A stretch of 64,000 bases of DNA, from assembly GCF_900156425.1 (NCBI RefSeq), contig NZ_FTNO01000005.1, positions 1 through 64,000 of the forward strand, written 5' to 3'. The position numbers were made by a program, and so were the translations under genes. Below, in pieces: positions 1 to 64,000 of the stretch; position 1 is the first letter of the stretch; every line of letters starts with the position of its first letter. This stretch comes from Haladaptatus litoreus. GTDB lineage: Archaea; Halobacteriota; Halobacteria; Halobacteriales; Haladaptataceae. The notes below the pieces were generated by a model that was not told the origin of the DNA, searched no databases, and saw only the letters and a program-made list of their open reading frames with translations.

Positions 1-550
1 CACTTAAGAGCATTGGATTGGGTTTTCTTTTGCCCGATTCCGATTTTCAGCCGCGATGGCGTGGGAGTCGAGCAGTCACGCGGTGGCAGACCACCGTGCG
101 ACCTTCGCATTTGTACGAATGGCAGGCATACATTTAAGGCCGTCGAATGAGATGTTGTTTGGGAAGTCTCGACACGTCATGCGTGGTAATGTTGCAATAA
201 CGGCTACGGAACTGTGGTTGTAACGGGCGCATACGCGTGCGAAAGTACACTATAATATGCTGCATTGAGGATATGTTGGCCGACAGATTTCCGTTCAAAA
301 AGGATCAGCAACCGATTTTAACCGAATACAGCAAAAACGAACATTCGGGTTCGAGGACACCCCGTACCAACTCAAACGGAACAGCGTTTTCAGGAATCCA
401 CTCCTGTCGCGTCAGGAAAATCAGCCAAAGCTCGTCCAAGAGAAGAACAGGAATGGCGAGCAACGCCTCGGGCGCGTTTCGATTGCAAGTACGAAACCAC
501 GAATCCAGAAACTGTAGTATCATTTCGTCACCTGATTCGAACCCGAACCA
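1..550. other. Region without a convincing gene
   Basis: About 550 bases of lower GC content than the neighbouring genes. Two overlapping open frames lie at 237-572 (plus) and 305-604 (minus), but neither has the acidic composition or GC-rich third positions of the genes around it, and I recognise neither product. A TATA-like CATTTAAGG at 131-139 has no convincing reading frame behind it. The region may hold a decayed gene or an unrecognised RNA. Confidence 0.4.
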
Positions 551-558
551 ATATATAG
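551..558 (+). promoter_or_regulatory. TATA box of the HxlR-family gene
   Basis: ATATATAG is centred about 37 bases before the ATG at 592. This predicts a start of transcription near 580 and a leader of roughly ten bases. Confidence 0.6.
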
Positions 559-591
559 ATTCGCGGACATAGCCGTAACCGGAGTATCTGA

Positions 592-912
592 ATGTCATCA
601 ACATCAGCAGACCACGAGAAAAGCGTCTGTTGCGTCGTCGAATCGTTCGAGCAAATCGGGTCGCAGTGGCGACTCGTCGTCCTCCACGACCTCCAAGACG
701 GTGAAAAACGGTTCAACGAACTCAAACGCTCTACGGGGGCGAGTTCTCGGACACTGTCACGCGTGCTGGACGACCTCGGCGAAATGGGCTTCGTCAGCCG
801 TCGAACCGAGGCCGATGCACCGATTGCGACCTACTACAGTTTGAGCGACAAGGGACATTCGCTCGCCCCGGTTTTCGAGGAAATCGGAACGTGGGCCGAC
901 GAGTGGCTGTAA
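592..912 (+). CDS. HxlR-family winged-helix transcriptional regulator
   Basis: This 106-residue protein is a one-domain DNA-binding regulator of the HxlR/MarR-like type. The family pattern is clear: a Cys pair near the N terminus (KSVCCVVE, about residues 10-17), the helix ending IGSQWRLVVLHDL, then the recognition segment FNELKRSTGASSRTLSRVLDDL and a wing ending YYSLSDKGHSL. The length is typical. HxlR proteins usually respond to redox or electrophile signals through N-terminal cysteines; whether Cys13/Cys14 act this way is inference. No obvious target gene is adjacent, because the upstream 550 bases hold no recognised gene. The ATG is supported by a TATA box just upstream. Confidence 0.85.
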   Translation: MSSTSADHEKSVCCVVESFEQIGSQWRLVVLHDLQDGEKRFNELKRSTGASSRTLSRVLDDLGEMGFVSRRTEADAPIATYYSLSDKGHSLAPVFEEIGTWADEWL

Positions 913-963
913 TTTTGTAATCTTCGCGAAACGAAAACGTCAGTGGTTGCAGTCGCAGTCGAA

Positions 964-1713
964 TTACGACAGTGATGATAGCGTAGTCTCCTCGCCGAGA
1001 GGATAGGTTTCCCGGAGGTGGGAGCGGATTTCGCCGACGATGCCGGAGTCATACGTCCAAAAACCGTAGAACCGATTCGGTTCGCTCTCTTCCGCCAACA
1101 GAGCACAGTCGGTTGCTCCGTCGGGAGCGTCGAAAACGACGAACCACGTTCGTTTGATTTCGTTTTCTTCGGTTGCGTGAATCGCAAGCGATGATTCCGG
1201 AAGGTCACAGTCGAGGGAACCGTAAACGTGCGCTTCGCACCCCGATTCCACAATTTTCTCGTACAGGTCCCACTGGTCACGCAGAAGCGAGAGTCGCTGG
1301 AAACCGACATGAAGTTCCCCGCCGCCAACACGCCACGCGCGTTCTTCGATTTCGCGCGACGCGAGAATCATTCGGCGCTTGCTATAGGAGGTAAATACAG
1401 TGTCGTCCACGTGCGTGAGTACTTCGGGGTTCGGAAGCGAGTCGAAATCGGTCGTGTCAAACAGTTTCCCTTCGAATGCGAGGGCCTCTCGGAGGTCGGA
1501 AAGAGGAGACGCGGCGAGAAATTCTGCACCCTTGTAGAGGACGGCGAAATCACGTGGCAGTCCACTCTCCGTTTGCGCTTGTCGAACCGCGACGTTCTGT
1601 ACTGCGAAGTGAGTCTCGATGTCTTGGAAGACGTGTTCCGGAACGTCAGAATTGAACACCGTGAGCGTCTTCTCACGGGATTCGACGCGACCGAGGATAT
1701 CCATCAGTGTCAT
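964..1713 (-). CDS. DICT sensory domain protein
   Basis: This protein of about 249 residues carries the DICT domain, a putative ligand- or signal-sensing module found in halophilic archaea and next to cyclase or two-component domains in bacteria. The signature is the stretch ASREIEERAWRVGGGELHVG followed by FQRLSLLRDQWDLYEKI and HVYGSLD. No DNA-binding or enzymatic domain is visible beside it, so it is probably a stand-alone sensor acting through a partner. A start 14 codons upstream (1755) is possible, but the ATG at 1713 begins the conserved MTLMDILGRV segment and is preferred. It stands convergent to the HxlR gene and divergent from hemH. The signal it senses is unknown. Confidence 0.8.
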   Translation of the reverse strand: MTLMDILGRVESREKTLTVFNSDVPEHVFQDIETHFAVQNVAVRQAQTESGLPRDFAVLYKGAEFLAASPLSDLREALAFEGKLFDTTDFDSLPNPEVLTHVDDTVFTSYSKRRMILASREIEERAWRVGGGELHVGFQRLSLLRDQWDLYEKIVESGCEAHVYGSLDCDLPESSLAIHATEENEIKRTWFVVFDAPDGATDCALLAEESEPNRFYGFWTYDSGIVGEIRSHLRETYPLGEETTLSSLS

Positions 1714-1844
1714 CTGGTATCTTTTCACTGGTAGTAACGGATTAATGATAAACATTCACTTACAGCAAGGCTGATAGAGTCTGTGGGAACGAATCCCATT
1801 CCGCAAGCGACAACTATTCGGCGTATCCGTCCTGAGAACCGATT

Positions 1845-2894
1845 ATGACAACCGGCGTCGTCGTACTCAACTTCGGGGAACCGGCGGAACCGACGCGAGA
1901 GAACGTCCTCGACTATTTGGAGCGTATCTTCATGAACAACGCCGATTTAGAGGGAGACACCACCGAGGAAGAAGCGCGCGAGCGCTCACGCCAACTCGCC
2001 GAACGCCGCGTGTCGAGCCTCATCGAGGAATACGAAGAAATCGGCGGCTCTCCGCTCGACCCGCAAGCGAAAGCGCAGGCAGACGCGCTACAGACCGAAC
2101 TCGACGAACGAAACCTCGACGCGAAAGCCTACGTCGGCATGCAGTTCACCGAACCCTTCATCGCCGACGCGGTAGAACAAGCCCACGAAGACGGCGTGGA
2201 CGAACTCGTCGGGCTTCCCATCTATCCCCTCTGTGGAGCCTCCACGACAGTCGCTTCGCTCGAAGAGATGACCGACGCCGTCGCCGAGTTGGACTGGGAC
2301 GTACCGGTTCACGAGGTCACCGGCTGGCACAAACACCCGACCTACAACCGGATTCGAGCGAGCAACATCCAGCAGTACGCCGACGAAGAGGGACTCGACC
2401 TCACCGACAAGGATACCGAACTGGTCTTTTCGGCGCACGGAACCCCGACCCACTATCTGGACGAAGGCAGTCGTTACGACACCTACGTCGATGAGTTCTG
2501 CGACGTGATGGCTAGCGAACTCGGCGTCGAATCCTACTCTCTCGGCTTCCAAAATCACGGCAACCGGAAGATTCCGTGGACGGAACCCGAAGTCGAAGAC
2601 GTGGTCACCGAAGTGGACGCAGAACGCGTCGTCATCGAGCCAATTAGCTTCATGCACGAACAGAGCGAGACGCTCTCGGAACTGGACGACGAACTCCGCG
2701 AGGAGGCAGAGGAGGTCGGACTGAACTTCTACCGAGTTCCGGTTCCCCACGACGACGAGCGATTTTCCGGCGTCCTCGCCGACCTCGTGGAGCCCTTCGT
2801 CGCGGATTTCGACCCGTCCTACTACCAGTTCCGCCAGTGCCAGTGTAAGGACACGCCGGGCACGATGTGTCTCAACGCCCCGTTCGAGCAATGA
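1845..2894 (+). CDS. hemH: Ferrochelatase (protoporphyrin or coproporphyrin type)
   Basis: HemH inserts Fe2+ into a porphyrin near the end of haem synthesis. The 349-residue protein has the family landmarks: N-terminal GVVVLNFGEP, the LPIYPLCGASTT loop (residues 124-135), catalytic His198 in VFSAHGTP and the acidic face around Glu275 in SFMHEQSETL. The C terminus carries Cys332, Cys334 and Cys342 after an aromatic stretch; with Cys130 or Cys219 these could bind an iron-sulfur cluster as in some ferrochelatases, which is inference. The stop overlaps the next start by four bases (ATGA), so it is translationally coupled to hemY, and hemE faces the pair. Whether the substrate is proto- or coproporphyrin cannot be decided here. 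Confidence 0.9.
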   Translation: MTTGVVVLNFGEPAEPTRENVLDYLERIFMNNADLEGDTTEEEARERSRQLAERRVSSLIEEYEEIGGSPLDPQAKAQADALQTELDERNLDAKAYVGMQFTEPFIADAVEQAHEDGVDELVGLPIYPLCGASTTVASLEEMTDAVAELDWDVPVHEVTGWHKHPTYNRIRASNIQQYADEEGLDLTDKDTELVFSAHGTPTHYLDEGSRYDTYVDEFCDVMASELGVESYSLGFQNHGNRKIPWTEPEVEDVVTEVDAERVVIEPISFMHEQSETLSELDDELREEAEEVGLNFYRVPVPHDDERFSGVLADLVEPFVADFDPSYYQFRQCQCKDTPGTMCLNAPFEQ

Positions 2895-4186
2895 CGGTCG
2901 GTATCGTCGGCGCGGGAATTACAGGACTCGCACTCGCGCACCACCTCGAAAAATCGGGGACAGACTACGTCGTCCTCGAAGCGGATTCGGAACCGGGTGG
3001 GGTCATCCGGAGCGGACGAGTCGATGGCTATCTGCTGGAGTGGGGACCACAACGACTTCGGAGAACAGGGCCAGTTGATGAACTCATTACCGACCTCAGA
3101 ATGGACGACGAGGTCATCGAGGCCGGAGAGACGAAACTGTTCGTCTATGCCAACGGCAAACTCCGGCGCGCACCCTTCTCGATAGAGGAGTTCGGCACGA
3201 CCGACTTGCTCTCGTGGCGCGGCAAACTCGACGTGCTGAAAGAACGGGAAACCGACCCGGCAGACCCCGACGAAACCGCGGCAGAGTTGTTCACCCGGAA
3301 GTTCGGCGAGGAAGCCTACAGAAACCTCATCGGACCGCTGTTCGGCGGGATTTACGGCTCGGAACCCGAACAGATGCCCGTCAAGCACGCGCTTTCCGGC
3401 GTTCTCCTGATGGAGCAAAAGTACGGCGACCTGCTCACCCCGGTTCTCAAGCGCGCGATGGCGGGCGGAACGTCCGCCCCCGCGATTTCGTTCGAGGACG
3501 GCGTCCAACGACTTCCGAAGGCGCTCTACGACGCGCACGCGGAAAACGTCCACCTCGAAACCGCGGTCACGGAAATCCGAAAATCACGACGGTCGGACGA
3601 TGGCTACGTCCTCGAAGCAGAATCCGAATCACTCGAAGTCGATGAACTCGTCCTCACCACGGCCGCAGAAGTGAGCGCCGACCTTCTCGATGGACTCGCC
3701 GATTCCGCGGACGCGCTCGCACGCCTGAACTACAACCCCCTCGCGCTGGTTCACCTCCGCGCCGACTGCGACCACGACGGATTCGGCTATCAGGTGCGCC
3801 ACGACGAAGGACTCGACACCCTCGGCGTCTCGTGGAACGCGAGTATGTTCGGGAGAGATGGCGTATATACGGTTTTCCTCGGCGGAATGAAGAACCCGGA
3901 ACTGCTCGAAGAAAGCGACGAGGTGCTGGGTGAAATCGCCCGAACAGAGTTCAACGACGTGATGGACGCGAACGCAGACGTGTTGAGTGTTGCCCGACTC
4001 GACCGAGGATTCCCGGCCTACGACACCTCGTGGGACGCACTAGACGAGTTCGAAGCACCCGATGGAATCCACCTCGCCACGAACTACATAGCCAGAATGG
4101 GCGTTCCGAGTCGAATTCGGGAAGCAAAGAAGGTGGCGACGGCGCTGGCCGAGTCGCCCGCAACTCGGCCAGCAGGTCGAAAATAG
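2891..4186 (+). CDS. hemY: Protoporphyrinogen/coproporphyrinogen oxidase, FAD-dependent
   Basis: This 431-residue flavoprotein oxidises a porphyrinogen to the porphyrin, the step before ferrochelatase. The N terminus has the FAD-binding motif GIVGAGITGLALAHHLE followed by an Asp/Glu-ending second strand (YVVLEADSEPGG). Further family blocks are EWGPQRLR, FGGIYGSEPEQMPVKHA and the C-terminal DGIHLATNYIARMGVP that closes the FAD site. It starts at the ATG overlapping the hemH stop; an upstream in-frame start at 2867 would lie inside hemH and is not needed. The hemH-hemY order is that of the Bacillus hemEHY cluster, where the enzyme acts on coproporphyrinogen III. Product identity is sure; exact substrate is not. 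Confidence 0.9.
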   Translation: MTVGIVGAGITGLALAHHLEKSGTDYVVLEADSEPGGVIRSGRVDGYLLEWGPQRLRRTGPVDELITDLRMDDEVIEAGETKLFVYANGKLRRAPFSIEEFGTTDLLSWRGKLDVLKERETDPADPDETAAELFTRKFGEEAYRNLIGPLFGGIYGSEPEQMPVKHALSGVLLMEQKYGDLLTPVLKRAMAGGTSAPAISFEDGVQRLPKALYDAHAENVHLETAVTEIRKSRRSDDGYVLEAESESLEVDELVLTTAAEVSADLLDGLADSADALARLNYNPLALVHLRADCDHDGFGYQVRHDEGLDTLGVSWNASMFGRDGVYTVFLGGMKNPELLEESDEVLGEIARTEFNDVMDANADVLSVARLDRGFPAYDTSWDALDEFEAPDGIHLATNYIARMGVPSRIREAKKVATALAESPATRPAGRK

Positions 4187-4285
4187 GGAACCAAGAGACG
4201 CCACCCGTTCTCGGCGTAGATTTATAACCGAAAACGAAGCCAGTTCGGGTCGGTGATTCGGATGAACTAGTAGCCCATCGTCTTC

Positions 4286-5290
4286 TTAGCGCTCCACTTC
4301 CTTCGCCGCCTCCACGAACGCTTTCGCGTTCTCCACGGGCGTGGTTCGGTCGATTCCGTGGCCGAGGTTCAGAATGTGTCCCGAGTCGCCCGCCTTATCG
4401 ATGACCTCGTGCGTTTTCTCTCGGACGAACTCAGGGTCGCCAAGCAAGTAGGACGGGTCGAGATTTCCTTGGACGGGCGTGTCACCCAGTTCCTCCCGAG
4501 CCTCGGTTATGTCGATTGTCCAGTCCAGTCCGACCACGTCTGCGCCCGACTCTTGAAGCAAATCGAGTTTGCCGCCGGGATGGCGCGCGAAGACGATAGA
4601 GGGCACGTCAATACTGTCGAAAATGCGCTGGTGGAGCGGCAGGACGAACTCGCGGTAGTCGTCCGGCGTCAGCACGCCCGCCCACGTGTCGAACACTTGG
4701 ACGACATCCGCGCCGTGTTCGACCTGATATTCGACGTACTCACAGACCACGTCCGTAAACGCCTCCAGCAGGTCGCGGAAGGCGTCGGGGTGGTTCGCAC
4801 GGAAGCGACGAATTGGTTTGCGGGAAGTCGGTTCGTCGCCGACGACGTAGGACGCGAGGGTGTACGGCCCGCCAGCGAAGCCGATGATGCTCGTCTGGTC
4901 GCCGACGCTGTCCTGCAATCGAGTGAGCAGCTTCCCGACGTAGTCGATTTCGGTGGCCACATCGGCGGACTCCGTCGGCACGTCGTCCGGACTCGTAACC
5001 GGATTCGAGACGACGGGGCCGACGCCGCTTTCGATGTGGTAGTCGAAGCCGAGCGGTTCGAGAACCGTCAGGATGTCCGAAAACATCACCAGACCGTCAG
5101 GTTCGAACAGTTCCCACGGAAGCAGCGTAATTCGTTCCGCGACTTCCGGATTTTTGATAGCCTCCTTGAAACTGTACTGTTCGCGGATGTCGCGGTACTC
5201 GGGAATGTACCGGCCAGCCTGCCGCATCAGCCAAACCGGTGGGCGCTCGGTGCGTTCGCCGCGTGCCGCACGAACCAACAGGTCGCTCAT
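4286..5290 (-). CDS. hemE: Uroporphyrinogen decarboxylase
   Basis: HemE removes four acetate carboxyl groups from uroporphyrinogen III, giving coproporphyrinogen III, and commits the precursor to the oxidative haem route. The 334-residue protein has both UroD signatures: RPPVWLMRQAGRY near residue 16 and GFAGGPYTLASY near residue 139. The substrate-binding Asp lies in DGLVMFSDILT, and NLGHGIDRTTPVEN closes the active site. Length is typical. It runs against hemH-hemY with about 100 bases between the stops, so the three genes form one haem locus in two transcription units. Confidence 0.95.
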   Translation of the reverse strand: MSDLLVRAARGERTERPPVWLMRQAGRYIPEYRDIREQYSFKEAIKNPEVAERITLLPWELFEPDGLVMFSDILTVLEPLGFDYHIESGVGPVVSNPVTSPDDVPTESADVATEIDYVGKLLTRLQDSVGDQTSIIGFAGGPYTLASYVVGDEPTSRKPIRRFRANHPDAFRDLLEAFTDVVCEYVEYQVEHGADVVQVFDTWAGVLTPDDYREFVLPLHQRIFDSIDVPSIVFARHPGGKLDLLQESGADVVGLDWTIDITEAREELGDTPVQGNLDPSYLLGDPEFVREKTHEVIDKAGDSGHILNLGHGIDRTTPVENAKAFVEAAKEVER

Positions 5291-5381
5291 GGGACCAGAT
5301 TGGTCGGTGACCGTCTAAGCATTTCGACTCCGGGAGACGTTCGTCGCAAAAATACGAAATCGAAAAACGAATTTCGAACGA

Positions 5382-5585
5382 CTACGCCGAGGCGTCGTAG
5401 CCAGCGTCCTCGACAACTGCGACGAGTTCGTCGGTGTTCGTGTCCGCGTCGCTTTCGACAGTTGCCGTTCCCGCCTCGTGGTCGGCGCTCGCATCGGAAA
5501 CGCCGGACAGGTCTTCCAGCGCATCGACGACGCTCTGTTCGCAGTGGCCGCAGTTCATTCCATCCACCTGAATCGTGGTTGTCAT
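5382..5585 (-). CDS. copZ: Copper chaperone, heavy-metal-associated (HMA) domain
   Basis: A 67-residue single HMA domain with the metal site MNCGHC (Cys12, Cys15) and the betaalphabeta pattern ending VVEDAGYDA. Such proteins carry Cu+ to a P-type ATPase. The start is the ATG directly before TTTIQVDGMNC; a longer frame reaching 5654 adds basic, non-conserved residues and is rejected. It is divergent from the AsnC-TRASH regulator at 5788, the usual partner of copper genes in haloarchaea, and its likely acceptor is the copper ATPase at 15443. The symbol is by analogy. Confidence 0.85.
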   Translation of the reverse strand: MTTTIQVDGMNCGHCEQSVVDALEDLSGVSDASADHEAGTATVESDADTNTDELVAVVEDAGYDASA

Positions 5586-5757
5586 GCACGCTACTCGTTT
5601 CCAATGGGTTTTTTCAGTTTCGGAAGACGTGAGAGTAGCCGTAGAATTTAACACAGGTTACTACAAAGGATAATTCATTTATTAAATAAGTGAAAATTGA
5701 ACCGATGGGTCGGAATACACAGGTCAATCCGGTAATGACGTGTGATAGCGAAAACTG

Positions 5758-5785
5758 TTTTTATTCTACCACTCCAAAAGGAGTG
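5758..5785 (+). promoter_or_regulatory. TATA box and palindromic operator candidate of the copper regulator
   Basis: TTTTTATTC at 5758-5766 is centred 26 bases before the ATG at 5788, as in leaderless haloarchaeal promoters. Between it and the start codon lies the palindrome CACTCCAAAAGGAGTG (5770-5785), covering the predicted transcription start. A regulator bound there would block initiation, so autoregulation is plausible; that step is inference. Confidence 0.55.
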
Positions 5786-5787
5786 TA

Positions 5788-6384
5788 ATGCGACAACTCG
5801 ACGACACCGACCGGGAGATAATCCGGTTGTTGGTAGAGGACGCTCGCCGTCCGTACAACGAAATCGCCGAAACCGTCGGTCTGTCACCGCCGACCGTTTC
5901 CGACCGTGTCGAGCGACTACAAGAAATCGGGGTCATCCGCCGATTCACCGCGGATTTGAATCACGACATCCTTTCCGACGGACTCTCTCTCCTCGTCACC
6001 GTCAACGCCAAACCTGGCCACGTCGGCGATATTCGGGAATCGCTCGCGTCGTTCGACGGCGTCGAACACGTCTTCGTCACCGCCGACGCGCACATCGTCT
6101 GCAAGGCAAATCTGCAAGAGCAAGCGATCGAGACACTGCTATCGAATGCCATCGGTGAAGAGGCGGTTCGAGAGTACGACGTGCAACTCTTGGTTGACGA
6201 CGAATGGAACCCACAACCCGGAACCATCGAGTTCGCGCCGGACTGCGTGGAGTGCGGCAACACCGTCACGGAAGAAGGCGAATCGACTCGAATCGAGGGG
6301 GAACTCTACCACTTCTGTTGTTCGTCCTGCAAGGCGCAGTTCGCCGACCGATACGAACGCCTGCAAGAGGGTGCGACGAACTGA
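5788..6384 (+). CDS. AsnC/Lrp-type copper regulator with C-terminal TRASH domain
   Basis: This 198-residue protein joins three parts: an AsnC-type winged helix (residues 1-60, LDDTDREIIRLLVEDARRPY), a RAM-like effector domain (about 65-140), and a C-terminal Cys-rich TRASH metal-binding domain (about 150-190, CVECGNTV then YHFCCSSCKAQF). The same architecture is known for the Halobacterium copper regulator VNG1179C, which controls a copper P-type ATPase. The neighbouring copZ and the copper ATPase gene 9 kb away fit that role. The last Cys group reads CCSSC, so five cysteines are available. The start is supported by the leaderless promoter. Function is well supported by architecture; the DNA target is inferred. 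Confidence 0.88.
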   Translation: MRQLDDTDREIIRLLVEDARRPYNEIAETVGLSPPTVSDRVERLQEIGVIRRFTADLNHDILSDGLSLLVTVNAKPGHVGDIRESLASFDGVEHVFVTADAHIVCKANLQEQAIETLLSNAIGEEAVREYDVQLLVDDEWNPQPGTIEFAPDCVECGNTVTEEGESTRIEGELYHFCCSSCKAQFADRYERLQEGATN

Positions 6385-6447
6385 TTGAATAGATACAGTA
6401 ATTCATTTCAGCGAACCGTTTTGATGCCGTGTGACTAGTCATCATGC

Positions 6448-8220
6448 ATGGCAACAGACGAAACGGGCGATTCGACGAAACCGGGAACAGACCAATCGTT
6501 CGTCCGCGTCGCGGACGCCGACGAACTCAGGGAGGAAGGCCGACTGCTAGTGAACCGAAACGGAAGATCGTTGGCCCTGTTCTACCACGAAGGCGAATTT
6601 CGCGCGGTAGACAACCGCTGTCCACATATGGGCTTTCCATTGACCGAAGGAAGCGTGGAGGACGGCATTCTAACCTGCCACTGGCATCACGCCAGATTCG
6701 AACTGTCCTGCGGCGACACGTTCGACCCGTGGGCCGACGACGTGCAGGCGTTTCCAATCGAGGAACGCGACGGCGACATCTACGTGAACACCACGCCGAA
6801 ACGCGACGCACCGCCGGAAGAACACTGGACGGAACGACTCGAAACCGGCCTCGAAGAGAATCTCCGACTCGTCGTGGCGAAATCCGTCATCGGCCTCTCG
6901 AACGCTGACGTTCCGGATTCGGAACCGCTTCGAATCGGCGCGGCGTTCGGCACTCGCTATCGCGAACAGGGATGGAGTTCGGGCCTGACGATTCACTCTT
7001 GCATGGCAAACGTCCTCCCCGACCTCGGAGCTGACGACCGACCGCGGGCGCTCTACACCGGCTTGCGACACGTGGCGTCGGATTGTCAAGGCGAATCGCC
7101 GCGGTTCGACCAACCGTCGTTTGAGACGGAAGAAGTCCCGGCAGACCGACTCAGGAAATGGTTCCGCGACTGTGTGGAGGTGCGCGACCGAGACGGCGCG
7201 GAACGCTGTCTGCAAACCGCAATTGCTACCCTCGAACCGGAACAGGTCGCGGAAATACTGTACACCGCGGCGACCGACCACCTCTATCTCGACGCTGGAC
7301 ACAGCTTCGATTTCATCAACAAATCGCTCGAACTGCTAGACCACATCGGCTGGGAACACGCGGAAACCGTCCTGCCGAGCGTCATCCCGCGACTGACCGA
7401 CGCTCAGCGGAGCGAAGAACTCTCTTCGTGGACACAGCCGATTGATTTGGCGGAACTGCTGTTCGACAGTTTCGACCAACTTCCCGAGTTGGTCGAAGCG
7501 GGCAATGAAAAAACGTGGAACGAACCCGACGACTTCACAGAAATCCTCCTTTCCGACGACCCACACGAAATTCTCAACGCGCTGAAAGACGCGATTCGGT
7601 CGGGCGCGACCTGCGAAGAACTAGCGGACAGGGTTTCGTTTGCCTCCCTGATGCGAGTCGCCCAGTTCGGTACGGCAAACGAGTTCAGCGACTGGAACAC
7701 CGTCCACCACACGCTCACCTACAACAACGCGGTTCAACAGGCCGCGAAACGCGCGAGTTCGACGGCACTCTACCGCGGCGTCCTCGCGGGTGCGATGAGC
7801 GTCTACCTCGACCGATTCCTGAACACGCCGCCGACGCCCGTGCCGACCATCGACTCCTCGGATGCCAACCCCGAAGACCTCCGCGAGGAACTGCTGGAAA
7901 CGTTCGACGAGGAGGGCAACGTCAACGCCGCCGGGGCCATCGTCGCGGAGCATTTCTCGGCGGGCGGCGACCCCGGAAAGTTGAAAGAAACCCTCGGACA
8001 GGCCCTCCTCCGCGAAGATGCCGGATTCCACACGCTCCAAAATTTGGAAGCCTCGTTCGCGCAGTTCGACCTGCGCGACGACGAGGAGGAGAAGGAACTG
8101 GCGCTGATTTCGCTGGCTCGCTACATGGGTGCGCACTTCCCGACGCGTCGGGAGGCCGAACAGACCTACGTCATTGCGGATAGGCTGAATCGCGGGGAGA
8201 AGATTCACGAGTCGAACTGA
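6448..8220 (+). CDS. Rieske [2Fe-2S] protein with long helical C-terminal domain
   Basis: The N-terminal 105 residues form a Rieske domain with both cluster motifs: CPHMGF (Cys58, His60) and CHWHHARF (Cys77, His80). It is the ferredoxin type with no signal peptide or membrane anchor. The remaining 480 residues are predicted mostly helical, with His-rich stretches such as DHLYLDAGHSFDFIN and DWNTVHHTLTYNNAVQQA. That part recalls questin-oxidase-like (DUF4243) proteins but I am not certain. One reading is an oxygenase or oxidoreductase whose Rieske domain feeds electrons to the helical part. It follows the copper regulator on the same strand with a 63-base gap; a functional link is not shown. 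No substrate can be named. Confidence 0.75.
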   Translation: MATDETGDSTKPGTDQSFVRVADADELREEGRLLVNRNGRSLALFYHEGEFRAVDNRCPHMGFPLTEGSVEDGILTCHWHHARFELSCGDTFDPWADDVQAFPIEERDGDIYVNTTPKRDAPPEEHWTERLETGLEENLRLVVAKSVIGLSNADVPDSEPLRIGAAFGTRYREQGWSSGLTIHSCMANVLPDLGADDRPRALYTGLRHVASDCQGESPRFDQPSFETEEVPADRLRKWFRDCVEVRDRDGAERCLQTAIATLEPEQVAEILYTAATDHLYLDAGHSFDFINKSLELLDHIGWEHAETVLPSVIPRLTDAQRSEELSSWTQPIDLAELLFDSFDQLPELVEAGNEKTWNEPDDFTEILLSDDPHEILNALKDAIRSGATCEELADRVSFASLMRVAQFGTANEFSDWNTVHHTLTYNNAVQQAAKRASSTALYRGVLAGAMSVYLDRFLNTPPTPVPTIDSSDANPEDLREELLETFDEEGNVNAAGAIVAEHFSAGGDPGKLKETLGQALLREDAGFHTLQNLEASFAQFDLRDDEEEKELALISLARYMGAHFPTRREAEQTYVIADRLNRGEKIHESN

Positions 8221-8385
8221 GGGAATCGATTTTACCGAATTTTCGTTCGGCGGTTCGTGTCGGAAGTCGTCATTTCGATTCCACGGGAATATGTGGAGAA
8301 TCTACAAACAGGTACCAGCACAGTCATCCAGCGTCCGTTTCATTTCGACGGGGTTATTATTCTTGACTGAATCGAGTATCAACCC

Positions 8386-9000
8386 ATGTCGAACCAGTCA
8401 GAATCCGAGACGGATGACCCGGCGAGGTGGTGGAACGAGGTATACGAAAGCGAAACCGCTCCTCCATGGGATACCGGTAAGCCACAGCCAGCCCTCGTGA
8501 ACGCTGTCAAGAGTGATGGGCTATCAGGTCGCGTCCTCGACGTTGGTTGTGGAACCGGAACGCATGCACTCTGGGTAGCAGCGGAGGGGCATACAGCCGT
8601 GGGCATAGACTTCTCCGAGAAGGGAATCGAACAAGCACGGGAGAAGGCCGAAGAACGGGGTCTCGACGCGACGTTTCGGGTCGCAGATGCACTTGACGTT
8701 CCCGAGGACATCGGAACGTTCGATACCGTGCTGGACAGCGGTCTGTTTCACGCGTTCCAGAACGAACAGCGCGAGGACTACGCCCGTGAACTTGCTGGTA
8801 TCGTTCCGGCGGGAGGTCGTGTGTTCCTCGTCGGATTTGCTAAAGGTGCACCGGAGGATGGAGGGCCGAATCCCCTCACTCCTACCGACGTATCTTCCGC
8901 CTTCGCAGAGGAGTGGAACTTCTTGGAAACGCAGGAAGTAACGTTCGAAACGCGCGAGACCTCATTTCCGGGTTTACTCTCGGTTGTCGAACGAGTCTGA
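8386..9000 (+). CDS. Class I SAM-dependent methyltransferase, TPMT/TehB-like
   Basis: A 204-residue single-domain methyltransferase. The SAM-binding loop is VLDVGCGTGTHALW (about residues 50-63), followed by the acidic end of strand two (AVGIDFS) and FRVADALDVP. The N-terminal WWNEVYESETAPPWDTGKPQ matches the thiopurine/tellurite-type group, in which small nucleophiles such as thiols, selenide or tellurite oxyanions are methylated; the true substrate is unknown. TTATTATTC near 8352-8360 provides a TATA box about 30 bases before the ATG. It stands alone between the Rieske gene and the nrd operon. Confidence 0.8.
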   Translation: MSNQSESETDDPARWWNEVYESETAPPWDTGKPQPALVNAVKSDGLSGRVLDVGCGTGTHALWVAAEGHTAVGIDFSEKGIEQAREKAEERGLDATFRVADALDVPEDIGTFDTVLDSGLFHAFQNEQREDYARELAGIVPAGGRVFLVGFAKGAPEDGGPNPLTPTDVSSAFAEEWNFLETQEVTFETRETSFPGLLSVVERV

Positions 9001-9180
9001 GCGGTGGTGACCGACACACAATTCTAATCTATCGACGTATTGAGCCACTCCACTTTAGACCAAATTCCGTCCGTCTCTAACAGTATCCTCGATATCCAGC
9101 ATGCAGTTCGTATCATCTGCCGAGATTTCCAACTGAGCCAAAAATCCATCTCCGCAACTCATTTTACATGCGTCCTCGTC

Positions 9181-9235
9181 GGTTACACCAGCGAATACAA
9201 TTGTAATTGTATTACTCCAATTTAATTGGGTAACC
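9181..9235. promoter_or_regulatory. Nested inverted repeats upstream of nrdR
   Basis: Three inverted repeats lie in 55 bases: an outer pair GGTTAC (9181-9186) / GTAACC (9230-9235), a perfect 20-base palindrome AATACAATTGTAATTGTATT (9194-9213), and CCAATTTAATTGG (9217-9229). They sit just upstream of the nrdR promoter in a 330-base stretch with no convincing gene. They could be operators or a folded RNA or terminator; no family match is claimed. Confidence 0.55.
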
Positions 9236-9254
9236 TTTATACACACACGGCCAG

Positions 9255-9270
9255 ACACCATATATTGCGG
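9255..9270 (+). promoter_or_regulatory. NrdR-box-like element over the TATA box of the nrd operon
   Basis: ACACCATATATTGCGG matches 13 of 16 positions of the bacterial NrdR box (ACACWATATATWGTGT) and contains the TATA-like CATATAT. A repressor bound here would cover the promoter of nrdR-nrdA-nrdB. A clear second box at the usual helical spacing was not seen. Confidence 0.45.
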
Positions 9271-9320
9271 CTAAAACATCGACACCCCACATAGAGGGGT
9301 TCAAGCTGGAGGCCCACGTA

Positions 9321-9833
9321 GTGACAACTATGAACTGCCCGGACTGCGGGAACGAGCGCACGCGAGTTATCGACACGGAAACGAGCGCCGACGGAACGTC
9401 GGTGCGACGACGGCGCGAGTGTCAACGCTGTTCGTTCCGATTCACTTCCTACGAGCGCCCGGAGTGGGACTCCCTCCAAGTCAAGAAACGCGACGGAAGC
9501 ATCGAGTCGTTCGATTTCGAGAAACTCCGCGCGGGTATCGAACGCGCTGTCGAGAAACGCCACGTACCCGAAGAGGATGTGACGAATCTCGTCGAAGAAG
9601 TCGAGTCCGACCTGCAATCTCGTGAGACTCGTATCGTTTCGTCCAGTTTGGTCGGCGACCTAGTCTCCGAGCGATTGCGCGAGCTAGACCAAGTGGCGTA
9701 CATCCGATTCGTCTCGGTGTACAAGGCCTTCTCCGAACCGGAGGAGTTCCTCCGCGAACTCGACGCGGTTCTCGATTCCAAACTCGATGCATCCAGTTCA
9801 ATCGATTCGACCGACAAATCCGATACATCATGA
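9321..9833 (+). CDS. nrdR: Transcriptional repressor NrdR
   Basis: NrdR senses ATP/dATP through an ATP cone and represses ribonucleotide reductase genes. The protein has the N-terminal zinc ribbon (CPDCG, then CQRCSFRFTSYER) and the ATP cone with its VKKRDGS motif followed by FDFEKLRAGIERAVEK. Two starts are possible. GGAGG at 9308-9312 is 8 bases from GTG 9321, which gives 170 residues, but 17 bases from ATG 9330, which gives the N terminus MNCPDCG closest to known NrdR proteins. I list the first and treat the second as nearly as likely. The stop overlaps the nrdA start by four bases, so regulator and target are coupled. NrdR is mainly bacterial but known in haloarchaea. Confidence 0.9.
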   Translation: MTTMNCPDCGNERTRVIDTETSADGTSVRRRRECQRCSFRFTSYERPEWDSLQVKKRDGSIESFDFEKLRAGIERAVEKRHVPEEDVTNLVEEVESDLQSRETRIVSSSLVGDLVSERLRELDQVAYIRFVSVYKAFSEPEEFLRELDAVLDSKLDASSSIDSTDKSDTS

Positions 9834-12337
9834 GCCAACACGCTACCGCAACGACCACCGAAGACGTTCGGTCGATTCTCGACCGAGCACGCACGGACGA
9901 CGAAACTATTCTCCCCGACGACGAGCGCGACGACCTCTGCACCGAAATCGAGCGCAGTCTCTACGACGGCGCATCGACCGACGAGGTCTATCGAGCAATT
10001 CTTCAGGCGCTCACCGCACGAGTCGAACGCGAACCCGCGTTCAAACGCATCGCGGCGGGCGTCTTCCGCCAGCGATACTACCGCGAAATCATGGACGACG
10101 ACCTGACGGGCTACGAACTCGACCGCGAGTACCGTGCGACCTTCGTCGCCAACCTCGAACGCGCCGTCGAAATCAACCTGCTCGATAGCCGACTCGTCGA
10201 GCGATTCGACCTCGAAGGGCTTGCCGAGTATCTCGAACCGAACCGCGACGAGAAGTTCGAGTACATGGCAATCGAGACGCTCTATCAGCGATACTTTCTC
10301 AAGACCGAGGAGAACGGCGAGCATCTCGAACTGCCACAGGCGTTCTGGATGCGCGTTGCGATGGGTCTCGCAATCGAGGAGGACGACCCACAGAAACGGG
10401 CGAAGGAGTTCTACGACGTGCTCTCGAAACTGGAGTTCACACCCTCGACGCCGACGCTGTTCCACAGCGGCTCGACCCACCCACAGCTTTCGTCGTGTTA
10501 CCTGACGACCGTGCAGGACGATTTGGAACACATCTTCGACTCCTACAAACACCACGCACAGCTTTCGAAGTGGAGCGGCGGCCTCGGCAACGACTGGACG
10601 AACCTCCGCGCTGGCGGTGCACTCATCGAATCCACCGGCGTCGAATCCACCGGCGTCGTGCCGTTCCTCCGCATCAGCAACGACGTGACGGCGGCCATCA
10701 ACCGCTCCGGCAAACGTCGGGGCGCGTCCTGTGGCTACCTCGCCTGCTGGCACATGGATTTCCCCGCGTTCATCGACCTGAAACGTAACACGGGCGACGA
10801 ACGGCGGCGCACGCCGGACATGAACACGGCGGCGTGGATTCCGGATTTGTTCATGAAGCGAGTCGAAAACGAAGCGGAGTGGACGCTGTTCAGCCCCGAC
10901 GAAGTGCCCGACCTCCACGACCTGTCGGGTGAAGCGTTCGAGGAGCAGTATCTCGAATACGAACAGCAGGCCGAAAACGGCGAGTTCCGCCAATACGAAC
11001 GGGTTGACGCCCAAGAACTCTGGCGCAAGATGCTCACCCGCTTGTTCGAGACGGGCCATCCCTGGATAACGTTCAAAGACCCGTGTAACGTCCGCTCGCC
11101 GCAAGACCACGTCGGGACGGTTCACTCCTCGAATCTCTGTACTGAAATCACGCTAAACACGAGCGAGGACGAACACGCCGTCTGTAATCTGGGAAGCGTG
11201 AACTTCGCAACGCACGTCTCGGAAGGTGAGAGCGCGGAACGGAGTTCCGCGGAAACCGAGCGGGCGGACTCGCCCGCGAGGCTCGACCGCGACCATCTCG
11301 CGGAAACCATCGAAACCGCGATGCGGATGCTGGACAACGTGGTTGACCTCTGTTTCTATCCGACCGACCAAGCCGAATATTCGAACATGCAACACCGCCC
11401 GGTCGGACTCGGAACGATGGGATTCCACGACGCCCTGATGGAACTGGAGATACCGATGAACTCGGAAAAAGCGGTCGAGAAATCGAACCGCTGGCAGGAG
11501 TTCGTCTCCTATCACGCGATTTTGAACTCCTCGAAACTCGCCGAAGAGCGCGAGTCGTACCCCTCCTACGAGGGGTCGAAGTGGGACCGCGGACTGCTCC
11601 CGCAGGATACGGTTGACCTGCTCGAATCCGAGCGCGGACGAACGATTCCGACCGACCGCGAGGAATCGCTCGACTGGTACGTCGTCCGCGAACACGTCGA
11701 AGAACACGGGATGCGGAACTCGAATACGATGGCAATCGCGCCGACAGCGACGGTTTCAACCATCAACGGGACGACGCCGTCCATCGAACCGCTATACTCC
11801 AACCTCTACGTGAAATCGAACATGTCCGGCGATTTTACCGTCATCAACGACCAACTGGTTGCTGACCTGCAAGACGAGGGGTTGTGGGACGAAGAGATGG
11901 TGGACAGAATCAAATACCACGACGGTTCCATTCAAGAAATCGACGCGATTCCCGACGACCGACAGGAGTTGTACCGCGGCGCGTTCGAAATCGACCCGCG
12001 TCATCAACTCCGACTGACTGCACACCGCCAGACGTGGATAGACCAGTCGGTTTCGCACAACGTCTTTTTCCCGTCCACGGACGGCACGCTTCTCGACGAC
12101 ATCTACAAAACCGCGTGGGAGTTGGGCCTGAAAACGACCTACTACCTTCGAACCCTCGGCGCGTCACAGATAGAGAAATCGACGCTGGACATGGCCGAGT
12201 ACGGGAAGAGTCAGCGCCGGGACGATTCGCAGTCCGAGTCAGCCGAAACAGATGGCGGACGGCGAACCGGCGACCAACAAAGTGCTGAAAACGAACTCTG
12301 CACCGTCGAAGACCCCACCTGCGACGCCTGCCAGTAA
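9830..12337 (+). CDS. nrdA: Ribonucleoside-diphosphate reductase, large subunit
   Basis: The catalytic subunit of an oxygen-dependent class I reductase, 835 residues. Active-site elements are visible: the first redox Cys in SSCYL, the radical-site loop SSNLCTEI (Asn, Cys, Glu), the second redox Cys in AVCNLGSVN, the Tyr pair of the radical path in GLKTTYYLRTLGA, and a C-terminal tail CTVEDPTCDACQ that could reduce the active site. The N-terminal 110 residues do not show the V-x-KRDG motif of an ATP cone, so overall activity control by dATP may be absent. A charged low-complexity insert (EGESAERSSAETERADSPAR) follows the second Cys. Overlaps nrdR by four bases; nrdB follows after 27 bases. Confidence 0.95.
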   Translation: MSQHATATTTEDVRSILDRARTDDETILPDDERDDLCTEIERSLYDGASTDEVYRAILQALTARVEREPAFKRIAAGVFRQRYYREIMDDDLTGYELDREYRATFVANLERAVEINLLDSRLVERFDLEGLAEYLEPNRDEKFEYMAIETLYQRYFLKTEENGEHLELPQAFWMRVAMGLAIEEDDPQKRAKEFYDVLSKLEFTPSTPTLFHSGSTHPQLSSCYLTTVQDDLEHIFDSYKHHAQLSKWSGGLGNDWTNLRAGGALIESTGVESTGVVPFLRISNDVTAAINRSGKRRGASCGYLACWHMDFPAFIDLKRNTGDERRRTPDMNTAAWIPDLFMKRVENEAEWTLFSPDEVPDLHDLSGEAFEEQYLEYEQQAENGEFRQYERVDAQELWRKMLTRLFETGHPWITFKDPCNVRSPQDHVGTVHSSNLCTEITLNTSEDEHAVCNLGSVNFATHVSEGESAERSSAETERADSPARLDRDHLAETIETAMRMLDNVVDLCFYPTDQAEYSNMQHRPVGLGTMGFHDALMELEIPMNSEKAVEKSNRWQEFVSYHAILNSSKLAEERESYPSYEGSKWDRGLLPQDTVDLLESERGRTIPTDREESLDWYVVREHVEEHGMRNSNTMAIAPTATVSTINGTTPSIEPLYSNLYVKSNMSGDFTVINDQLVADLQDEGLWDEEMVDRIKYHDGSIQEIDAIPDDRQELYRGAFEIDPRHQLRLTAHRQTWIDQSVSHNVFFPSTDGTLLDDIYKTAWELGLKTTYYLRTLGASQIEKSTLDMAEYGKSQRRDDSQSESAETDGGRRTGDQQSAENELCTVEDPTCDACQ

Positions 12338-12364
12338 ACCGAGACAGACGATTTTCCACAATCC

Positions 12365-13360
12365 ATGCCGATTATCAACAACGACGCGGAACACGACCCG
12401 AACAAGATACTGCCAATCGACTACGACTGGGCGCGCGAATACTACGAAGCGGGCGTCAACAACAACTGGGTGCCACAGGAAATCCCAATGCAGGACGACG
12501 TGTCCCAGTGGAACGGTGACGCCCTCACGGACGCCGAGCGCCAACTCATCGAGTGGAATCTCGGCTTCTTCTCGACAGCTGAATCGCTCACCGCTAACAA
12601 CATCGTCCTCGCGCTGTACGAGTACGTGACCGCCCCGGAATGTCGCCAGTATCTCCTGCGGCAGGCTTACGAAGAGGCGATTCACACGGACACGTTCATC
12701 TACTGCTGTGATTCGCTCGGCTTCGACCCCGACTACCTCTATGGAATGTACGAGCGAGTGCCCTCCATCGAGGAGAAAGACGAGTTCGTCGTTGACCTCA
12801 CGCGTGCAATCAACCGACCCGATTTCACCATCGAAACAGACGAAGACGTGCGCGAGTTCGTCCGCGACCTCGTCGGCTTCTACGTCATCATGGAGGGAAT
12901 CTTCTTCTACGCCGGATTCGCCATGATGCTCGGTCTGAAACGTCAGAACAAGATGGTCGGCATCGGCCAGCAGTTCGAGTACATCATGCGCGACGAGTCG
13001 CTCCACCTCGGGTTCGGCATCGACCTCATCAACGAGATTCGGGCGGAGAACCCCGGCATCTGGACGGACGATTTCGGCGGCGAAGTTATCGACCTCATCA
13101 CCGAGGCCGTCGAGTTAGAGAAGATTTACGCCTACGAGGCCTGCCCGGACGAAATCCTCGGTATGAGCGCGGAGCAGTTCGCCGACTACGTCGAACACAT
13201 CGCCGACCGCAGGTTGGGACAGTTAGACCTCCCCGAGCAGTACGGAACCGAAAATCCGTTCCCGTGGATGTCGGAACAGACCGACCTCAACAAGGAGAAG
13301 AACTTCTTCGAAACGCAGGTCACGGAGTACCAAAGCGGCGGGTCGCTAGACTGGTCGTAA
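12365..13360 (+). CDS. nrdB: Ribonucleoside-diphosphate reductase, small subunit, class Ic-type
   Basis: The radical-generating partner of NrdA, 331 residues. The dimetal ligands can be placed at Glu73, Glu104, His107, Glu177, Glu211 and His214. At the position of the radical tyrosine the sequence is EAIHTDTFIY, with Phe111 in place of Tyr. This Phe, with Glu instead of Asp as first ligand, is the signature of the class Ic (Chlamydia-type) subunits that use a Mn/Fe cofactor instead of a tyrosyl radical. The metal content is inferred from this pattern. The product is secure; the subclass is well supported. Confidence 0.95.
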   Translation: MPIINNDAEHDPNKILPIDYDWAREYYEAGVNNNWVPQEIPMQDDVSQWNGDALTDAERQLIEWNLGFFSTAESLTANNIVLALYEYVTAPECRQYLLRQAYEEAIHTDTFIYCCDSLGFDPDYLYGMYERVPSIEEKDEFVVDLTRAINRPDFTIETDEDVREFVRDLVGFYVIMEGIFFYAGFAMMLGLKRQNKMVGIGQQFEYIMRDESLHLGFGIDLINEIRAENPGIWTDDFGGEVIDLITEAVELEKIYAYEACPDEILGMSAEQFADYVEHIADRRLGQLDLPEQYGTENPFPWMSEQTDLNKEKNFFETQVTEYQSGGSLDWS

Positions 13361-13375
13361 GCCAAAATCGAGACG

Positions 13376-13860
13376 CTACGCCGAGTTTTTCGGCGAACCC
13401 AACGCTTCCCTGCGTTTGCGACGACGCCGGAGGGCGTCGTCGCGGAGCGTTTCCTGTTCGCCATCCGGACAGCGAACGTCCGCCACCGACGCCGGTTTCT
13501 CGTCTTCGTCCAGCGCGACCATCGTGAAAAACGAGGTTGCAGTGTCCTGTTTTCGTTCTCGCACGGACGCTCCGCCCCGACGTTCACGACGACTTCCATG
13601 CTCGTCCGTCCGGTTTCGAAGACGTATCCTTCGATGGTCACGATGTCACCGAGGTCGATAGGGCCGAGGAAATCGACGTGGTCCATCGACGCCGTAACGA
13701 CCTGCCGCTGGGAAAATCGGCGGGACGAGATGGCGGCACAAATGTCCATCCAGTGGAGAACCGACCCACCGAGTGCCCGCCCGAGGTTGTTCGCGTCGTT
13801 CGGCATCAGGATTTCACTCATCACGGTGTGCGACTCCGAAAGTGGCGCAGTTTCGCGCAT
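13376..13860 (-). pseudogene. Acyl-CoA thioesterase, hot-dog fold, frameshifted
   Basis: Reading from 13860, the first frame gives a typical YciA/acyl-CoA hydrolase N-terminal half (MPNDANNLGRALGGSVLHWM, ASMDHVDFLGPIDLGDIV, EVVVNVGAE). Near 13565-13575 this frame becomes basic nonsense, while the next frame takes up the family sequence (QDTATSFFTMVALDEDEKP) and ends at a stop at 13376. One missing base, close to GCGGAGCGTCC on the coding strand, restores an intact protein of about 160 residues. This is either a young pseudogene or a sequence error; good conservation on both sides favours recent origin or error. The 3' end contains a hairpin with 11-base arms (13418-13428 / 13433-13443), and the gene converges on nrdB. 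Confidence 0.75.
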
Positions 13861-13986
13861 CAGAACCGTCTACACGACCGACACAGATAAAGCAAGTGAA
13901 TTTGTAATAGTGAAAGTAGAGTTGCTGATACAGCCGTTCGACTTATCGGCAAAACGGTCGTCTGAGAGACAGAGGTGGGATACGAT

Positions 13987-14379
13987 ATGAAGGAAAACAC
14001 GATGGGAGGGAACAGAACGGTTTTGGTGGGTATCCCGTTGGGGTTGTGGTTGCTGTGCGCTCCGTTCGTCGTCTACGAGGCGATGTTCGCGTCGAACTTT
14101 TGGAACGACATGGTCGTCGGCGTCACCGTCCTGTTCCTTTCCGCCTATGGACTCGTCTGCTCGTGGCGAAACCGCCGGGTGAGCGTCGCCGCGGGCGGAC
14201 TCCTCGGCCTACTCGGCCTCTGGCAGGTGACGCGGCCCTTCGTCGCTCCGACCGCCGGGCCGCTTCCCCTCTGGGGCGACGCAGTCGTCGGCGTCCTGCT
14301 GGCCGCACTCGGTGGACGCGTCATGCGAAACGCGCGAAACGCTTCACTGCCGGAGCAGGCACAGACGAGTCGGCGATAA
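13987..14379 (+). CDS. SPW-repeat membrane protein
   Basis: A 130-residue integral membrane protein with about four transmembrane segments arranged as two similar halves, each ending near a polar-W motif (SNFWNDMVVG and PLPLWGDAVVG), as in SPW-repeat proteins. Function is unknown for the family. AGAGGTGGG upstream is a fair ribosome site for the ATG at 13987; an in-frame GTG at 13975 is less likely. It converges on the lipoprotein gene with only two bases between the stops. A second family member lies at 63210. Confidence 0.75.
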   Translation: MKENTMGGNRTVLVGIPLGLWLLCAPFVVYEAMFASNFWNDMVVGVTVLFLSAYGLVCSWRNRRVSVAAGGLLGLLGLWQVTRPFVAPTAGPLPLWGDAVVGVLLAALGGRVMRNARNASLPEQAQTSRR

Positions 14380-14381
14380 AA

Positions 14382-15233
14382 TCATGACTCCCGAGAACTG
14401 TTCCCCGTTTCCATCGCCCGTTCGTACCACGACGGCCGCGAAACGGTCGTTCGTCCGATGTCCGAAAGCCGCATCGACTCCGTGATTCGTGCAGGTCGGT
14501 CGTCGGCCATTCCGGTCGCTTCGAACTCATACTGGTGAATCAATCCCCACGTATCCACGACGAAGACGAGCGAGGCGTTTTTCACCGAGTCGAGATAGTA
14601 TGGCGTAAGCGCGTCGGGATTCGTGAGTTCCGACGCCGTGACGCGGTACCGTAATGTCCCCGAATTAGTGTCGATTCGTTCGACGTTCGTGACGTTGACC
14701 GCCAGCAAAAGCGACTGGAGTTGATTACGAGTTTGGGAGTACAGCGGAGGACGATTCTGCGATGGGTTCAGATGGCCGACTGAGGTACGTTTGTACGACG
14801 CACTGTTGTTTCTCTCCTGCATCGAGAGTCGCAGTTCGCCGTTCGACCACGCACCGCCTCGATAGGTGGCCGTGGAGTTAGCACGCGACGAGGAGTTCAT
14901 CGTATGCCAAACCGAGAGATCGTAGTGGCTACCGTTCTCCCCGCGGTGTTCGGTCGCGTTGTACCGAGACGAAACGTTTCCATCGAGTTTCCCGACGCTC
15001 CGAACCCGCATCGTGTAGGAATCGTCCTGTAAAACGCGAGAGTGTGCATCAACGAGGTTAGATGGGTTCGTCAGACCGTCCGCCGAGAGGCCCGGCGCAA
15101 GTTCACCCGAAAGGGACTTTGTCGTCGTATCGGGGGTCGAATCCGGATTGCGACCGTCGATGCCGAGAAACGAACTGCATCCTGCGGTGGAGAGCAACAG
15201 CGCGAGGACGAGTGCGAGGAGGGCGCGACTCAT
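14382..15233 (-). CDS. Haloarchaeal lipoprotein of unknown function
   Basis: A 283-residue secreted protein. It begins with a hydrophobic signal and a lipobox (LLLSTAGCSS, Cys19), so it is probably lipid-anchored on the outside. The mature part is rich in Ser, Thr, Asn and Asp, typical of exported haloarchaeal proteins, and has a beta-rich pattern like the large family of paralogous haloarchaeal lipoproteins (DUF7537 type; recognition moderate). No catalytic motif is visible. It is divergent from the copper ATPase gene with about 210 bases between. Confidence 0.7.
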   Translation of the reverse strand: MSRALLALVLALLLSTAGCSSFLGIDGRNPDSTPDTTTKSLSGELAPGLSADGLTNPSNLVDAHSRVLQDDSYTMRVRSVGKLDGNVSSRYNATEHRGENGSHYDLSVWHTMNSSSRANSTATYRGGAWSNGELRLSMQERNNSASYKRTSVGHLNPSQNRPPLYSQTRNQLQSLLLAVNVTNVERIDTNSGTLRYRVTASELTNPDALTPYYLDSVKNASLVFVVDTWGLIHQYEFEATGMADDRPARITESMRLSDIGRTTVSRPSWYERAMETGNSSRES

Positions 15234-15442
15234 CAGTCGAATTTGACTTCGTATTGACTTAAAAAACTACGGATAGATTGAACAAACCGCGACAGGAAAC
15301 GGATTTCGAAAAAATATATTCTGAGTTGAGACTGTATTCGCGGTTCGACTCAGTATCCAAGGTTTCACGGATTCAAATCGCTCGTTTCTAAAGGGCAATG
15401 TGAATGAAGAAGCATCCCGTATGTGAACGCAAGGAGACAATC

Positions 15443-18130
15443 ATGGCGCAAAAAACGCAACTCGATATCCAGGGGATGAGTTGTGCGAACTGCTCGGGGA
15501 CGGTCACCGAGGCGCTCGAATCGCTCGACGGCGTACGGGAGGCGAACGTCAACTTCGCCACCGACGAAGGCACCGTCGAGTACGATTCGGAGGCCGTCTC
15601 GTTGGCCGAAATCTACGCGGCCGTCGAGGACGCTGGCTATGACCCGGTTCGCGTGACGACGACAATAGGCATCACCAACATGTCCTGTGCGAACTGCTCG
15701 GGCTCGGTGGAGAACGCGCTGAAATCGGTTCCCGGCGTCATCAACGCAGACGCCAACTTCGCCACCGACGAGGCCAGCGTCGAGTACAATCCCGCCGAGG
15801 CGACCGTTTCAGATTTCTATGCAGCCATCGAGGATGCGGGATACGCCCCGGTTCGGGAAAACGGGCAGGCCGAAGGTGCCGATGGCGAGAGTGGAAGCAA
15901 AAATAGCGGCAAAACCGAGAGCGCGAGCGACGCGCGCCAAGCGGCGCGCGACGCCGAGATTCGAAAACAGCTTCGACTGACGCTGTTCGGGGCCGTGCTC
16001 GCGGTTCCGCTCGTTGCGTTCATGTTCGAGCATCTGTTCTTTCCGGAACTGCTCGGCGAAACGCTGTTCGGCGTCGATATTCAGATTATCCAGTTCCTAC
16101 TGGCGACCCCCGTCCAGATTTTGCTCGGCAAGGAGTTCTACGAAAACTCCTACAAGGCGCTCGTGAAAAATCGGACGGCGAACATGGACGTGCTCATCGC
16201 GCTGGGTTCGACCACGGCCTACCTCTACAGCGTGACCGTCATGCTCGCGCTCATCCCCGGCGGAACCTACTTCGACAGCGCGGTGCTCATCCTCGTGTTC
16301 ATCACGATGGGCAACTGGCTGGAAGCGCGTTCGAAAGGCCGGGCCAGCGACGCCCTCCGCGAACTGCTCGAACTGGAAGCCGACACGGCAGTGGTCGTCG
16401 AGGATGGGGAGGAGCGCGAAGTTCCACTGGACGAAGTCGAAGTCGGCGACCGACTCCGCGTTCGCCCCGGCGAGAAAATCCCGACCGACGGCGTCGTCGT
16501 GGACGGCGAGAGCGCGGTTGACGAGTCGATGGTGACCGGCGAATCCGTCCCGGTCGAAAAGGAGGAAGGCGACGAAGTCATCGGCGCGACCATCAACGAA
16601 AACGGGGTTCTCACGGTTCGCGCGACGAAGGTCGGCGGAGAAACCGCTCTCCAGCAAATCGTACAGATGGTGAAGGAGGCCCAAGCCCGTCAACCCGAAA
16701 TCCAGAACCTCGCGGACAGAATCAGCGCGTACTTCGTCCCAGCGGTCATCGCCAACGCACTGTTCTGGGCCGTCGTCTGGTATCTCTTCCCTGACGTTCT
16801 CGCCGGATTCGTGAACGCACTTCCGCTGTGGAATCCGGTCGCCGGCGGCCCGGAAGTCGCGGGTGGAAACGTCTCGGGATTCGAGTTCGCCGTCGTCGTC
16901 TTCGCCAGTGCGGTGCTTATCGCCTGCCCCTGTGCGCTGGGACTTGCGACCCCGACGGCGACGATGGTCGGCACCGCAATCGGCGCGCGAACTGGCGTCC
17001 TGTTCAAAGGCGGCGACGTGCTTGAGCGCGTTCGGGACACCGACACGGTCGTCTTCGACAAAACCGGCACCCTGACCGAGGGCGAGATGCATCTGACCGA
17101 CGTGGTGGCCCTCGAACCGACGACCAGCGGGGAGACGACCGACGGAGGGACGGCAGATAGAGAGGCAGCAGGCGGGAAAACGACGACTGACGGCGGAACC
17201 GAAACGCTGACAGACGAACTTGAACCGGAGGACAAACTCACGGAGGAGTTCGTCCTCGCCGCGGCGGCCAGCGCGGAACACGGAAGCGAGCACCCACTCG
17301 CCCAAGCAATCGTCGAGGGTGCGAGAGAACGTAGAATCGACGTGGAAGAGCCGAGTTCGTTCGAAAACGTTCCAGGCCATGGGGTTCGTGCAGAGACGAG
17401 CCACGGCGAAGTCGTCGTCGGCAACCGGAAACTCGTGCGCGACGAGGGAATCGACCCGAGTCCCGCGAGCGGCGTGATGGAACGCCTCGAACGCGAGGGG
17501 AAGACGGCCATGCTCGTCGCCGTGGACGGCTACCTCGTCGGCGTCGTCGCGGACGCCGACGAGGTGAAAGAGAGCGCGAAAGAGGCCGTGAACGACCTCA
17601 AAGAGCGCGGGCTGGACGTACTCATGCTGACGGGCGACAACGATCGAACCGCCAAAGCGGTCGCCGAGCAGGTCGGTATCGACCGCGAAAACGTCCGCGC
17701 CGAAGTCCTCCCGGACGAGAAGGCGGACGTTATCGAGGACGTGCAGTCTGGCGGCAAACGGGCGATGATGGTCGGCGACGGCGTAAACGACGCGCCAGCG
17801 CTCGCCTCGGCATACGTCGGAACCGCCATCGGGAGCGGAACCGACGTGGCCATCGAGGCCGCCGATGTGACGCTCATGCGAGACGACCCGCGAGACGTGG
17901 TGAAAGCGATCCGGGTTTCTGCGGGGACGCTCTCGAAAATCAAACAGAACCTGTTCTGGGCGCTGGGATACAACACGGCGATGATTCCGCTAGCCTCGCT
18001 CGGACTCCTGCAACCCGCGCTCGCGGCGGCCGCGATGGCCTTCTCCAGCGTGAGCGTGCTGGGCAACAGCCTGTTGTTCAGACGATACGAACCTGACCAC
18101 GATTACGAACTCCTCGGCTTCCGCCGCTGA
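15443..18130 (+). CDS. copA: Copper-exporting P1B-type ATPase with two HMA domains
   Basis: This 895-residue ion pump has two N-terminal HMA domains, each with MSCANCSG (about residues 9-16 and 78-85), then eight membrane segments. The P1B-1 (Cu+) features are present: [11 protein letters not shown] in the sixth segment, phosphorylation site [27 protein letters not shown] and the last-helix pattern MAFSSVSV. Expected to export cytoplasmic Cu+. A linker of about 40 residues rich in Thr, Gly and Glu interrupts the region after DKTGTLT. Start: AAGGAG at 15431-15436 lies 6 bases before ATG 15443, better than the upstream ATG at 15404. Likely regulated by the AsnC-TRASH protein and supplied by CopZ near 5.5 kb. 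Confidence 0.92.
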
Positions 18131-18152
18131 ACAGCGGAAATGGCGGGGTTAG
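18127..18152 (-). repeat. Isolated copy of the orc1-origin element
   Basis: On the minus strand this segment matches the copy at 52636-52661 at 21 of 26 positions, including the run ATTTCCGCTGTTC and the upstream TAACCCC. It overlaps the copA stop codon and lies 31 kb from the cluster of elements. Its role, if any, is unknown. Confidence 0.55.
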
Positions 18153-18250
18153 TCCCCGTACCGTCTCCGGATTTTCGGTGATTCTCGCGGAATGAAAACG
18201 GTGCCAGTAGTCGAACCAATTATGTATTGAGACGCGGAAAACGCAATCGA

Positions 18251-18622
18251 ATGGTGCGGGATTTGGCAGACGACGCGCCCGAGTTGCAGGACGTACTCGC
18301 CGCCCTCGACGACCCCGCTTGCCGACGAATAATCATGGAGTTAAACGACCCGCAGACCGCACGCGAACTCGCCGAGGAAACCGACATCCCGCTCTCGACG
18401 CTCTACCGAAAGCTCGATTTGCTCACTGCGGCATCACTCGTTAGGGAGTTAACCGAAATCCGCGAAGACGGCCATCACACGTCCAGATACCGACTCGCCG
18501 TGGAATCGGTGAACATCTCGCTGACCGACGACTGCGAGTTCGACGTGACGATAGAGCGCCCGCCGCGAACGACCGACGAGCGACTCGAACGGCTGTGGTC
18601 GGAGGTACGAAAAGAAACATGA
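18251..18622 (+). CDS. Winged helix-turn-helix regulator, ArsR-like
   Basis: A 123-residue DNA-binding protein. The helix-turn-helix is clear: DDPACRRIIMELNDPQTARE, then LAEETDIPLSTLYRKLDLL, followed by a wing (DGHHTSRYRLAVES). No metal-binding cysteines are seen, so a metal sensor is unlikely. The chosen ATG lies about 27 bases behind AATTATGTATT, a fair TATA box; an earlier start at 18227 would overlap that box. Its stop overlaps the next start (ATGA), and this regulator plus small membrane protein pair (DUF7521 type) recurs in haloarchaea. Target unknown. Confidence 0.8.
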   Translation: MVRDLADDAPELQDVLAALDDPACRRIIMELNDPQTARELAEETDIPLSTLYRKLDLLTAASLVRELTEIREDGHHTSRYRLAVESVNISLTDDCEFDVTIERPPRTTDERLERLWSEVRKET

Positions 18623-18891
18623 ACGTCTCACCAATCGTCATCGTACTCAAAACGCTCACGCTCGCCCTCGGAGGGGTGATAACGTACTTCGCGTTCAAAG
18701 CGTACCGTCGAACCGGGTCGAAAGCACTTCGATTGCTGGCAATCGGGTTCGGCATCGTCACCCTCGGCGCGTTCCTCGCTGGAATTGCCGACCAAGCGTT
18801 CCAAATCGACCGCGATCTCGTCCTCGTCATCGAAAGCGCGCTGACCGCGATTGGCTTCGCCGCGATTGCCTACTCGCTGTACGCCGAGTGA
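18619..18891 (+). CDS. Small membrane protein (DUF7521-like)
   Basis: A 90-residue protein with three predicted membrane segments (residues about 5-25, 35-55 and 65-85) joined by short loops, with AYRRTGSKALR as a basic cytoplasmic loop. It is translationally coupled to the winged-helix regulator through a four-base overlap, so it may sense or transmit a membrane signal to it. No known function. Confidence 0.75.
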   Translation: MNVSPIVIVLKTLTLALGGVITYFAFKAYRRTGSKALRLLAIGFGIVTLGAFLAGIADQAFQIDRDLVLVIESALTAIGFAAIAYSLYAE

Positions 18892-19009
18892 ATGAGTGAA
18901 TGAATGATTGAGTAGGTGAGCGTTCCCGTCTTCTGTCGCTTTGCACTACAGAGTATCCACTCTGTAAGCTAGGTGAAAACTTATCCGACCGCAGAGTGAG
19001 ATAGAAGCA

Positions 19010-21436
19010 ATGGACGAACTCCGCGGCACGGACGGGCCACCTGCGGAGCGATTCGACGAGCGCGTTCGAAACGCGCTCGAACTGGCGACGGGAGACTTGC
19101 TCCGCGAAACCGAAACTGCCCCGAGCGCGGCGTTCGACGCCGCGCTCGTCGGTGTGTTTCGTGCACTCGTTTCGAAATTTGCGGCGGAGCGAGGACGCGA
19201 TGAGCCACCGTTTGCACAAGGAAACGAACTCGAAGAACGGCGGCACCGGTTCGAGTCGCTGTCGCCGGAGGCGACGACGCGACTCGAATCTACAGTTGGA
19301 AAAATCGAGTACGAGCGACTCACCACGCGCCAACTCGGCGGGGTGTACGAGCGACTGCTCGACTGCGAACCGGACGTTTCCGACGGCGAGGTACAACTCA
19401 CGGAGGACGCGACCCAACGGGCGTCCGTCGGCGCGTACTACACGCCCGAAAACGTGGTCGAGTACGCCGTCTCGCAGGCAATCGACGGGAACCCCGAGGC
19501 CACGGTCCTCGACCCGGCGATGGGAAGCGGCCACTTTCTGACCTGTGCCATCGACCAACTGGCCGAACTCCGCGGCGACCAGTCGGAGGAAGTGCGAAAG
19601 AAAGTCGCCGAGAACTGCGTTTTCGGCGTGGACATCGACCCGCTGGCGGTGGAACTCGCCCGGTCGTCGGTGTGGCTCGAAACCGGATTCTGGCCCGTGG
19701 AAAATCTTCGAGTGGGCGACTCGCTGGCGGAAACGACGAACTGGCCCAAACTGGGGCAGTTCGTCACTGAAAAGAGGCAACGGTCGGGAGGAAATCGGCG
19801 ATTCGACGCAGTGGTCGGAAATCCGCCCTACGTCCGCAGTCGGCACATTTCGGAGGGACGAAAGAAAGCCCTGAAATCGCGCTTCGACACCGTAACCGGC
19901 GCGTTCGACCTCTACGTTCCCTTCGTGGAACGAATGGCCAAACTCGGGGGGCGGGTGTCCTGCGTCGTCCCGAACAAATGGACGACGGCGCGGTACGGAC
20001 GAACCCTCCGCGACCACCTACTCGACCGGCATCGACTGGTGGAACTGCTGGACGTATCGGATGTCTCCGTCTTCGCCGACGCCAGCGTCTACCCTCTCGT
20101 GGTCACGGTCGAATCGGGTAGCGGGCCGACGGAGACGATTCGGGTTCGACAGGGCGAAGCAGTCGGGACGGGAGGAATCGAGACGGAAGGAATCGAAACA
20201 GCGGTCGAAACCCGCCTCTCGCGGTCGTTCGTGGACGAACTCGGTGACCGAGTGATTCCCGTCGGCATCGACCCGGCATTCGTTTCGATTGCGGAGCGAC
20301 TCAGGCACGAGAACGACGAACTGGGGTCGCACGTCAGCCAAACCGAGGGCATCCACACCGGAAACGTGCGTGACAAACTCGTCGTGGACGACCCCGGCCC
20401 GGATTGCGAACGACTCGTGAGCGGCGGGAACGTCTCTCGCTACGGGGTAGAGTGGGACGGGGACTGGATTCGTTTCGACCGGTCGCTCATCGGCGACGAC
20501 GAGTACGGAAGTCTGCGCGACCGGAAAGTGTTCGAGGACGACAAACTGCTCCTTCGGGACATCAGCGAGCGCCCAGTCGCGGCCTACGACGACGAGGGGT
20601 TGTACGCCCTGAACACGCTGTACAGCGTTCGGTCGGAATCCGACCTGCCGCTTCGCTACCTCCTCGCGGTCATCAACTCGACGGTGGCGACCTGCTGGTT
20701 CCAGCAGGTGTACGGCGGCACCCACGTCAGCGGTGGCTACCTCCGGTTCAAACCGATGTTCGCGCGACGACTACCGATTCCCGCGGAAGTCGGCGAGAGC
20801 GAGCGAAAGACAGTGGTCGCGCTCGCAACCCGAATGTGCGACCTTCGGCGCGAACGCAAAGGCATCGAAATCCGACTTCCAGAAGCAAACGGCCAGCAGT
20901 TGGGCGAACTAGCGCGGAGACTCCGAACCGATTCGGTGCTATTCGAGACGAGCGAAACGCGGGACGGCCTCCGACTCGGAACTGTGTCGGTGGCCGAAAA
21001 TGGCACCGAGGGAAAAAACCGTGAACTCGTTATTTCCGCGACGGCGCGATACCGACCCGAGGACGGGAGGGGAAATTCACCCGACGAGGAGGAAGAAACC
21101 GATTCGTGGGGGTTCACGGAAACCGACCCGATTCCGGTGTTGGTGGTCGAAGGGAATGCGGAATGGCGCGAGTTGCTCGAATGGTACGTCCCGCGTGCCA
21201 CTGCGAGCGAGAGGTTCACCACTCGGGCGATGAAAACCATCTCACCACTCGACAGACTGGAATCGCTCCGCGTTCCGGAACCCGAGGATGCCCGCGAGTT
21301 CGTAGAGACGAATCGACGAGTCGAGGAACTGGAACGGAAAATTGCCAGAACGGACGCCGCCATCGACCGACTGGTGTATCGGGCCTACGGGCTTTCAGTC
21401 GAGGAAGTAGAGACGGTAGAGCAGTCGGTGAGATAG
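19010..21436 (+). CDS. Eco57I/TaqI-type DNA adenine methylase without a visible nuclease
   Basis: An 808-residue protein with an N-6 adenine methyltransferase core: SAM motif VLDPAMGSGHFLT (about residue 166) and catalytic NPPYVRS (about residue 274), preceded by GAYYTPENVV. The C-terminal 400 residues look like a TaqI-type specificity domain, and a coiled segment (EFVETNRRVEELERKIARTD) ends the protein. Type IIG fused enzymes have an N-terminal PD-(D/E)XK nuclease; the 130 residues before the methylase do not show it. It may be an orphan methylase, or a nuclease may be encoded elsewhere. No restriction or specificity gene is adjacent. Recognition sequence unknown. Confidence 0.82.
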   Translation: MDELRGTDGPPAERFDERVRNALELATGDLLRETETAPSAAFDAALVGVFRALVSKFAAERGRDEPPFAQGNELEERRHRFESLSPEATTRLESTVGKIEYERLTTRQLGGVYERLLDCEPDVSDGEVQLTEDATQRASVGAYYTPENVVEYAVSQAIDGNPEATVLDPAMGSGHFLTCAIDQLAELRGDQSEEVRKKVAENCVFGVDIDPLAVELARSSVWLETGFWPVENLRVGDSLAETTNWPKLGQFVTEKRQRSGGNRRFDAVVGNPPYVRSRHISEGRKKALKSRFDTVTGAFDLYVPFVERMAKLGGRVSCVVPNKWTTARYGRTLRDHLLDRHRLVELLDVSDVSVFADASVYPLVVTVESGSGPTETIRVRQGEAVGTGGIETEGIETAVETRLSRSFVDELGDRVIPVGIDPAFVSIAERLRHENDELGSHVSQTEGIHTGNVRDKLVVDDPGPDCERLVSGGNVSRYGVEWDGDWIRFDRSLIGDDEYGSLRDRKVFEDDKLLLRDISERPVAAYDDEGLYALNTLYSVRSESDLPLRYLLAVINSTVATCWFQQVYGGTHVSGGYLRFKPMFARRLPIPAEVGESERKTVVALATRMCDLRRERKGIEIRLPEANGQQLGELARRLRTDSVLFETSETRDGLRLGTVSVAENGTEGKNRELVISATARYRPEDGRGNSPDEEEETDSWGFTETDPIPVLVVEGNAEWRELLEWYVPRATASERFTTRAMKTISPLDRLESLRVPEPEDAREFVETNRRVEELERKIARTDAAIDRLVYRAYGLSVEEVETVEQSVR

Positions 21437-21771
21437 AAGCAAAACAGGTTCAAGCGAAACTGGTCTTCCGACAGAGTTCGATTTGCAATTTCCGACTCTA
21501 TGTCACGCCTGCGAGACAGTGACTTTGGCGGAACGACGGCCGCAGAAGTCACGACTGCAATCGTCGTCTCGCCACTAACAATTTCATCGCAGAGGGGGCG
21601 TGGAATCGCACGCTCAATCGCAAAACCGGACTTTCCGTTCGTAGATAGCACACACTGTACGACGGAAACGAAGATTTGAAAACCGACACCGCGAACCGTT
21701 CGGAGATCTATTTTCGAGAATCGTACACTCAACAGAAAACCGTTATCAGGGAACCATTCGTACAGTAAACC
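21437..21771. other. Intergenic region before the SLC13 permease gene
   Basis: About 335 bases. The minus-strand open frame overlapping it (21385-21732) has no recognisable domain and runs into the methylase gene, so I do not call it. No clear repeat or RNA was seen. Confidence 0.4.
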
Positions 21772-23604
21772 ATGTTGCAGGTAGGGGTTGCCGGAGTGAC
21801 GACTGACATGCTGGTAGTGTTCGCCGTCGTCTTCCTCGCGCTCGTTCTGTTCGCGACCGAACTCCTTCCTGTCGATGTGACTGCAATTCTGATAATGGTC
21901 ACACTAATCGTCCTCGAACCGTGGACGGGAATCGACCCGGAAACGGGGATTTCCGGCTTTGCTAACGAGGCGACGATTACCGTGCTCGCTATGCTCATTC
22001 TGAGTTCCGGGGTGAGCCAAACCGGGGTCGTCCAACTGCTCGGAAGCAAGTTGGCGAACTTCGCAGGCACCGACCTCAAAAAGCAGTTGTTCGCCACGAT
22101 TGGCGTAGCGGGGCCAGCCTCGGGATTCGTGAACAACACACCAGTTGTTGCAATCTTGGTTCCCGTCATCACCGACCTCGCCCACGAAGGGAAAACGTCG
22201 CCCTCGAAACTGCTGATTCCGCTTTCCTACGCCTCCATGCTCGGCGGGATGCTCACCCTCATCGGCACTTCTACGAACATCCTCGCCAGCAACGTCGCGG
22301 GGCGGTTGGCTACGACGACACCAGACCCGCGACTCCATTCGTTTTCGATGTTCGAGTTCACTCAGCTCGGCGTCATCGTCCTCGTTACGGGGAGTCTCTA
22401 CCTCCTCTTTGTCGGCCATCGACTCCTGCCGGAGCGCGTCCCGCCGGAGGAAGATTACATCGAGGAGTACGAGATGGGCGAGTACCTGACCGAAGTGGTC
22501 GTCAACGAAGGGTCGCCACTCGTCGGGAAGACCGTCAACGAAGCCATCGACGCGGAAATTTTCGACGCCGATATCGTCCAAATCGTCCGCGACGACGAGA
22601 CGTTCATCGAACCCATCGGCCAGAAAACGATTCGCGGGGGTGACGTGCTGAAACTCCGAACCGACCGCTCTACCCTCCAGTCGCTGGTGACGCTCGATTA
22701 TTTGACGCTGGTCGGCACGCCGACGGACGAAACGTTCGACCCCGGCGAGGAACAGACGTTAGTCGAAGTCGTGATTCCGTCCGGTTCCGAACTCGTCGGC
22801 GAAACGCTTTCGAGTTCGACGTTCCGCGAACGCTACAACGCGACCGTCCTCGCGTTTCGAAGCCGCGGTGAACTCATCCGCGAGCGCCTCGACCGGGTTC
22901 GGATTCGCGTCGGCGATACCCTCCTCATGCAGGCCTCCGCGGACAGCATCGACCGCCTCGCCGCGAATCGGGATTTCATCGTTGCCCATCAGGTGTCCGA
23001 CCCCGACTACCGAACCGAGAAGATTCCGGCGGCCCTCGCCATCATCGCGGGCGTCGTCCTCGTCGCCGCGCTCGGCATCTACCCGATTCTCGTCAGCGCC
23101 CTGGCGGGCGTCGTTGCGATGGTCGCAACTGGCGTGCTGAAAGCCCACGAGTTGTACGACTCGGTCGAGTGGAACGTCATCTTCCTCCTCGCGGGCGTCA
23201 TCCCGCTCGGTATCGCCCTCGAATCGTCGGGGGGGGCCGAACTCCTCGGCGGATTCGTCGCGACCAGCGCGGATTTCCTCCCCGTCATCGCCGTCCTCTG
23301 GGTGTTCTACATCGCCACCGGCCTCATCACCGAGGTCATCAGCAACAACGCCAGCGTCGTCGTGATGATTCCCGTCGCCGTCGAGGCCGCGCTTCGCATC
23401 GACGCGAACCCCTTCGCGTTCGTCCTCGCGGTGACGTTCGCGGCTTCCACGTCGTTCCTCGGGCCGGTGGGCTATCAGACGAATCTGTTCGTCTACGGGC
23501 CGGGCGGGTACAAATTCACGGACTACTTCCGAATCGGCGCGCCGCTCCAACTGCTCCTGTCGGTCGTGACGGTACTCGGAATCGCCGCGTTTTGGCCGCT
23601 CTGA
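21772..23604 (+). CDS. SLC13/DASS-family permease with two RCK_C domains
   Basis: A 610-residue membrane protein with about eleven to twelve transmembrane helices split by a soluble region (residues about 225-400) that contains two TrkA-C (RCK_C) domains. Family sequences include GFVNNTPVVAILVP and TLIGTSTNILAS in the first half, and ITEVISNNASVVVMIPVA and TSFLGPVGYQTN in the second; these Asn/Thr repeats bind Na+ and the anion in SLC13 transporters. The likely substrate is an anion such as sulfate or a dicarboxylate; the RCK_C domains may sense a ligand. Which anion cannot be told. Confidence 0.88.
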   Translation: MLQVGVAGVTTDMLVVFAVVFLALVLFATELLPVDVTAILIMVTLIVLEPWTGIDPETGISGFANEATITVLAMLILSSGVSQTGVVQLLGSKLANFAGTDLKKQLFATIGVAGPASGFVNNTPVVAILVPVITDLAHEGKTSPSKLLIPLSYASMLGGMLTLIGTSTNILASNVAGRLATTTPDPRLHSFSMFEFTQLGVIVLVTGSLYLLFVGHRLLPERVPPEEDYIEEYEMGEYLTEVVVNEGSPLVGKTVNEAIDAEIFDADIVQIVRDDETFIEPIGQKTIRGGDVLKLRTDRSTLQSLVTLDYLTLVGTPTDETFDPGEEQTLVEVVIPSGSELVGETLSSSTFRERYNATVLAFRSRGELIRERLDRVRIRVGDTLLMQASADSIDRLAANRDFIVAHQVSDPDYRTEKIPAALAIIAGVVLVAALGIYPILVSALAGVVAMVATGVLKAHELYDSVEWNVIFLLAGVIPLGIALESSGGAELLGGFVATSADFLPVIAVLWVFYIATGLITEVISNNASVVVMIPVAVEAALRIDANPFAFVLAVTFAASTSFLGPVGYQTNLFVYGPGGYKFTDYFRIGAPLQLLLSVVTVLGIAAFWPL

Positions 23605-23775
23605 ATCGAATCTGGTGGAAAGAAATTATTTTATCGAAGAGCGTGCAACCGAATTCATGATGAAATAATTCGCGTAAGTTATTAGCCGTCGGGTGGCGTA
23701 CTATGGTCATCGTTCGGTGACGTTCGATTTCGGGGCAGAGAGATTAGACAGCCGTCGCCGACCGGGGGTTGGGAC

Positions 23776-24858
23776 ATGAAAATAGGAGTCGAAGCGGAAT
23801 ACTGGATTATCGACGAGTCGGGTGAGCTAGCGACCGAAACAGGGGGACTGCTGGACGAGCTGTTCGACGTGAGCGAGTACGTCGTCCCGGAGTTCGTCGC
23901 GCCGCTGATAGAGGTGCAGACGCCGCCCGTTTCGGGAGCAGAAGAACTCCGACGCGAGTTCGGACGAACACTTCGAACCGTCTGCGATGTGGCAGAAAAC
24001 AGAGGCCTGTCGCTCGTTCCACTCGGAACGCCGCTCACGCGGGAGTCGCTCGAAATCACGTCGAAGCGGGGGCGACTGCTGGAGAGCATGTACGGCGACG
24101 ACATGGAGTACGCGATGAACTGTGCGGGGACGCATGTTCATTTCGACCGTGGGAACGTGGTTCGGCAACTGAACCTGCTCACCGCGCTCGACCCGGCGCT
24201 CGCGCTGGTCTGTTCCTCGCCGTACATCAGCGGAAACAGGGTGGCGTGTTCGTCCCGCGCGGCAGTGTATCGCTACGAATCGCACACGACGTTCGCCCGC
24301 TACCGCGACCTGTGGGACTACGTCGAAACCGAAGACCAATGGGAAGCCCGCATCGACGAACAGTACCACACACTGCAAGTTCTCGCACGGGAGCGCGGCA
24401 TCGACCCGGAAACGTTCGGGAACTACTTCCACCGCGACGACACGGTGTTGACCCCGGTTCGACTTCGCCACAAATCGCCCACTGTCGAATGGCGCGCGCC
24501 GGACACCGCATTTCCAAGCCAAATCGTTCGGCTCGTGAGTGAAATTACGAATCTCCTTCAGCAGACCGAGTACAAGGAGGTGACCATCGGAGAAACCGGC
24601 GTGCGGACGGAAGAAATCGGGATACCACCGTATGCAGAACTGCGCGAACTCAGTGAAGAGGCCATCAAGGAGGGCATCGCGTCGCTCCGCGTGCAGGATT
24701 ATCTGACCACGATGGGGTTCGACGTGTCGCGCTATCATCCGATTTCACAGCGTATCGAAAACGGCTGGACGCTTCCCCGCGAGGAGGCGCTTCGACTCCG
24801 ACGCGAGTACGCAGACGAGTTCGAGAAGGATGTCGAAGCGTTGCTCGGAAATGCGTAA
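23776..24858 (+). CDS. gshA: Glutamate-cysteine ligase-type enzyme (GCS2 family)
   Basis: A 360-residue ATP-grasp-like ligase of the carboxylate-amine ligase family. In haloarchaea the characterised member makes gamma-glutamylcysteine, their main small thiol. Family landmarks are IGVEAEYWIID at the N terminus, the metal- and substrate-binding CAGTHVHFD near residue 117, SRAAVYRYESHTTF, and SPTVEWRAPDTAFP near residue 236. Length matches the archaeal enzyme. It is a single gene whose 3' side ends in a strong hairpin. Assignment to this substrate is by family; other members of the family ligate other amines. Confidence 0.85.
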   Translation: MKIGVEAEYWIIDESGELATETGGLLDELFDVSEYVVPEFVAPLIEVQTPPVSGAEELRREFGRTLRTVCDVAENRGLSLVPLGTPLTRESLEITSKRGRLLESMYGDDMEYAMNCAGTHVHFDRGNVVRQLNLLTALDPALALVCSSPYISGNRVACSSRAAVYRYESHTTFARYRDLWDYVETEDQWEARIDEQYHTLQVLARERGIDPETFGNYFHRDDTVLTPVRLRHKSPTVEWRAPDTAFPSQIVRLVSEITNLLQQTEYKEVTIGETGVRTEEIGIPPYAELRELSEEAIKEGIASLRVQDYLTTMGFDVSRYHPISQRIENGWTLPREEALRLRREYADEFEKDVEALLGNA

Positions 24859-24881
24859 ACCGCTGGGAGAGACAGAAAAGG

Positions 24882-24916
24882 GCCGCTCGAAGCCACCAGA
24901 GTTGGCTTCGAGCGGC
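24882..24916. terminator. Hairpin between convergent genes
   Basis: A perfect inverted repeat with 14-base arms (24882-24895 and 24903-24916) and a 7-base loop lies between the gshA stop and the stop of the minus-strand membrane protein gene, touching the latter. It is placed to end transcription from both sides. Confidence 0.65.
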
Positions 24917-25356
24917 TAGTTCGAACCCGACCGGAATCCGCTGACCACGTCGAGCCACGAGACGAAGACGAACGCGCCGATAAGGGCAGTCGTCGTGCCT
25001 CCGAACAGGGTCGCCATCCGCTCGGTGATGTGTTCTCGTTCGCTGATGTCGATTCGGTACACGAGGTCGCCGTCGATGACGAACGAGTTTCGCAGTTGGT
25101 CGGGCGGTTCTTCTTCCATCTCGTACGACTCTTGAAATTTCGCGCGTCCGAACGCGAGTCGCGCCTCGTCGGAAAGGTCGCCGTACTGCACCGACGAAGA
25201 GCGCACGCCCGGTTCGTTTTCGTTCACCTGTTCGACGGTGAGCGTGTACGTCGTGGCGCTTTGCGGCGGCTGGAGGAGTGCGTAGCCGGTGAGGACGAGT
25301 CCGGCAACGAGCAGGAGCGTGGCAAGCAGTTGAATGACGAGTCCGTCGGACCGCAT
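24916..25356 (-). CDS. Two-span membrane protein of unknown function
   Basis: A 146-residue protein with a membrane segment at each end (residues about 8-28 and 118-138) and a hydrophilic, acidic middle of about 85 residues that would lie outside the cell. The middle has beta-like segments (TYTLTVEQV, FVIDGDLVYRIDIS) and recalls conserved haloarchaeal DUF proteins, but I do not recognise a function. It converges on gshA and shares the hairpin terminator. Confidence 0.65.
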   Translation of the reverse strand: MRSDGLVIQLLATLLLVAGLVLTGYALLQPPQSATTYTLTVEQVNENEPGVRSSSVQYGDLSDEARLAFGRAKFQESYEMEEEPPDQLRNSFVIDGDLVYRIDISEREHITERMATLFGGTTTALIGAFVFVSWLDVVSGFRSGSN

Positions 25357-25504
25357 CTGATGTTCGTTTTCGTGCAGTGTGGCGACTTAAAGGGTTTCCA
25401 TCCGTCCGTCGGAGAAAGAAACGGGTCGCAAAAACAGATGACAAAAATGGATAATAAAGGCGAATAGCAAGAACGCGGGAGCGTGAAAATCGAAGGTTGG
25501 TCGA

Positions 25505-25702
25505 TTATCGGTGCGACGGAAGTACGTCCTCGACCGGATAGAGGTCTTCGCGGATACCCGAGCCATCACAATCCTCGTTCGGGCACCGATACCGCCAACC
25601 GTCGTCGGTCGCCGTATCCGCCTCGAATCGCTCCCCACACTCGCGGCAGAACAGTCGGTCGATGTCAGTTGCGCGCTCCCGACTTGCAAGTTCAGGCTGC
25701 AT
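25505..25702 (-). CDS. Small zinc-ribbon protein
   Basis: A 65-residue protein with two Cys pairs suited to bind one zinc: CREC near residue 19 and CPNEDC near residue 40, separated by a short acidic loop. Such one-domain zinc proteins are abundant in haloarchaea and mostly uncharacterised; a nucleic-acid or protein-binding role is possible. The start is the only in-frame ATG before the first Cys pair. Confidence 0.65.
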   Translation of the reverse strand: MQPELASRERATDIDRLFCRECGERFEADTATDDGWRYRCPNEDCDGSGIREDLYPVEDVLPSHR

Positions 25703-25821
25703 ACTTACCTATTCACAGTCCTCAATGATAGAACCTACGCTTTTCGGCGGGTGACATGGGTGACACCGGGTTACCTGTGCGTTAGCGAGCGGTTTAGTGG
25801 ATGGCGTCCGTCGGTTTGTGC

Positions 25822-26097
25822 ATGGAGAAGCAGACCCTGACGAGCCTGTGTGACCTGCCGCCGAGCGCGAAGCTCGTATTCAAAGTGTTGGAGTACAGCG
25901 GTGCCCACACACAGAAAGAAATCGTCGAGCGGTCACGGCTGTCGGCGCGGACGGTCAGAAGCGCGCTGGAGAATCTAACGGAAGTCGGTGCCGTCACGGA
26001 AGAAGTGTACATTCCGGACGCCCGTCAGCGACTCTACCGATTGGACGACAGCCGCGACTGGGAGCAGGTGAGCTGTCTGGAAAAAGCGCCAGTGTAG
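25822..26097 (+). CDS. MarR-like winged helix-turn-helix regulator
   Basis: A 91-residue one-domain regulator. The helix-turn-helix runs LPPSAKLVFKVLEYSGAHTQ, then KEIVERSRLSARTVRSALEN, with a wing PDARQRLYRLD. The sequence starting MEKQTLTSLCDLPPSAKLVF is a common haloarchaeal family, which fixes the start at 25822 rather than the upstream ATG at 25801. Too short for an effector domain; target unknown. Confidence 0.75.
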   Translation: MEKQTLTSLCDLPPSAKLVFKVLEYSGAHTQKEIVERSRLSARTVRSALENLTEVGAVTEEVYIPDARQRLYRLDDSRDWEQVSCLEKAPV

Positions 26098-26122
26098 GGA
26101 GAGCAAATACCAGCGGCGTCTT

Positions 26123-26353
26123 CTACGCCCGTCTGCCGACCGAGGAGAGCCATTTCGGTCTGTCGCCGGTTAGCAGATACAGACTAACTCCGAACAGCGC
26201 GAGCGGGATGACGACCGTGAGAAGCCACCCAACCAGTCCCGCGTTAGAGGCGAGCGCGTTCGCGACGAGGAAGAACGCGACACCCGGCGTCGCCAGCAGT
26301 AGCAGTCCGACGAGCACTGCGCGGGCGAAGGTGAGACTTGTTTGGGAAAGCAT
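26123..26353 (-). CDS. Small two-span membrane protein
   Basis: A 76-residue protein with two hydrophobic segments (about residues 10-35 and 40-62) followed by a short basic tail ending SVGRRA. The ATG at 26353 begins just before the first membrane segment; a longer frame to 26428 adds a stretch unlike haloarchaeal coding sequence. No known function. Confidence 0.55.
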   Translation of the reverse strand: MLSQTSLTFARAVLVGLLLLATPGVAFFLVANALASNAGLVGWLLTVVIPLALFGVSLYLLTGDRPKWLSSVGRRA

Positions 26354-26459
26354 ACTGGATGGTACGAAGCATAATTGTAAAATATGTTTTGTTTTCAAAA
26401 TACTGTCTCGTATGAGTGAAAGAAACACCGATTAGGTAGCGGTGCGACGAGACGAACGC

Positions 26460-26663
26460 ATGAACACCCGACGGGTCAAAACGCTCCTCTTCGTCGCGTT
26501 CGGCGTGCTGTTCATCGCCATCGGCGGGGTCGTTCTCTCGAACCTTCGAACAGTTTCCGGCCCATACGGCCAGCGGGTTCTCATCGTCGCGGGTATCATC
26601 TGTTGTTCGATGGGATTCATTTTCTTCGCGCTCTGCTTAGACGAGTATCGAAACGACGACTAA
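26460..26663 (+). CDS. Small two-span membrane protein
   Basis: A 67-residue protein with two membrane segments (about residues 7-27 and 39-59) joined by a short loop, LRTVSGPYGQR, ending in the charged tail DEYRNDD. The stop overlaps the stop of the convergent alcohol dehydrogenase gene by four bases. Function unknown. Confidence 0.55.
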   Translation: MNTRRVKTLLFVAFGVLFIAIGGVVLSNLRTVSGPYGQRVLIVAGIICCSMGFIFFALCLDEYRNDD

Positions 26664-27739
26664 CGCGAAAACTCCACGACTTCGATTCCCGACGTTCCGA
26701 AGTCGTTCATGGCGTCGAGTCTGTCCGGCACGTCTTCCAACGAAACCGTCTTCGTGACCAGTTTTCCGGGCGAAAGCACGTCCCGGTCGAGCATCCGCAG
26801 GAGTTCACCGTATCGGGTTTGTGGCATCCCGCGCGACCCAAGGAAGGTGATTTCACGCATCGTCATTGCGTCGGTCGGCAGGGACACCTCACCTCGTTCC
26901 TCGTCGGTGGTCAACCCGAGTTGGACGTGCTGGCCGCGCTTTCTGAGACAGTCGATGGAGTTGCGACAAGTTTCGGCGATTCCCAATGCATCGACCGAGA
27001 CGTGCGCTCCGTCCCCGCCGACCAGATTTCGAATCGCCGTCGGAACGTCCGCCGCATCGGCGCGCGCCGGTTCGACCTGAATCGTCTCGTCCGCGCCCAG
27101 TTCCCTCGCAGTGTCGAGTTTGCCGTCGTCCATATCGACCGCAACGACGTTTGCGCCGAGGGCGTCCGCGACGTGAACCGCCGAGAGGCCGACGCCGCCA
27201 CAGCCGTGTACTGCGACCCAGTCGCCCGGCGTGAGGTCGGCGCGGTGCGCGAGTGCGTGATAAGCCGTTACGAACCGACAGCCGAGTCCGGCCATTTCGA
27301 CAGAGGAGACGTTTTTCGGGAGGTGAACCGCGTTGTAGTCGGCGTAGGGGACGTGCACCTGTTCGGCGAACGCGCCCGGTGCGTTCGCCTCGAAGCCGAG
27401 CGAAATCCCGTTTTCACAGACGTTTCCGTGGCCGTTCTGGCAAAACTCACAGTGGCCGCGTCCGAGGTTGAACGGTACTGCGATTCTGTCGCCCTGTTCG
27501 ATTCCGCGCACCTGTTCTCCGGTGGCGATGACCGTTCCAGCGGGTTCGTGACCGAGAATCTGTCCGATTGGAACTTGGTCGTCGGCCCATTCGCCGTGCC
27601 CCTGCCACGCGTGCCAGTCGCTCCGGCAGATGCCGCAGGCTTCGGTTTCGACGACGACGCCGTGCGGTTCCGGAGTCGGTTCGGGGACATCCTCGATGGA
27701 AAGCGGTTCGCCATAGGCTTTCAGCACTGCGGCGCGCAT
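26660..27739 (-). CDS. Zinc-dependent alcohol dehydrogenase family protein
   Basis: A 359-residue medium-chain dehydrogenase/reductase. Catalytic zinc ligands lie in EACGICRSDWHAWQGHG (Cys) and LGHEPAG (His, Glu); structural zinc cysteines are in HCEFCQNGHGNVCENG. The NAD(P) site is VHGCGGVGLSAVHVADALG, followed by an Asp (VAVDMDD) that suggests NAD. Substrate unknown, probably a secondary or primary alcohol. The start at 27739 (MRAAVLKAYGEP) matches the family N terminus; the longer frame to 27787 is not conserved in type. Confidence 0.85.
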   Translation of the reverse strand: MRAAVLKAYGEPLSIEDVPEPTPEPHGVVVETEACGICRSDWHAWQGHGEWADDQVPIGQILGHEPAGTVIATGEQVRGIEQGDRIAVPFNLGRGHCEFCQNGHGNVCENGISLGFEANAPGAFAEQVHVPYADYNAVHLPKNVSSVEMAGLGCRFVTAYHALAHRADLTPGDWVAVHGCGGVGLSAVHVADALGANVVAVDMDDGKLDTARELGADETIQVEPARADAADVPTAIRNLVGGDGAHVSVDALGIAETCRNSIDCLRKRGQHVQLGLTTDEERGEVSLPTDAMTMREITFLGSRGMPQTRYGELLRMLDRDVLSPGKLVTKTVSLEDVPDRLDAMNDFGTSGIEVVEFSR

Positions 27740-27804
27740 GTGTGGTGGATTCGCGTGGCAGGGGATTAAATCGGTGGGGAGCGGCAAGACGCATTTTACC
27801 GAAT

Positions 27805-28254
27805 TTACGTTCCTGCGTTGCAGTTCGTCGTCTGCCAGATGGAAACTCTCGGAGTGGGCTCGTCAATATTTCCGACGAGGACTTTGAAGCCGATGCATTC
27901 CGTTTCGTACTCACTGAAATCGAGTTCTCGCCGCTGTTCCTCCGATTGGTCGTCACGCCACGCATAGAGAACGTCGGCACCCGACTCTGCCGGATAGTCG
28001 CCGAATTTACTCTCAGAAGGGTCGTCAGAACGACCAGCCTCCAATCGAAGTGACTTCCGGTAGGCGGTTTCGCCATCTTTGTAGAGAAGTACGTGGACGG
28101 TGTGCGGTTCGTCGTCGAAATTCATAGTTCTGAAATCCACGATTCGTGGAGGGTCGGGTTCCGACCACGAAGCGAGACGGGAACAGCCAGCCATCCCGGA
28201 GGCAAGTGTCGTGCCACCGAACCGGAAAACTGTACGACGGGAGAACGAGGACAT
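27805..28254 (-). CDS. Tat-type lipoprotein of unknown function
   Basis: A 149-residue exported protein. The N terminus carries a twin-arginine signal (SRRTVFRFGG) and a lipobox (ASGMAGCS), so it is folded before export and lipid-anchored. The mature part of about 125 residues has a beta-sandwich-like pattern (PHTVHVLLYKDGETAYRKSL) and three later cysteines or none paired clearly. No enzyme motif is seen. It lies divergent from the EF-1A gene. Confidence 0.65.
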   Translation of the reverse strand: MSSFSRRTVFRFGGTTLASGMAGCSRLASWSEPDPPRIVDFRTMNFDDEPHTVHVLLYKDGETAYRKSLRLEAGRSDDPSESKFGDYPAESGADVLYAWRDDQSEEQRRELDFSEYETECIGFKVLVGNIDEPTPRVSIWQTTNCNAGT

Positions 28255-28418
28255 AGGAATATCGTTATCATCACGCCTCGATGACAAATACTTTCTCCAA
28301 AAATGGTAGCATCGGCGAGCGAGTTATTTCGACCGTTAGCAGGCGAGAAACCGATGATTTCGACACAACTGTTTTTGTCGCGGAGAGTGAAAGAGACAGA
28401 GTACGGGGAAACAGGAAG

Positions 28419-29684
28419 ATGCCAGACAAGCCACACCAGAACCTAGCGATTATCGGTCACGTAGACCACGGAAAATCGACGTTGGTCGGACGCCTCCTCT
28501 TCGAAACGGGAAGCGTTCCAGAGCACGTCATCGAACAGCACAAGAAAGAAGCAGAAGAGAAGGGCAAAGGCGGATTCGAGTTCGCCTACGTGATGGACAA
28601 CCTCGCGGAGGAGCGCGAACGAGGGGTTACCATCGACATCGCCCATCAGGAGTTCGACACCGACGAATACTACTTCACCATCGTGGACACGCCGGGTCAC
28701 CGCGACTTCGTGAAGAACATGATTACCGGCGCGAGCCAAGCCGACAACGCGGTCCTCGTCGTCGGCGCTGACGACGGCGTTCAACCACAGACGCAGGAAC
28801 ACGTGTTCCTCGCGCGGACGCTCGGCATCGGCGAACTCATCGTCGCCGTGAACAAGATGGACGCGGTCGATTACGACGAAGACCGCTACCGCGAGGTCGT
28901 CGCGGAAGTGAAAGACCTGCTGAATCAAGTCCGATTCAACACCGACGACGCCGAGTTCATCCCGATTTCAGCGTTAGAAGGCGACAACGTCGTCGAGGAA
29001 AGCGACAACACGCCGTGGTACGACGGCCGAGTCGTCCTCGAAGCGCTGAACAACCTGCCGGAGCCGGAGCCGCCGACGGATGCACCGCTCCGCCTGCCGA
29101 TTCAGGACGTGTACACGATTTCCGGCATCGGAACGGTGCCAGTCGGCCGCGTCGAAACGGGAATCCTGAACGTCGGCGAATCGGTGTCGTTCCAACCGAG
29201 CGACGTGAGCGGCGAAGTGAAAACCATCGAGATGCACCACGAAGAAGTGCCGGAGGCCCAACCCGGCGACAACGTCGGATTCAACGTCCGTGGCGTCGGC
29301 AAAAACGACATTCGCAGGGGCGATGTCGCTGGCCCGGCGGACGACCCGCCGAAGGTCGCCGACACGTTCAAAGCCCAAATCGTCGTGATGCAACACCCCT
29401 CGGTTATCACCTCGGGGTACACGCCGGTCTTCCACGCGCACACGGCGCAAGTCGCCTGCACAATCGAAGCACTCGATCAGAAAATCAACCCCGCCAGCGG
29501 CGAGGTCGAGGAAGAACACCCCGACTTCATCCAAAGCGGAGACGCCGCCGTCGTAACCGTCAGACCGCAGAAACCGCTCTCAATCGAACCGTCGTCGGAG
29601 ATTCCCGAACTGGGCAGTTTCGCGGTGCGGGACATGGGCCAGACGATTGCCGCGGGGCGAGTGCTGGAAGTGAACGAGAAGTAG
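28419..29684 (+). CDS. tuf: Translation elongation factor EF-1 alpha (aEF1A)
   Basis: A 421-residue GTPase that delivers aminoacyl-tRNA to the ribosome. All GTP motifs are present: [18 protein letters not shown] and SALEG, followed by domains 2 and 3 ([41 protein letters not shown]). Archaeal genes for this factor are usually followed by rpsJ, often after EF-2; here neither is present and the next gene is convergent. It may be a second copy, or the genus may have moved its only copy. The ATG before [17 protein letters not shown] is clear; upstream in-frame sequence to 28281 is not part of the family. Confidence 0.92.
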
Positions 29685-29703
29685 GCGATTCGGCGCGGGA
29701 CAG

Positions 29704-30075
29704 TCAGCTCGCTCCGACAGTCACGCCGAACTCGTTTTCGAACCGACTGCGAACATCTCGAATCGTTTCTCGATTTTCGTCGTGGGCGTCGTTCTCGAAC
29801 CGTGAAAGCGCAGTAGCGACCATTTCCGCCTCTCGCTCCGAAAACGCCACGATTTCGGAACTTGTGTCTTCGAAGAACCCTTCACCGTACTGTTCGAACA
29901 GCACGTCGGTCGATTCGTCCTCCTCGAAGTCGAATTCCTCCTTTAGGTGTTCGCGGACGTTCGACGCCTGCTCGTCGGACGTTCCGCCTCGCGCTTGCTG
30001 TTCCGAAAGCGCCGAAATGACGACCCGTGCCTCGGGTCGAGTCAGTTCGAGTGATTCGTTGTTCGAGTGCGACAT
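29704..30075 (-). CDS. Conserved-type haloarchaeal protein of unknown function
   Basis: A 123-residue, very acidic, probably soluble helical protein. Two similar halves may be present: a motif of the form LTRPEARVVISALSEQQ near the N terminus and FSEREAEMVATALSRFEND near residue 78, which suggests an internal duplication. No known domain is recognised. Composition and codon use are those of a real gene; it converges on EF-1A with 19 bases between the stops. Confidence 0.65.
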   Translation of the reverse strand: MSHSNNESLELTRPEARVVISALSEQQARGGTSDEQASNVREHLKEEFDFEEDESTDVLFEQYGEGFFEDTSSEIVAFSEREAEMVATALSRFENDAHDENRETIRDVRSRFENEFGVTVGAS

Positions 30076-30166
30076 CCACGGGGTTCATCCCCGATGTCGC
30101 TAAACCGACCGGCCAAATTCGCACCAAACCGTACTGCCTTTAACCGCTACTAACCTACGAAATCCC

Positions 30167-30844
30167 GTGCAGAACGTCACGGACAGAATCAGCAACCCGT
30201 TCGGAATGCGCCCGCCCTGCCAACACGAATGCGTCCCCGGCGGAACCTGTACGGTGTTCGGTTACGGCGATGCGAACGCGGATTTTCACCTCGTCGGCGA
30301 CCACCCCGGCGTCCACGGCGGCCACGAAACGAGCATACCCTTCACGGGAAGCGAGGCCGGTGAAACGCTTCAGCCAGTGCTAAACGATGTCGGCTTGCTC
30401 GGCGACGCCTACAGCGACGAACCGGCGATTCGGAACCTGTTCATGAGTTATCTCCACATGTGCTGTCTGCCGGGTGACCGCGAACCGACCCCGGCGGAGT
30501 ACGGCGACATGGAGCGGTTTTTCGACGCCGAACTGCGGGCAATTGCGGCCCACATCCTGCTTCCAGTGGGGGAAAAAGCGACCGAACACGTCTTTTGGGA
30601 GTTCACCGCGCAGGCCGGAAAATACGGATTCGACGGCGGTACGCCGGACATGGCGGCGCTCCACGCAGAGGAAATCAAAGGACGCGGATTCCTCGTCGTG
30701 CCAGTGCGTGACCCACGCGAGTGGGAAGACGGAGATGCCGAAAAACTCAGAGTACGATTAGACGCGATTCTTGCAGGAGACTACCAGCAGACGGTGGATT
30801 TGGGTCGGTTCATGCCGGACGACGACCCATACGAGGTTCGGTAA
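30167..30844 (+). CDS. Uracil-DNA glycosylase superfamily protein
   Basis: A 225-residue protein of the uracil-DNA glycosylase superfamily, which removes uracil or related damage from DNA. The N terminus has CQHECVPGGTC, the first strand gives FHLVGDHPGVHGG with a downstream IPFTGSEAGETL, and the LHMCCLPGDREPTPAE segment resembles family 4/5 enzymes. The cysteines may hold an iron-sulfur cluster. The start is GTG at 30167, about 29 bases after CTTTAAC, fitting a leaderless transcript. Exact family and substrate are uncertain. Confidence 0.75.
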   Translation: MQNVTDRISNPFGMRPPCQHECVPGGTCTVFGYGDANADFHLVGDHPGVHGGHETSIPFTGSEAGETLQPVLNDVGLLGDAYSDEPAIRNLFMSYLHMCCLPGDREPTPAEYGDMERFFDAELRAIAAHILLPVGEKATEHVFWEFTAQAGKYGFDGGTPDMAALHAEEIKGRGFLVVPVRDPREWEDGDAEKLRVRLDAILAGDYQQTVDLGRFMPDDDPYEVR

Positions 30845-30998
30845 CTGTCGAGACGATTGTGACCACGATTCCGGCGAGTATCTCGACGGCGAGCAGTGCG
30901 ACCGGAAGGACGACGAGCAAAAGCACGACGACGCCGACGACGGCGCCCACCCCGATTCCGACCTGTTTGACGCGCGATTCTGGAACTTGAACGTCCAT
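30810..30998 (-). CDS. Small membrane protein
   Basis: A 62-residue protein dominated by one long hydrophobic stretch (about residues 12-52) that could form two membrane helices, with a charged N terminus (MDVQVPESRVKQ) and basic C terminus. It overlaps the 3' end of the glycosylase gene by 35 bases in the opposite direction. Plausible but not proven; function unknown. Confidence 0.5.
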   Translation of the reverse strand: MDVQVPESRVKQVGIGVGAVVGVVVLLLVVLPVALLAVEILAGIVVTIVSTVTEPRMGRRPA

Positions 30999-31080
30999 AC
31001 GAGATGGGTGCGCTCGGAGGGCGTAAAGCCCCGAGAACGTTTCCGCCGGATTCGATGGTTACTCGGGGTAAAACGACTCC

Positions 31081-31266
31081 TCAGTCCAGAAACGGCCCCG
31101 TCCATTCGTCCAAACAGTCCTCGCTACAGAAATGAAGTGTCACCCGTTCGATGTCGTTTGCGGTCGCGCCGTATCTCACGACGACCGTGGGATGGTGTTC
31201 CGCGATGTTCACCAACGTTCCGCAGTTGGCGCAGGTTTGAAACTCCTCGTTGTCAGCGTCGGTCAT
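31081..31266 (-). CDS. Small zinc-finger protein (DUF7576-like)
   Basis: A 61-residue protein with a zinc site built from CANC near residue 12 and HFCSEDC near residue 45, an arrangement common in small haloarchaeal proteins. An Asp/Trp-rich end (CLDEWTGPFLD) resembles the MYM/TRASH-type finger. No partner gene is evident. Confidence 0.65.
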   Translation of the reverse strand: MTDADNEEFQTCANCGTLVNIAEHHPTVVVRYGATANDIERVTLHFCSEDCLDEWTGPFLD

Positions 31267-31338
31267 AGCGGGGGCACAACAGCCTCGTGAGTAAATCTAC
31301 TGCCCGGATTTCTACCGACCGAGATTCGGGATACGAAT

Positions 31339-31713
31339 CTATTCGAGTAACTCGCGCCGACTACCTCGCAGTTCAGCAGGGGTTGCGTCGGCGTTGACCG
31401 TATTCTCGACCACGTGGCGCACGTCCTGCGCGAGGACGGAGAGCGCCATAGCGCGGATGTACACCTCGTAATCGGCGTGCGTGACACTGTCGTCCTCGGC
31501 GACGACGTCGTTCACCACGTCGATTTCCGGTTCCCGCTCGGACAGTTCACAGATGCGAAGCGACACCTCGCGGTTCCAGAGGTCGAAGACGCATCCCCCG
31601 AGCGAGCGATACAGGGCGGAGCGCATGCTCATCCCGGCACCCATTCGTTCGTGGACATCGCCAGCGAGTTGGCGGACGCCGTGCCGGTACGAATCCCTGT
31701 TAAAGTGCTCCAT
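31339..31713 (-). CDS. Hypothetical soluble helical protein
   Basis: A 124-residue acidic protein, mostly helical, with no recognised domain. The start at 31713 is chosen because a TATA-like TTTTAATATTT (minus strand, 31737-31747) lies about 29 bases upstream, giving a leaderless transcript; a frame to 31800 would run through that promoter. Codon use is that of a real gene. Confidence 0.55.
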   Translation of the reverse strand: MEHFNRDSYRHGVRQLAGDVHERMGAGMSMRSALYRSLGGCVFDLWNREVSLRICELSEREPEIDVVNDVVAEDDSVTHADYEVYIRAMALSVLAQDVRHVVENTVNADATPAELRGSRRELLE

Positions 31714-31851
31714 CGTCGTGGAAAGCATCGATTTCCAAATATTAAAAGCCCGATGACTGTCCCGGAAACGAGAGAATGTTATCGTATCCGGTAGTACCAT
31801 CGCAGATTTATTTATAAATTAAACCATGCCCATTGACCCAGACCCAACACC

Positions 31852-31861
31852 TTTTTAAAAT
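31852..31861 (+). promoter_or_regulatory. TATA box of the 42-residue protein gene
   Basis: TTTTTAAAAT is centred 26 bases before the ATG at 31883, the normal spacing for a leaderless haloarchaeal transcript. Confidence 0.55.
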
Positions 31862-31882
31862 CTACCAGAGATATTGAATCAC

Positions 31883-32011
31883 ATGGCACGCGAGCAACGA
31901 AACGACCGATTACCGGAACGAATGAGAACGCCGGTACGAACCAACGACGATAATCCGGGCTTGAACGACGCGAATCGAGGGGTAAGCGACAACTACCGGG
32001 ACAAACGATGA
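31883..32011 (+). CDS. 42-residue hydrophilic protein coupled to the next gene
   Basis: This short frame is missed by length cut-offs. It encodes 42 residues (MAREQRNDRLPERMRTPVRT at the start, ending VSDNYRDKR), rich in Arg, Asn and Asp, and predicted disordered. Support comes from placement: a TATA box 26 bases before the ATG, and a stop that overlaps the next start as ATGA (32008-32011). It could be a real small protein, or a leader frame controlling translation of the DUF7344-type gene. The basic composition is unusual for this genome and suggests nucleic-acid or membrane-surface binding, which is inference. Confidence 0.55.
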   Translation: MAREQRNDRLPERMRTPVRTNDDNPGLNDANRGVSDNYRDKR

Positions 32012-32616
32012 GCGTGAGCAGCGACTCACAACCGGTAGACGAGTTCGAGAGTGCGGTCGAAGACCGACCCGAACCGCTGTCGCGCGACAAAATCTTCCAC
32101 ATTCTCCAGACACAACGTCGGCGGGACGCGCTTCGATATCTCAAGGACACCGATGGTCGCATCGAAATGCGTGACCTCGCAGAACAGGTCGCCGCGTGGG
32201 AAAACGACACGACAGTACGAGAACTCTCCTCCAACGAGCGCCAGCGCGTGTACATCGCCCTCTACCAGTCCCACCTCCCGAAACTCGACAACGAAGGCAT
32301 CATCGACTACAATAAAAGTCGGGGAATCGTCGAACGCGGCCCGCTGGCCGACCAGTTCGACCCGTACCTCAACGCCCCCGGCGAAACCGCGGGCGAGAAC
32401 AAACCCGACGCCGACATGGGAGACGGTTCGGACGACACCGAACTGCCGTGGCTTCGATATTACCGACGTCTCACGGCGGTCGGAATCGCCCTCGTTTCTT
32501 CCGCGTGGGTCGGCGTCCGACCGTTCTCGCTCGTCCCCGACCTGGTTTGGGGTGCGCTCCTCGTTTCGGCGTTCGGGGCGCTCTCGCTCGCACAGATTCT
32601 AACGGACGATTCGTAA
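32008..32616 (+). CDS. DUF7344-type protein: winged helix plus two membrane spans
   Basis: A 202-residue protein. Residues 20-110 look like a winged helix (LSRDKIFHILQTQRRRDALR, LSSNERQRVYIALYQSHLPK, GIIDYNKSRGIV), and residues about 150-200 give two membrane segments. Haloarchaea have many such proteins, thought to be membrane-bound regulators. The middle is an acidic linker (GENKPDADMGDGSDDTE). Translationally coupled to the 42-residue frame by a four-base overlap. Confidence 0.7.
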   Translation: MSVSSDSQPVDEFESAVEDRPEPLSRDKIFHILQTQRRRDALRYLKDTDGRIEMRDLAEQVAAWENDTTVRELSSNERQRVYIALYQSHLPKLDNEGIIDYNKSRGIVERGPLADQFDPYLNAPGETAGENKPDADMGDGSDDTELPWLRYYRRLTAVGIALVSSAWVGVRPFSLVPDLVWGALLVSAFGALSLAQILTDDS

Positions 32617-32704
32617 CGCGACACAGTGTTTTGCGATCTGCTTTGTGATGTCCGAGTAGTGACACCGTTCGAGTCGAGAACAAAAGTGACATCATATCCG
32701 ACAG

Positions 32705-33709
32705 ATGACTCTAACTGTGAATCGGATTCGACTCGGAAACACGGAGTTCGAGGGGGAAAACAGCGTTTACGTGCTCGGCACCGCAGCGGACGAGCAGACG
32801 ACGCTCATCGACACGAGTGTGAGAACGCCCGAAACCCTCGACGCGCTCCGGTCGGGACTGGCCGAGCACGGCCAGTCCCTCGCGGACGTAGAACAGGTCG
32901 TCCTCACCCACTGGCATCCCGACCACGCCGGACTCGCCGGAACGGTACAGGAAGAAAGCGGCGCGACGGTGTTCGTTCACGAAGCCGATGCGGCACTGGT
33001 GGCTCAGGAGGACGAGGCGTGGGACGTGTTCGAAGCGCGCCAGCGAACCCTCCTCCGCGAGTGGGGCCTTCCGAAACCGATTCAGAAGGCGGTGTTGGCG
33101 ACGGCGGAGAAGGTCGGCCGACTCGACGGCCCGGCACCCACCATCGAGCGAATTTCGGCGGGCGACGAACTCGACTGTGCCACTGGACTCGAAACCGTTC
33201 ATCTGCCGGGGCACACCGAGGGACTCGTCGGGTTTGCCTTCGACGGTAACGCAGGTCGAGAACTGTTCTCCGGGGACGCCCTCCTCCCCGACATCACGCC
33301 GAACGTCGGCGGTGCCGACGTTCGACTCGACAATCCGTTGGCGGCGTATCTGGACACGCTTTCCCATTTCATCGACTCCGATTACGACCGCGCGTGGCCG
33401 GGCCACGGCGACGTGATGGAAACCCCTGCGGAGCGAGCGCGGGAAATCCGAAACCACCACCGCGAACGTGCAGAGAACATTCTCGACGTGCTGGCCGACC
33501 ACGGGTCTGCAGACCCGTGGTCGGTTGCCGGACACCTGTTCGGGGAACTTGACGGCATCCACGTTCTCCACGGGCCGGGCGAAGCCTACGCCCACCTCGA
33601 ACATCTCGCGGAATCGGGCGCAGTCCGCCGAGTTGAAAACGAGTACGAACTGGTCGAGCATCCGGATTTGGACGCACTATTTGGGGATGCTGTGGCGGTT
33701 CGTCAGTAG
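32705..33709 (+). CDS. Metallo-beta-lactamase-fold hydrolase
   Basis: A 334-residue enzyme of the glyoxalase-II-like group. The metal site is THWHPDHAG (about residues 68-76), with later ligands in LPGHTEG and the AWPGHGD loop. The last 85 residues form a winged-helix-like tail (RAENILDVLADHG...AYAHLEHLAESGAV), as in the LACTB2-like or BLACT_WH subgroup. Substrate unknown; thioester or nucleic-acid hydrolysis are both possible. The gene contains a perfect 30-base palindrome at 33495-33524 at the join to the tail. Confidence 0.85.
   Translation: MTLTVNRIRLGNTEFEGENSVYVLGTAADEQTTLIDTSVRTPETLDALRSGLAEHGQSLADVEQVVLTHWHPDHAGLAGTVQEESGATVFVHEADAALVAQEDEAWDVFEARQRTLLREWGLPKPIQKAVLATAEKVGRLDGPAPTIERISAGDELDCATGLETVHLPGHTEGLVGFAFDGNAGRELFSGDALLPDITPNVGGADVRLDNPLAAYLDTLSHFIDSDYDRAWPGHGDVMETPAERAREIRNHHRERAENILDVLADHGSADPWSVAGHLFGELDGIHVLHGPGEAYAHLEHLAESGAVRRVENEYELVEHPDLDALFGDAVAVRQ
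33495..33524. repeat. Perfect 30-base palindrome inside a coding region
   Basis: The 15 bases CCGACCACGGGTCTG are followed at once by their exact reverse complement. It encodes the segment ADHGSADPWSVAG of the metallo-hydrolase without interrupting it. No loop bases are present, so as DNA it can form a cruciform and as RNA a tight hairpin. Confidence 0.9.
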
Positions 33710-33793
33710 TCAGCGATAGCTTCGCTTAGAGTGTTTCCGCGACCGAAGTAAATGATGAAAGACATTTTATGCTATTCGACTCGATAGCCGAGC

Positions 33794-34015
33794 ATGACCC
33801 GCCAGTCCGCCGCCACCGATGCCGCCATCAACGGCATCGTCGGTATCGCTGTCCTCTCCGCTGGAACCCTTTCGGCGTCGGTAGTCGCCATCATGCTCAA
33901 TCCGTGGCTTACCGCCATACCGGCACTGCTCATCTGGGCCACGTTCGCCTTCTACGGATTCAAGCAGTTTGCCTACGGCCTTCACACGGTTGTGGGAGAT
34001 GCGACGAGAAAATAG
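33794..34015 (+). CDS. Small membrane protein
   Basis: A 73-residue protein with two membrane segments (about residues 12-34 and 40-62) separated by NPWLTAIP, with a polar start (MTRQSAATDAAIN) and a short basic end. Function unknown. It stops 13 bases before the stop of the convergent malG gene. Confidence 0.6.
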   Translation: MTRQSAATDAAINGIVGIAVLSAGTLSASVVAIMLNPWLTAIPALLIWATFAFYGFKQFAYGLHTVVGDATRK

Positions 34016-34028
34016 AGAAACTGTTTCC

Positions 34029-35099
34029 TTATCCTTCCATCCCGCCGAAGGACAGACCGCTTTCGATGTAGCGCTGTGCGAACAGATACACCAGCATGAT
34101 GGGCGTGGCGAAGGTCAACGCGAAGGCCGAAAAGCGCGCCCACGGCGTCGAATACTTGCCGACGAGGCTGTACAGTCCCACCGGAAGCGTGTACTTGTCC
34201 GCGTCGAGCAGGAGTTGCGCGACAATGAACTCCGTCCATCCAGCGAGGAAACTGAAGACCAGCACGGTTGCCAGTCCGGCCTTCGACAGCGGGAGGATGA
34301 TTTCCCAGACGATTCGCCACGAGGACGCGCCGTCCATCATCGCCGCCTCCTCGTAGGAGGTCGGAATGCTGTCCATGTACGTTTTCAATAGCCACGTGTT
34401 GAACGGCACGGCAGTCGCGGCGTAGTACGCCGACAGCGCGAGTTTGCTGTTGTCCAGTCCGACCTGAACGAACGTGGCGTACAGCGCGATGAGCGCGGCG
34501 ACGCCCAAGCCGCCGCCGACCTGCGTGAACAGGACGTAGCCGTACAAAATTTTCGAGCGGAAGATGAACTTCCGACGCGACAGCGCGTAGGCCGCCGGGA
34601 CGACGATGCACATTGTCAGGATGACCGTCGGAATCGCAACCGTGAGGCTGTTCCAGAGGAACACCGGGAAGTCCGAACAACCGCCGTACTGGGCGCAGTC
34701 CACAGTGGTCGAGATGCCCGGCGTGTTCAGCGCAATTTCGTAGCCGAGCAGGCCGATGGCGATTTCGGTGCTCGGAATCTCCATCCCGCCGAGAACCCAG
34801 AGGTAGGCGTCCGGGGACGGATTTTTCGGCCAGAGCCGAATCCCGCTGGACGAATACAACGACCCGCCGCCGCCCGACAGCGAGGCGAGGAAAATCCAGT
34901 AAATCGGGAACAGGAGCGCGCCTATCATCAGCAGTGCGGACGAGGTGGCGAGGACTTTCGCTGCCACCCGTCGCGGCGGAACGTCGCCGTTTTGCAAGCC
35001 GACGATGGTGTACCGAACCGTCTCACCGGCGCGAACCGGCGCGCCGAGAACGTGTTTCACGTCTTCGGCTAATTTTCCTGAAATGCCGTCGGCGCTCAT
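34029..35099 (-). CDS. malG: Maltodextrin-type ABC transporter permease
   Basis: A 356-residue inner permease of a carbohydrate ABC importer (MalG type) with about six membrane helices. The EAA loop that contacts the ATPase is visible as SYEEAAMMDGASSWRIVWEI near residue 255. A Gly/Ser-rich outer loop of about 90 residues follows the first helix. The start overlaps the malF stop by four bases, so permeases are translated together. The C terminus (FAQRYIESGLSFGGMEG) is typical for MalG. Substrate inferred from the neighbouring glycosidases. Confidence 0.88.
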   Translation of the reverse strand: MSADGISGKLAEDVKHVLGAPVRAGETVRYTIVGLQNGDVPPRRVAAKVLATSSALLMIGALLFPIYWIFLASLSGGGGSLYSSSGIRLWPKNPSPDAYLWVLGGMEIPSTEIAIGLLGYEIALNTPGISTTVDCAQYGGCSDFPVFLWNSLTVAIPTVILTMCIVVPAAYALSRRKFIFRSKILYGYVLFTQVGGGLGVAALIALYATFVQVGLDNSKLALSAYYAATAVPFNTWLLKTYMDSIPTSYEEAAMMDGASSWRIVWEIILPLSKAGLATVLVFSFLAGWTEFIVAQLLLDADKYTLPVGLYSLVGKYSTPWARFSAFALTFATPIMLVYLFAQRYIESGLSFGGMEG

Positions 35100-36088
35100 T
35101 CGTTCACCCCCTCCGCGAGGCGGCCGCGCTTGACGTTCAGGAACATGAAGCCGCTGATGACGATGAGCGTCAGCGTCATGATGGCGGCACCCATGCCGTA
35201 CTGGTCGAAGCGAAACGCTTCACGGTAGCCGTACACGATGAGCAGTTCGTTCTGCCGGAGCGGGCCGCCCTTGTTCATCACGAACGGGATGAGGAACTGC
35301 TGGAACGACGCCGCCGCCGTCAGGATGGATGCGAACAGAACTGGCCGTTTGATGGACGGGAGCGTAACGTGCAGGAATCGGGAGAAGAATCCCGCGCCGT
35401 CAACCATCGCCGCGTCGTGGAGTTCCTCGGGAACGTCCTGAAGCGCGCTCACGATGATGATGACCATGAACGGGTAGGCCAGCCACGCTTCCGTGATGTT
35501 GTAGGCGAGGAACGCTGTCCAGCGTTCGTCCAGCCACAGTATCGGCTGGAGGTTGATTATTTCGAGCAGTTGGTTCGCCAACCCGTACTGGGCGTTGCTG
35601 AAGATGCCCCGCCAGACGGTGATGGTGAAGATGGCCGGAAGCCCCATCGGGATGATGATGAACGAGCGCATGTAGCGCCGACCGACGACGTGTTCGTTGG
35701 TCAGAACGAGCGCGATGGCGATGCTGAGCGCGATTTTGAGCGTCACGCTCGTGAACACGAACAGCCACGAAACGCCCATCGAGTTCCAGAAACTCGCATT
35801 GATGGGGAGTTGCGTTCGATAGCCGAACAGGTCGAGGGTGAAGTGCGGCGTGCCGAACAACACCTGCATGTAGTTGTCGAATCCGATGAACGAAAAGGAC
35901 TGGTTGAACAGCGTCACGTTCGTCGCGTCGGTGAACGAGAGGTACACCGAGTACGCAATGGGGTAGAACATGAACGCCGAGAACAGAAACAGCCCTGGCA
36001 GTACGAGGAGCAGGGGCAGGTCGTCCCGGTCGAACACCGGATTTTCGAGCGCTTGCGCGCCGCGTGAGAACGTCGAGCGAATACTCAT
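35096..36088 (-). CDS. malF: Maltodextrin-type ABC transporter permease
   Basis: A 330-residue partner permease (MalF type). Six helices are predicted, starting at LPLLLVLPGLFLFSAFMFYP. The EAA loop reads DVPEELHDAAMVDGAGFFSR near residue 220. The outer loop contains FSFIGFDNYMQVLFG, a common MalF segment. Lies between malE (21 bases upstream) and malG (four-base overlap). Confidence 0.88.
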   Translation of the reverse strand: MSIRSTFSRGAQALENPVFDRDDLPLLLVLPGLFLFSAFMFYPIAYSVYLSFTDATNVTLFNQSFSFIGFDNYMQVLFGTPHFTLDLFGYRTQLPINASFWNSMGVSWLFVFTSVTLKIALSIAIALVLTNEHVVGRRYMRSFIIIPMGLPAIFTITVWRGIFSNAQYGLANQLLEIINLQPILWLDERWTAFLAYNITEAWLAYPFMVIIIVSALQDVPEELHDAAMVDGAGFFSRFLHVTLPSIKRPVLFASILTAAASFQQFLIPFVMNKGGPLRQNELLIVYGYREAFRFDQYGMGAAIMTLTLIVISGFMFLNVKRGRLAEGVNE

Positions 36089-36109
36089 TGAAATGGTGGG
36101 TGTGTGGTG

Positions 36110-37363
36110 TTAGTCCCAGTTCTGTTTGATGGTCTTCTCGGCCTGCTGGAACGCCGGTTTGGCGTCCTGATTACCCTTAGCAACCTTCGTGAAGGCGTTT
36201 TTGAGTGGGTCCCAAACGCTGGCCATGTGCTTGTGCGTCGGAATAGGTTCGCCCATCTGGACAGTCTGTGAGTAGGCCTTGGTTGCGGCGGACAGTTCGT
36301 CGCTCCCGGCGAGGTCTTGGTGAACCGGAATGAATCCATGTTGGTCGGCGAGCGCGGAGAGAACGTCCGTGTTCGTGGTGTGCCACTCGGCGAATTTCCG
36401 CGCGGCCTCGGCGCTCTTTCCGCCGTCGTTCATCTTCTTCGAGAAGTACCACATTTTGACGGTCGTGTACGGCTTCGGCTCTCCGCCCTCAGGTTTCGGA
36501 AGCGGTGCGACACCGACATCGAGGTCGGAATCACGAACGGTGCCGAGGAACCATGGGCCGTTGATTGCGAACGGGGCGTTACCTTCGTTGAACACCGCGG
36601 CCTGCGGGTCGTAGGCGTGGTCTTTCGGGATGTATTTCATCAGTTCGTCGCGGACGAATCGGAATCCCTGCAGGGTCTTTTCGTTCGTTAGACCGAGTTC
36701 GTCGTTCTGTTCGTCGTAGTAGAATCCGCCGAACGCCTGCACGTAGCCGCTGATGAAGTACGGGTCGATGGGGAACGAAAGTCCGTATTTTCCGTTGCCT
36801 GGGTCGTGATGTTCGTCCATGATGGACTGCATGTCGGCCACCGTCTCCGGCGGTTCGTCCACCAGTTCCTTGTTGTAGAGCAGGCTGACCGTCTCCGCGG
36901 CCCACGGCAGGCCGAGAACTTCGCCGTTGAACTGCACCGCCTTCGCGGCGGCATCCGTGTACGTCGATTCGAGGTCGACGGACAGGTCGCTTTTCTGGTC
37001 GGAGAGGAAGCCGGATGGCTGATATTCGCCAATCCAGTCGTGCGCCCACTGGAACATGTGGGGGCCTTTGCCCGCCGGAATCGCGTTTTCCAACTTCTTT
37101 TCGAGTTCCGAAATCTCGGAGAGTTGTATCGCGAACTCCGTCTCGCTGCCGAACGTTCCAACGTTCTCCTCCAAATTCTTCTTCGGGCCTTTCGGGCGCG
37201 AATGCCAGAGTTGCGCAGTTCCGCCGGAGGAATCGCCATCCCCGGAACCGTCTCCTGACGTGTCGTCGTCCGAGTTGCCGTCGTTTACGCTGATACAGCC
37301 AGCCAAGGTTGCACCAGCCAATGCACCGCCAGTTTGGATGAATCGTCGCCGTGGGTATGACAT
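36110..37363 (-). CDS. malE: Carbohydrate-binding lipoprotein of the ABC importer
   Basis: A 417-residue extracellular solute-binding protein. The N terminus has a twin-arginine signal (SYPRRRFIQTGG) and lipobox (GATLAGCIS), then an acidic Gly/Ser/Asp linker and a family 1 solute-binding fold (PHMFQWAHDWIGEY, FAINGPWFLGTVRDSDLDVG, KMWYFSKK). It delivers sugar to MalF-MalG. The start at 37363 places the Arg pair correctly; an upstream ATG at 37435 would put foreign sequence before the signal. First gene of malE-malF-malG. Confidence 0.9.
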   Translation of the reverse strand: MSYPRRRFIQTGGALAGATLAGCISVNDGNSDDDTSGDGSGDGDSSGGTAQLWHSRPKGPKKNLEENVGTFGSETEFAIQLSEISELEKKLENAIPAGKGPHMFQWAHDWIGEYQPSGFLSDQKSDLSVDLESTYTDAAAKAVQFNGEVLGLPWAAETVSLLYNKELVDEPPETVADMQSIMDEHHDPGNGKYGLSFPIDPYFISGYVQAFGGFYYDEQNDELGLTNEKTLQGFRFVRDELMKYIPKDHAYDPQAAVFNEGNAPFAINGPWFLGTVRDSDLDVGVAPLPKPEGGEPKPYTTVKMWYFSKKMNDGGKSAEAARKFAEWHTTNTDVLSALADQHGFIPVHQDLAGSDELSAATKAYSQTVQMGEPIPTHKHMASVWDPLKNAFTKVAKGNQDAKPAFQQAEKTIKQNWD

Positions 37364-37555
37364 CGGTTTATCCGTTATGAAATATGACTTCACGTATTTA
37401 ATCCTTAGGTATTTTCGTGTCCTTTTGAATGGCACGGACTCACATTGCCCTCACATCCGCCGGTTTTCGGCGTCTCAAAAGCAGTATGAAAAATCACATC
37501 ACGGATTTAGTACGATGGGAAAGGACTTTACCGTGGCACGACACCACACGAAGTA
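37364..37555. promoter_or_regulatory. Divergent promoter region of malE and malK
   Basis: For malE the minus strand has a TATA-like TTAAATACG about 35 bases before the ATG, overlapping an inverted repeat AAATATGACTTCACGTATTT (37380-37399, 5-base arms). For malK, CTTTACC at 37526-37532 is 27 bases before ATG 37556. The inverted repeat is a candidate site for the TrmB-family regulator encoded at 42998; this is inference. Confidence 0.5.
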
Positions 37556-38683
37556 ATGGCAAGCCTTCGACTGAAGAACCTCAGAAAGGAGTTCGACCGC
37601 GGCCAAATCGTCGCGGTGGACGACCTGAACCTCGATATCGAGGACGGCGAGTTCGTCACCCTCGTCGGCCCGTCGGGGTGTGGAAAGACGACGACCCTCA
37701 GGATGATTGCCGGACTGGAACGCGCCACCTCCGGCAACATCTACATCGGCGACGACGACGTGACCGACGTGCACGCGAAAAACCGCGACGTGGCGATGGT
37801 GTTCCAGAACTACGCGCTCTATCCACACAAAACCGTCGAGGAGAACATGTCGTTCGGCCTGCGGATGAGCACCGACCTCTCGAAAGACGAGCGCTACGAG
37901 CGCGTCTACGAGGCCGCCGAGATGATGGGCATCGAGGATTTGTTGGACGACAAACCCGACGAACTCTCCGGCGGGCAGAAACAGCGCGTTGCCCTCGGCC
38001 GCGCAATCGTGCGCGAACCCGACATCTTCCTGTTCGACGAACCGCTAAGCAACCTCGACGCGAAACTCCGCACCACGATGCGCACCGAAATCCAGCGCAT
38101 CCAGCAGGAGCTCGGTATCACCGCGGTGTACGTCACGCACGACCAAGAGGAGGCGATGACGATGGGCGACCGAATCGTCATCCTCCGCGACGGCGAACTG
38201 CAACAGATGGGCGCGCCGACCACCGTCTACGAGAATCCGACGAACAGTTTCGTCGGCGGATTCGTCGGGTCGCCGAGCATGAACTTCATCGACGTTCGCG
38301 CGACGAACGATTCGGGCGAAGTCGTGCTCAGGGACGGCGAGGGCGACTTTTCCTGTCACCTCTCGTCTTCTTTCTCCGGGCGAATCGAAAGTGCGAACGA
38401 ACAGTTCACGGTCGGCATCCGACCCGAGGACGTGTTCCCCGCAACAGGCGAGGAACGAAACGTCCTCGAAACCACTGTCGAAGTTGTGGAACCCATCGGG
38501 AGCGACAACTACCTCTACCTCGACCTCGCGGAGGATTTCATCGCTCGCGTCGGTTCCGACGTGGAACCCGCACCGGGCGACAGGATTCAGGTGACGTTTG
38601 CGGAAGACGACGTGCACGTCTTCGACAGCGAGAACGGGAAAGTCGTTGCTGACGAGAAAGAAAGCGCGAAAGCGTCGGTCTGA
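37556..38683 (+). CDS. malK: ABC importer ATPase, MalK/UgpC type
   Basis: A 375-residue ATPase. Walker A GPSGCGKTTT, signature LSGGQKQRVALGRA, Walker B IFLFDEPLSNLDAKLR and the switch VTHDQEEAMTMGD are complete. The C-terminal 135 residues form the TOBE-type domain of MalK (TVGIRPEDVFP). It energises MalF-MalG across the shared promoter region. Such ATPases often serve several sugar importers, so sharing is possible. Confidence 0.92.
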   Translation: MASLRLKNLRKEFDRGQIVAVDDLNLDIEDGEFVTLVGPSGCGKTTTLRMIAGLERATSGNIYIGDDDVTDVHAKNRDVAMVFQNYALYPHKTVEENMSFGLRMSTDLSKDERYERVYEAAEMMGIEDLLDDKPDELSGGQKQRVALGRAIVREPDIFLFDEPLSNLDAKLRTTMRTEIQRIQQELGITAVYVTHDQEEAMTMGDRIVILRDGELQQMGAPTTVYENPTNSFVGGFVGSPSMNFIDVRATNDSGEVVLRDGEGDFSCHLSSSFSGRIESANEQFTVGIRPEDVFPATGEERNVLETTVEVVEPIGSDNYLYLDLAEDFIARVGSDVEPAPGDRIQVTFAEDDVHVFDSENGKVVADEKESAKASV

Positions 38684-38714
38684 GGGTCGAATCTATCGGA
38701 GTCGAACGCCGCTT

Positions 38715-40772
38715 TCAGTCCAGCGCCGTTTTCACTTCTTCTGCTTCCAGCACACCGTGTTCGTCCAGTGACGCCACCGTCGCCAGTCGAATCGCATGCG
38801 GCCATCCGAGCGGTGTCGCGCTGTCCGCCGCACCCACGTCGAAGAACTGCTCGGGCAGGTAGCCGGAATCAGCACAGAGCGGGCCGTCGGGCAGGAGGAG
38901 CGAGAGGAGTTCGCGCGACCGACGCGCGAACTCGTCGGCGCGCGCGTCGTCGCGCGCCGACAGCAGGTGGGCGAGTTCCGCCGCAGCGTTGGCACCCCAC
39001 GCGGTCGAAACCGTCCAGATTTTCGATTCGTCCTGCTCGCGCTTTCGCCAGTCGTCCTCGTCGAATCGCGCGAGGCCGCGAATATCGCTTTCCGCCGGGT
39101 CGCGCCAGAGGCCGTCCAAAACGGCCTCTGTGTGGGAAACGAGACGGTCAACCTGTTCTGCATCGAGGTCGGCAACTTGGGAGTAAGCGCGATGTGCGCC
39201 AGCGAGGGCAAGGGCGCTGGAATCGAGGCGAGCGTCAATCTCGCCGTCGTCCAGTCGAAGGGCGTAGAACTCGCCCGTCCAGAGATTGTCGAGTCCGGAC
39301 AGAACCGCCTCCGCCTGCGATTTCACGCGCTCGCTGAGTTCCGTGTCGAGTGGCGCGCTGGCGAGTGTGGCGTAGGCTTCGAGGTATGTCGCGGCGGTGT
39401 GGGCAAATCGTCCAGTCATGTTCTCCCACGCGTTCTGGCAGTGAATTGGCAGGCCGTCCGATTCGAGGGTGTCGTCCAGTCCGTCGAGAGCGGAGTCGAG
39501 GGTCGTCCGAATTTCGGATTCGAGTGCCGAATCCACGTCGCCGTCGCGGAGATAGCTCGCGAGGAACGCGATGACGCTACCCGTCTGGTCGGCCTGATAA
39601 TCTGCACCGTCTCCCGCCTCGATACGGGCGTTGGCCCAACCGGGCGCGATGGTTCCGTCGCGGGGCCAGACGCGGTGGGGCCACGTTCCGTCCTCGTGCT
39701 GGGTGTCGCAGTAGAACTGCGCGCTTCGGGCGTGCCAGTCCGAAAGCGAGAGGCCGAAGTGGCTGTCGGACGCGAGCAGGAAGCGCGAAATCTCCCCGTC
39801 GTCGCGAAACCACGTGTAGCCGTACCCGCCGGAGTAGGCGTAGAACGGGTCGAAATCCGGCCCGGCGATTCGCGCCCCGGTGTCCGCCGAAAGGAGCGAG
39901 AGGACGCGCAAATCGGAAACGACTGCTTCGTTTTCGGGCGTGTTGGGCCGTTTCGGAATCTGTTCCGCCGCGGCGGTCTGAATTTCCTCGGACGAATCGT
40001 ATTTTTCGGCGAGTTCACGGATTCGGTCGAGAGCATCCTCACGCAGCGTTTCACCGTGGTCGGCGAGAAGCGAGACGAAGGTCACGCCTTCGTCGTCTTC
40101 GTCGCCTTCGCTAGTCAGTACAACCGGAACGACGAGTTCGCCGCTGAGTCTGCTCTCCTCATATCGCCCGGCCTCGTCGGTTTGGGGAACCTCCGTTGCC
40201 CGGTCGGAGACGAGAGAGGCGAAATCGGTCGGCACCTGCCCGTGGATTGCTTCCGGTTCGGGGCTGATTGCGAGGTAGTCGTGTTCGTCTGCGTGGAACA
40301 TCTCGATTACGTCGCCGTGTCGCAGTTGCCCGATTCGGTCGTCACGGCCGTCGGGCGCGAAGCCGAGATAGGCGACCAGTTCGGCGGACTCGTTGGGGAA
40401 ACCATCCGAAACGAAGTGCGTGACATGGGCGTCCGAAATCGTCAAATCGTACTGCGTCACCGACCAGTCGTCCGCTTCGTGTTCGGTGACGACGAGTGCG
40501 GTTTCGCCGTCGTATCGCTGTGTGGAGTCGATGTCGTCGCTGTCGAACCACGTCGTCTCGCCGTCGCGTCGAACCCCGAATCGGGAGCGGTCGATTCCGT
40601 ACTGCCCGGATAGGGGGTAAGAGTAGTCGCGGAGCGAACCGTCCGGGACGACGTGAACGAGTCGGGCATCAAGGCCGGAAAACCGGCCTGCGGGCGTCCT
40701 GCGCTCACCGGGGAAGCGTGTCTCACTCCCACGATGGCGCTTGTAGTCTGCGAGGGTGTCGCGGAGCGTCAT
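38715..40772 (-). CDS. Glycoside hydrolase family 15 (glucoamylase-type)
   Basis: A 685-residue enzyme. The N-terminal beta-sandwich (residues about 15-260) is followed by the (alpha/alpha)6 catalytic barrel, with GGYGYTWFRDDGEISRFLLA around the first catalytic glutamate region, QHEDGTWPHRVWPRDG and YQADQTGSV. GH15 enzymes release glucose or trehalose-derived glucose from alpha-glucans. No signal peptide is present, so the enzyme is probably cytoplasmic and acts on imported maltodextrins. ATG 40772 (MTLRDTLADYKRH) is preferred over one four codons upstream. It faces malK and is divergent from the GH13 gene. Confidence 0.85.
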   Translation of the reverse strand: MTLRDTLADYKRHRGSETRFPGERRTPAGRFSGLDARLVHVVPDGSLRDYSYPLSGQYGIDRSRFGVRRDGETTWFDSDDIDSTQRYDGETALVVTEHEADDWSVTQYDLTISDAHVTHFVSDGFPNESAELVAYLGFAPDGRDDRIGQLRHGDVIEMFHADEHDYLAISPEPEAIHGQVPTDFASLVSDRATEVPQTDEAGRYEESRLSGELVVPVVLTSEGDEDDEGVTFVSLLADHGETLREDALDRIRELAEKYDSSEEIQTAAAEQIPKRPNTPENEAVVSDLRVLSLLSADTGARIAGPDFDPFYAYSGGYGYTWFRDDGEISRFLLASDSHFGLSLSDWHARSAQFYCDTQHEDGTWPHRVWPRDGTIAPGWANARIEAGDGADYQADQTGSVIAFLASYLRDGDVDSALESEIRTTLDSALDGLDDTLESDGLPIHCQNAWENMTGRFAHTAATYLEAYATLASAPLDTELSERVKSQAEAVLSGLDNLWTGEFYALRLDDGEIDARLDSSALALAGAHRAYSQVADLDAEQVDRLVSHTEAVLDGLWRDPAESDIRGLARFDEDDWRKREQDESKIWTVSTAWGANAAAELAHLLSARDDARADEFARRSRELLSLLLPDGPLCADSGYLPEQFFDVGAADSATPLGWPHAIRLATVASLDEHGVLEAEEVKTALD

Positions 40773-40875
40773 CAGTTGCACCACGAGTGGCTGTACTAAA
40801 ATACTTGGTGAAATAATCGTTCACAGATTAACAAAATTCCAAACGTTGTTACCCCCTGCGTGAGGTGTGTCGAGT

Positions 40876-42963
40876 ATGCACGAATTAGCCCCACCGCGGT
40901 TTACCTCCGTCGGCGAGGCGGTCGAACTCGCGCCTCGTGACCCGAATCCGGAATCGGAGTACGAATGGTCGGTCGAAAGTCGGCCGGACGAGAGTTCGGC
41001 GACGGTCGGTGATTCACCGGTCGTTCACTTCGAACCCGACGAACCCGGCGTCTATCGGCTTTGTCTCTCCGGGACAGAAGACGACAGCCACCGACTCGTG
41101 CGCGCGTTTCCCGACGAGCGTCGAACCGCGCGGTTCGAACTGCCCGTCAGCGACCTCCCGATTCCGCAGGCGGAACTCGATTCCATCTGCATCGCCGGGC
41201 CGTTCAACGAGCATCTGGTCGGAAGAAATCGCCCGACCTTCGAGGACGGGCGCTACGTCTTCGAAACCCGACTTCCGCCGGGTGACTACCCCTACGGATT
41301 CCTGATGAACGACGACCTTACCGAACAGGTGCAGGACACCCTGACGGTTCCGGGGCCGGGGCGGCCACGGATTCGTTTGGATAGTGAACTCGACGGCGAC
41401 GAAATCGTAATTTCGGCAGAAGCGAGTTCGGCACCGAATAGCGAATTTTCGGACGACGAACTAAAAACGGAGTTTTACGTGGAGGGCACAGCGGACGACC
41501 GAGACAGCGTCTCGGTCGTCCGAAACCAGCGAAGCCTCCGGCTTTCCCGCGAGGAGAACGGGGACGAAATTCGAGTTCACGCCGTCGCAGTCGGCGAGCG
41601 CCACAGCGTCGCCGACTGCGTGGAAATCGCCGAGGGAAAAGAGGAAAAAGTTCGGGAGCGCGAAATCCGAAGCCCCAACGACGCGCCGGAGTGGGCCGAA
41701 TCGCCGACAGTGTACGAGATTTTCGTCAGGTCGTTCGCGGGCGAAACGGTGGATACGACCTTCACGGAACTGGAACGTCGAGTTCCCTACCTCGAATCGC
41801 TGAACGTGGACTGTGTCTGGTTGACGCCGATTTTGGGCAGTCCGACCGACCACGGATACCACACGACGAACTACTTCGAAACCGCGGACGACCTCGGCAC
41901 GCGCGAGGAGTTCGCGTCCTTCGTTTCTCGGTGCCACGAGGCCGACATTCGAGTCATCTTCGACCTCGTCATCAACCACTCCTCGCGCGACCATCCCGCG
42001 TTCCAGATGAGCGCGGCAGGGGTGCCGGAATACAGGGATTGGTACGTCTGGGAGACAGACGAAGAGACCGGCGAGAAGCGCGCACAACGCTACTTCAACT
42101 GGGAGCAGATTCCGAACTTCAACTTCGATTCGCTCGCGGTACGCCGATTGCTCCTCGACGTGGTTGACGAGTGGGCCGGAATGGTCGATGGTTTCCGATG
42201 CGACGTGGCGTGGGGCGTGCCACACGAGTTCTGGAAGGAAGTCGCGGAGCGGGTTCCGGACGATTTCCTCCTGCTGGACGAGACGATTCCGCGCGACCCC
42301 GACTACCACGAAGGCGAGTTCACGATGCACTACGACACGACACTGTATCACACTCTGCGTGAAATCGGACAGGGTGAGAGACCTGCCACCGCGATTTTCG
42401 ACGCGCTGGAAGACGCCGGGCGCGTTGGATTCCCCGACAGTGCAGTACACCTCAGATACGTCGAAAACCACGACGAATCACGCTATCTGGACGAGTGCGG
42501 TCGAGACGCACTGAAAGCCGCGACTGCCGCGACGTTCACGCTTCCGGGCGCACCGATGATTTACTACGGGCAGGAACGCGGCATGACCGAGTACCGTGGA
42601 ACGATGCAGTGGGAACACGGCGACGACGAGTTGACTGCGTTCCATCGCGCGCTGAGCGAACTGCGCGACGAGTATCCGGTTCTGCGTGATGGAGCAGTGG
42701 AGCAGGTAGAATTTGAATGCGACTCGGAGAACGTCGTCGCGTTCACGCGCGAGTCTACGGACTCGCGCGCAGTCGTCGTCCTGAACTTCGGCGAATCGGC
42801 GCGAGAGGTGACTGTGGATACAGCAATCGAGGACGTGAATCTCGTGACAGGCGAGGGGATTGCGGGCACAGAAGACAGAGACGGCGAAGTGGCCGCGGAA
42901 GACGACAACAGCAGAACGAAATTCACGGTCGAAAGCGTCGTCGTCGCTCGCGTCACCGAGTGA
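40876..42963 (+). CDS. Alpha-amylase family glycosidase (GH13)
   Basis: A 695-residue GH13 enzyme. About 260 N-terminal residues form beta-rich modules, including a CBM48-like segment (SICIAGPFNEHLVGRNRPTF). The barrel has all conserved regions: DLVINHS, GFRCDVAW (nucleophile Asp), LLLDETIP (acid/base Glu) and VENHDES (third acid). No export signal is visible, so it likely acts in the cytoplasm on maltodextrin or cyclodextrin, like neopullulanase/cyclomaltodextrinase enzymes. The ATG at 40876 is used; an in-frame GTG nine bases earlier is possible. The TrmB-family gene follows after 34 bases. Confidence 0.88.
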   Translation: MHELAPPRFTSVGEAVELAPRDPNPESEYEWSVESRPDESSATVGDSPVVHFEPDEPGVYRLCLSGTEDDSHRLVRAFPDERRTARFELPVSDLPIPQAELDSICIAGPFNEHLVGRNRPTFEDGRYVFETRLPPGDYPYGFLMNDDLTEQVQDTLTVPGPGRPRIRLDSELDGDEIVISAEASSAPNSEFSDDELKTEFYVEGTADDRDSVSVVRNQRSLRLSREENGDEIRVHAVAVGERHSVADCVEIAEGKEEKVREREIRSPNDAPEWAESPTVYEIFVRSFAGETVDTTFTELERRVPYLESLNVDCVWLTPILGSPTDHGYHTTNYFETADDLGTREEFASFVSRCHEADIRVIFDLVINHSSRDHPAFQMSAAGVPEYRDWYVWETDEETGEKRAQRYFNWEQIPNFNFDSLAVRRLLLDVVDEWAGMVDGFRCDVAWGVPHEFWKEVAERVPDDFLLLDETIPRDPDYHEGEFTMHYDTTLYHTLREIGQGERPATAIFDALEDAGRVGFPDSAVHLRYVENHDESRYLDECGRDALKAATAATFTLPGAPMIYYGQERGMTEYRGTMQWEHGDDELTAFHRALSELRDEYPVLRDGAVEQVEFECDSENVVAFTRESTDSRAVVVLNFGESAREVTVDTAIEDVNLVTGEGIAGTEDRDGEVAAEDDNSRTKFTVESVVVARVTE

Positions 42964-42964
42964 A

Positions 42965-42973
42965 GTTTATACT
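42965..42973 (+). promoter_or_regulatory. TATA box of the TrmB-family gene
   Basis: GTTTATACT starts two bases after the amylase stop and is centred 28 bases before ATG 42998. The regulator therefore appears to have its own promoter despite the short gap. Confidence 0.55.
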
Positions 42974-42997
42974 TTCACGGAGAAGACCGGACAACGA

Positions 42998-44056
42998 ATG
43001 GACGACCGCACGCTCTCCGACCTGCTTCGGCAGTTCGGTCTTTCGGAGAAGGAAGTCGATACGTATCTCGCGATTTTGGAACAAGGCGAGGCGAAAGCCA
43101 GCACCATCGCCGACGATGCTGGCGTCTCGAAACGCTACGTCTACAGCACCAGCGAAAAGTTGGCCGAGCGGGGTTTCGTGGAAGTCAACGACCACGTGGT
43201 GCCCACGATGATTCGCGCGAACCCGCCGGAACAGGTCATCGGGACGCTGTCCGACCGAGTGGAGACGATGCGCCCGGCGTTAGACGCGCGGTTTTCGGCG
43301 ACGACCAGCGACCCCGACCAGTTCGAGGTCATCAAATCCCGGGTTACCGTCATCAAGCGAATCGAAGACAGACTGGCGGAAGCGAACGAGGAAATCACGC
43401 TCTCGATTCCTTACGAACACCTCCCAGAGGTGGCGAACGAACTCGGTGCGGCGGTCGAACGCGGCGTCCTCGTCTTGCTCGTCGTCAGTGGCATCCACCA
43501 CGAAGACATCGACGCATCGGAGTTCGAAGGACTCGCCAGCGCCGCGCGTGCGTGGCGCGAACCGATGCCCACGACGCTGACAGTCGACCAGCGGTTCGGC
43601 CTCGTCGCACCGACCGAGATGATAGTTCGCTCGAACAGCGACAAACAGGCGATTACGTTCGCACAGGAACAGCTCGTTCCCGTCCTCGTCGGGTCGTTTC
43701 TCGGGAACTACTGGCCGATGGCGAACGAGGTGTACGCAACCGCTCCGGCGAAGCTTCCGCGGACGTTCCACGACTTTCGCCATGCAGTTTTGCACGCGAC
43801 ACTTCACCGCCGAGGAAATCACCCGGTTCTCGCGCGTGTTCGCGCACGGCCAGTCGGCGAGAAAAACGGCCCGGTGACCGTCGAGGGAAAAATCGTCGAT
43901 GTTCGGCAGGGGCTCGTCGAACCGGCGTCGAACGCCTTTCCGGTCGAAACCGCGCTCGTCCTCGAAACCGAAGAAGGAGAGGTGAGCATCGGCGGTTCCG
44001 GGTCGTTCATCGAGGATTTCGAGGCGAAAGACGTAACGCTCGAACTCGAAGAGTAG
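42998..44056 (+). CDS. TrmB-family sugar-responsive transcription regulator
   Basis: A 352-residue regulator. The N-terminal winged helix reads LSDLLRQFGLSEKEVDTYLA, then KASTIADDAGVSKRYVYSTS, typical of TrmB. The middle (about residues 110-250) is the phospholipase-D-like effector fold (ITLSIPYEHLPEVANELGAA), and the C-terminal 100 residues are the TrmB sugar-binding extension. TrmB proteins of other archaea control maltose/trehalose uptake or central sugar metabolism, and its place beside amylase, glucoamylase and the importer points to the same role here. Confidence 0.88.
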   Translation: MDDRTLSDLLRQFGLSEKEVDTYLAILEQGEAKASTIADDAGVSKRYVYSTSEKLAERGFVEVNDHVVPTMIRANPPEQVIGTLSDRVETMRPALDARFSATTSDPDQFEVIKSRVTVIKRIEDRLAEANEEITLSIPYEHLPEVANELGAAVERGVLVLLVVSGIHHEDIDASEFEGLASAARAWREPMPTTLTVDQRFGLVAPTEMIVRSNSDKQAITFAQEQLVPVLVGSFLGNYWPMANEVYATAPAKLPRTFHDFRHAVLHATLHRRGNHPVLARVRARPVGEKNGPVTVEGKIVDVRQGLVEPASNAFPVETALVLETEEGEVSIGGSGSFIEDFEAKDVTLELEE

Positions 44057-44084
44057 TCCGAGTCGGCGCGTTCGAACCGGAAGG

Positions 44085-44456
44085 TTAGACGTTTCCGACG
44101 TGTTTTTCGAGCAGTTTTCGATTTCGCACGTTCGCCTTCCATCCGGCGTCAAACAACGACCCGAGGAGTGGCACAGACCCGCCGAAGGTGTCGATGAGGA
44201 TGTTCATCAGCATCCGGGCGAGTGTGTGCCGAGGGACGCCCATCAGATAGCCCTCGAAGACGATGTAGAGGGAAATCAGGGCGGACGCCACGTCGCCGCC
44301 GACCGGCAAAATGCCCATCACGGGGTCGAGTCCGAATCGGAAGTTCGTGCCGGGGACGCGAAACGCTTCGTCCAACAGATTGCTTAGCTTTCGCACTCGT
44401 CGGATTGAACCGCGTTTGTTTCGAGGAACGTTGGAGAGGTCTGCATACTCAGTCAT
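44085..44456 (-). CDS. DUF4112 membrane protein
   Basis: A 123-residue protein with the DUF4112 pattern: LSNLLDEAFRVPGTNFRFGLDPVMG, then GILPVGGDVASALISLYIVF and NILIDTFGGSVPLLGSLFDAGWKAN. Two or three membrane segments are likely. The family is widespread in prokaryotes without known function. It converges on the TrmB gene. Confidence 0.8.
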   Translation of the reverse strand: MTEYADLSNVPRNKRGSIRRVRKLSNLLDEAFRVPGTNFRFGLDPVMGILPVGGDVASALISLYIVFEGYLMGVPRHTLARMLMNILIDTFGGSVPLLGSLFDAGWKANVRNRKLLEKHVGNV

Positions 44457-44594
44457 AGAGTAAATAAGTCATCCGAACCGGTTATGCACTCTGCTTGCGT
44501 ATTCGGCGAAACTCAACTCGGCGAGTGGAGGCGGACAACTCGTGCGGACGTGTTGGCCAATTCATTTACACGAGTCACCGACGAGAGACTGGTC

Positions 44595-45293
44595 ATGCGC
44601 GAAGTCGAAATCACGTCGATTCATCAAATGACGCCGCAGGTAAAGCAGTTCGAACTCGTCGCCGACGACGAGTTCGATTTCCGACCCGGCCAGCACACCC
44701 ACCTCCATTTCGAAGAGGACGACGACGAAGTGGTTCGGCCCTACACCGCGGTGACGCGACCCGGAACGGATAGCATCACGCTGGCGATAAAGCAGTACGA
44801 CGACGGAACCGCGTCGGTGTACATGCACGAGCGAGAACCCGGAGACACCATTCAAATCGAGGATTTGGACGGAAACCTCTACCTTCGGAATACGGATTCC
44901 GACGTGGCGTTCGTCTCGACCGGCACCGGAATCACGCCGATGATGGCGATGTTGAAACAGTATCTCCGCGAAGGTGACGGAGAAGCGACGTTCCTCTACG
45001 GCGAGAAAGCGCAAGAAAACGTTATGTTTCGGGAAACACTCGACCAACTCGAATCGGCGCACGAGAATCTGACTGTGGTCTACTCGCTTTCTGAAGAAGA
45101 CTGGGACGGGAAAACTGGGCACGTTCAAGAGCACATCGAGGAAGTCGTTTCGTCGCCCGAGGAAACCGATTTTTACGTCTGCGGCGTTCCGGGGATGGTC
45201 GTGGATACGAAGGAGAAACTCGCGGACATCGGCGTTTCCGACGAACGCGTTTACAGCGAAGGGTGGGAAGATGACGAGGTGTCGGAAGAGTAG
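44595..45293 (+). CDS. Ferredoxin-NADP+ reductase-type flavoprotein
   Basis: A 232-residue FAD/NAD(P) oxidoreductase. The FAD domain has RPYTAVTRPG (flavin-binding RxYS/T pattern), and the nucleotide domain has STGTGITPMMAML and FYVCGVPGMV. There is no iron-sulfur domain, so it probably passes electrons between NAD(P)H and a separate ferredoxin or other partner. A TATA box (CATTTACA, around 44567) lies 27 bases before the ATG, which excludes the longer frame from 44484. No partner gene is adjacent. Confidence 0.82.
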   Translation: MREVEITSIHQMTPQVKQFELVADDEFDFRPGQHTHLHFEEDDDEVVRPYTAVTRPGTDSITLAIKQYDDGTASVYMHEREPGDTIQIEDLDGNLYLRNTDSDVAFVSTGTGITPMMAMLKQYLREGDGEATFLYGEKAQENVMFRETLDQLESAHENLTVVYSLSEEDWDGKTGHVQEHIEEVVSSPEETDFYVCGVPGMVVDTKEKLADIGVSDERVYSEGWEDDEVSEE

Positions 45294-45308
45294 GAGCGTT
45301 GTATCGAC

Positions 45309-45325
45309 GGGAGTTTAAAACTCCC
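45309..45325. terminator. Palindrome between convergent genes
   Basis: GGGAGTTTAAAACTCCC, with 8-base arms around a single base, spans the stop codon of the minus-strand VOC gene just after the reductase gene. It is placed as a bidirectional terminator. Confidence 0.5.
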
Positions 45326-45716
45326 AGTACGGATTCCACGCGACTTCCCAGAGGTGGCCGTCCGGGTCAGCAAAGTAACCGGAGTAGCCGCCCCAATCCG
45401 CCTCTTGCGCCGGTTTTACGAGTTCGCCACCCGCGGAAACCGCCTCGCCGAGCACGTCGTCAACCGCGTCTTTGGATTCGACGTTGTGCGCGAGTGTGAT
45501 TCCGTCGAACTCGCCGACACCGTGGGAAACTGTCGCATCCTCGGCGAGCAGTTCGCGCGGGTAGAGCGAGAGCTTCATACCCGACATCTCGAAGAAGGCG
45601 ATTGAAGCGTCCGGTTCGCGGTCGTCCATCGGAAGCGAGAGGCCGTCTCGATAGAACTGGATGGATTCGTCGAGGTCGGAGACGCCGAGCGTGACGATGC
45701 TAATTCGTGGTTCCAT
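45315..45716 (-). CDS. VOC (glyoxalase/dioxygenase superfamily) protein
   Basis: A 133-residue protein with two betaalphabetabetabeta modules. It starts ISIVTLGVSDLDESIQFYRD and ends with YFADPDGHLWEVAWNPYW, where the Glu is a likely metal ligand. Members include glyoxalase I and resistance proteins; the activity here is not known. Confidence 0.82.
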   Translation of the reverse strand: MEPRISIVTLGVSDLDESIQFYRDGLSLPMDDREPDASIAFFEMSGMKLSLYPRELLAEDATVSHGVGEFDGITLAHNVESKDAVDDVLGEAVSAGGELVKPAQEADWGGYSGYFADPDGHLWEVAWNPYWEF

Positions 45717-45831
45717 GAATGGAGTTCGCAGGGAAGGAGAATAAACGGCAGTGGTGGCACTACTGCCGAATCACGTTCCAAAATACCGAGATTCCGAAAC
45801 AGTGAATCGGCTCTCGGGAGAGGTGTATCCC

Positions 45832-46557
45832 ATGAGCAAACCACGCGTCACGGTGTGGAACGAATTTCGACACGAGCGAGAGGGCGGAGCGGCAGAAGAG
45901 TGTTATCCGGAGGGAATCCACGCAGTTCTCGCGGAACTGTTCGAATCGCGCGGCTTCGACGTGGAAACCGCCACGCTGGACGAACCGGAGCACGGCCTCA
46001 CCGAGGCCGTGCTCGATGACACGGACGTACTGACGTGGTGGGGGCACGCCGCCCACGAAGAGGTGGCGGACGAGGTCGTAAACCGAGTCCAAACGCGCGT
46101 TCTCGACGGGATGGGCCTCATCGTCCTCCATTCGGGCCATTTCTCGAAAATCTTCAAACGACTCATGGGAACGACCTGCGACCTGAAATGGCGAAACGAG
46201 GGCGAGCGGGAACGACTCTGGACGGTGGAACCGAACCATCCGATTGCACGGGGAGTCGGCGAGCAAGTCGTCGTTCCGGAGGCGGAGATGTACGGCGAAC
46301 GGTTCGACGTTCCCGCGCCGGACGAACTCGTCTTCACGAGTTGGTTCGAAGGCGGCGAAGTGTTCCGAAGCGGTTGTTGTTACCGTCGCGGGTCGGGTCG
46401 AATTTTCTACTTTCGACCGGGTCACGAAACGTATCCCATCTATCGGCAGACGGAGATACGACAGATTCTCGAAAACGCCGTCGAATGGGCTGCCCCAGAG
46501 AACGCGGACGCCCCGTCGTTTGGCGAAGTTCCGGTCGGGCCGGAACGTCGCGACTGA
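45832..46557 (+). CDS. ThuA-like (trehalose utilisation) domain protein
   Basis: A 241-residue protein with the ThuA/glutamine-amidotransferase-like fold: [52 protein letters not shown] and [16 protein letters not shown]. ThuA is linked to keto-disaccharide metabolism in bacteria, but the biochemical role is uncertain. The start ATG 45832 matches the family. A purine-rich tract (46556-46600) follows the stop. Confidence 0.8.
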
Positions 46558-46769
46558 CGAGGGAGGAGAAGAGAGGAGAAAGAAAAACGAGAGAGACGAT
46601 AAATGACAAATTTTGTTGAACTGTGAAAAGAGACGATGAAAGTTTGTAAAGAGACATCTTAGTGTATTTCAATTGATATTGTTGGTAACAGCCAGATGAT
46701 ATTAGCGAGTAAAAAGAGAGGAGCAGGACAAAGTTATTTATTGGTCACATACAAGACCAGTAGTGTAGA

Positions 46770-48491
46770 ATGGAACGTCGCCCGATTCGGGTGCTTCACG
46801 TCGAGGACAACGAGTTCTTCGCAACGGTTGCGTCGGACATCCTCCAGCAGGAACTCGACGACGTAGAAGTTCACACCGAAAACGCCCCATGCGACGCCCT
46901 CAGTCGGCTGAAAGAGGAGCAGTTCGATTGCGTCGTTAGTGACTACGAGATGCCGGGGATGAACGGGCTTGAACTGCTGGATGCCGTCAGGGAGATACGT
47001 TCGGAACTACCGTTTATTCTCATGACCGGCGGTGGAAGCGAAAACACCGCCAGTAGAGCCATCTCGGCCGGGGTCACCGACTACCTGCAAAAAGGCGACG
47101 GACGGCGGCAGTTCGTCGCGCTCGCCAATCGAATCGAAAACGCGGTCGCCCACCGCCGCGCGGAGAAAGCAGTTCGGCGACAGATAACCATCAACGACCT
47201 TATTTGGGACGTGAGCCAATCGCTCCTCGAAGCGTCCACGCGAGAGGATATCGAACAATCCGTCTGCGAACGCCTCGCCGACTCCGAGTCCTATCTGTTC
47301 GCGTGGGTAGGGAAAGTAGAAGACGGATGTATCACACCACGGTTTTCCGCCGGAACCGAAGCAGGCTATCTCGACGCAGTGTTCCGCACCGACGCGGAAG
47401 AAAACGAGTCGAAGCCAGTTTCCCGCGCACTGGAAACCGGTGATCCGATTTCCCGCGCATTAGAAACCGGTGAAATACAGACTGCACAGGATATTGCGGG
47501 TGATGGCTTTTCAAAAGTGGATATTCCCGGTGGAACCGACACAGATTGCACAAAAGAGAGACAAGAGATAGTTCGCACAGGAGAGCCAGAGACATCCGAC
47601 TCCTCGCTAGAACACTGGCGCGAAAAGGCGCTCGAACGCGGGTATCACTCCAAGGCAGCCATACCGCTCCGGTACGAAAATTCCCTTTACGGCGTTCTGA
47701 ACGTCTATGCCGACCATCCACATGCGTTTGACGAAACGGAACGACAGGTGCTTTCGAAGTTCGGAAACAGTATGGCCTACGCGATAAATTCGGTTCGAAC
47801 GCGACAGGAATTGGTGCGACGAGAACAGCGATTGCAGGTGTTCAACCGTATTCTCCGGCACAATCTCCGGAACGACCTGAACGTCGTACTCGGGCACGCG
47901 GACAACATCAAGGAAGCCGTTCCGGGGGCGGCGAAGAGCGCAGAAATCATAAAGCGAAAAGCGACCGAGTTAATCAACATCAGCGAGAAGGCCCGCGAGG
48001 TTGGGAAAACACTCGACAGAAGCGGTCAAACGGGAACGGCCGTAGAAATCACCAGCATCATCGAACGCGCCTGTTCCGACCTTCAGGAGTCGTATCCAAA
48101 CGTCGTTCTTTCCACCGAACTACCCAACACCGCGTGGGTCTACGGAGACAAAACGCTAAATACAGTCGTCAACGAAGTCGTAGAGAACGCAATCGAACAC
48201 AACGACCGGGACGACCCAGTCGTAACGCTTTCGGTGACAGCCGTGGATTCGGAGAGAGAAAACTGGACGGAGATAATCATCTCGGACAACGGGCCGGGAA
48301 TCCCGAAAGAAGAACAGTTGGTTCTCATCGAAGGACGGGAAACCGCGCTCCAACACGGGAGCGGACTCGGCCTGTGGCTGACGAACTGGGTCGTCGGCAA
48401 GTTCGACGGTGAACTCACGTTCGGCACCAACGAACCACGTGGAAGTGTCGTAACGATTCGGCTCCGACGAGCCGAATCGCCGAGCAGGTAG
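46770..48491 (+). CDS. Histidine kinase with N-terminal receiver and GAF domains
   Basis: A 573-residue signalling protein. Residues 6-120 are a receiver domain (phosphoacceptor Asp58 in VVSDYEMPGMNG). About 145-350 form a GAF domain, broken by a low-complexity insert that includes a tenfold-residue tandem repeat (SRALETGDPI / SRALETGEIQ). The dimerisation segment with the likely phospho-His is NRILRHNLRNDLNVVLGH, and the ATPase domain has VVNEVVENAIEHN, DNGPGIP and GSGLGLWL. No membrane segments, so it is cytoplasmic. A receiver before the kinase suggests a phosphorelay input. TATA-like AGTTATTTA lies about 34 bases before the ATG. Signal unknown. Confidence 0.88.
   Translation: MERRPIRVLHVEDNEFFATVASDILQQELDDVEVHTENAPCDALSRLKEEQFDCVVSDYEMPGMNGLELLDAVREIRSELPFILMTGGGSENTASRAISAGVTDYLQKGDGRRQFVALANRIENAVAHRRAEKAVRRQITINDLIWDVSQSLLEASTREDIEQSVCERLADSESYLFAWVGKVEDGCITPRFSAGTEAGYLDAVFRTDAEENESKPVSRALETGDPISRALETGEIQTAQDIAGDGFSKVDIPGGTDTDCTKERQEIVRTGEPETSDSSLEHWREKALERGYHSKAAIPLRYENSLYGVLNVYADHPHAFDETERQVLSKFGNSMAYAINSVRTRQELVRREQRLQVFNRILRHNLRNDLNVVLGHADNIKEAVPGAAKSAEIIKRKATELINISEKAREVGKTLDRSGQTGTAVEITSIIERACSDLQESYPNVVLSTELPNTAWVYGDKTLNTVVNEVVENAIEHNDRDDPVVTLSVTAVDSERENWTEIIISDNGPGIPKEEQLVLIEGRETALQHGSGLGLWLTNWVVGKFDGELTFGTNEPRGSVVTIRLRRAESPSR
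47419..47473 (+). repeat. 30-base in-frame tandem duplication in the kinase gene
   Basis: Two 25-base segments (47419-47443 and 47449-47473) differ at two positions and repeat with a 30-base period, giving the ten-residue repeat in the GAF region. High nucleotide identity suggests a recent event. Confidence 0.8.
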
Positions 48492-48509
48492 AATCTCCGG
48501 CTGTAATTG

Positions 48510-48581
48510 AGTGCTGTTTCCCGTTGTCTGAACGTTTCTACCTGCAGTGCTGTTTCCCGTCGTCTGACCGTTTTTATCTGC
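48510..48581 (+). repeat. Two tandem copies of a 36-base unit
   Basis: The unit beginning AGTGCTGTTTCCCGT occurs at 48510-48545 and again at 48546-48581, with about four or five differences. It lies between the kinase gene and the next membrane protein gene, ending about 20 bases before that gene's TATA box. The CTGTTTCC core recalls, but does not match, the origin elements farther right. Confidence 0.75.
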
Positions 48582-48637
48582 TATCGAACTAGTTCAACAA
48601 TAAGTATATAATGATGAAGCAAAATAGTAGGAACGAA

Positions 48638-49447
48638 ATGAGTACACAACTACCGGGATTCATCGACCGGTTCAGACAACCGGAATACGTGGGAGAAAAT
48701 CGTTGCACTCCCTGCACGATTGTGAACGTGACAATCGCCGTGGTCGTCAGCACAGCGCTGACGTTTGCGGCGATGCCAATCGGTATCGCCTTTTTTATGT
48801 TCAGTATGGCGGCCATCTACCTCCGGGGCTATCTCGTTCCCGGAACGCCGACGCTGACGAAGACGTATTTCCCCGATTGGTTGCTCCGAATGTTCGACAA
48901 AAGCGAGATGGGGACGCCGACGCAGACGCCGAAAGAAACCGACCGTGAACCGGAAGAGGTGCTCACGGAAGCGAACGTCATCGAACCCTGTGAAGAAATC
49001 GACGACCTCTGTCTCGATGACGAATTCCAGACGGCGTGGCAGGAGAACATGGAGCGCGTCCTCGAAGAGGGTGCGGAAAAAAGCGACCTGAGTCGTATCC
49101 TCGATGCCAACGAAGAGGAGTTGGAGTTCGAGGAGCACGAGAGCGCCTTCCTCGCTCGAATCGACGGCCGCCGCCTCGGACAGTGGGAGTCCCACGCCGC
49201 ACTAGTCGCCGACCTCGCCGCAGCGCGTGAACTGTCCGACCGCTACGGCGACTGGGACGAACTCTCCGTTGACAACCAGAGCCGAATCCTGAGCGGCCTC
49301 CGAATCTTCCTCGAAACGTGCCCGGAATGTGGCGAGATGATTACTGCAGAACAGGAAACCGTCGAGTCCTGCTGTCGTTCGATGAAAGTCGTGGCGGCGA
49401 CTTGCGAGGGCTGTGACGCCCGCATTCTGGAAGTCGAGCAGAACTAA
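48638..49447 (+). CDS. Membrane protein with C-terminal zinc-finger-like domain
   Basis: A 269-residue protein. Residues about 20-65 give two membrane segments (TIVNVTIAVVVSTALTFAAM and onward); the rest is an acidic cytoplasmic domain that ends in a probable double zinc site: CPECGEM, ESCC and ATCEGCDA. The ATG at 48638 is about 31 bases behind TATATAA, better than the frame from 48611. Unknown function; similar proteins occur near plasmid or origin regions in haloarchaea as far as I recall, but this is not certain. Confidence 0.65.
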   Translation: MSTQLPGFIDRFRQPEYVGENRCTPCTIVNVTIAVVVSTALTFAAMPIGIAFFMFSMAAIYLRGYLVPGTPTLTKTYFPDWLLRMFDKSEMGTPTQTPKETDREPEEVLTEANVIEPCEEIDDLCLDDEFQTAWQENMERVLEEGAEKSDLSRILDANEEELEFEEHESAFLARIDGRRLGQWESHAALVADLAAARELSDRYGDWDELSVDNQSRILSGLRIFLETCPECGEMITAEQETVESCCRSMKVVAATCEGCDARILEVEQN

Positions 49448-49460
49448 TTTAAGACGAATA

Positions 49461-49482
49461 CACCGTTATTTCCGCTGTTTTT
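49461..49482 (+). repeat. Origin recognition box-like element, copy 1
   Basis: Core TTTCCGCTGTT at 49469-49479, preceded by CACCGTTA. A degenerate relative (CACCATTATTTTCACTGCC) follows at 49491-49509. Confidence 0.65.
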
Positions 49483-49632
49483 ACCACGCACACCATTATT
49501 TTCACTGCCTACCTTCGCCGTCTTCGACATGCTGTTACATTTACTCTGTTTATGTAGTGTGAATCTGCAACAGAAATATACCGAATAGCCGTAGATAGCG
49601 TATTGTCATCAGATAAATCACCATTACACAAA

Positions 49633-49657
49633 CACCACTGTTTCCGCTGTTTTTCGG
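49633..49657 (+). repeat. Origin recognition box-like element, copy 2
   Basis: Core at 49641-49651, preceded by CACCACTG and followed by TTTCGG. Confidence 0.68.
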
Positions 49658-49950
49658 TTCGATTGTAGCGGAGCTATTCGCGATAGTCCGTGTTGGAGAC
49701 ACCCGGAAAGAGCATTTCTAACATTCGTGAGAGTTCACAATGGTATCCGGTGCTACAGGCTAGAAGTTCGTCGGAATCGGAACGTTTCGCTCCTTCGCTC
49801 GGTTCCGGACGTTCAAGACGAAGCCGCGATATGAGTAGATCGATGGGAGCACAGCCGCTACCAGAAGAGTAGCGTAATAGTAGTTCTTTCATCGACGTAG
49901 GTGGGCGACCATGTCGCCCACCGTCGGACAGTTCGTCAGGCCAAACCCTC

Positions 49951-49979
49951 CCACCCCACGATTTCCGCTGTTTTTCGGA
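49951..49979 (+). repeat. Origin recognition box-like element, copy 3
   Basis: Core at 49962-49972 with the full upstream CCACCCCACGA and downstream TTTCGG; among the most complete copies. Confidence 0.72.
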
Positions 49980-49996
49980 TAGCGTCGTTTCGTCTC

Positions 49997-50020
49997 AACA
50001 CCATGATTTCCGCTGTTCAG
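49997..50020 (+). repeat. Origin recognition box-like element, copy 4
   Basis: Core at 50007-50017, preceded by ACACCATGA and followed by CAG. It starts 45 bases after the core of copy 3. Confidence 0.68.
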
Positions 50021-50311
50021 TCGGGTGAGGGTACTGTATAGACAGTCAACGGAGCGATTGAACCGGTCGAGCAAAAGAGCGATTTCAGCGGTTCGAAGGT
50101 TCTCGGAGAACCAGATTTCGAGAGTCGCGGTCTTCTACAATTCACGGTTCTAAAACAACTACAGTTATAGAGCATCTGTATCTTTGGGAGCATCGATTTC
50201 TGCAACCAGACAAGAGTCAATCTTATACAGTATCGGATATAGGTCGAATGCAGGATTGCGGCAGGTCACAAAGCTGTGTAGTAAATGTTGTATGTTAACA
50301 ACCAACAATAA

Positions 50312-50340
50312 CACCCACCCCATGATTTCCGCTGTTTTGG
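50312..50340 (+). repeat. Origin recognition box-like element, copy 5
   Basis: Core at 50326-50336 with upstream CACCCACCCCATGA and downstream TTGG. Confidence 0.7.
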
Positions 50341-50569
50341 GAAGAAGGTGGGTAGGGGGTGAGAGCGGAGGTGGGAATGGGGGAACTGTTGAACACGGAG
50401 GAAAATTGTCGATATTTGTTGCGAAACCCGATTTGATAGATGCAACCCACGGTTATTTGCACGACAATGAACCAATAGTCGGTGATAACGGTGATAAATT
50501 CATATTCTCCCATTTATATTGTTGGAGACGAGAAAAAGGTGAATCTCGAAAACTATAGTCTGATCTCTA

Positions 50570-50660
50570 GAGTATATATTTATTGAAGCAATTTTAATTA
50601 GTTCTGAATTTACCCACTACGGATATGGTTATATATCTATTTGTATAAACCTGTCGTTCT
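50570..50660. other. AT-rich segment, candidate DNA unwinding element
   Basis: A run of about 90 bases rich in A and T (including TATATATTTATTGAAGC and TTATATATCTATTTG) between element copy 5 and the inverted copy. Position and composition fit an unwinding site. Confidence 0.5.
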
Positions 50661-50702
50661 AGTAAATCCCTTTTCACCACCCCACCCACTCCCACCCAAC
50701 TA

Positions 50703-50725
50703 GACACAGGAAATAGTGGGGTGGG
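50703..50725 (-). repeat. Origin recognition box-like element, inverted copy
   Basis: On the minus strand it reads CCCACCCCACTATTTCC followed by TGTGTC, so the left part is exact and the core diverges. It lies on the far side of the AT-rich segment from copies 1-5 and in opposite orientation. Confidence 0.55.
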
Positions 50726-50839
50726 TGTGTCTTTATAAACAAAACTGTTCCTTCACGACAACTCCATATCTCGAATTCTCCGTCTTCTACCGCGAAAGCG
50801 TCCCTACTCTCACTTCCCGACAAAGACATCCACCCGGCA

Positions 50840-50862
50840 CCCCCACTGTTTCCGTTGTTCTA
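50840..50862 (+). repeat. Origin recognition box-like element, variant copy
   Basis: Core TTTCCGTTGTT at 50849-50859, one change from the common core, preceded by CACCCCCACTG. Confidence 0.62.
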
Positions 50863-50919
50863 CGCGTTTCGCCCTTGGATGCGTGGATGGGCAGGGACGC
50901 GGAACTAACGTGGAAAGAA

Positions 50920-51000
50920 CGAAAGTGATCGAAGAGAGAGAAAGGTAACATAAGCAAGAGGAGAGAAGTACAGAAGCGAGAGGAAAGAAAGGAAGACAAC
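50920..51000 (+). repeat. Purine-rich tract before orc1
   Basis: About 80 bases almost entirely A and G, with GAGAG and GGAAAGAAAGGAAG runs. A pyrimidine-rich tract lies on the same strand after orc1 (52658-52735), so the two are mirror-like about the gene. Confidence 0.6.
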
Positions 51001-51228
51001 GTGCATTTATCAGTGTAAACGATTTGATGAATCCTCGAATCGTTGCGCCATGAATCGGTTATATCGGTTATAAAATCGCAAGCGCTCAGTCGCAGTCGTA
51101 CTGGTCGGTCAGTCGTGCTAGTCGGTGGCAGTCGAACGAAGAGGACGAAAACACCGGAAACATCACTCTCCTCCGAAACCAGTGATTATTTATACCTGGA
51201 TAAACAGAAGAAACAACGGACGCCCCAC

Positions 51229-51237
51229 TTTTATATG
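51229..51237 (+). promoter_or_regulatory. TATA box of orc1
   Basis: TTTTATATG is centred 28 bases before ATG 51261, so the initiator mRNA is predicted to be leaderless. Confidence 0.65.
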
Positions 51238-51260
51238 CTCTTCCGTGAAACAATCTTGCA

Positions 51261-52502
51261 ATGTCATCGTTTAGTTTCGACCGGGATAACTCTCTCTACA
51301 AAAACCGGGACGCATTACTGGAGGAGTACACGCCCAACAATCTTGTCGGGCGGGACGACGAACTCGAAGAGTATCACGCCGCCCTGCAACCGATTATCAA
51401 CGGAGAAGCGCCGTCGAATATCTTTCTCTACGGAAAAAGCGGGGTCGGGAAAACCGCTGCGACGCGATTCCTTCTGAACCAACTCCAGGAGGACGCCGCC
51501 AGATACGACGACATTTCGCTTTCTGTCATCGAAATCAACTGCGACGGACTCAATTCGAGCTATCAAGTTGCGGTTCGGCTCGTGAATACGCTCCGCGACC
51601 CCGCCGACCAAATCAGCAACACGGGCTATCCGCAGGCACAAGTGTACAGCTTTCTCTGGGATGAACTCGACAAACTCGGTGGAACCATCATCATCGTGTT
51701 AGACGAGGTTGACCACATCAACGACAACTCCATCCTCTATCAGATTCCACGCGCCCGGAGTAACGGCTACCTCGAACACGCCAAAATCGGCCTCATCGGC
51801 ATCAGCAACGACCTCTCGTTCCGCGACTCTCTTTCGGCGAAAGTTCGCTCTTCGCTCTGTGAAAAGGAAGTTTCGTTTCCGCCGTACAACGCAAGCGAAC
51901 TACAGAAAGTGCTTCACCAGCGCGACCAAGTCGCGTTCCACGACAACGCCCTCGCGGACGACGTTATTCCACTTTGTGCGGCCTACGGTGCACAAGACGC
52001 CGGTGACGCTCGGCAGGCACTCGACTTGCTTCTCGAAGCAGGCGACCTCGCTCGAAAAGACGCGGCGGAACAGGTCGTGGATAAACACGTTCAGGAGGCA
52101 CGGCGGAAACTCGAACGCGACCGAATCATGGAGGGTGTCGCCGACCTCACCCAGCACGCGCGACTCATTCTGTACGCACTCACGTCCATCGAAGCCGAGG
52201 GAAACACCCCTGCTCGCTCGCGGGATATTCGTCCGCGATACGAACAACTGTGTAGTCACATCGGAACCGAGGCATTGACGAGCAGACGAATGCGTGACCA
52301 CCTTGCAGACCTCGCAATGCTCGGCGTCATCTCTTCGACCGAAAAAAACGAAGGAATGTCCGGTGGCAAATACCGCGAGCACGCGCTGAAACAAGACCTC
52401 CAACTCGTGGTTAGTGCATTGGAAGAAACCATCGAACTCGCCGGAGTGCACGAGAGTATTCGTCCGTACTATCAGTCACTTCTCGACGACCGAGAAACCT
52501 GA
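51261..52502 (+). CDS. orc1: Orc1/Cdc6-type replication initiator
   Basis: A 413-residue AAA+ protein that binds origin boxes and loads the MCM helicase. The N terminus has NLVGRDDELEEY, Walker A YGKSGVGKTAATR, Walker B IIIVLDEVDHIND, sensor-1 IGLIGISNDLSFRDSL with the initiator insertion, and a C-terminal winged helix (residues about 300-405). All parts are complete. Repeated elements with a common core lie on both sides of the gene, the normal arrangement for an initiator and its own origin. Haloarchaea carry many paralogs, on chromosomes and megaplasmids; which replicon this one serves cannot be told from the window. Confidence 0.93.
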   Translation: MSSFSFDRDNSLYKNRDALLEEYTPNNLVGRDDELEEYHAALQPIINGEAPSNIFLYGKSGVGKTAATRFLLNQLQEDAARYDDISLSVIEINCDGLNSSYQVAVRLVNTLRDPADQISNTGYPQAQVYSFLWDELDKLGGTIIIVLDEVDHINDNSILYQIPRARSNGYLEHAKIGLIGISNDLSFRDSLSAKVRSSLCEKEVSFPPYNASELQKVLHQRDQVAFHDNALADDVIPLCAAYGAQDAGDARQALDLLLEAGDLARKDAAEQVVDKHVQEARRKLERDRIMEGVADLTQHARLILYALTSIEAEGNTPARSRDIRPRYEQLCSHIGTEALTSRRMRDHLADLAMLGVISSTEKNEGMSGGKYREHALKQDLQLVVSALEETIELAGVHESIRPYYQSLLDDRET

Positions 52503-52591
52503 ACGTCTCCGTTCACCGGCGGGCACGCGTTCTTCGAACTGCACTGGCTATACTCCACACTGCACCCACTCTATCTTAACTGCACCCGCTC

Positions 52592-52616
52592 TACCCCACT
52601 ATTTCCGCTGTTTCCG
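52592..52616 (+). repeat. Origin recognition box-like element downstream of orc1, copy A
   Basis: Core at 52602-52612, preceded by TACCCCACTA and followed by TCCGC. A short motif TGCACCCNCTCTA is repeated twice just before it (from about 52561). Confidence 0.7.
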
Positions 52617-52635
52617 CGACAACTGCCACTCGAAT

Positions 52636-52661
52636 TAACCCCACTATTTCCGCTGTTCCTT
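52636..52661 (+). repeat. Origin recognition box-like element downstream of orc1, copy B
   Basis: Core at 52647-52657, preceded by TAACCCCACTA. This copy is closest to the isolated one at 18127-18152. Confidence 0.7.
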
Positions 52662-52735
52662 TCTTTTCATCCTTTCCTCATCCTTTCCTCATCCTTCCCT
52701 CATTTTTTCTTATCTTTTCCCCATATCCTACTCTG
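52658..52735 (+). repeat. Pyrimidine-rich tract with CATCCTTTCCT repeats
   Basis: Nearly pure C/T over about 75 bases, with about three tandem copies of an 11-base unit (CATCCTTTCCT and variants). It follows the last origin element and precedes the HtrA gene's stop codon. Confidence 0.6.
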
Positions 52736-52764
52736 TTTCACAGCGATTCCATCTCACGGTGATT

Positions 52765-53757
<993 letters not shown>

Positions 53758-53911
53758 ACTCCGTTCCGGCGGGTGATACAAGTCCTATTCGCCGGGTTCA
53801 CCTAGCGTTAGGGGTGACCACGGTTAAGTGTGTCACCTGTTTACATTCGTCACTATTTTCGAGTAACAAGACTCGTACTGATTCGCTCCTCGCCGAGAGC
53901 ACGAACCGCCA

Positions 53912-54274
53912 CTATCGGTTTGGATTTACCAAGTGCTGGAGGAGTTCGAAATCATCTTCGCCCCACTCCGCTGGATTTTCGAGCACTTCCGCCAGCACCG
54001 ATTTTCCATCCTCGATTTCGCCCTCGATACCCGTTTCCGCCGGTTCTTCCCACATTTCGCCGACGCGGGCCGCATCCTCGGCCTCGAAATACCACACGAG
54101 ATATTCGTCGTCGCTTCCTTGCTCGATGAAGACTGATTCGGTGTACACCCCTTCTGTTTCCAATATTTCGCTCACGTCCGAATCAACGCGATTCATCAAC
54201 TCTGCGATTAATTCCTTACAGCGCTCCGTCTTTCCCGGTTCGATTTTTTGTTTCAGGAGGAATACGTCGGTCAT
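53912..54274 (-). CDS. DUF6176-like protein of unknown function
   Basis: A 120-residue acidic protein with an alpha/beta ferredoxin-like pattern: VFLLKQKIEPGKTERCKELI, EGVYTESVFIEQGSDDEYLV and EDAARVGEMWEEP, reminiscent of the stress or monooxygenase-like alpha+beta barrels and of DUF6176. No catalytic residues are evident. The ATG at 54274 begins the conserved part; the frame to 54328 is less likely. Encoded next to and on the same strand as the molybdoenzyme. Confidence 0.65.
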   Translation of the reverse strand: MTDVFLLKQKIEPGKTERCKELIAELMNRVDSDVSEILETEGVYTESVFIEQGSDDEYLVWYFEAEDAARVGEMWEEPAETGIEGEIEDGKSVLAEVLENPAEWGEDDFELLQHLVNPNR

Positions 54275-54332
54275 ACCCAGATAGATAACTGCAAAATATG
54301 TATTTTTTGTGTCTTGATTTTGCCTCATTACT

Positions 54333-56402
54333 TCACTCCAGTCGCCTCACGTAAACCGGCACGTGCTTGTACGTCGGAATCTTCGATTCCGGGTCGAGTT
54401 CGTCGCCGGTCAGTCGGTTGACCAGCCGCTCGGCGAAGTGGAACGTGAGGAAGACGACGCCGGGACGAATCGACGGTGTAACCGCCACGGAAGCCTCAAC
54501 TCTCCCATTTTCGTTCTCTACGACGACGCGATTCCCGTCTTCGATACCTCTCTCTGCGGCGTCGTTCGGATGGATTTGCAGGGCGTCGGTGCTTCGGAGA
54601 TGTGTCAGTACGTCACTCCGCCGGGTCACGACGCCGCTGTTGAAATGCTCGATAACTCGTCCAGTCGTCAAAACGAGCGGTTTGCGTCCGCTGTTTTTCC
54701 CATCTTCCCCATTCTCTTCGTCCACCAGTTCGACGTGTTCGACCGGCACGAGCGGTGCGCGGCGCGCACCGCTCGAAAATCGCTCGCGGTGGAGGACGCC
54801 AATTCCTCCACTGTCTTCGTCTGCACCCTTCGGAAACGGCCAGCGTTGACTTTTCTCGCCGATTCCTGCATAGCTCATTCCCGCGTACTGCGGCGTCACC
54901 CGCGTCAATTCCGCAAAAACCGCCTCTGGTTCGTCGTAGTCGAACGGTTCGTCGGTCAGATTCGCCAGTCGCCCGCTTAACTCGCAGAGGATGTCGAGGT
55001 CGGTGCGCGCGTTTCCCGGTGGGTCGCTGGTCGGGCGCATTCGCTGAACCTGCCGGTCGGTGTTCGTGACGGTTCCGGCCTTTTCGGCCCACGAACTCGC
55101 TGGTAAAACTACGTCCGCGTGTGCGGTCGTTTCGTTCGGAAAAATCTCCTGCACGACGAGACAGTCGAGCGAATCGAGTTCCCGCGAGATGCGGTTCGCG
55201 TTCGGCTCTGTCGCGCCGATATTTTCACCGAAGACGAACGCGCCGCGAATCCCGTCGCCGAACTCGTGGGTCATCTCGACTTCCGTCAGTCCCGGTTTGG
55301 CTGGCGGTTCGACGCCCCAAGCGTCCGCGATTTCCGCGCGAGCGTCGCCGTCCGTCACGGGCCGATAGCCGGGTAGCACGTCCGGTAAGGCACCCACGTC
55401 GCTCGCCCCCTGCACGTTGTTCTTCCCCCGAAGCGGATTGACGCCGGTTCCGCGCTTTCCCACGTTGCCGGTCACGAGCGCGAGGTTGAGCAGGGCGTGA
55501 ACGTTCGCGGTTCCGTATCGGTGCTGACTCATTCCCATGCCGGTAAACGCCGCGGAGCGGTCGGCACTGGCGTAGATTCGTGCGACTGTCCGGAGTTCAT
55601 CCGGGTCTACTCCCGCGACTTCCGCCTGTTCGTGCGGGTCGATTCCCGAAATGAACTCCCGAAACGCAGAAACGTCGGAGACGCGCTCCCGGAGAAATTT
55701 CGTATTTTCCAGCCCATCCTCGAAAATCACGGCACACATCGCGTTCAACAGCGGAATGTCGTATCCCGGCTTGACAGGGAGATGATGGTCTGCAAGCTCC
55801 GTCGTTCGGTTTTCTCGCGGGTCGATGTGAATCAGCGTGGTTCCCTCGTTCACTGCTGGCGCGAGATACGAACTGAAAATTATCGGATGCTGTTCCGCGG
55901 GGTTCGAACCACAGACGAGAAAGCAGTCCGCTTCCGTGAGGTCAGAAAGCGTGTTCGTCATCGCGCCCGCGCCGAACCGCGACTGCATCGCGGCGACGGT
56001 GGAGGAGTGACAGAGTCGCGCGCAGTTATCGACGTTGTTCGTCCCGAGAACGCGAGCCAGTTTTTGAAGGATGTAGTTTTCCTCGTTCGTACACCCCGAG
56101 GAGGCGAAAAACCCCAGCGCGTCCGGCCCGTGGTCGGCTACGATGCGACCGAACTCGGTTTCGATTCGGGCAAACGCCTCGTCCCACGAAACGCTAATGA
56201 GGTCGCCGTCTTCCCGAACCTGCGGTTCGGTCAGTCGGTCGTCGTGTTCTAACACGTCGTAGGCGGCCACCCCTTTCGGACAGAGTTCACCACGACGATT
56301 TACGGGTGCTTTCCATCCTCGTCCCTTTCCGGAATCCGCTCGCAAGACGCCACAGCCGACGCCGCAGAACGGACAGATGCTTTTCGCGTTTTCTCCACCC
56401 AT
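54333..56402 (-). CDS. Molybdopterin oxidoreductase, formate dehydrogenase alpha type
   Basis: A 689-residue molybdo-bis-pterin enzyme. The [4Fe-4S] site is Cys10, Cys13, Cys17 and Cys41 (CPFCGVGC...CPKG). NCARLCHSS places Cys131 where formate dehydrogenases have Sec or Cys, next to His132, and GVNPLRGKNNVQGASDVGAL matches formate dehydrogenase rather than nitrate reductase. It would oxidise formate to CO2, passing electrons to an unknown acceptor. No signal peptide, beta subunit, FdhD or cofactor gene is adjacent. The segment near the cofactor-binding C terminus contains an acidic insert (ENGEDGKNSGRK). Confidence 0.85.
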   Translation of the reverse strand: MGGENAKSICPFCGVGCGVLRADSGKGRGWKAPVNRRGELCPKGVAAYDVLEHDDRLTEPQVREDGDLISVSWDEAFARIETEFGRIVADHGPDALGFFASSGCTNEENYILQKLARVLGTNNVDNCARLCHSSTVAAMQSRFGAGAMTNTLSDLTEADCFLVCGSNPAEQHPIIFSSYLAPAVNEGTTLIHIDPRENRTTELADHHLPVKPGYDIPLLNAMCAVIFEDGLENTKFLRERVSDVSAFREFISGIDPHEQAEVAGVDPDELRTVARIYASADRSAAFTGMGMSQHRYGTANVHALLNLALVTGNVGKRGTGVNPLRGKNNVQGASDVGALPDVLPGYRPVTDGDARAEIADAWGVEPPAKPGLTEVEMTHEFGDGIRGAFVFGENIGATEPNANRISRELDSLDCLVVQEIFPNETTAHADVVLPASSWAEKAGTVTNTDRQVQRMRPTSDPPGNARTDLDILCELSGRLANLTDEPFDYDEPEAVFAELTRVTPQYAGMSYAGIGEKSQRWPFPKGADEDSGGIGVLHRERFSSGARRAPLVPVEHVELVDEENGEDGKNSGRKPLVLTTGRVIEHFNSGVVTRRSDVLTHLRSTDALQIHPNDAAERGIEDGNRVVVENENGRVEASVAVTPSIRPGVVFLTFHFAERLVNRLTGDELDPESKIPTYKHVPVYVRRLE

Positions 56403-56426
56403 GTTCTGCGATGCGACGGGTGTCTG

Positions 56427-57226
56427 CTAAGGTGTATTGGGGGCGTCGCTTTGCTTGCTTTGCTTTCCATCTTCGAGATGGTCGCGCAGCGCCGCAACTG
56501 CCGGGTCGAGCATTTTCGGGAGGATGGTTTCGTACTCTACGCCCGAATTCCATTCTTCTTCCGTGATGAGGTCGCCGATGTCGAACACTGCCGCCGCGTC
56601 CACGCCGCGATACTCGGCGACCGCGAACAGCGCGGCGGCCTCCATCTCGATGCTGACCACGCCGTCCTCGACGTACTGTTCGATTTCGGCGACGGTTTCG
56701 CGGTAGAATGCGCTGGTCGTCCACGTGGTTCCGCGGTGCGTCTCGAAGCCGGAATCGACGTACTCCCGTTCGAGGCGTTCGACGAGTTCGATGGTCGGTT
56801 TCGCCTCCTGCTCCGGTGGGAGATAGTGATACGACACGCCCTCGTCACGAATCGCTTCGTCTGCGAGTATCACGTCTGTCGGCCCGATAGAACGCTGGAG
56901 TCCCGCGCTTCCGCCGACGATGCAGAGGACTTCGACACCCGCCGCAATCAGATTCTCCGTGATGGTCGCCGTCATAGGTGCGCCGATGCCGAAATCACCG
57001 ACGATACCGACCATTTCGTCCAGCGGGTACACCTTCTGACTACGGACGAGATGTATCGGGTCACCTGCTCGCTCCGCGATAACATCCTCAAAAAACCTTT
57101 CTGAAAGGTGATGATGATGGCTTTTGGAACTTCCGCCTCGACATCGCCATCATGCTCCTCGATTGCCTCTGATGGTGAAAACAGTGCGACCGCATCGTAC
57201 TTTTCACCGTAGTTCGGAATAGTCAT
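56427..57226 (-). pseudogene. Nucleoside phosphorylase, frameshifted in a T run
   Basis: Starting at ATG 57226 the sequence reads MTIPNYGEKYDAVALFSPSE and onward to FQKGF. At a run of six T on the coding strand (57090-57095) the frame is lost; the frame one base over continues with EDVIAERAGDPIHLVRSQKV and then the clear phosphorylase body (GDFGIGAPMTATITENLIAA, VSYHYLPPEQ, VSIEMEAAALFAVAEYRG). A seventh T would give an intact protein of about 266 residues. Members cleave nucleosides with phosphate; the substrate here is unknown. Probably a sequence error or recent mutation at the homopolymer, less likely programmed slippage. Confidence 0.8.
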
Positions 57227-57416
57227 ATGATAGTTAGATGGCTGATGTGTCATCTATTCTCCGATTGTGTTAGTAGTAAATTGTCCTCGCTCAAACGATA
57301 TTGCGAAATACAGTATATATTTCCATAAATTGTCAATTTGGAGAATTCGTCGCTTTCCCGTCGCTCGACTCAATACGTCTATTTTATCGATTATTACTGA
57401 TTCACGAGTAACCGAT

Positions 57417-57971
57417 TCAAGCGGATGCCACGAGCAGGAACGTTTCCGGTCGCTCGGATTCGTATTCGATTTCGAACCCGACGGTTTCCAGCAGTTCGCA
57501 CGCCGTTTCGAGGTCGTACCGCTCGTCCACTGGAGGGCCGCTTTCGCCCCGTCCCTCGGCAGTCCAGTCCGCGATGACGAATCGACCGCCCGGCTTGAGA
57601 CTACGCGCAACCTCCGCGAGTTGCTCGTCGCCAGCGAACTCGTGGAAGGTCATAGTCGAAAATACGGCGTCGAGTTCGCCGTCCGAAAACGGCACGTCGG
57701 CGACGTCCGCCGTGACGAGCGAGACGTTTTCGGGGACTCCCTTCGCGCGGTAATGTTCGTGCATCGCGTCCTGCACATCGACGGCGAACAATTCCCCGGC
57801 GAATGGGGCAACATCGTCGGTGTAGAATCCGGTTCCGCTTCCGAGGTCTGCGACGGTTTCCGCACCGGCGAGTTTGAGGTTGCCCACCAACTCCTCGCGG
57901 GAGACGAACCGATATCGCTCTGCGTCTTCGAGCTTTTCGGCTTTTTCGGGGTCGAACGTATGAAATCCCAT
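57417..57971 (-). CDS. Class I SAM-dependent methyltransferase
   Basis: A 184-residue UbiE-like methyltransferase. SAM-binding motifs: TVADLGSGTGFYT (about residues 38-50), FAVDVQDAMHEHYRA, LVTADVADVPF and LKPGGRFVIADW. N-terminal FDPEKAEKLEDAERYRFVSR is typical for a subgroup common in archaea. Substrate unknown. Confidence 0.82.
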   Translation of the reverse strand: MGFHTFDPEKAEKLEDAERYRFVSREELVGNLKLAGAETVADLGSGTGFYTDDVAPFAGELFAVDVQDAMHEHYRAKGVPENVSLVTADVADVPFSDGELDAVFSTMTFHEFAGDEQLAEVARSLKPGGRFVIADWTAEGRGESGPPVDERYDLETACELLETVGFEIEYESERPETFLLVASA

Positions 57972-58295
57972 CTGGTATCCGCCTCAACGAAGCGGAGGAT
58001 AAAGAGTGTTTCAGGCGACTCGTTCGACGAGTTTCGTAAGCGTCGATTGTCCTGCTGACAATTGCTTTGTCGCTCATCTGAACGGGTTAGAAATATGTCG
58101 AGACCAATATTATTGCACGTTATCCACAACACTCGTTTACAAAACCGTCACAGATCGACTTTCTTCGCAATATTCTCCCAGTTTGATGCTCATATTCATC
58201 TCTGAATATCTGAATATCTACCCGTATTTATATCTAACAATCTATCTGGAAAACTCTTTAGAAATATATCTAGATAACCAACGGAAAGAAACGAC
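57972..58295. other. AT-rich intergenic region after the par operon
   Basis: About 320 bases between the methyltransferase start and the end of the partition operon, far richer in A and T than the coding regions. It holds imperfect repeats of the type GAATATCTGAATATCTA and TATATCTAGATAACCAACGG (58262-58281), the latter similar to CTATCCAGATAACCACTG on the other side of parA (59643-59660). No gene is credible. Confidence 0.5.
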
Positions 58296-58703
58296 TTACC
58301 GACGCCCGTATCCCCACTCTTCCATCACTCTTTGAACGTCGTCCATGTTCTCCAGTCCGGCACGCATGAGGGCTTCTCGAACGTCCAGCGCCATCACTTT
58401 GTCACCATCGAATCGTTGACTCAGCTCCCGTTCGAGGTCGCTAATTTCTCCTGCGGTTGTGTCCTGAACGTACACAGGCATCGCCTCGCGGTCGGCCTTC
58501 ACGGTTCGCCGCGCGAAGATGAACGGCAGTGTGTCGGCTCCAGCATTGCCGTTGGTTTCGGCGTTTCCACCCGCATTCGAGGATTCCGATTTCGAATCTC
58601 CCGTACCCGACTCGGCTACCGTCTTCGATTCCGTCTCGGAATACTCCCCATAATCGTCGCCGTAGTCGTCGTCGGTCGCGCCGTAACGGTCGTCTTTGGT
58701 CAT
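58296..58703 (-). CDS. Small ParA-partner protein, disordered N terminus
   Basis: A 135-residue protein. The first 55 residues are acidic, Ser/Gly/Asn-rich and predicted disordered; residues about 58-135 are folded (TLPFIFARRTVKADREAMPV, ISDLERELSQRFDGDKVMAL, DVREALMRAGLENMDDVQRV). Its start overlaps the parA stop by four bases, so it is co-translated with ParA. In haloarchaeal replicons a small unrelated protein often follows parA and presumably replaces ParB by binding DNA or ParA; that role is inferred. No ParB domain is present. Confidence 0.7.
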   Translation of the reverse strand: MTKDDRYGATDDDYGDDYGEYSETESKTVAESGTGDSKSESSNAGGNAETNGNAGADTLPFIFARRTVKADREAMPVYVQDTTAGEISDLERELSQRFDGDKVMALDVREALMRAGLENMDDVQRVMEEWGYGRR

Positions 58704-59533
58704 GCTTCTACCTCCACATCCACGGTTCCCTGTTCGACGATTCGTGCCAACTGTTCGAAGTTCGCAAGTAGATCTTTTTCGTACTCTCGCAGGTCACGGG
58801 TTTCCTCGCTTTCCGCGAACTCGAACAGATTCATCTGCCCTTTCCATGCTTCTTTCAACACGTCCCGTTTTCGCACGCCGAAGGGAGTCACCGGCTTTCC
58901 ACCTGCTTCCAACTCGTCCCGCGTGTCGCGGTAGATGTTAGAATCGCCGACTTCGTTCGGAACGACGGCGAGAATGCCGAGTTTAAAACTATCGTCGAAC
59001 TTCTGAAACCCACGTTCCATGCTGTCGAGGGTGTCTTCGAGTCCTTCGATGGAGATGCTCCCTTTCCGCGTAAGCTCGATTGGAATGAGAACGTTCCGCG
59101 CTGCGACCAGCGCGTTGTCAACGAGAACGTTCAACGTCGCGGGCGGGTCGATGATAAAGTAGTCGTAGTCGCCCGCGACGGTTTTCAGCGCGGAACGGAG
59201 TTGGAATTCCCGAAGCGAGGTGTTTCTGGCGGCCATTTCGCTTTCGATATTTGCCAGTCCCTCGTGCGACGGAACGAGGTCGAAATCTGCAGTTTCGACG
59301 ATGAGCGAACGAATGTCCTTTTCATCGTCCAGCAGAACGTGACCGAGATGGTCGCGGTCGCCCGTTTTCAGTTCTTGGTAGCCGACGTGGTCGGTCAAAC
59401 TTCCCAGTTGGGGGTCTAAATCAACCACGAGAACCCGTTCGCCTCGCCGTCCCAACGCGGCGGCCACGTTGGTCGCCATGGTCGTCTTACCGACCCCGCC
59501 GGACTCGCTCCACAGTGTGATGGCTCGTTTCAT
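58700..59533 (-). CDS. parA: ParA-family partition ATPase
   Basis: A 277-residue ATPase of the ParA/Soj/MinD class. The deviant Walker A is SESGGVGKTTMATN near residue 8, Walker B-like switches are VVDLDPQLGSLT and YFIIDPPATLN. Such proteins segregate plasmids or chromosomes. The start ATG 59533 matches the family; a frame ten codons longer is less likely. AATTTATGAG about 32 bases upstream gives a TATA box. With its partner it forms a two-gene operon placed 6 kb from orc1. Confidence 0.88.
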   Translation of the reverse strand: MKRAITLWSESGGVGKTTMATNVAAALGRRGERVLVVDLDPQLGSLTDHVGYQELKTGDRDHLGHVLLDDEKDIRSLIVETADFDLVPSHEGLANIESEMAARNTSLREFQLRSALKTVAGDYDYFIIDPPATLNVLVDNALVAARNVLIPIELTRKGSISIEGLEDTLDSMERGFQKFDDSFKLGILAVVPNEVGDSNIYRDTRDELEAGGKPVTPFGVRKRDVLKEAWKGQMNLFEFAESEETRDLREYEKDLLANFEQLARIVEQGTVDVEVEA

Positions 59534-59867
59534 ACAGTCGGTCGTTATACGCTTACCACTCATAAATTCTCGTCAGACAAATGAGTCAAACTATACAAAT
59601 AGGTGTCCAGATAGCTATCTTTGTGGATGTCTTTCTAGATATCTATCCAGATAACCACTGTACGGAAGACGATTTATCTCCTATCTACGGACTCCCTCCG
59701 AGAATGGATTTTTAAAAATCTGTATGTCTTCCTGGAGAGCTATTCAGAAATCTCTTCGTCTATCCTCGTCGCCCCTGGCTGATTTCGGCTTCCTGCAATC
59801 GTCATCTGCTCATACATCTATACAGCCATCTTGCCAGCTATCCTGCCAGAAATCTCTCGGGAACTCC
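59534..59867. other. AT-rich region upstream of parA with degenerate repeats
   Basis: About 330 bases with repeated short patterns: ATAGCTATC, AGATATCTATCCAGATAACC (59637-59656), and later GAGCTATTCAGAAATCTCT against CAGCTATCCTGCCAGAAATC. Partition loci usually have a centromere-like site next to parA; this is a candidate. No gene is credible here. Confidence 0.5.
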
Positions 59868-60836
59868 TTACAGTTCGACTTCCTCGCCGATACCGTTCTC
59901 ATTCGCACGTTCGTACACGTGCTCGCTCGCGGCGGCGTCCAACACGGCGGTTCCGACGCTTTCGACAACGATGATTTCCGATTCGGATTTTCGTCCTTTG
60001 TTTTCGAACACATCGGAAAATAACACGAGGTCGTCTTCCGTACAGTCGGTCGCTCGCAGGTCGCCGATTTCTATCACCTCTTCCGGCACATCCGCGAAGA
60101 GTCGGTCGGCGCGGTCTATCGTCGTTCGGTCGAGTTCGCGGGTTTCGGCGGTGTACGCACCGACGGCGACGACGAGCGTCCCATCTTCGAGGACGTTTCC
60201 GGAAAAAACCGGTTCGGTGGCGGTCGTCGCGGTGACGACGACGTTCGATTCCGAGACGGCGTCGTCGGCCGATTCGACCACTTCCACTCGGACGCCGAGT
60301 TCCGATTCGAGCGTCTCGGCGCAATCGTATTTGGAATCGCTCGGGGAGTACACCCGGATTGTTTCGAGGTCCGTCGCGGCGGCGATACAACGCGCTTGCC
60401 ACCGTGCTTGTGTTCCCGCACCGATGAGCGCGAGTTCGACTGGGTCGGTCGCGAGTTCCTTCGCGGCGAGGCCGCCGATGCAACTCGTTCTCGCGTTCGT
60501 GATTTTCGTCCCGGCGAGGAAGGCCGAGGGGATGCCCGTTTCGGCATCCGTGAGCGCGATTTGTGCGTTGACGGTCGGCAGTCCTCGCTCGGCGTTTTTC
60601 TCGTGCACGCCGACCAGTTTCGTGGCGTAGTGGGTCGCACCGTGGATGTACGCGGGCATGACGAGGCCAGTTCCGAGCGGGCCGTCTGCGAGCCCGGTAC
60701 CGACTGGAAAGTGCGGTCGCTCCGGTCGCTCGACCTCGCCCCGGCCCTGTTTGATGAACGCGTCCCGAACGATTGGAAGCAGCGATTCCACGTCGAGAAC
60801 TGCCGCCACGTCATTGTCGGACAGGATTCGAACCAT
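59868..60836 (-). CDS. Ornithine cyclodeaminase/mu-crystallin family dehydrogenase
   Basis: A 322-residue NAD(P)-dependent enzyme. The nucleotide site is LALIGAGTQARWQARCIA near residue 138, preceded by TKITNARTSCIGGLAAKEL and followed by VVTATTATEPVFSG. In archaea members act as alanine dehydrogenase or ornithine cyclodeaminase; the substrate here is unresolved. Length is typical. It is divergent from the S9 peptidase gene. Confidence 0.85.
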   Translation of the reverse strand: MVRILSDNDVAAVLDVESLLPIVRDAFIKQGRGEVERPERPHFPVGTGLADGPLGTGLVMPAYIHGATHYATKLVGVHEKNAERGLPTVNAQIALTDAETGIPSAFLAGTKITNARTSCIGGLAAKELATDPVELALIGAGTQARWQARCIAAATDLETIRVYSPSDSKYDCAETLESELGVRVEVVESADDAVSESNVVVTATTATEPVFSGNVLEDGTLVVAVGAYTAETRELDRTTIDRADRLFADVPEEVIEIGDLRATDCTEDDLVLFSDVFENKGRKSESEIIVVESVGTAVLDAAASEHVYERANENGIGEEVEL

Positions 60837-60994
60837 ACCCCGGGTTCGTTCCGAACCATCTTATTTTACGGCGGTAGAACGAATATTACCGGAGATTCTA
60901 ACGCGTGATTCGAAGACGGAGAGACGGCTTCCGAGCGAAACGTCGTGAGGTCGCAGTCCGGCGGTTTCGCGTGTAACTTGCTGGCGAACGTACA

Positions 60995-61002
60995 ACTATA
61001 TG
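60995..61002 (+). promoter_or_regulatory. TATA box of the S9 peptidase gene
   Basis: ACTATATG is centred 27 bases before ATG 61025 and supports that start over the GTG at 61016. Confidence 0.6.
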
Positions 61003-61024
61003 TCTCGCCCGAGATGTGCGACCG

Positions 61025-63085
61025 ATGACTGAAACGTTTGAAACGAGCGATTTCTACGATTTGACGCTCGCCACCGACCTCGCGCTGTCGCCCTCCGGCG
61101 ACCGACTCGCCTTCGTGGCGAGCGAGTTCGACCGCGACGAAGACGACCGTCGAACCTCCTTATTCGTCGTCTCGACGGACGGAAGCGATTCCCCGTATCG
61201 ACTCTCCCGTGCGTCCGACGCAGGGTCACCGAAATGGTCGCCCGACGGGTCGAAGCTCGCATTTTTGGCGGCGCGAGACGAGGACGCCGCGCTTTCCGTC
61301 CGGAACGATATCGGTGATTCGGACGCGGAGGAAGGAGACGAGTCGGGGGACGAGAACGCCGCAACTGACGACGACGAACCGAAATCGCAGGTGTGGGTGT
61401 TCGACCTCGCGCGTGGCGGTGACGCCCGACAGGTGACGACCCGCGACGAGGGCGTCGGCGAGTTCGATTGGGGACCGAAAAGCGAGCGAATCGTCATCTC
61501 CGCGCGCGACCCGACCGAGGAACAAGCGGAGTATCTCGCGGAACGCCGGGATGGCGGGCCGGTCGAAATCTCCCGGCTCCAACACCGATTCGACGGAAAA
61601 GGCTTCTTAGACGACGTGACGACCTATCTGTTCGTCGTGGACGTAGATACTCGCGAGGAACGCCGACTCGACGATGCCTACGGCGGTGGCGCACACGAAG
61701 CGGGGTCGGGATTGCAACCCGCGTGGGGGCCGGAACGAATCGCCTTCCTCTCGAACCGAACCGAGCGACCGGACGACTCCAGTGCGGTAGACGTGTACAC
61801 CATCGACCCCGACGGAGAAAATCTCCGGAAGGTCACCGACATGGAACTCTACGCGAGCGCACCCCAGTGGAGTCCCGACGGCTCTCAACTCGCCTTCATC
61901 GCCAGCGACGCAGTCAACTGGCACATCCCGACGCAGGTGTTCGTCGCAGATACCGAAACCGGTGAGTATCGGTCGATTACCGAGTCGCTCGACCGAACCG
62001 TAGCGCACGCGAACCGCGTCCGGTGGCTGGATTCGGACACCCTGCTGGCTCCAATCGGCGACGAGGGAAGTACCCGACTCGTCCGCTGTTTCGTCGACGG
62101 AAGCGACCCGGAGTTTACTCTCGAATCGCAGGGCGATTATCAGACGATTCGAACCTTCGACTACGCGGGCGAGACGGTTGCCCTGCTGTCCACCGAACCC
62201 GAAACGGTCGGCGACCTGTACGCGATGGACGCGGGCGACCTCGAATTCGGCGAACCCGCACGGTTGACCGCCCTCAACGAGGCGTTCGAGGAGTCTCACG
62301 CCATGCCCGGTTGTCGGCGCGTAGTCTACGAAAACGAATCCGGCGACGACATCGAGGGAATCGTCTACTTCCCCGCCGATTTCGACCCGGAGGACTCCGA
62401 CCCGCACCCTCTCGTCGTCTCCATCCACGGCGGCCCGATTTCCTACGACGCACCCGAGTTCGTCTTCGATTACGCGTACTGGGCCGACAAAGGGTACGTC
62501 GTCTTTCGTCCCAACTACCGCGGAAGCAGTTCCTACGGCCGGGAGTTCAGCGAAATCCTCCGCGGCGCGTGGGGGTCGTGCGAAGTCGATGACGTGACGT
62601 CCGGCGTCGAACATCTCGTCGAACGAGGGTGGGTCGATGACGACCGCACCTTTGCTACTGGATTCTCCTACGGCGGTATCACGACGGGCTATCTCGTCAC
62701 GAATACGAACCGATTCGCGGGCGCCGCGGCGGAACACGGCATCTACGATTTACGCTCGTGTTACGGCACCGACGACGCCCACAAATGGTGGGAGAACGAT
62801 TTCGGCCTGCCGTGGGAGAACCCGGAAACCTACGATTCTGCATCTAGCATCACCGACGTCGGCAACGTCGAGACACCCTTGCTGGTCACGGCAGGTGGCG
62901 ACGATTGGCGCTGCCCGCCGTCGCAGTCCGAACAGCTCTACATCAGCGTAAAGAAGCAAGGCGTTCCCGCGAAACTCGTCGTCTATCCCGACGAACACCA
63001 CAACATCGGCGACCCAGACCGCGCGATTCACCGCCTCGAACAGTTGACCGAGTGGTTCGAAACCCACGACCCGGGGCAAGTGTAA
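61025..63085 (+). CDS. S9 family serine peptidase (acylaminoacyl/dipeptidyl peptidase type)
   Basis: A 686-residue two-domain peptidase. The N-terminal 410 residues form a TolB/WD-like beta-propeller (repeats such as GSPKWSPDGSKLAFLAA and SAPQWSPDGSQLAFIAS), interrupted by an acidic insert (DSDAEEGDESGDENAATDDD). The C-terminal alpha/beta-hydrolase domain has the nucleophile in ATGFSYGGITTGYL, the Asp in TAGGDDWRCPPSQ and the His in YPDEHHNIG. It would remove peptides or acyl-amino acids in the cytoplasm; no signal peptide is seen. Confidence 0.9.
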   Translation: MTETFETSDFYDLTLATDLALSPSGDRLAFVASEFDRDEDDRRTSLFVVSTDGSDSPYRLSRASDAGSPKWSPDGSKLAFLAARDEDAALSVRNDIGDSDAEEGDESGDENAATDDDEPKSQVWVFDLARGGDARQVTTRDEGVGEFDWGPKSERIVISARDPTEEQAEYLAERRDGGPVEISRLQHRFDGKGFLDDVTTYLFVVDVDTREERRLDDAYGGGAHEAGSGLQPAWGPERIAFLSNRTERPDDSSAVDVYTIDPDGENLRKVTDMELYASAPQWSPDGSQLAFIASDAVNWHIPTQVFVADTETGEYRSITESLDRTVAHANRVRWLDSDTLLAPIGDEGSTRLVRCFVDGSDPEFTLESQGDYQTIRTFDYAGETVALLSTEPETVGDLYAMDAGDLEFGEPARLTALNEAFEESHAMPGCRRVVYENESGDDIEGIVYFPADFDPEDSDPHPLVVSIHGGPISYDAPEFVFDYAYWADKGYVVFRPNYRGSSSYGREFSEILRGAWGSCEVDDVTSGVEHLVERGWVDDDRTFATGFSYGGITTGYLVTNTNRFAGAAAEHGIYDLRSCYGTDDAHKWWENDFGLPWENPETYDSASSITDVGNVETPLLVTAGGDDWRCPPSQSEQLYISVKKQGVPAKLVVYPDEHHNIGDPDRAIHRLEQLTEWFETHDPGQV

Positions 63086-63209
63086 GGTTCAAAACAGCCA
63101 GTTTTGTGGCTAAAAAGTTACCGTTCGTCACCTGTAATGGCTCATTAGTTTGTGAACGGTCGCTCGCTTTATTCGCTCGCTCAATCTACTTTGACACGGA
63201 GGGAAAACC

Positions 63210-63626
63210 ATGAGTGAAACCGAAACAAGGGAGCGAACGACACGCACCACGGACACTGACACGTCGAATCTGAAGTGGCTGAGCGGGTTCGTCTCGCTCG
63301 TCGGGGCGTGGATATTCATCTCGTCGTTCATCTATCCGGCGATGTCGATAACGAGCTACTGGAACAACATCATCATCGGGGCCGCGATTTTCCTCGTCGC
63401 CGGATACAACTACTATCGCATGACGAAGGGACTCACGGCCAGTATCGGCAGTTCGTCGTTCGTCGCGCTGTTGGGACTGTGGATGATTCTCGTTCCGTTC
63501 GTGATGACTGTGGGAGCGGCGTTCTGGAGCGATATCATCTCGGGAGCCATCGTCGCCGTAATCGCTGGCTACAACGCCTACGCGGGCCGAGAAGCGAGGG
63601 CTGGCGCGCCTGCCGGAACCGCCTAA
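63210..63626 (+). CDS. SPW-repeat membrane protein
   Basis: A 138-residue membrane protein with four predicted helices in two similar halves: LVGAWIFISSFIYPAMSITS then YWNNIIIGAAIF, and LLGLWMILVPFVMTVGAAFW then SDIISGAIVAVI. A polar start of about 20 residues precedes them. Related in type to the protein at 13987. Function unknown. Confidence 0.78.
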   Translation: MSETETRERTTRTTDTDTSNLKWLSGFVSLVGAWIFISSFIYPAMSITSYWNNIIIGAAIFLVAGYNYYRMTKGLTASIGSSSFVALLGLWMILVPFVMTVGAAFWSDIISGAIVAVIAGYNAYAGREARAGAPAGTA

Positions 63627-63636
63627 CTGGAACGAG

Positions 63637-63873
63637 TTAGGTGCGCTCCAGTTTATCGAGTCGGAAGGTTGCGAGGTGATAGCGCGTGACGAGCACCGCG
63701 AACGCGACCATGACGACGGCGAACAGTGCATGGAACGAAACCGTCGTTCCATGGGCGAGGCCGTTCCACAACTGAGCGAGTCCGATTGCCACTGGCCCGA
63801 AACTGAACAAGCCGGTCTGAACCGGCAGTTCGCGGCACAGTTCGCGGAAGGAAACGGTTGCTTTGTCGGTCAT
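63637..63873 (-). CDS. Small two-span membrane protein
   Basis: A 78-residue protein with two membrane segments (about residues 18-36 and 44-66) and basic ends. The ATG at 63873 (MTDKATVSFRELCRELPVQT) is chosen; a frame to 63933 would reach the neighbouring gene's stop. Function unknown; it converges on the SPW-repeat gene. Confidence 0.55.
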   Translation of the reverse strand: MTDKATVSFRELCRELPVQTGLFSFGPVAIGLAQLWNGLAHGTTVSFHALFAVVMVAFAVLVTRYHLATFRLDKLERT

Positions 63874-63932
63874 CAATCGGTCCTTGACGCCATTCACGGG
63901 CGCGCCGTCAATACCATTTCGAAACGTCCCCA

Positions 63933-64000
63933 CTATTGGTCGGAATCGTGAGTTTCCGGTACGTAGATATGAATCTCGCCGTCCCCGTGAACGACGACCT
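63933..64000 (-). CDS. C-terminal end of a gene running past the window edge
   Basis: On the minus strand the last bases encode 21 residues (VVVHGDGEIHIYVPETHDSD plus Q) and a TAG stop at 63933-63935. The frame stays open to the edge and has haloarchaeal composition. The product cannot be named from this piece. Confidence 0.6.
   Translation of the reverse strand, partial: VVVHGDGEIHIYVPETHDSDQ

Follow-up and report, generated by a model that had tools for sequence, protein, structure and literature searches.

The window analyzed here is the whole 64,000-nucleotide stretch of Haladaptatus litoreus DNA (bases 1-64000 of the 394,116-bp contig C7, the 394-kb replicon). On its minus strand lie a parA-like ATPase gene (58700..59533, 277 aa) and, downstream in the same operon, a small partner gene (58296..58703, 135 aa) whose start codon overlaps the parA stop codon (ATGA), confirming the four-base overlap by which the original prediction had coupled the two genes. 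A longer parA frame opens at 59563, but translation probably begins at a conserved ATGAAACG at 59533, yielding the 277 aa, since this start is common to relatives and is found behind a conserved TTTATG box. A conserved GTCTGACGAG..TTTATG element (59561..59580, minus strand), seen across clade A and clade B loci between the array described below and parA, is likely the BRE/TATA promoter of a near-leaderless parA transcript. The encoded protein has a P-loop ATPase domain (Pfam AAA_31, 3.3e-36; CbiA, 1.8e-17), matched Soj proteins among solved structures (9e-24), and carries its ATPase motif at the N terminus, without an N-terminal HTH. Its Walker A motif, SESGGVGKTT, does not contain the signature lysine of the ParA/MinD signature KGGxGK[T/S], and all 84 family ParAs with a readable motif conform to SE[A/S]GGxGK[T/S], with alanine or serine at the position of that lysine. 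With this lysine missing, the ATPase may not follow the canonical ParA cycle, and a modified one is predicted.

The partner is built of an N-terminal peptide, an acidic, disordered low-complexity linker, and a C-terminal domain (residues about 57-135) with three predicted helices. Both the acidic N terminus and the lack of a ParB domain had been anticipated, and both held: the protein matched nothing in Pfam, NCBIfam, or PDB, neither ParB/Srx CTPase nor HTH domains were detected in it with Pfam and NCBIfam, and none of 48 relatives matched ParB. Scanning 47 relatives together with the window partner gave no credible Pfam or PHROG match, and homology to SegB or AspA found no support, as no PDB chain of either was matched by sequence or fold. 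AlphaFold2 modeled the full-length partner at pLDDT 62 and the domain as three confident helices (pLDDT 91-94), and Foldseek searches with both models returned no PDB match. For RHH there was no Pfam match, and hhalign gave a probability of 2.8 versus 1.8 for the reversed control. Given the lack of a Foldseek match and of an RHH signal, the argument that the partner may bind DNA rests on its linkage to, and co-variation with, the repeat arrays.

Homologs of the partner occur in 165 of 293 sampled Halobacteriales genomes; none was detectable in the other 128, and therefore other systems must exist. All 28 positives in a Halobacteriota-wide sample of 295 genomes were Halobacteriales. Among PLSDB plasmids, the partner was found in 71 with the window query and in 102 with a Halobacterium-type query, the ten best-represented genera in each list being exclusively haloarchaeal, and it was absent from phage and viral-contig collections. 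Laboratory organisms are among the carriers, namely Halobacterium salinarum (pNRC200/PHS2) and Haloferax, and in annotated plasmid examples a "hypothetical protein" comes after a "ParA family protein." At every locus where both genes are readable the partner sits directly behind ParA. Its start falls inside the overlap with the parA stop codon in 37 loci of a first set and overlaps that codon in 49 of the 50 loci of a second, and a third, more divergent set has an ATGA or TAATG junction in 36 of 38 loci (the remaining two could not be framed). The fiftieth locus of the second set, L088 of Haloferax massiliensis, is a truncated parA-partner remnant. Common to the relatives are a K-x-G-[AST]..DPF-like peptide at the N terminus, an acidic linker that varies, and a conserved C-terminal domain whose last residues are EEWGYG. 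The open-access papers searched gave no account of the partner family, and the partner appears to represent a new family belonging to a so far undescribed haloarchaeal two-gene system of ATPase and small partner.

Both flanks of the pair carry phased arrays of a 12-bp near-palindromic unit (CTATCTGGATAG), all assigned to the minus strand. The main upstream array (59591..59654; E = 1.5e-9) is composed of the phased 12-bp units CTATTTGTATAG, CTATCTGGACAC, ACATCCACAAAG, ATATCTAGAAAG, and TTATCTGGATAG, with one 16-bp step. Further upstream are a second block of 12-bp units (59716..59763; E = 0.004, phased score 19.6) and a third, more degenerate one (59806..59853; phased score 15.2, or 13.5 with the matrix from other species), while the downstream array (58206..58277; E = 6e-8) comprises about six contiguous units 19 bp past the partner stop codon. 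The flanks had been described as AT-rich and as sharing a motif; they are AT-rich, and TCTAGATAACC (58270-58280) and TCCAGATAACC (59647-59657) are present, but these motifs are edge units of the longer 12-bp-period arrays. The period stands out from dinucleotide shuffles (z = 3.1 upstream and 3.6 downstream), and a motif matrix trained solely on other species gave phased scores of 35.0 at 58230, 29.3 at 59607, 19.6 at 59716, and 13.5 at 59818, against a best background of 8.2 in 394 kb.

Comparable arrays accompany the relatives. Autocorrelation of the 170 bp on either side of the operon, before parA and after the partner, peaked at 12 bp in relatives of the window locus; the widespread plasmid clade gave a 13-bp peak before parA. 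Of 48 loci from named genomes, 38 had 13 as their best upstream period, 9 had 12, and one had 8, with a mean z of 5.7 compared to 3.0 at random places in the same loci, where the controls spread over codon multiples; 13 was also the best among lags 10-14 in 38 of 38 further divergent loci. Chance AT-rich repeats were rejected by the shuffle, locus-control, and replicon-scan statistics, as was codon periodicity as the origin of the 12-bp signal, lags 9 and 15 not being raised upstream of parA. The units themselves are a dyad-symmetric 12-bp cTATCTGGATAG in clade A, a 13-bp tgTGTTCAyTAgt in clade C, CAGTATTACTG in the VHQLF class, CTTAGATTAG in the Haloarcula class, TTAGTATAACTA in the IQYFLR class, GTATAGCTA in the RPIFLR class, and TTACAGATAT in the LEVHVRD class.

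Clustering of 89 loci by the C-terminal region of the partner gave nine clusters with at least two members, each with its own motif, and motif similarity was 0.15-0.37 within clusters versus 0.05-0.06 between them. Three separate contrasts paired ParAs that were 68-72% identical with partners that were 39-44% identical and motif similarity at baseline; conversely, motifs were kept within partner clusters though ParA identity may fall to 57-66%. The global partial correlation of motif similarity, at 0.14 with partner identity versus 0.27 with ParA identity, does not single out the partner, and the co-variation of array and partner is therefore supportive rather than decisive.

Scanned over the full 394-kb replicon, the other-species matrix identified six places above background (scores 35.3 to 13.5; next best 8.2, with a shuffled maximum of 9.5 for an earlier matrix), of which four are the blocks of the par locus and two are arrays, at 89,111 and 167,337. 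These two distal arrays, D1 (C7:89087-89158, between convergent gene ends) and D2 (C7:167337-167395, upstream of a glutathionyl-hydroquinone-reductase-like gene), lie outside the window, 30 and 108 kb from the pair, and are made of the same 12-bp unit. Among nine genomes, our own and those of sister Haladaptatus, an array lies near the same genes as D1 in seven and upstream of the same gene as D2 in eight. A 48-bp sequence-only profile (R1), from whose training set the 167-kb site had been left out, placed all 11 of its matches at E <= 1 in the own 4.67-Mb genome on the replicon of the pair. Strong R1 matches in eight sister genomes likewise fell on the contig with the pair, and in two drafts also on other contigs, which are probably pieces of the same replicon. 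Two clade C plasmids carry a single array, upstream of parA, with no distal array above the null.

Contigs C7, C5, and C9 of the own genome each encode one pair, three in all, and no two of these share a motif class, as would fit a single specificity per replicon. The third of these (C9:164399-167181) adjoins an orc1 gene, and its array class is TTACAGATAT, unlike those of C5 and C7. At C11:1841-1877 there is an array of the C5 class (CAGTAATACTG), which either belongs to the C5 replicon as a distal array or stands alone on a different molecule. On the Haladaptatus pallidirubidus chromosome NZ_CP085301.1 (L039/L040) two copies of the pair with its distal arrays are spaced by exactly 551,849 bp, which points either to a tandem-duplicated megaplasmid cointegrate or to an artefact of assembly.

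On the computed evidence (the operon, the family, the arrays and their replicon specificity, the conservation of the distal arrays, and the link between array class and partner class), we place a probability of about 84% on the locus being the ParA-type segregation (par) module of a 394-kb secondary Haladaptatus replicon, with the partner as a centromere-binding adaptor on array centromeres. In the proposed model, the C-terminal domain of the partner would read the 12-bp near-palindromic units, several copies lining up on and coating each phased array, and the conserved N-terminal peptide, on its disordered acidic tether, would contact the ParA ATPase and may stimulate it. ParA in its ATP form on bulk DNA could then pull or space the arrayed replicon copies, an ATP-driven movement that would promote inheritance by daughter cells, and the array beside the promoter may also serve autoregulation. 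Alternatively, regulation could be all that the arrays provide, the partner repressing the parA operon and a few other genes as an operator-bound repressor and ParA having another role. The main array does abut the putative parA promoter, and D2 does precede a gene; nonetheless, another array follows the operon, D1 falls between convergent gene ends, the sites are limited to the replicon carrying the pair, and the Haloprofundus arrays discussed below are intergenic and sit at conserved positions as far off as about 450 kb, so that we consider an operator-only function unlikely.

Phased iterons are typical of plasmid origins, and the AT-rich arrays lie 6-9 kb from orc1, as they might if they were replication-origin iterons and the pair controlled initiation or copy number. 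A separate candidate for the origin is, however, present. The orc1/cdc6 initiator gene (51261..52502, plus strand), the only Orc1/Cdc6 gene found on the 394-kb contig, is preceded by two inverted 25-bp ORB-like boxes, at 50311..50335 on the plus strand (ACACCCACCCCATGATTTCCGCTGT) and at 50704..50728 on the minus strand (ACACAGGAAATAGTGGGGTGGGTGT as read on the plus strand), which end in a G-rich run and flank 368 bp upstream of orc1. Haloarchaeal origins are marked by ORBs with a G-string (PMC3528665), and this ORB pair, apparently distinct from the par arrays, is a candidate origin; the GC skew of C7 reaches its maximum near 46 kb. Inverted ORBs with a G-string were not found in the par-array region, the ORB pair being at 50311-50728, and the candidate origin in turn carries no arrays of the par type. 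Since the inverted ORBs and orc1 form a separate candidate origin at 50.3-50.7 kb, the par arrays were rejected as ORB/origin repeats; they also have no G-string, are dispersed over several places per replicon, and have no linked Rep gene, leaving an iteron function in replication quite improbable. Least probable in our estimation is that ParA positions some other cargo, such as chemotaxis arrays, archaella, or membrane machinery, in the manner of haloarchaeal MinD homologs, with the repeats being incidental. ParA/MinD ATPases do position varied cargoes in haloarchaea (PMC11588486), but the pair is not fixed in genomes, is mostly plasmid-borne in replicon-specific classes, and is invariably accompanied by DNA arrays.

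A segregation module thus remains our preferred reading, and it agrees with the original suggestion of a poorly described archaeal partition pair in the maintenance region of a replicon: ParA coupling, replicon-specific arrays, one array class per replicon, and the presence of orc1 and a candidate origin on the same replicon all support it, orc1 lying 5.8 kb from the end of the partner (6 kb had been given) together with its inverted ORB-like boxes, and the homologs did not prove to lack links to replicon maintenance. If anything that suggestion seems to have been too modest, since the flank motif would belong to a centromere-like iteron array, the family extends to most haloarchaea, and dispersed arrays appear on a main chromosome as well.

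The chromosomal version is found in Haloprofundus. Four species carry a clade B pair on their largest contig, the main chromosome (3.0-3.2 Mb, or 1.9 Mb in one of the assemblies); a nearby gene resembles IMP dehydrogenase on a sequence reading, and a second replicon of the same genomes bears a pair of clade C. A profile trained solely on Haladaptatus arrays detected six places per Haloprofundus genome, all on the contig of the pair, in a constellation that spans about 580-650 kb and is conserved across the four genomes. Relative to the local array, the others lie at -451, -287, +10, +57, and +194 kb in G149; -456, -295, +8, +47, and +190 kb in G224; -438, -277, +9, +47, and +169 kb in G092; and -415, -257, +7, +46, and +165 kb in G084. 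These arrays are intergenic and not within acidic reading frames, and their flanking DNA aligns at 81-89% identity between species, except at the +169-kb site of G092, which gave no alignment. At several places the array falls in a gap between aligned flanks, indicating that the exact sequence is replaced over time but the 12-bp phasing is retained. Halogranum and Halegenticoccus pairs belong to the same clade. We hold it to be an even bet that in Haloprofundus, and perhaps in these related Haloferacaceae, the pair runs or organizes main-chromosome segregation through the six-array constellation over about 580-650 kb. If so, a euryarchaeal chromosome would have a multi-site centromere that is independent of ParB and is served by an ATPase that has lost the signature lysine, and this chromosomal system would have been exchanged with megaplasmids in the course of evolution.

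For the inheritance of chromosomes and megaplasmids in polyploid haloarchaea, this pair offers a concrete, testable answer in the form of a named gene pair, defined candidate binding sites, and replicon-specific classes that predict compatibility. The conserved Haloprofundus constellation makes a euryarchaeal chromosomal centromere directly testable, and the family provides an annotation handle for more than 100 plasmids whose partner reads "hypothetical protein."

Several known systems resemble this one in part. The haloviruses phiCh1 and phiH also encode a haloarchaeal ParA with a small acidic gene that comes after and overlaps it, but these pairs were rejected as relatives given their canonical KGG Walker A motif and the absence of convincing partner similarity; they also have no 13-bp array, and the weak hits of a maximum-sensitivity profile scan (12.7 and 7.2 bits with high bias) were taken as compositional. 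In phiCh1 (L206 2495-3656) and phiH (L207 2498-3668) the KGG ParA shares an 8-bp overlap with a different small gene whose strand-helix sequence looks RHH-like, possibly a separate, also undescribed partition pair. ParR-parC and TubR-tubC use phased short iterons of about 11-12 bp that are bound cooperatively, a similar arrangement of sites, but their motors are actin- and tubulin-like whereas the gene here encodes a ParA-like motor. SegAB of Sulfolobus and AspA-ParB-ParA of pNOB8 similarly join archaeal ParA-type ATPases to archaea-specific partners, AspA binding a 23-bp palindrome and acting through a ParB adaptor (PMC5120986); the window partner differs in matching no PDB chain by sequence, and the system in consisting of two genes and phased arrays.

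According to a 2025 survey, chromosomal ParABS is generally absent in archaea and ParB beside ParA essentially so (PMC12704722). The haloarchaeal system shares with bacterial chromosomal ParABS a dedicated ATPase, a partner, and several dispersed centromere sites on one chromosome, and its replicon-restricted arrays are, on sequence evidence, candidate cis-acting centromere sites on the same replicon. We do not file it as canonical ParABS because it has neither a ParB domain nor the signature lysine; moreover, there is no CTPase domain, and each site is a phased array rather than a single 16-bp palindrome. Type Ib systems, ParF-ParG of TP228 and delta-omega of pSM19035 (PMC9499535), combine a small ParA with a small centromere binder and a repeat-array centromere upstream of parA. 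Shared with them are a small ParA without an N-terminal HTH, a short downstream partner with a disordered N terminus, and a repeat array ahead of parA that would act as centromere and probably as operator too. The haloarchaeal pair departs from type Ib in having a partner with no detectable RHH fold or sequence relation, a ParA without the signature lysine, near-palindromic units of 12/13 bp, and, on clade A and B replicons, several dispersed arrays. In sum, we suggest that the system works like type Ib ParA partition with an iteron centromere.
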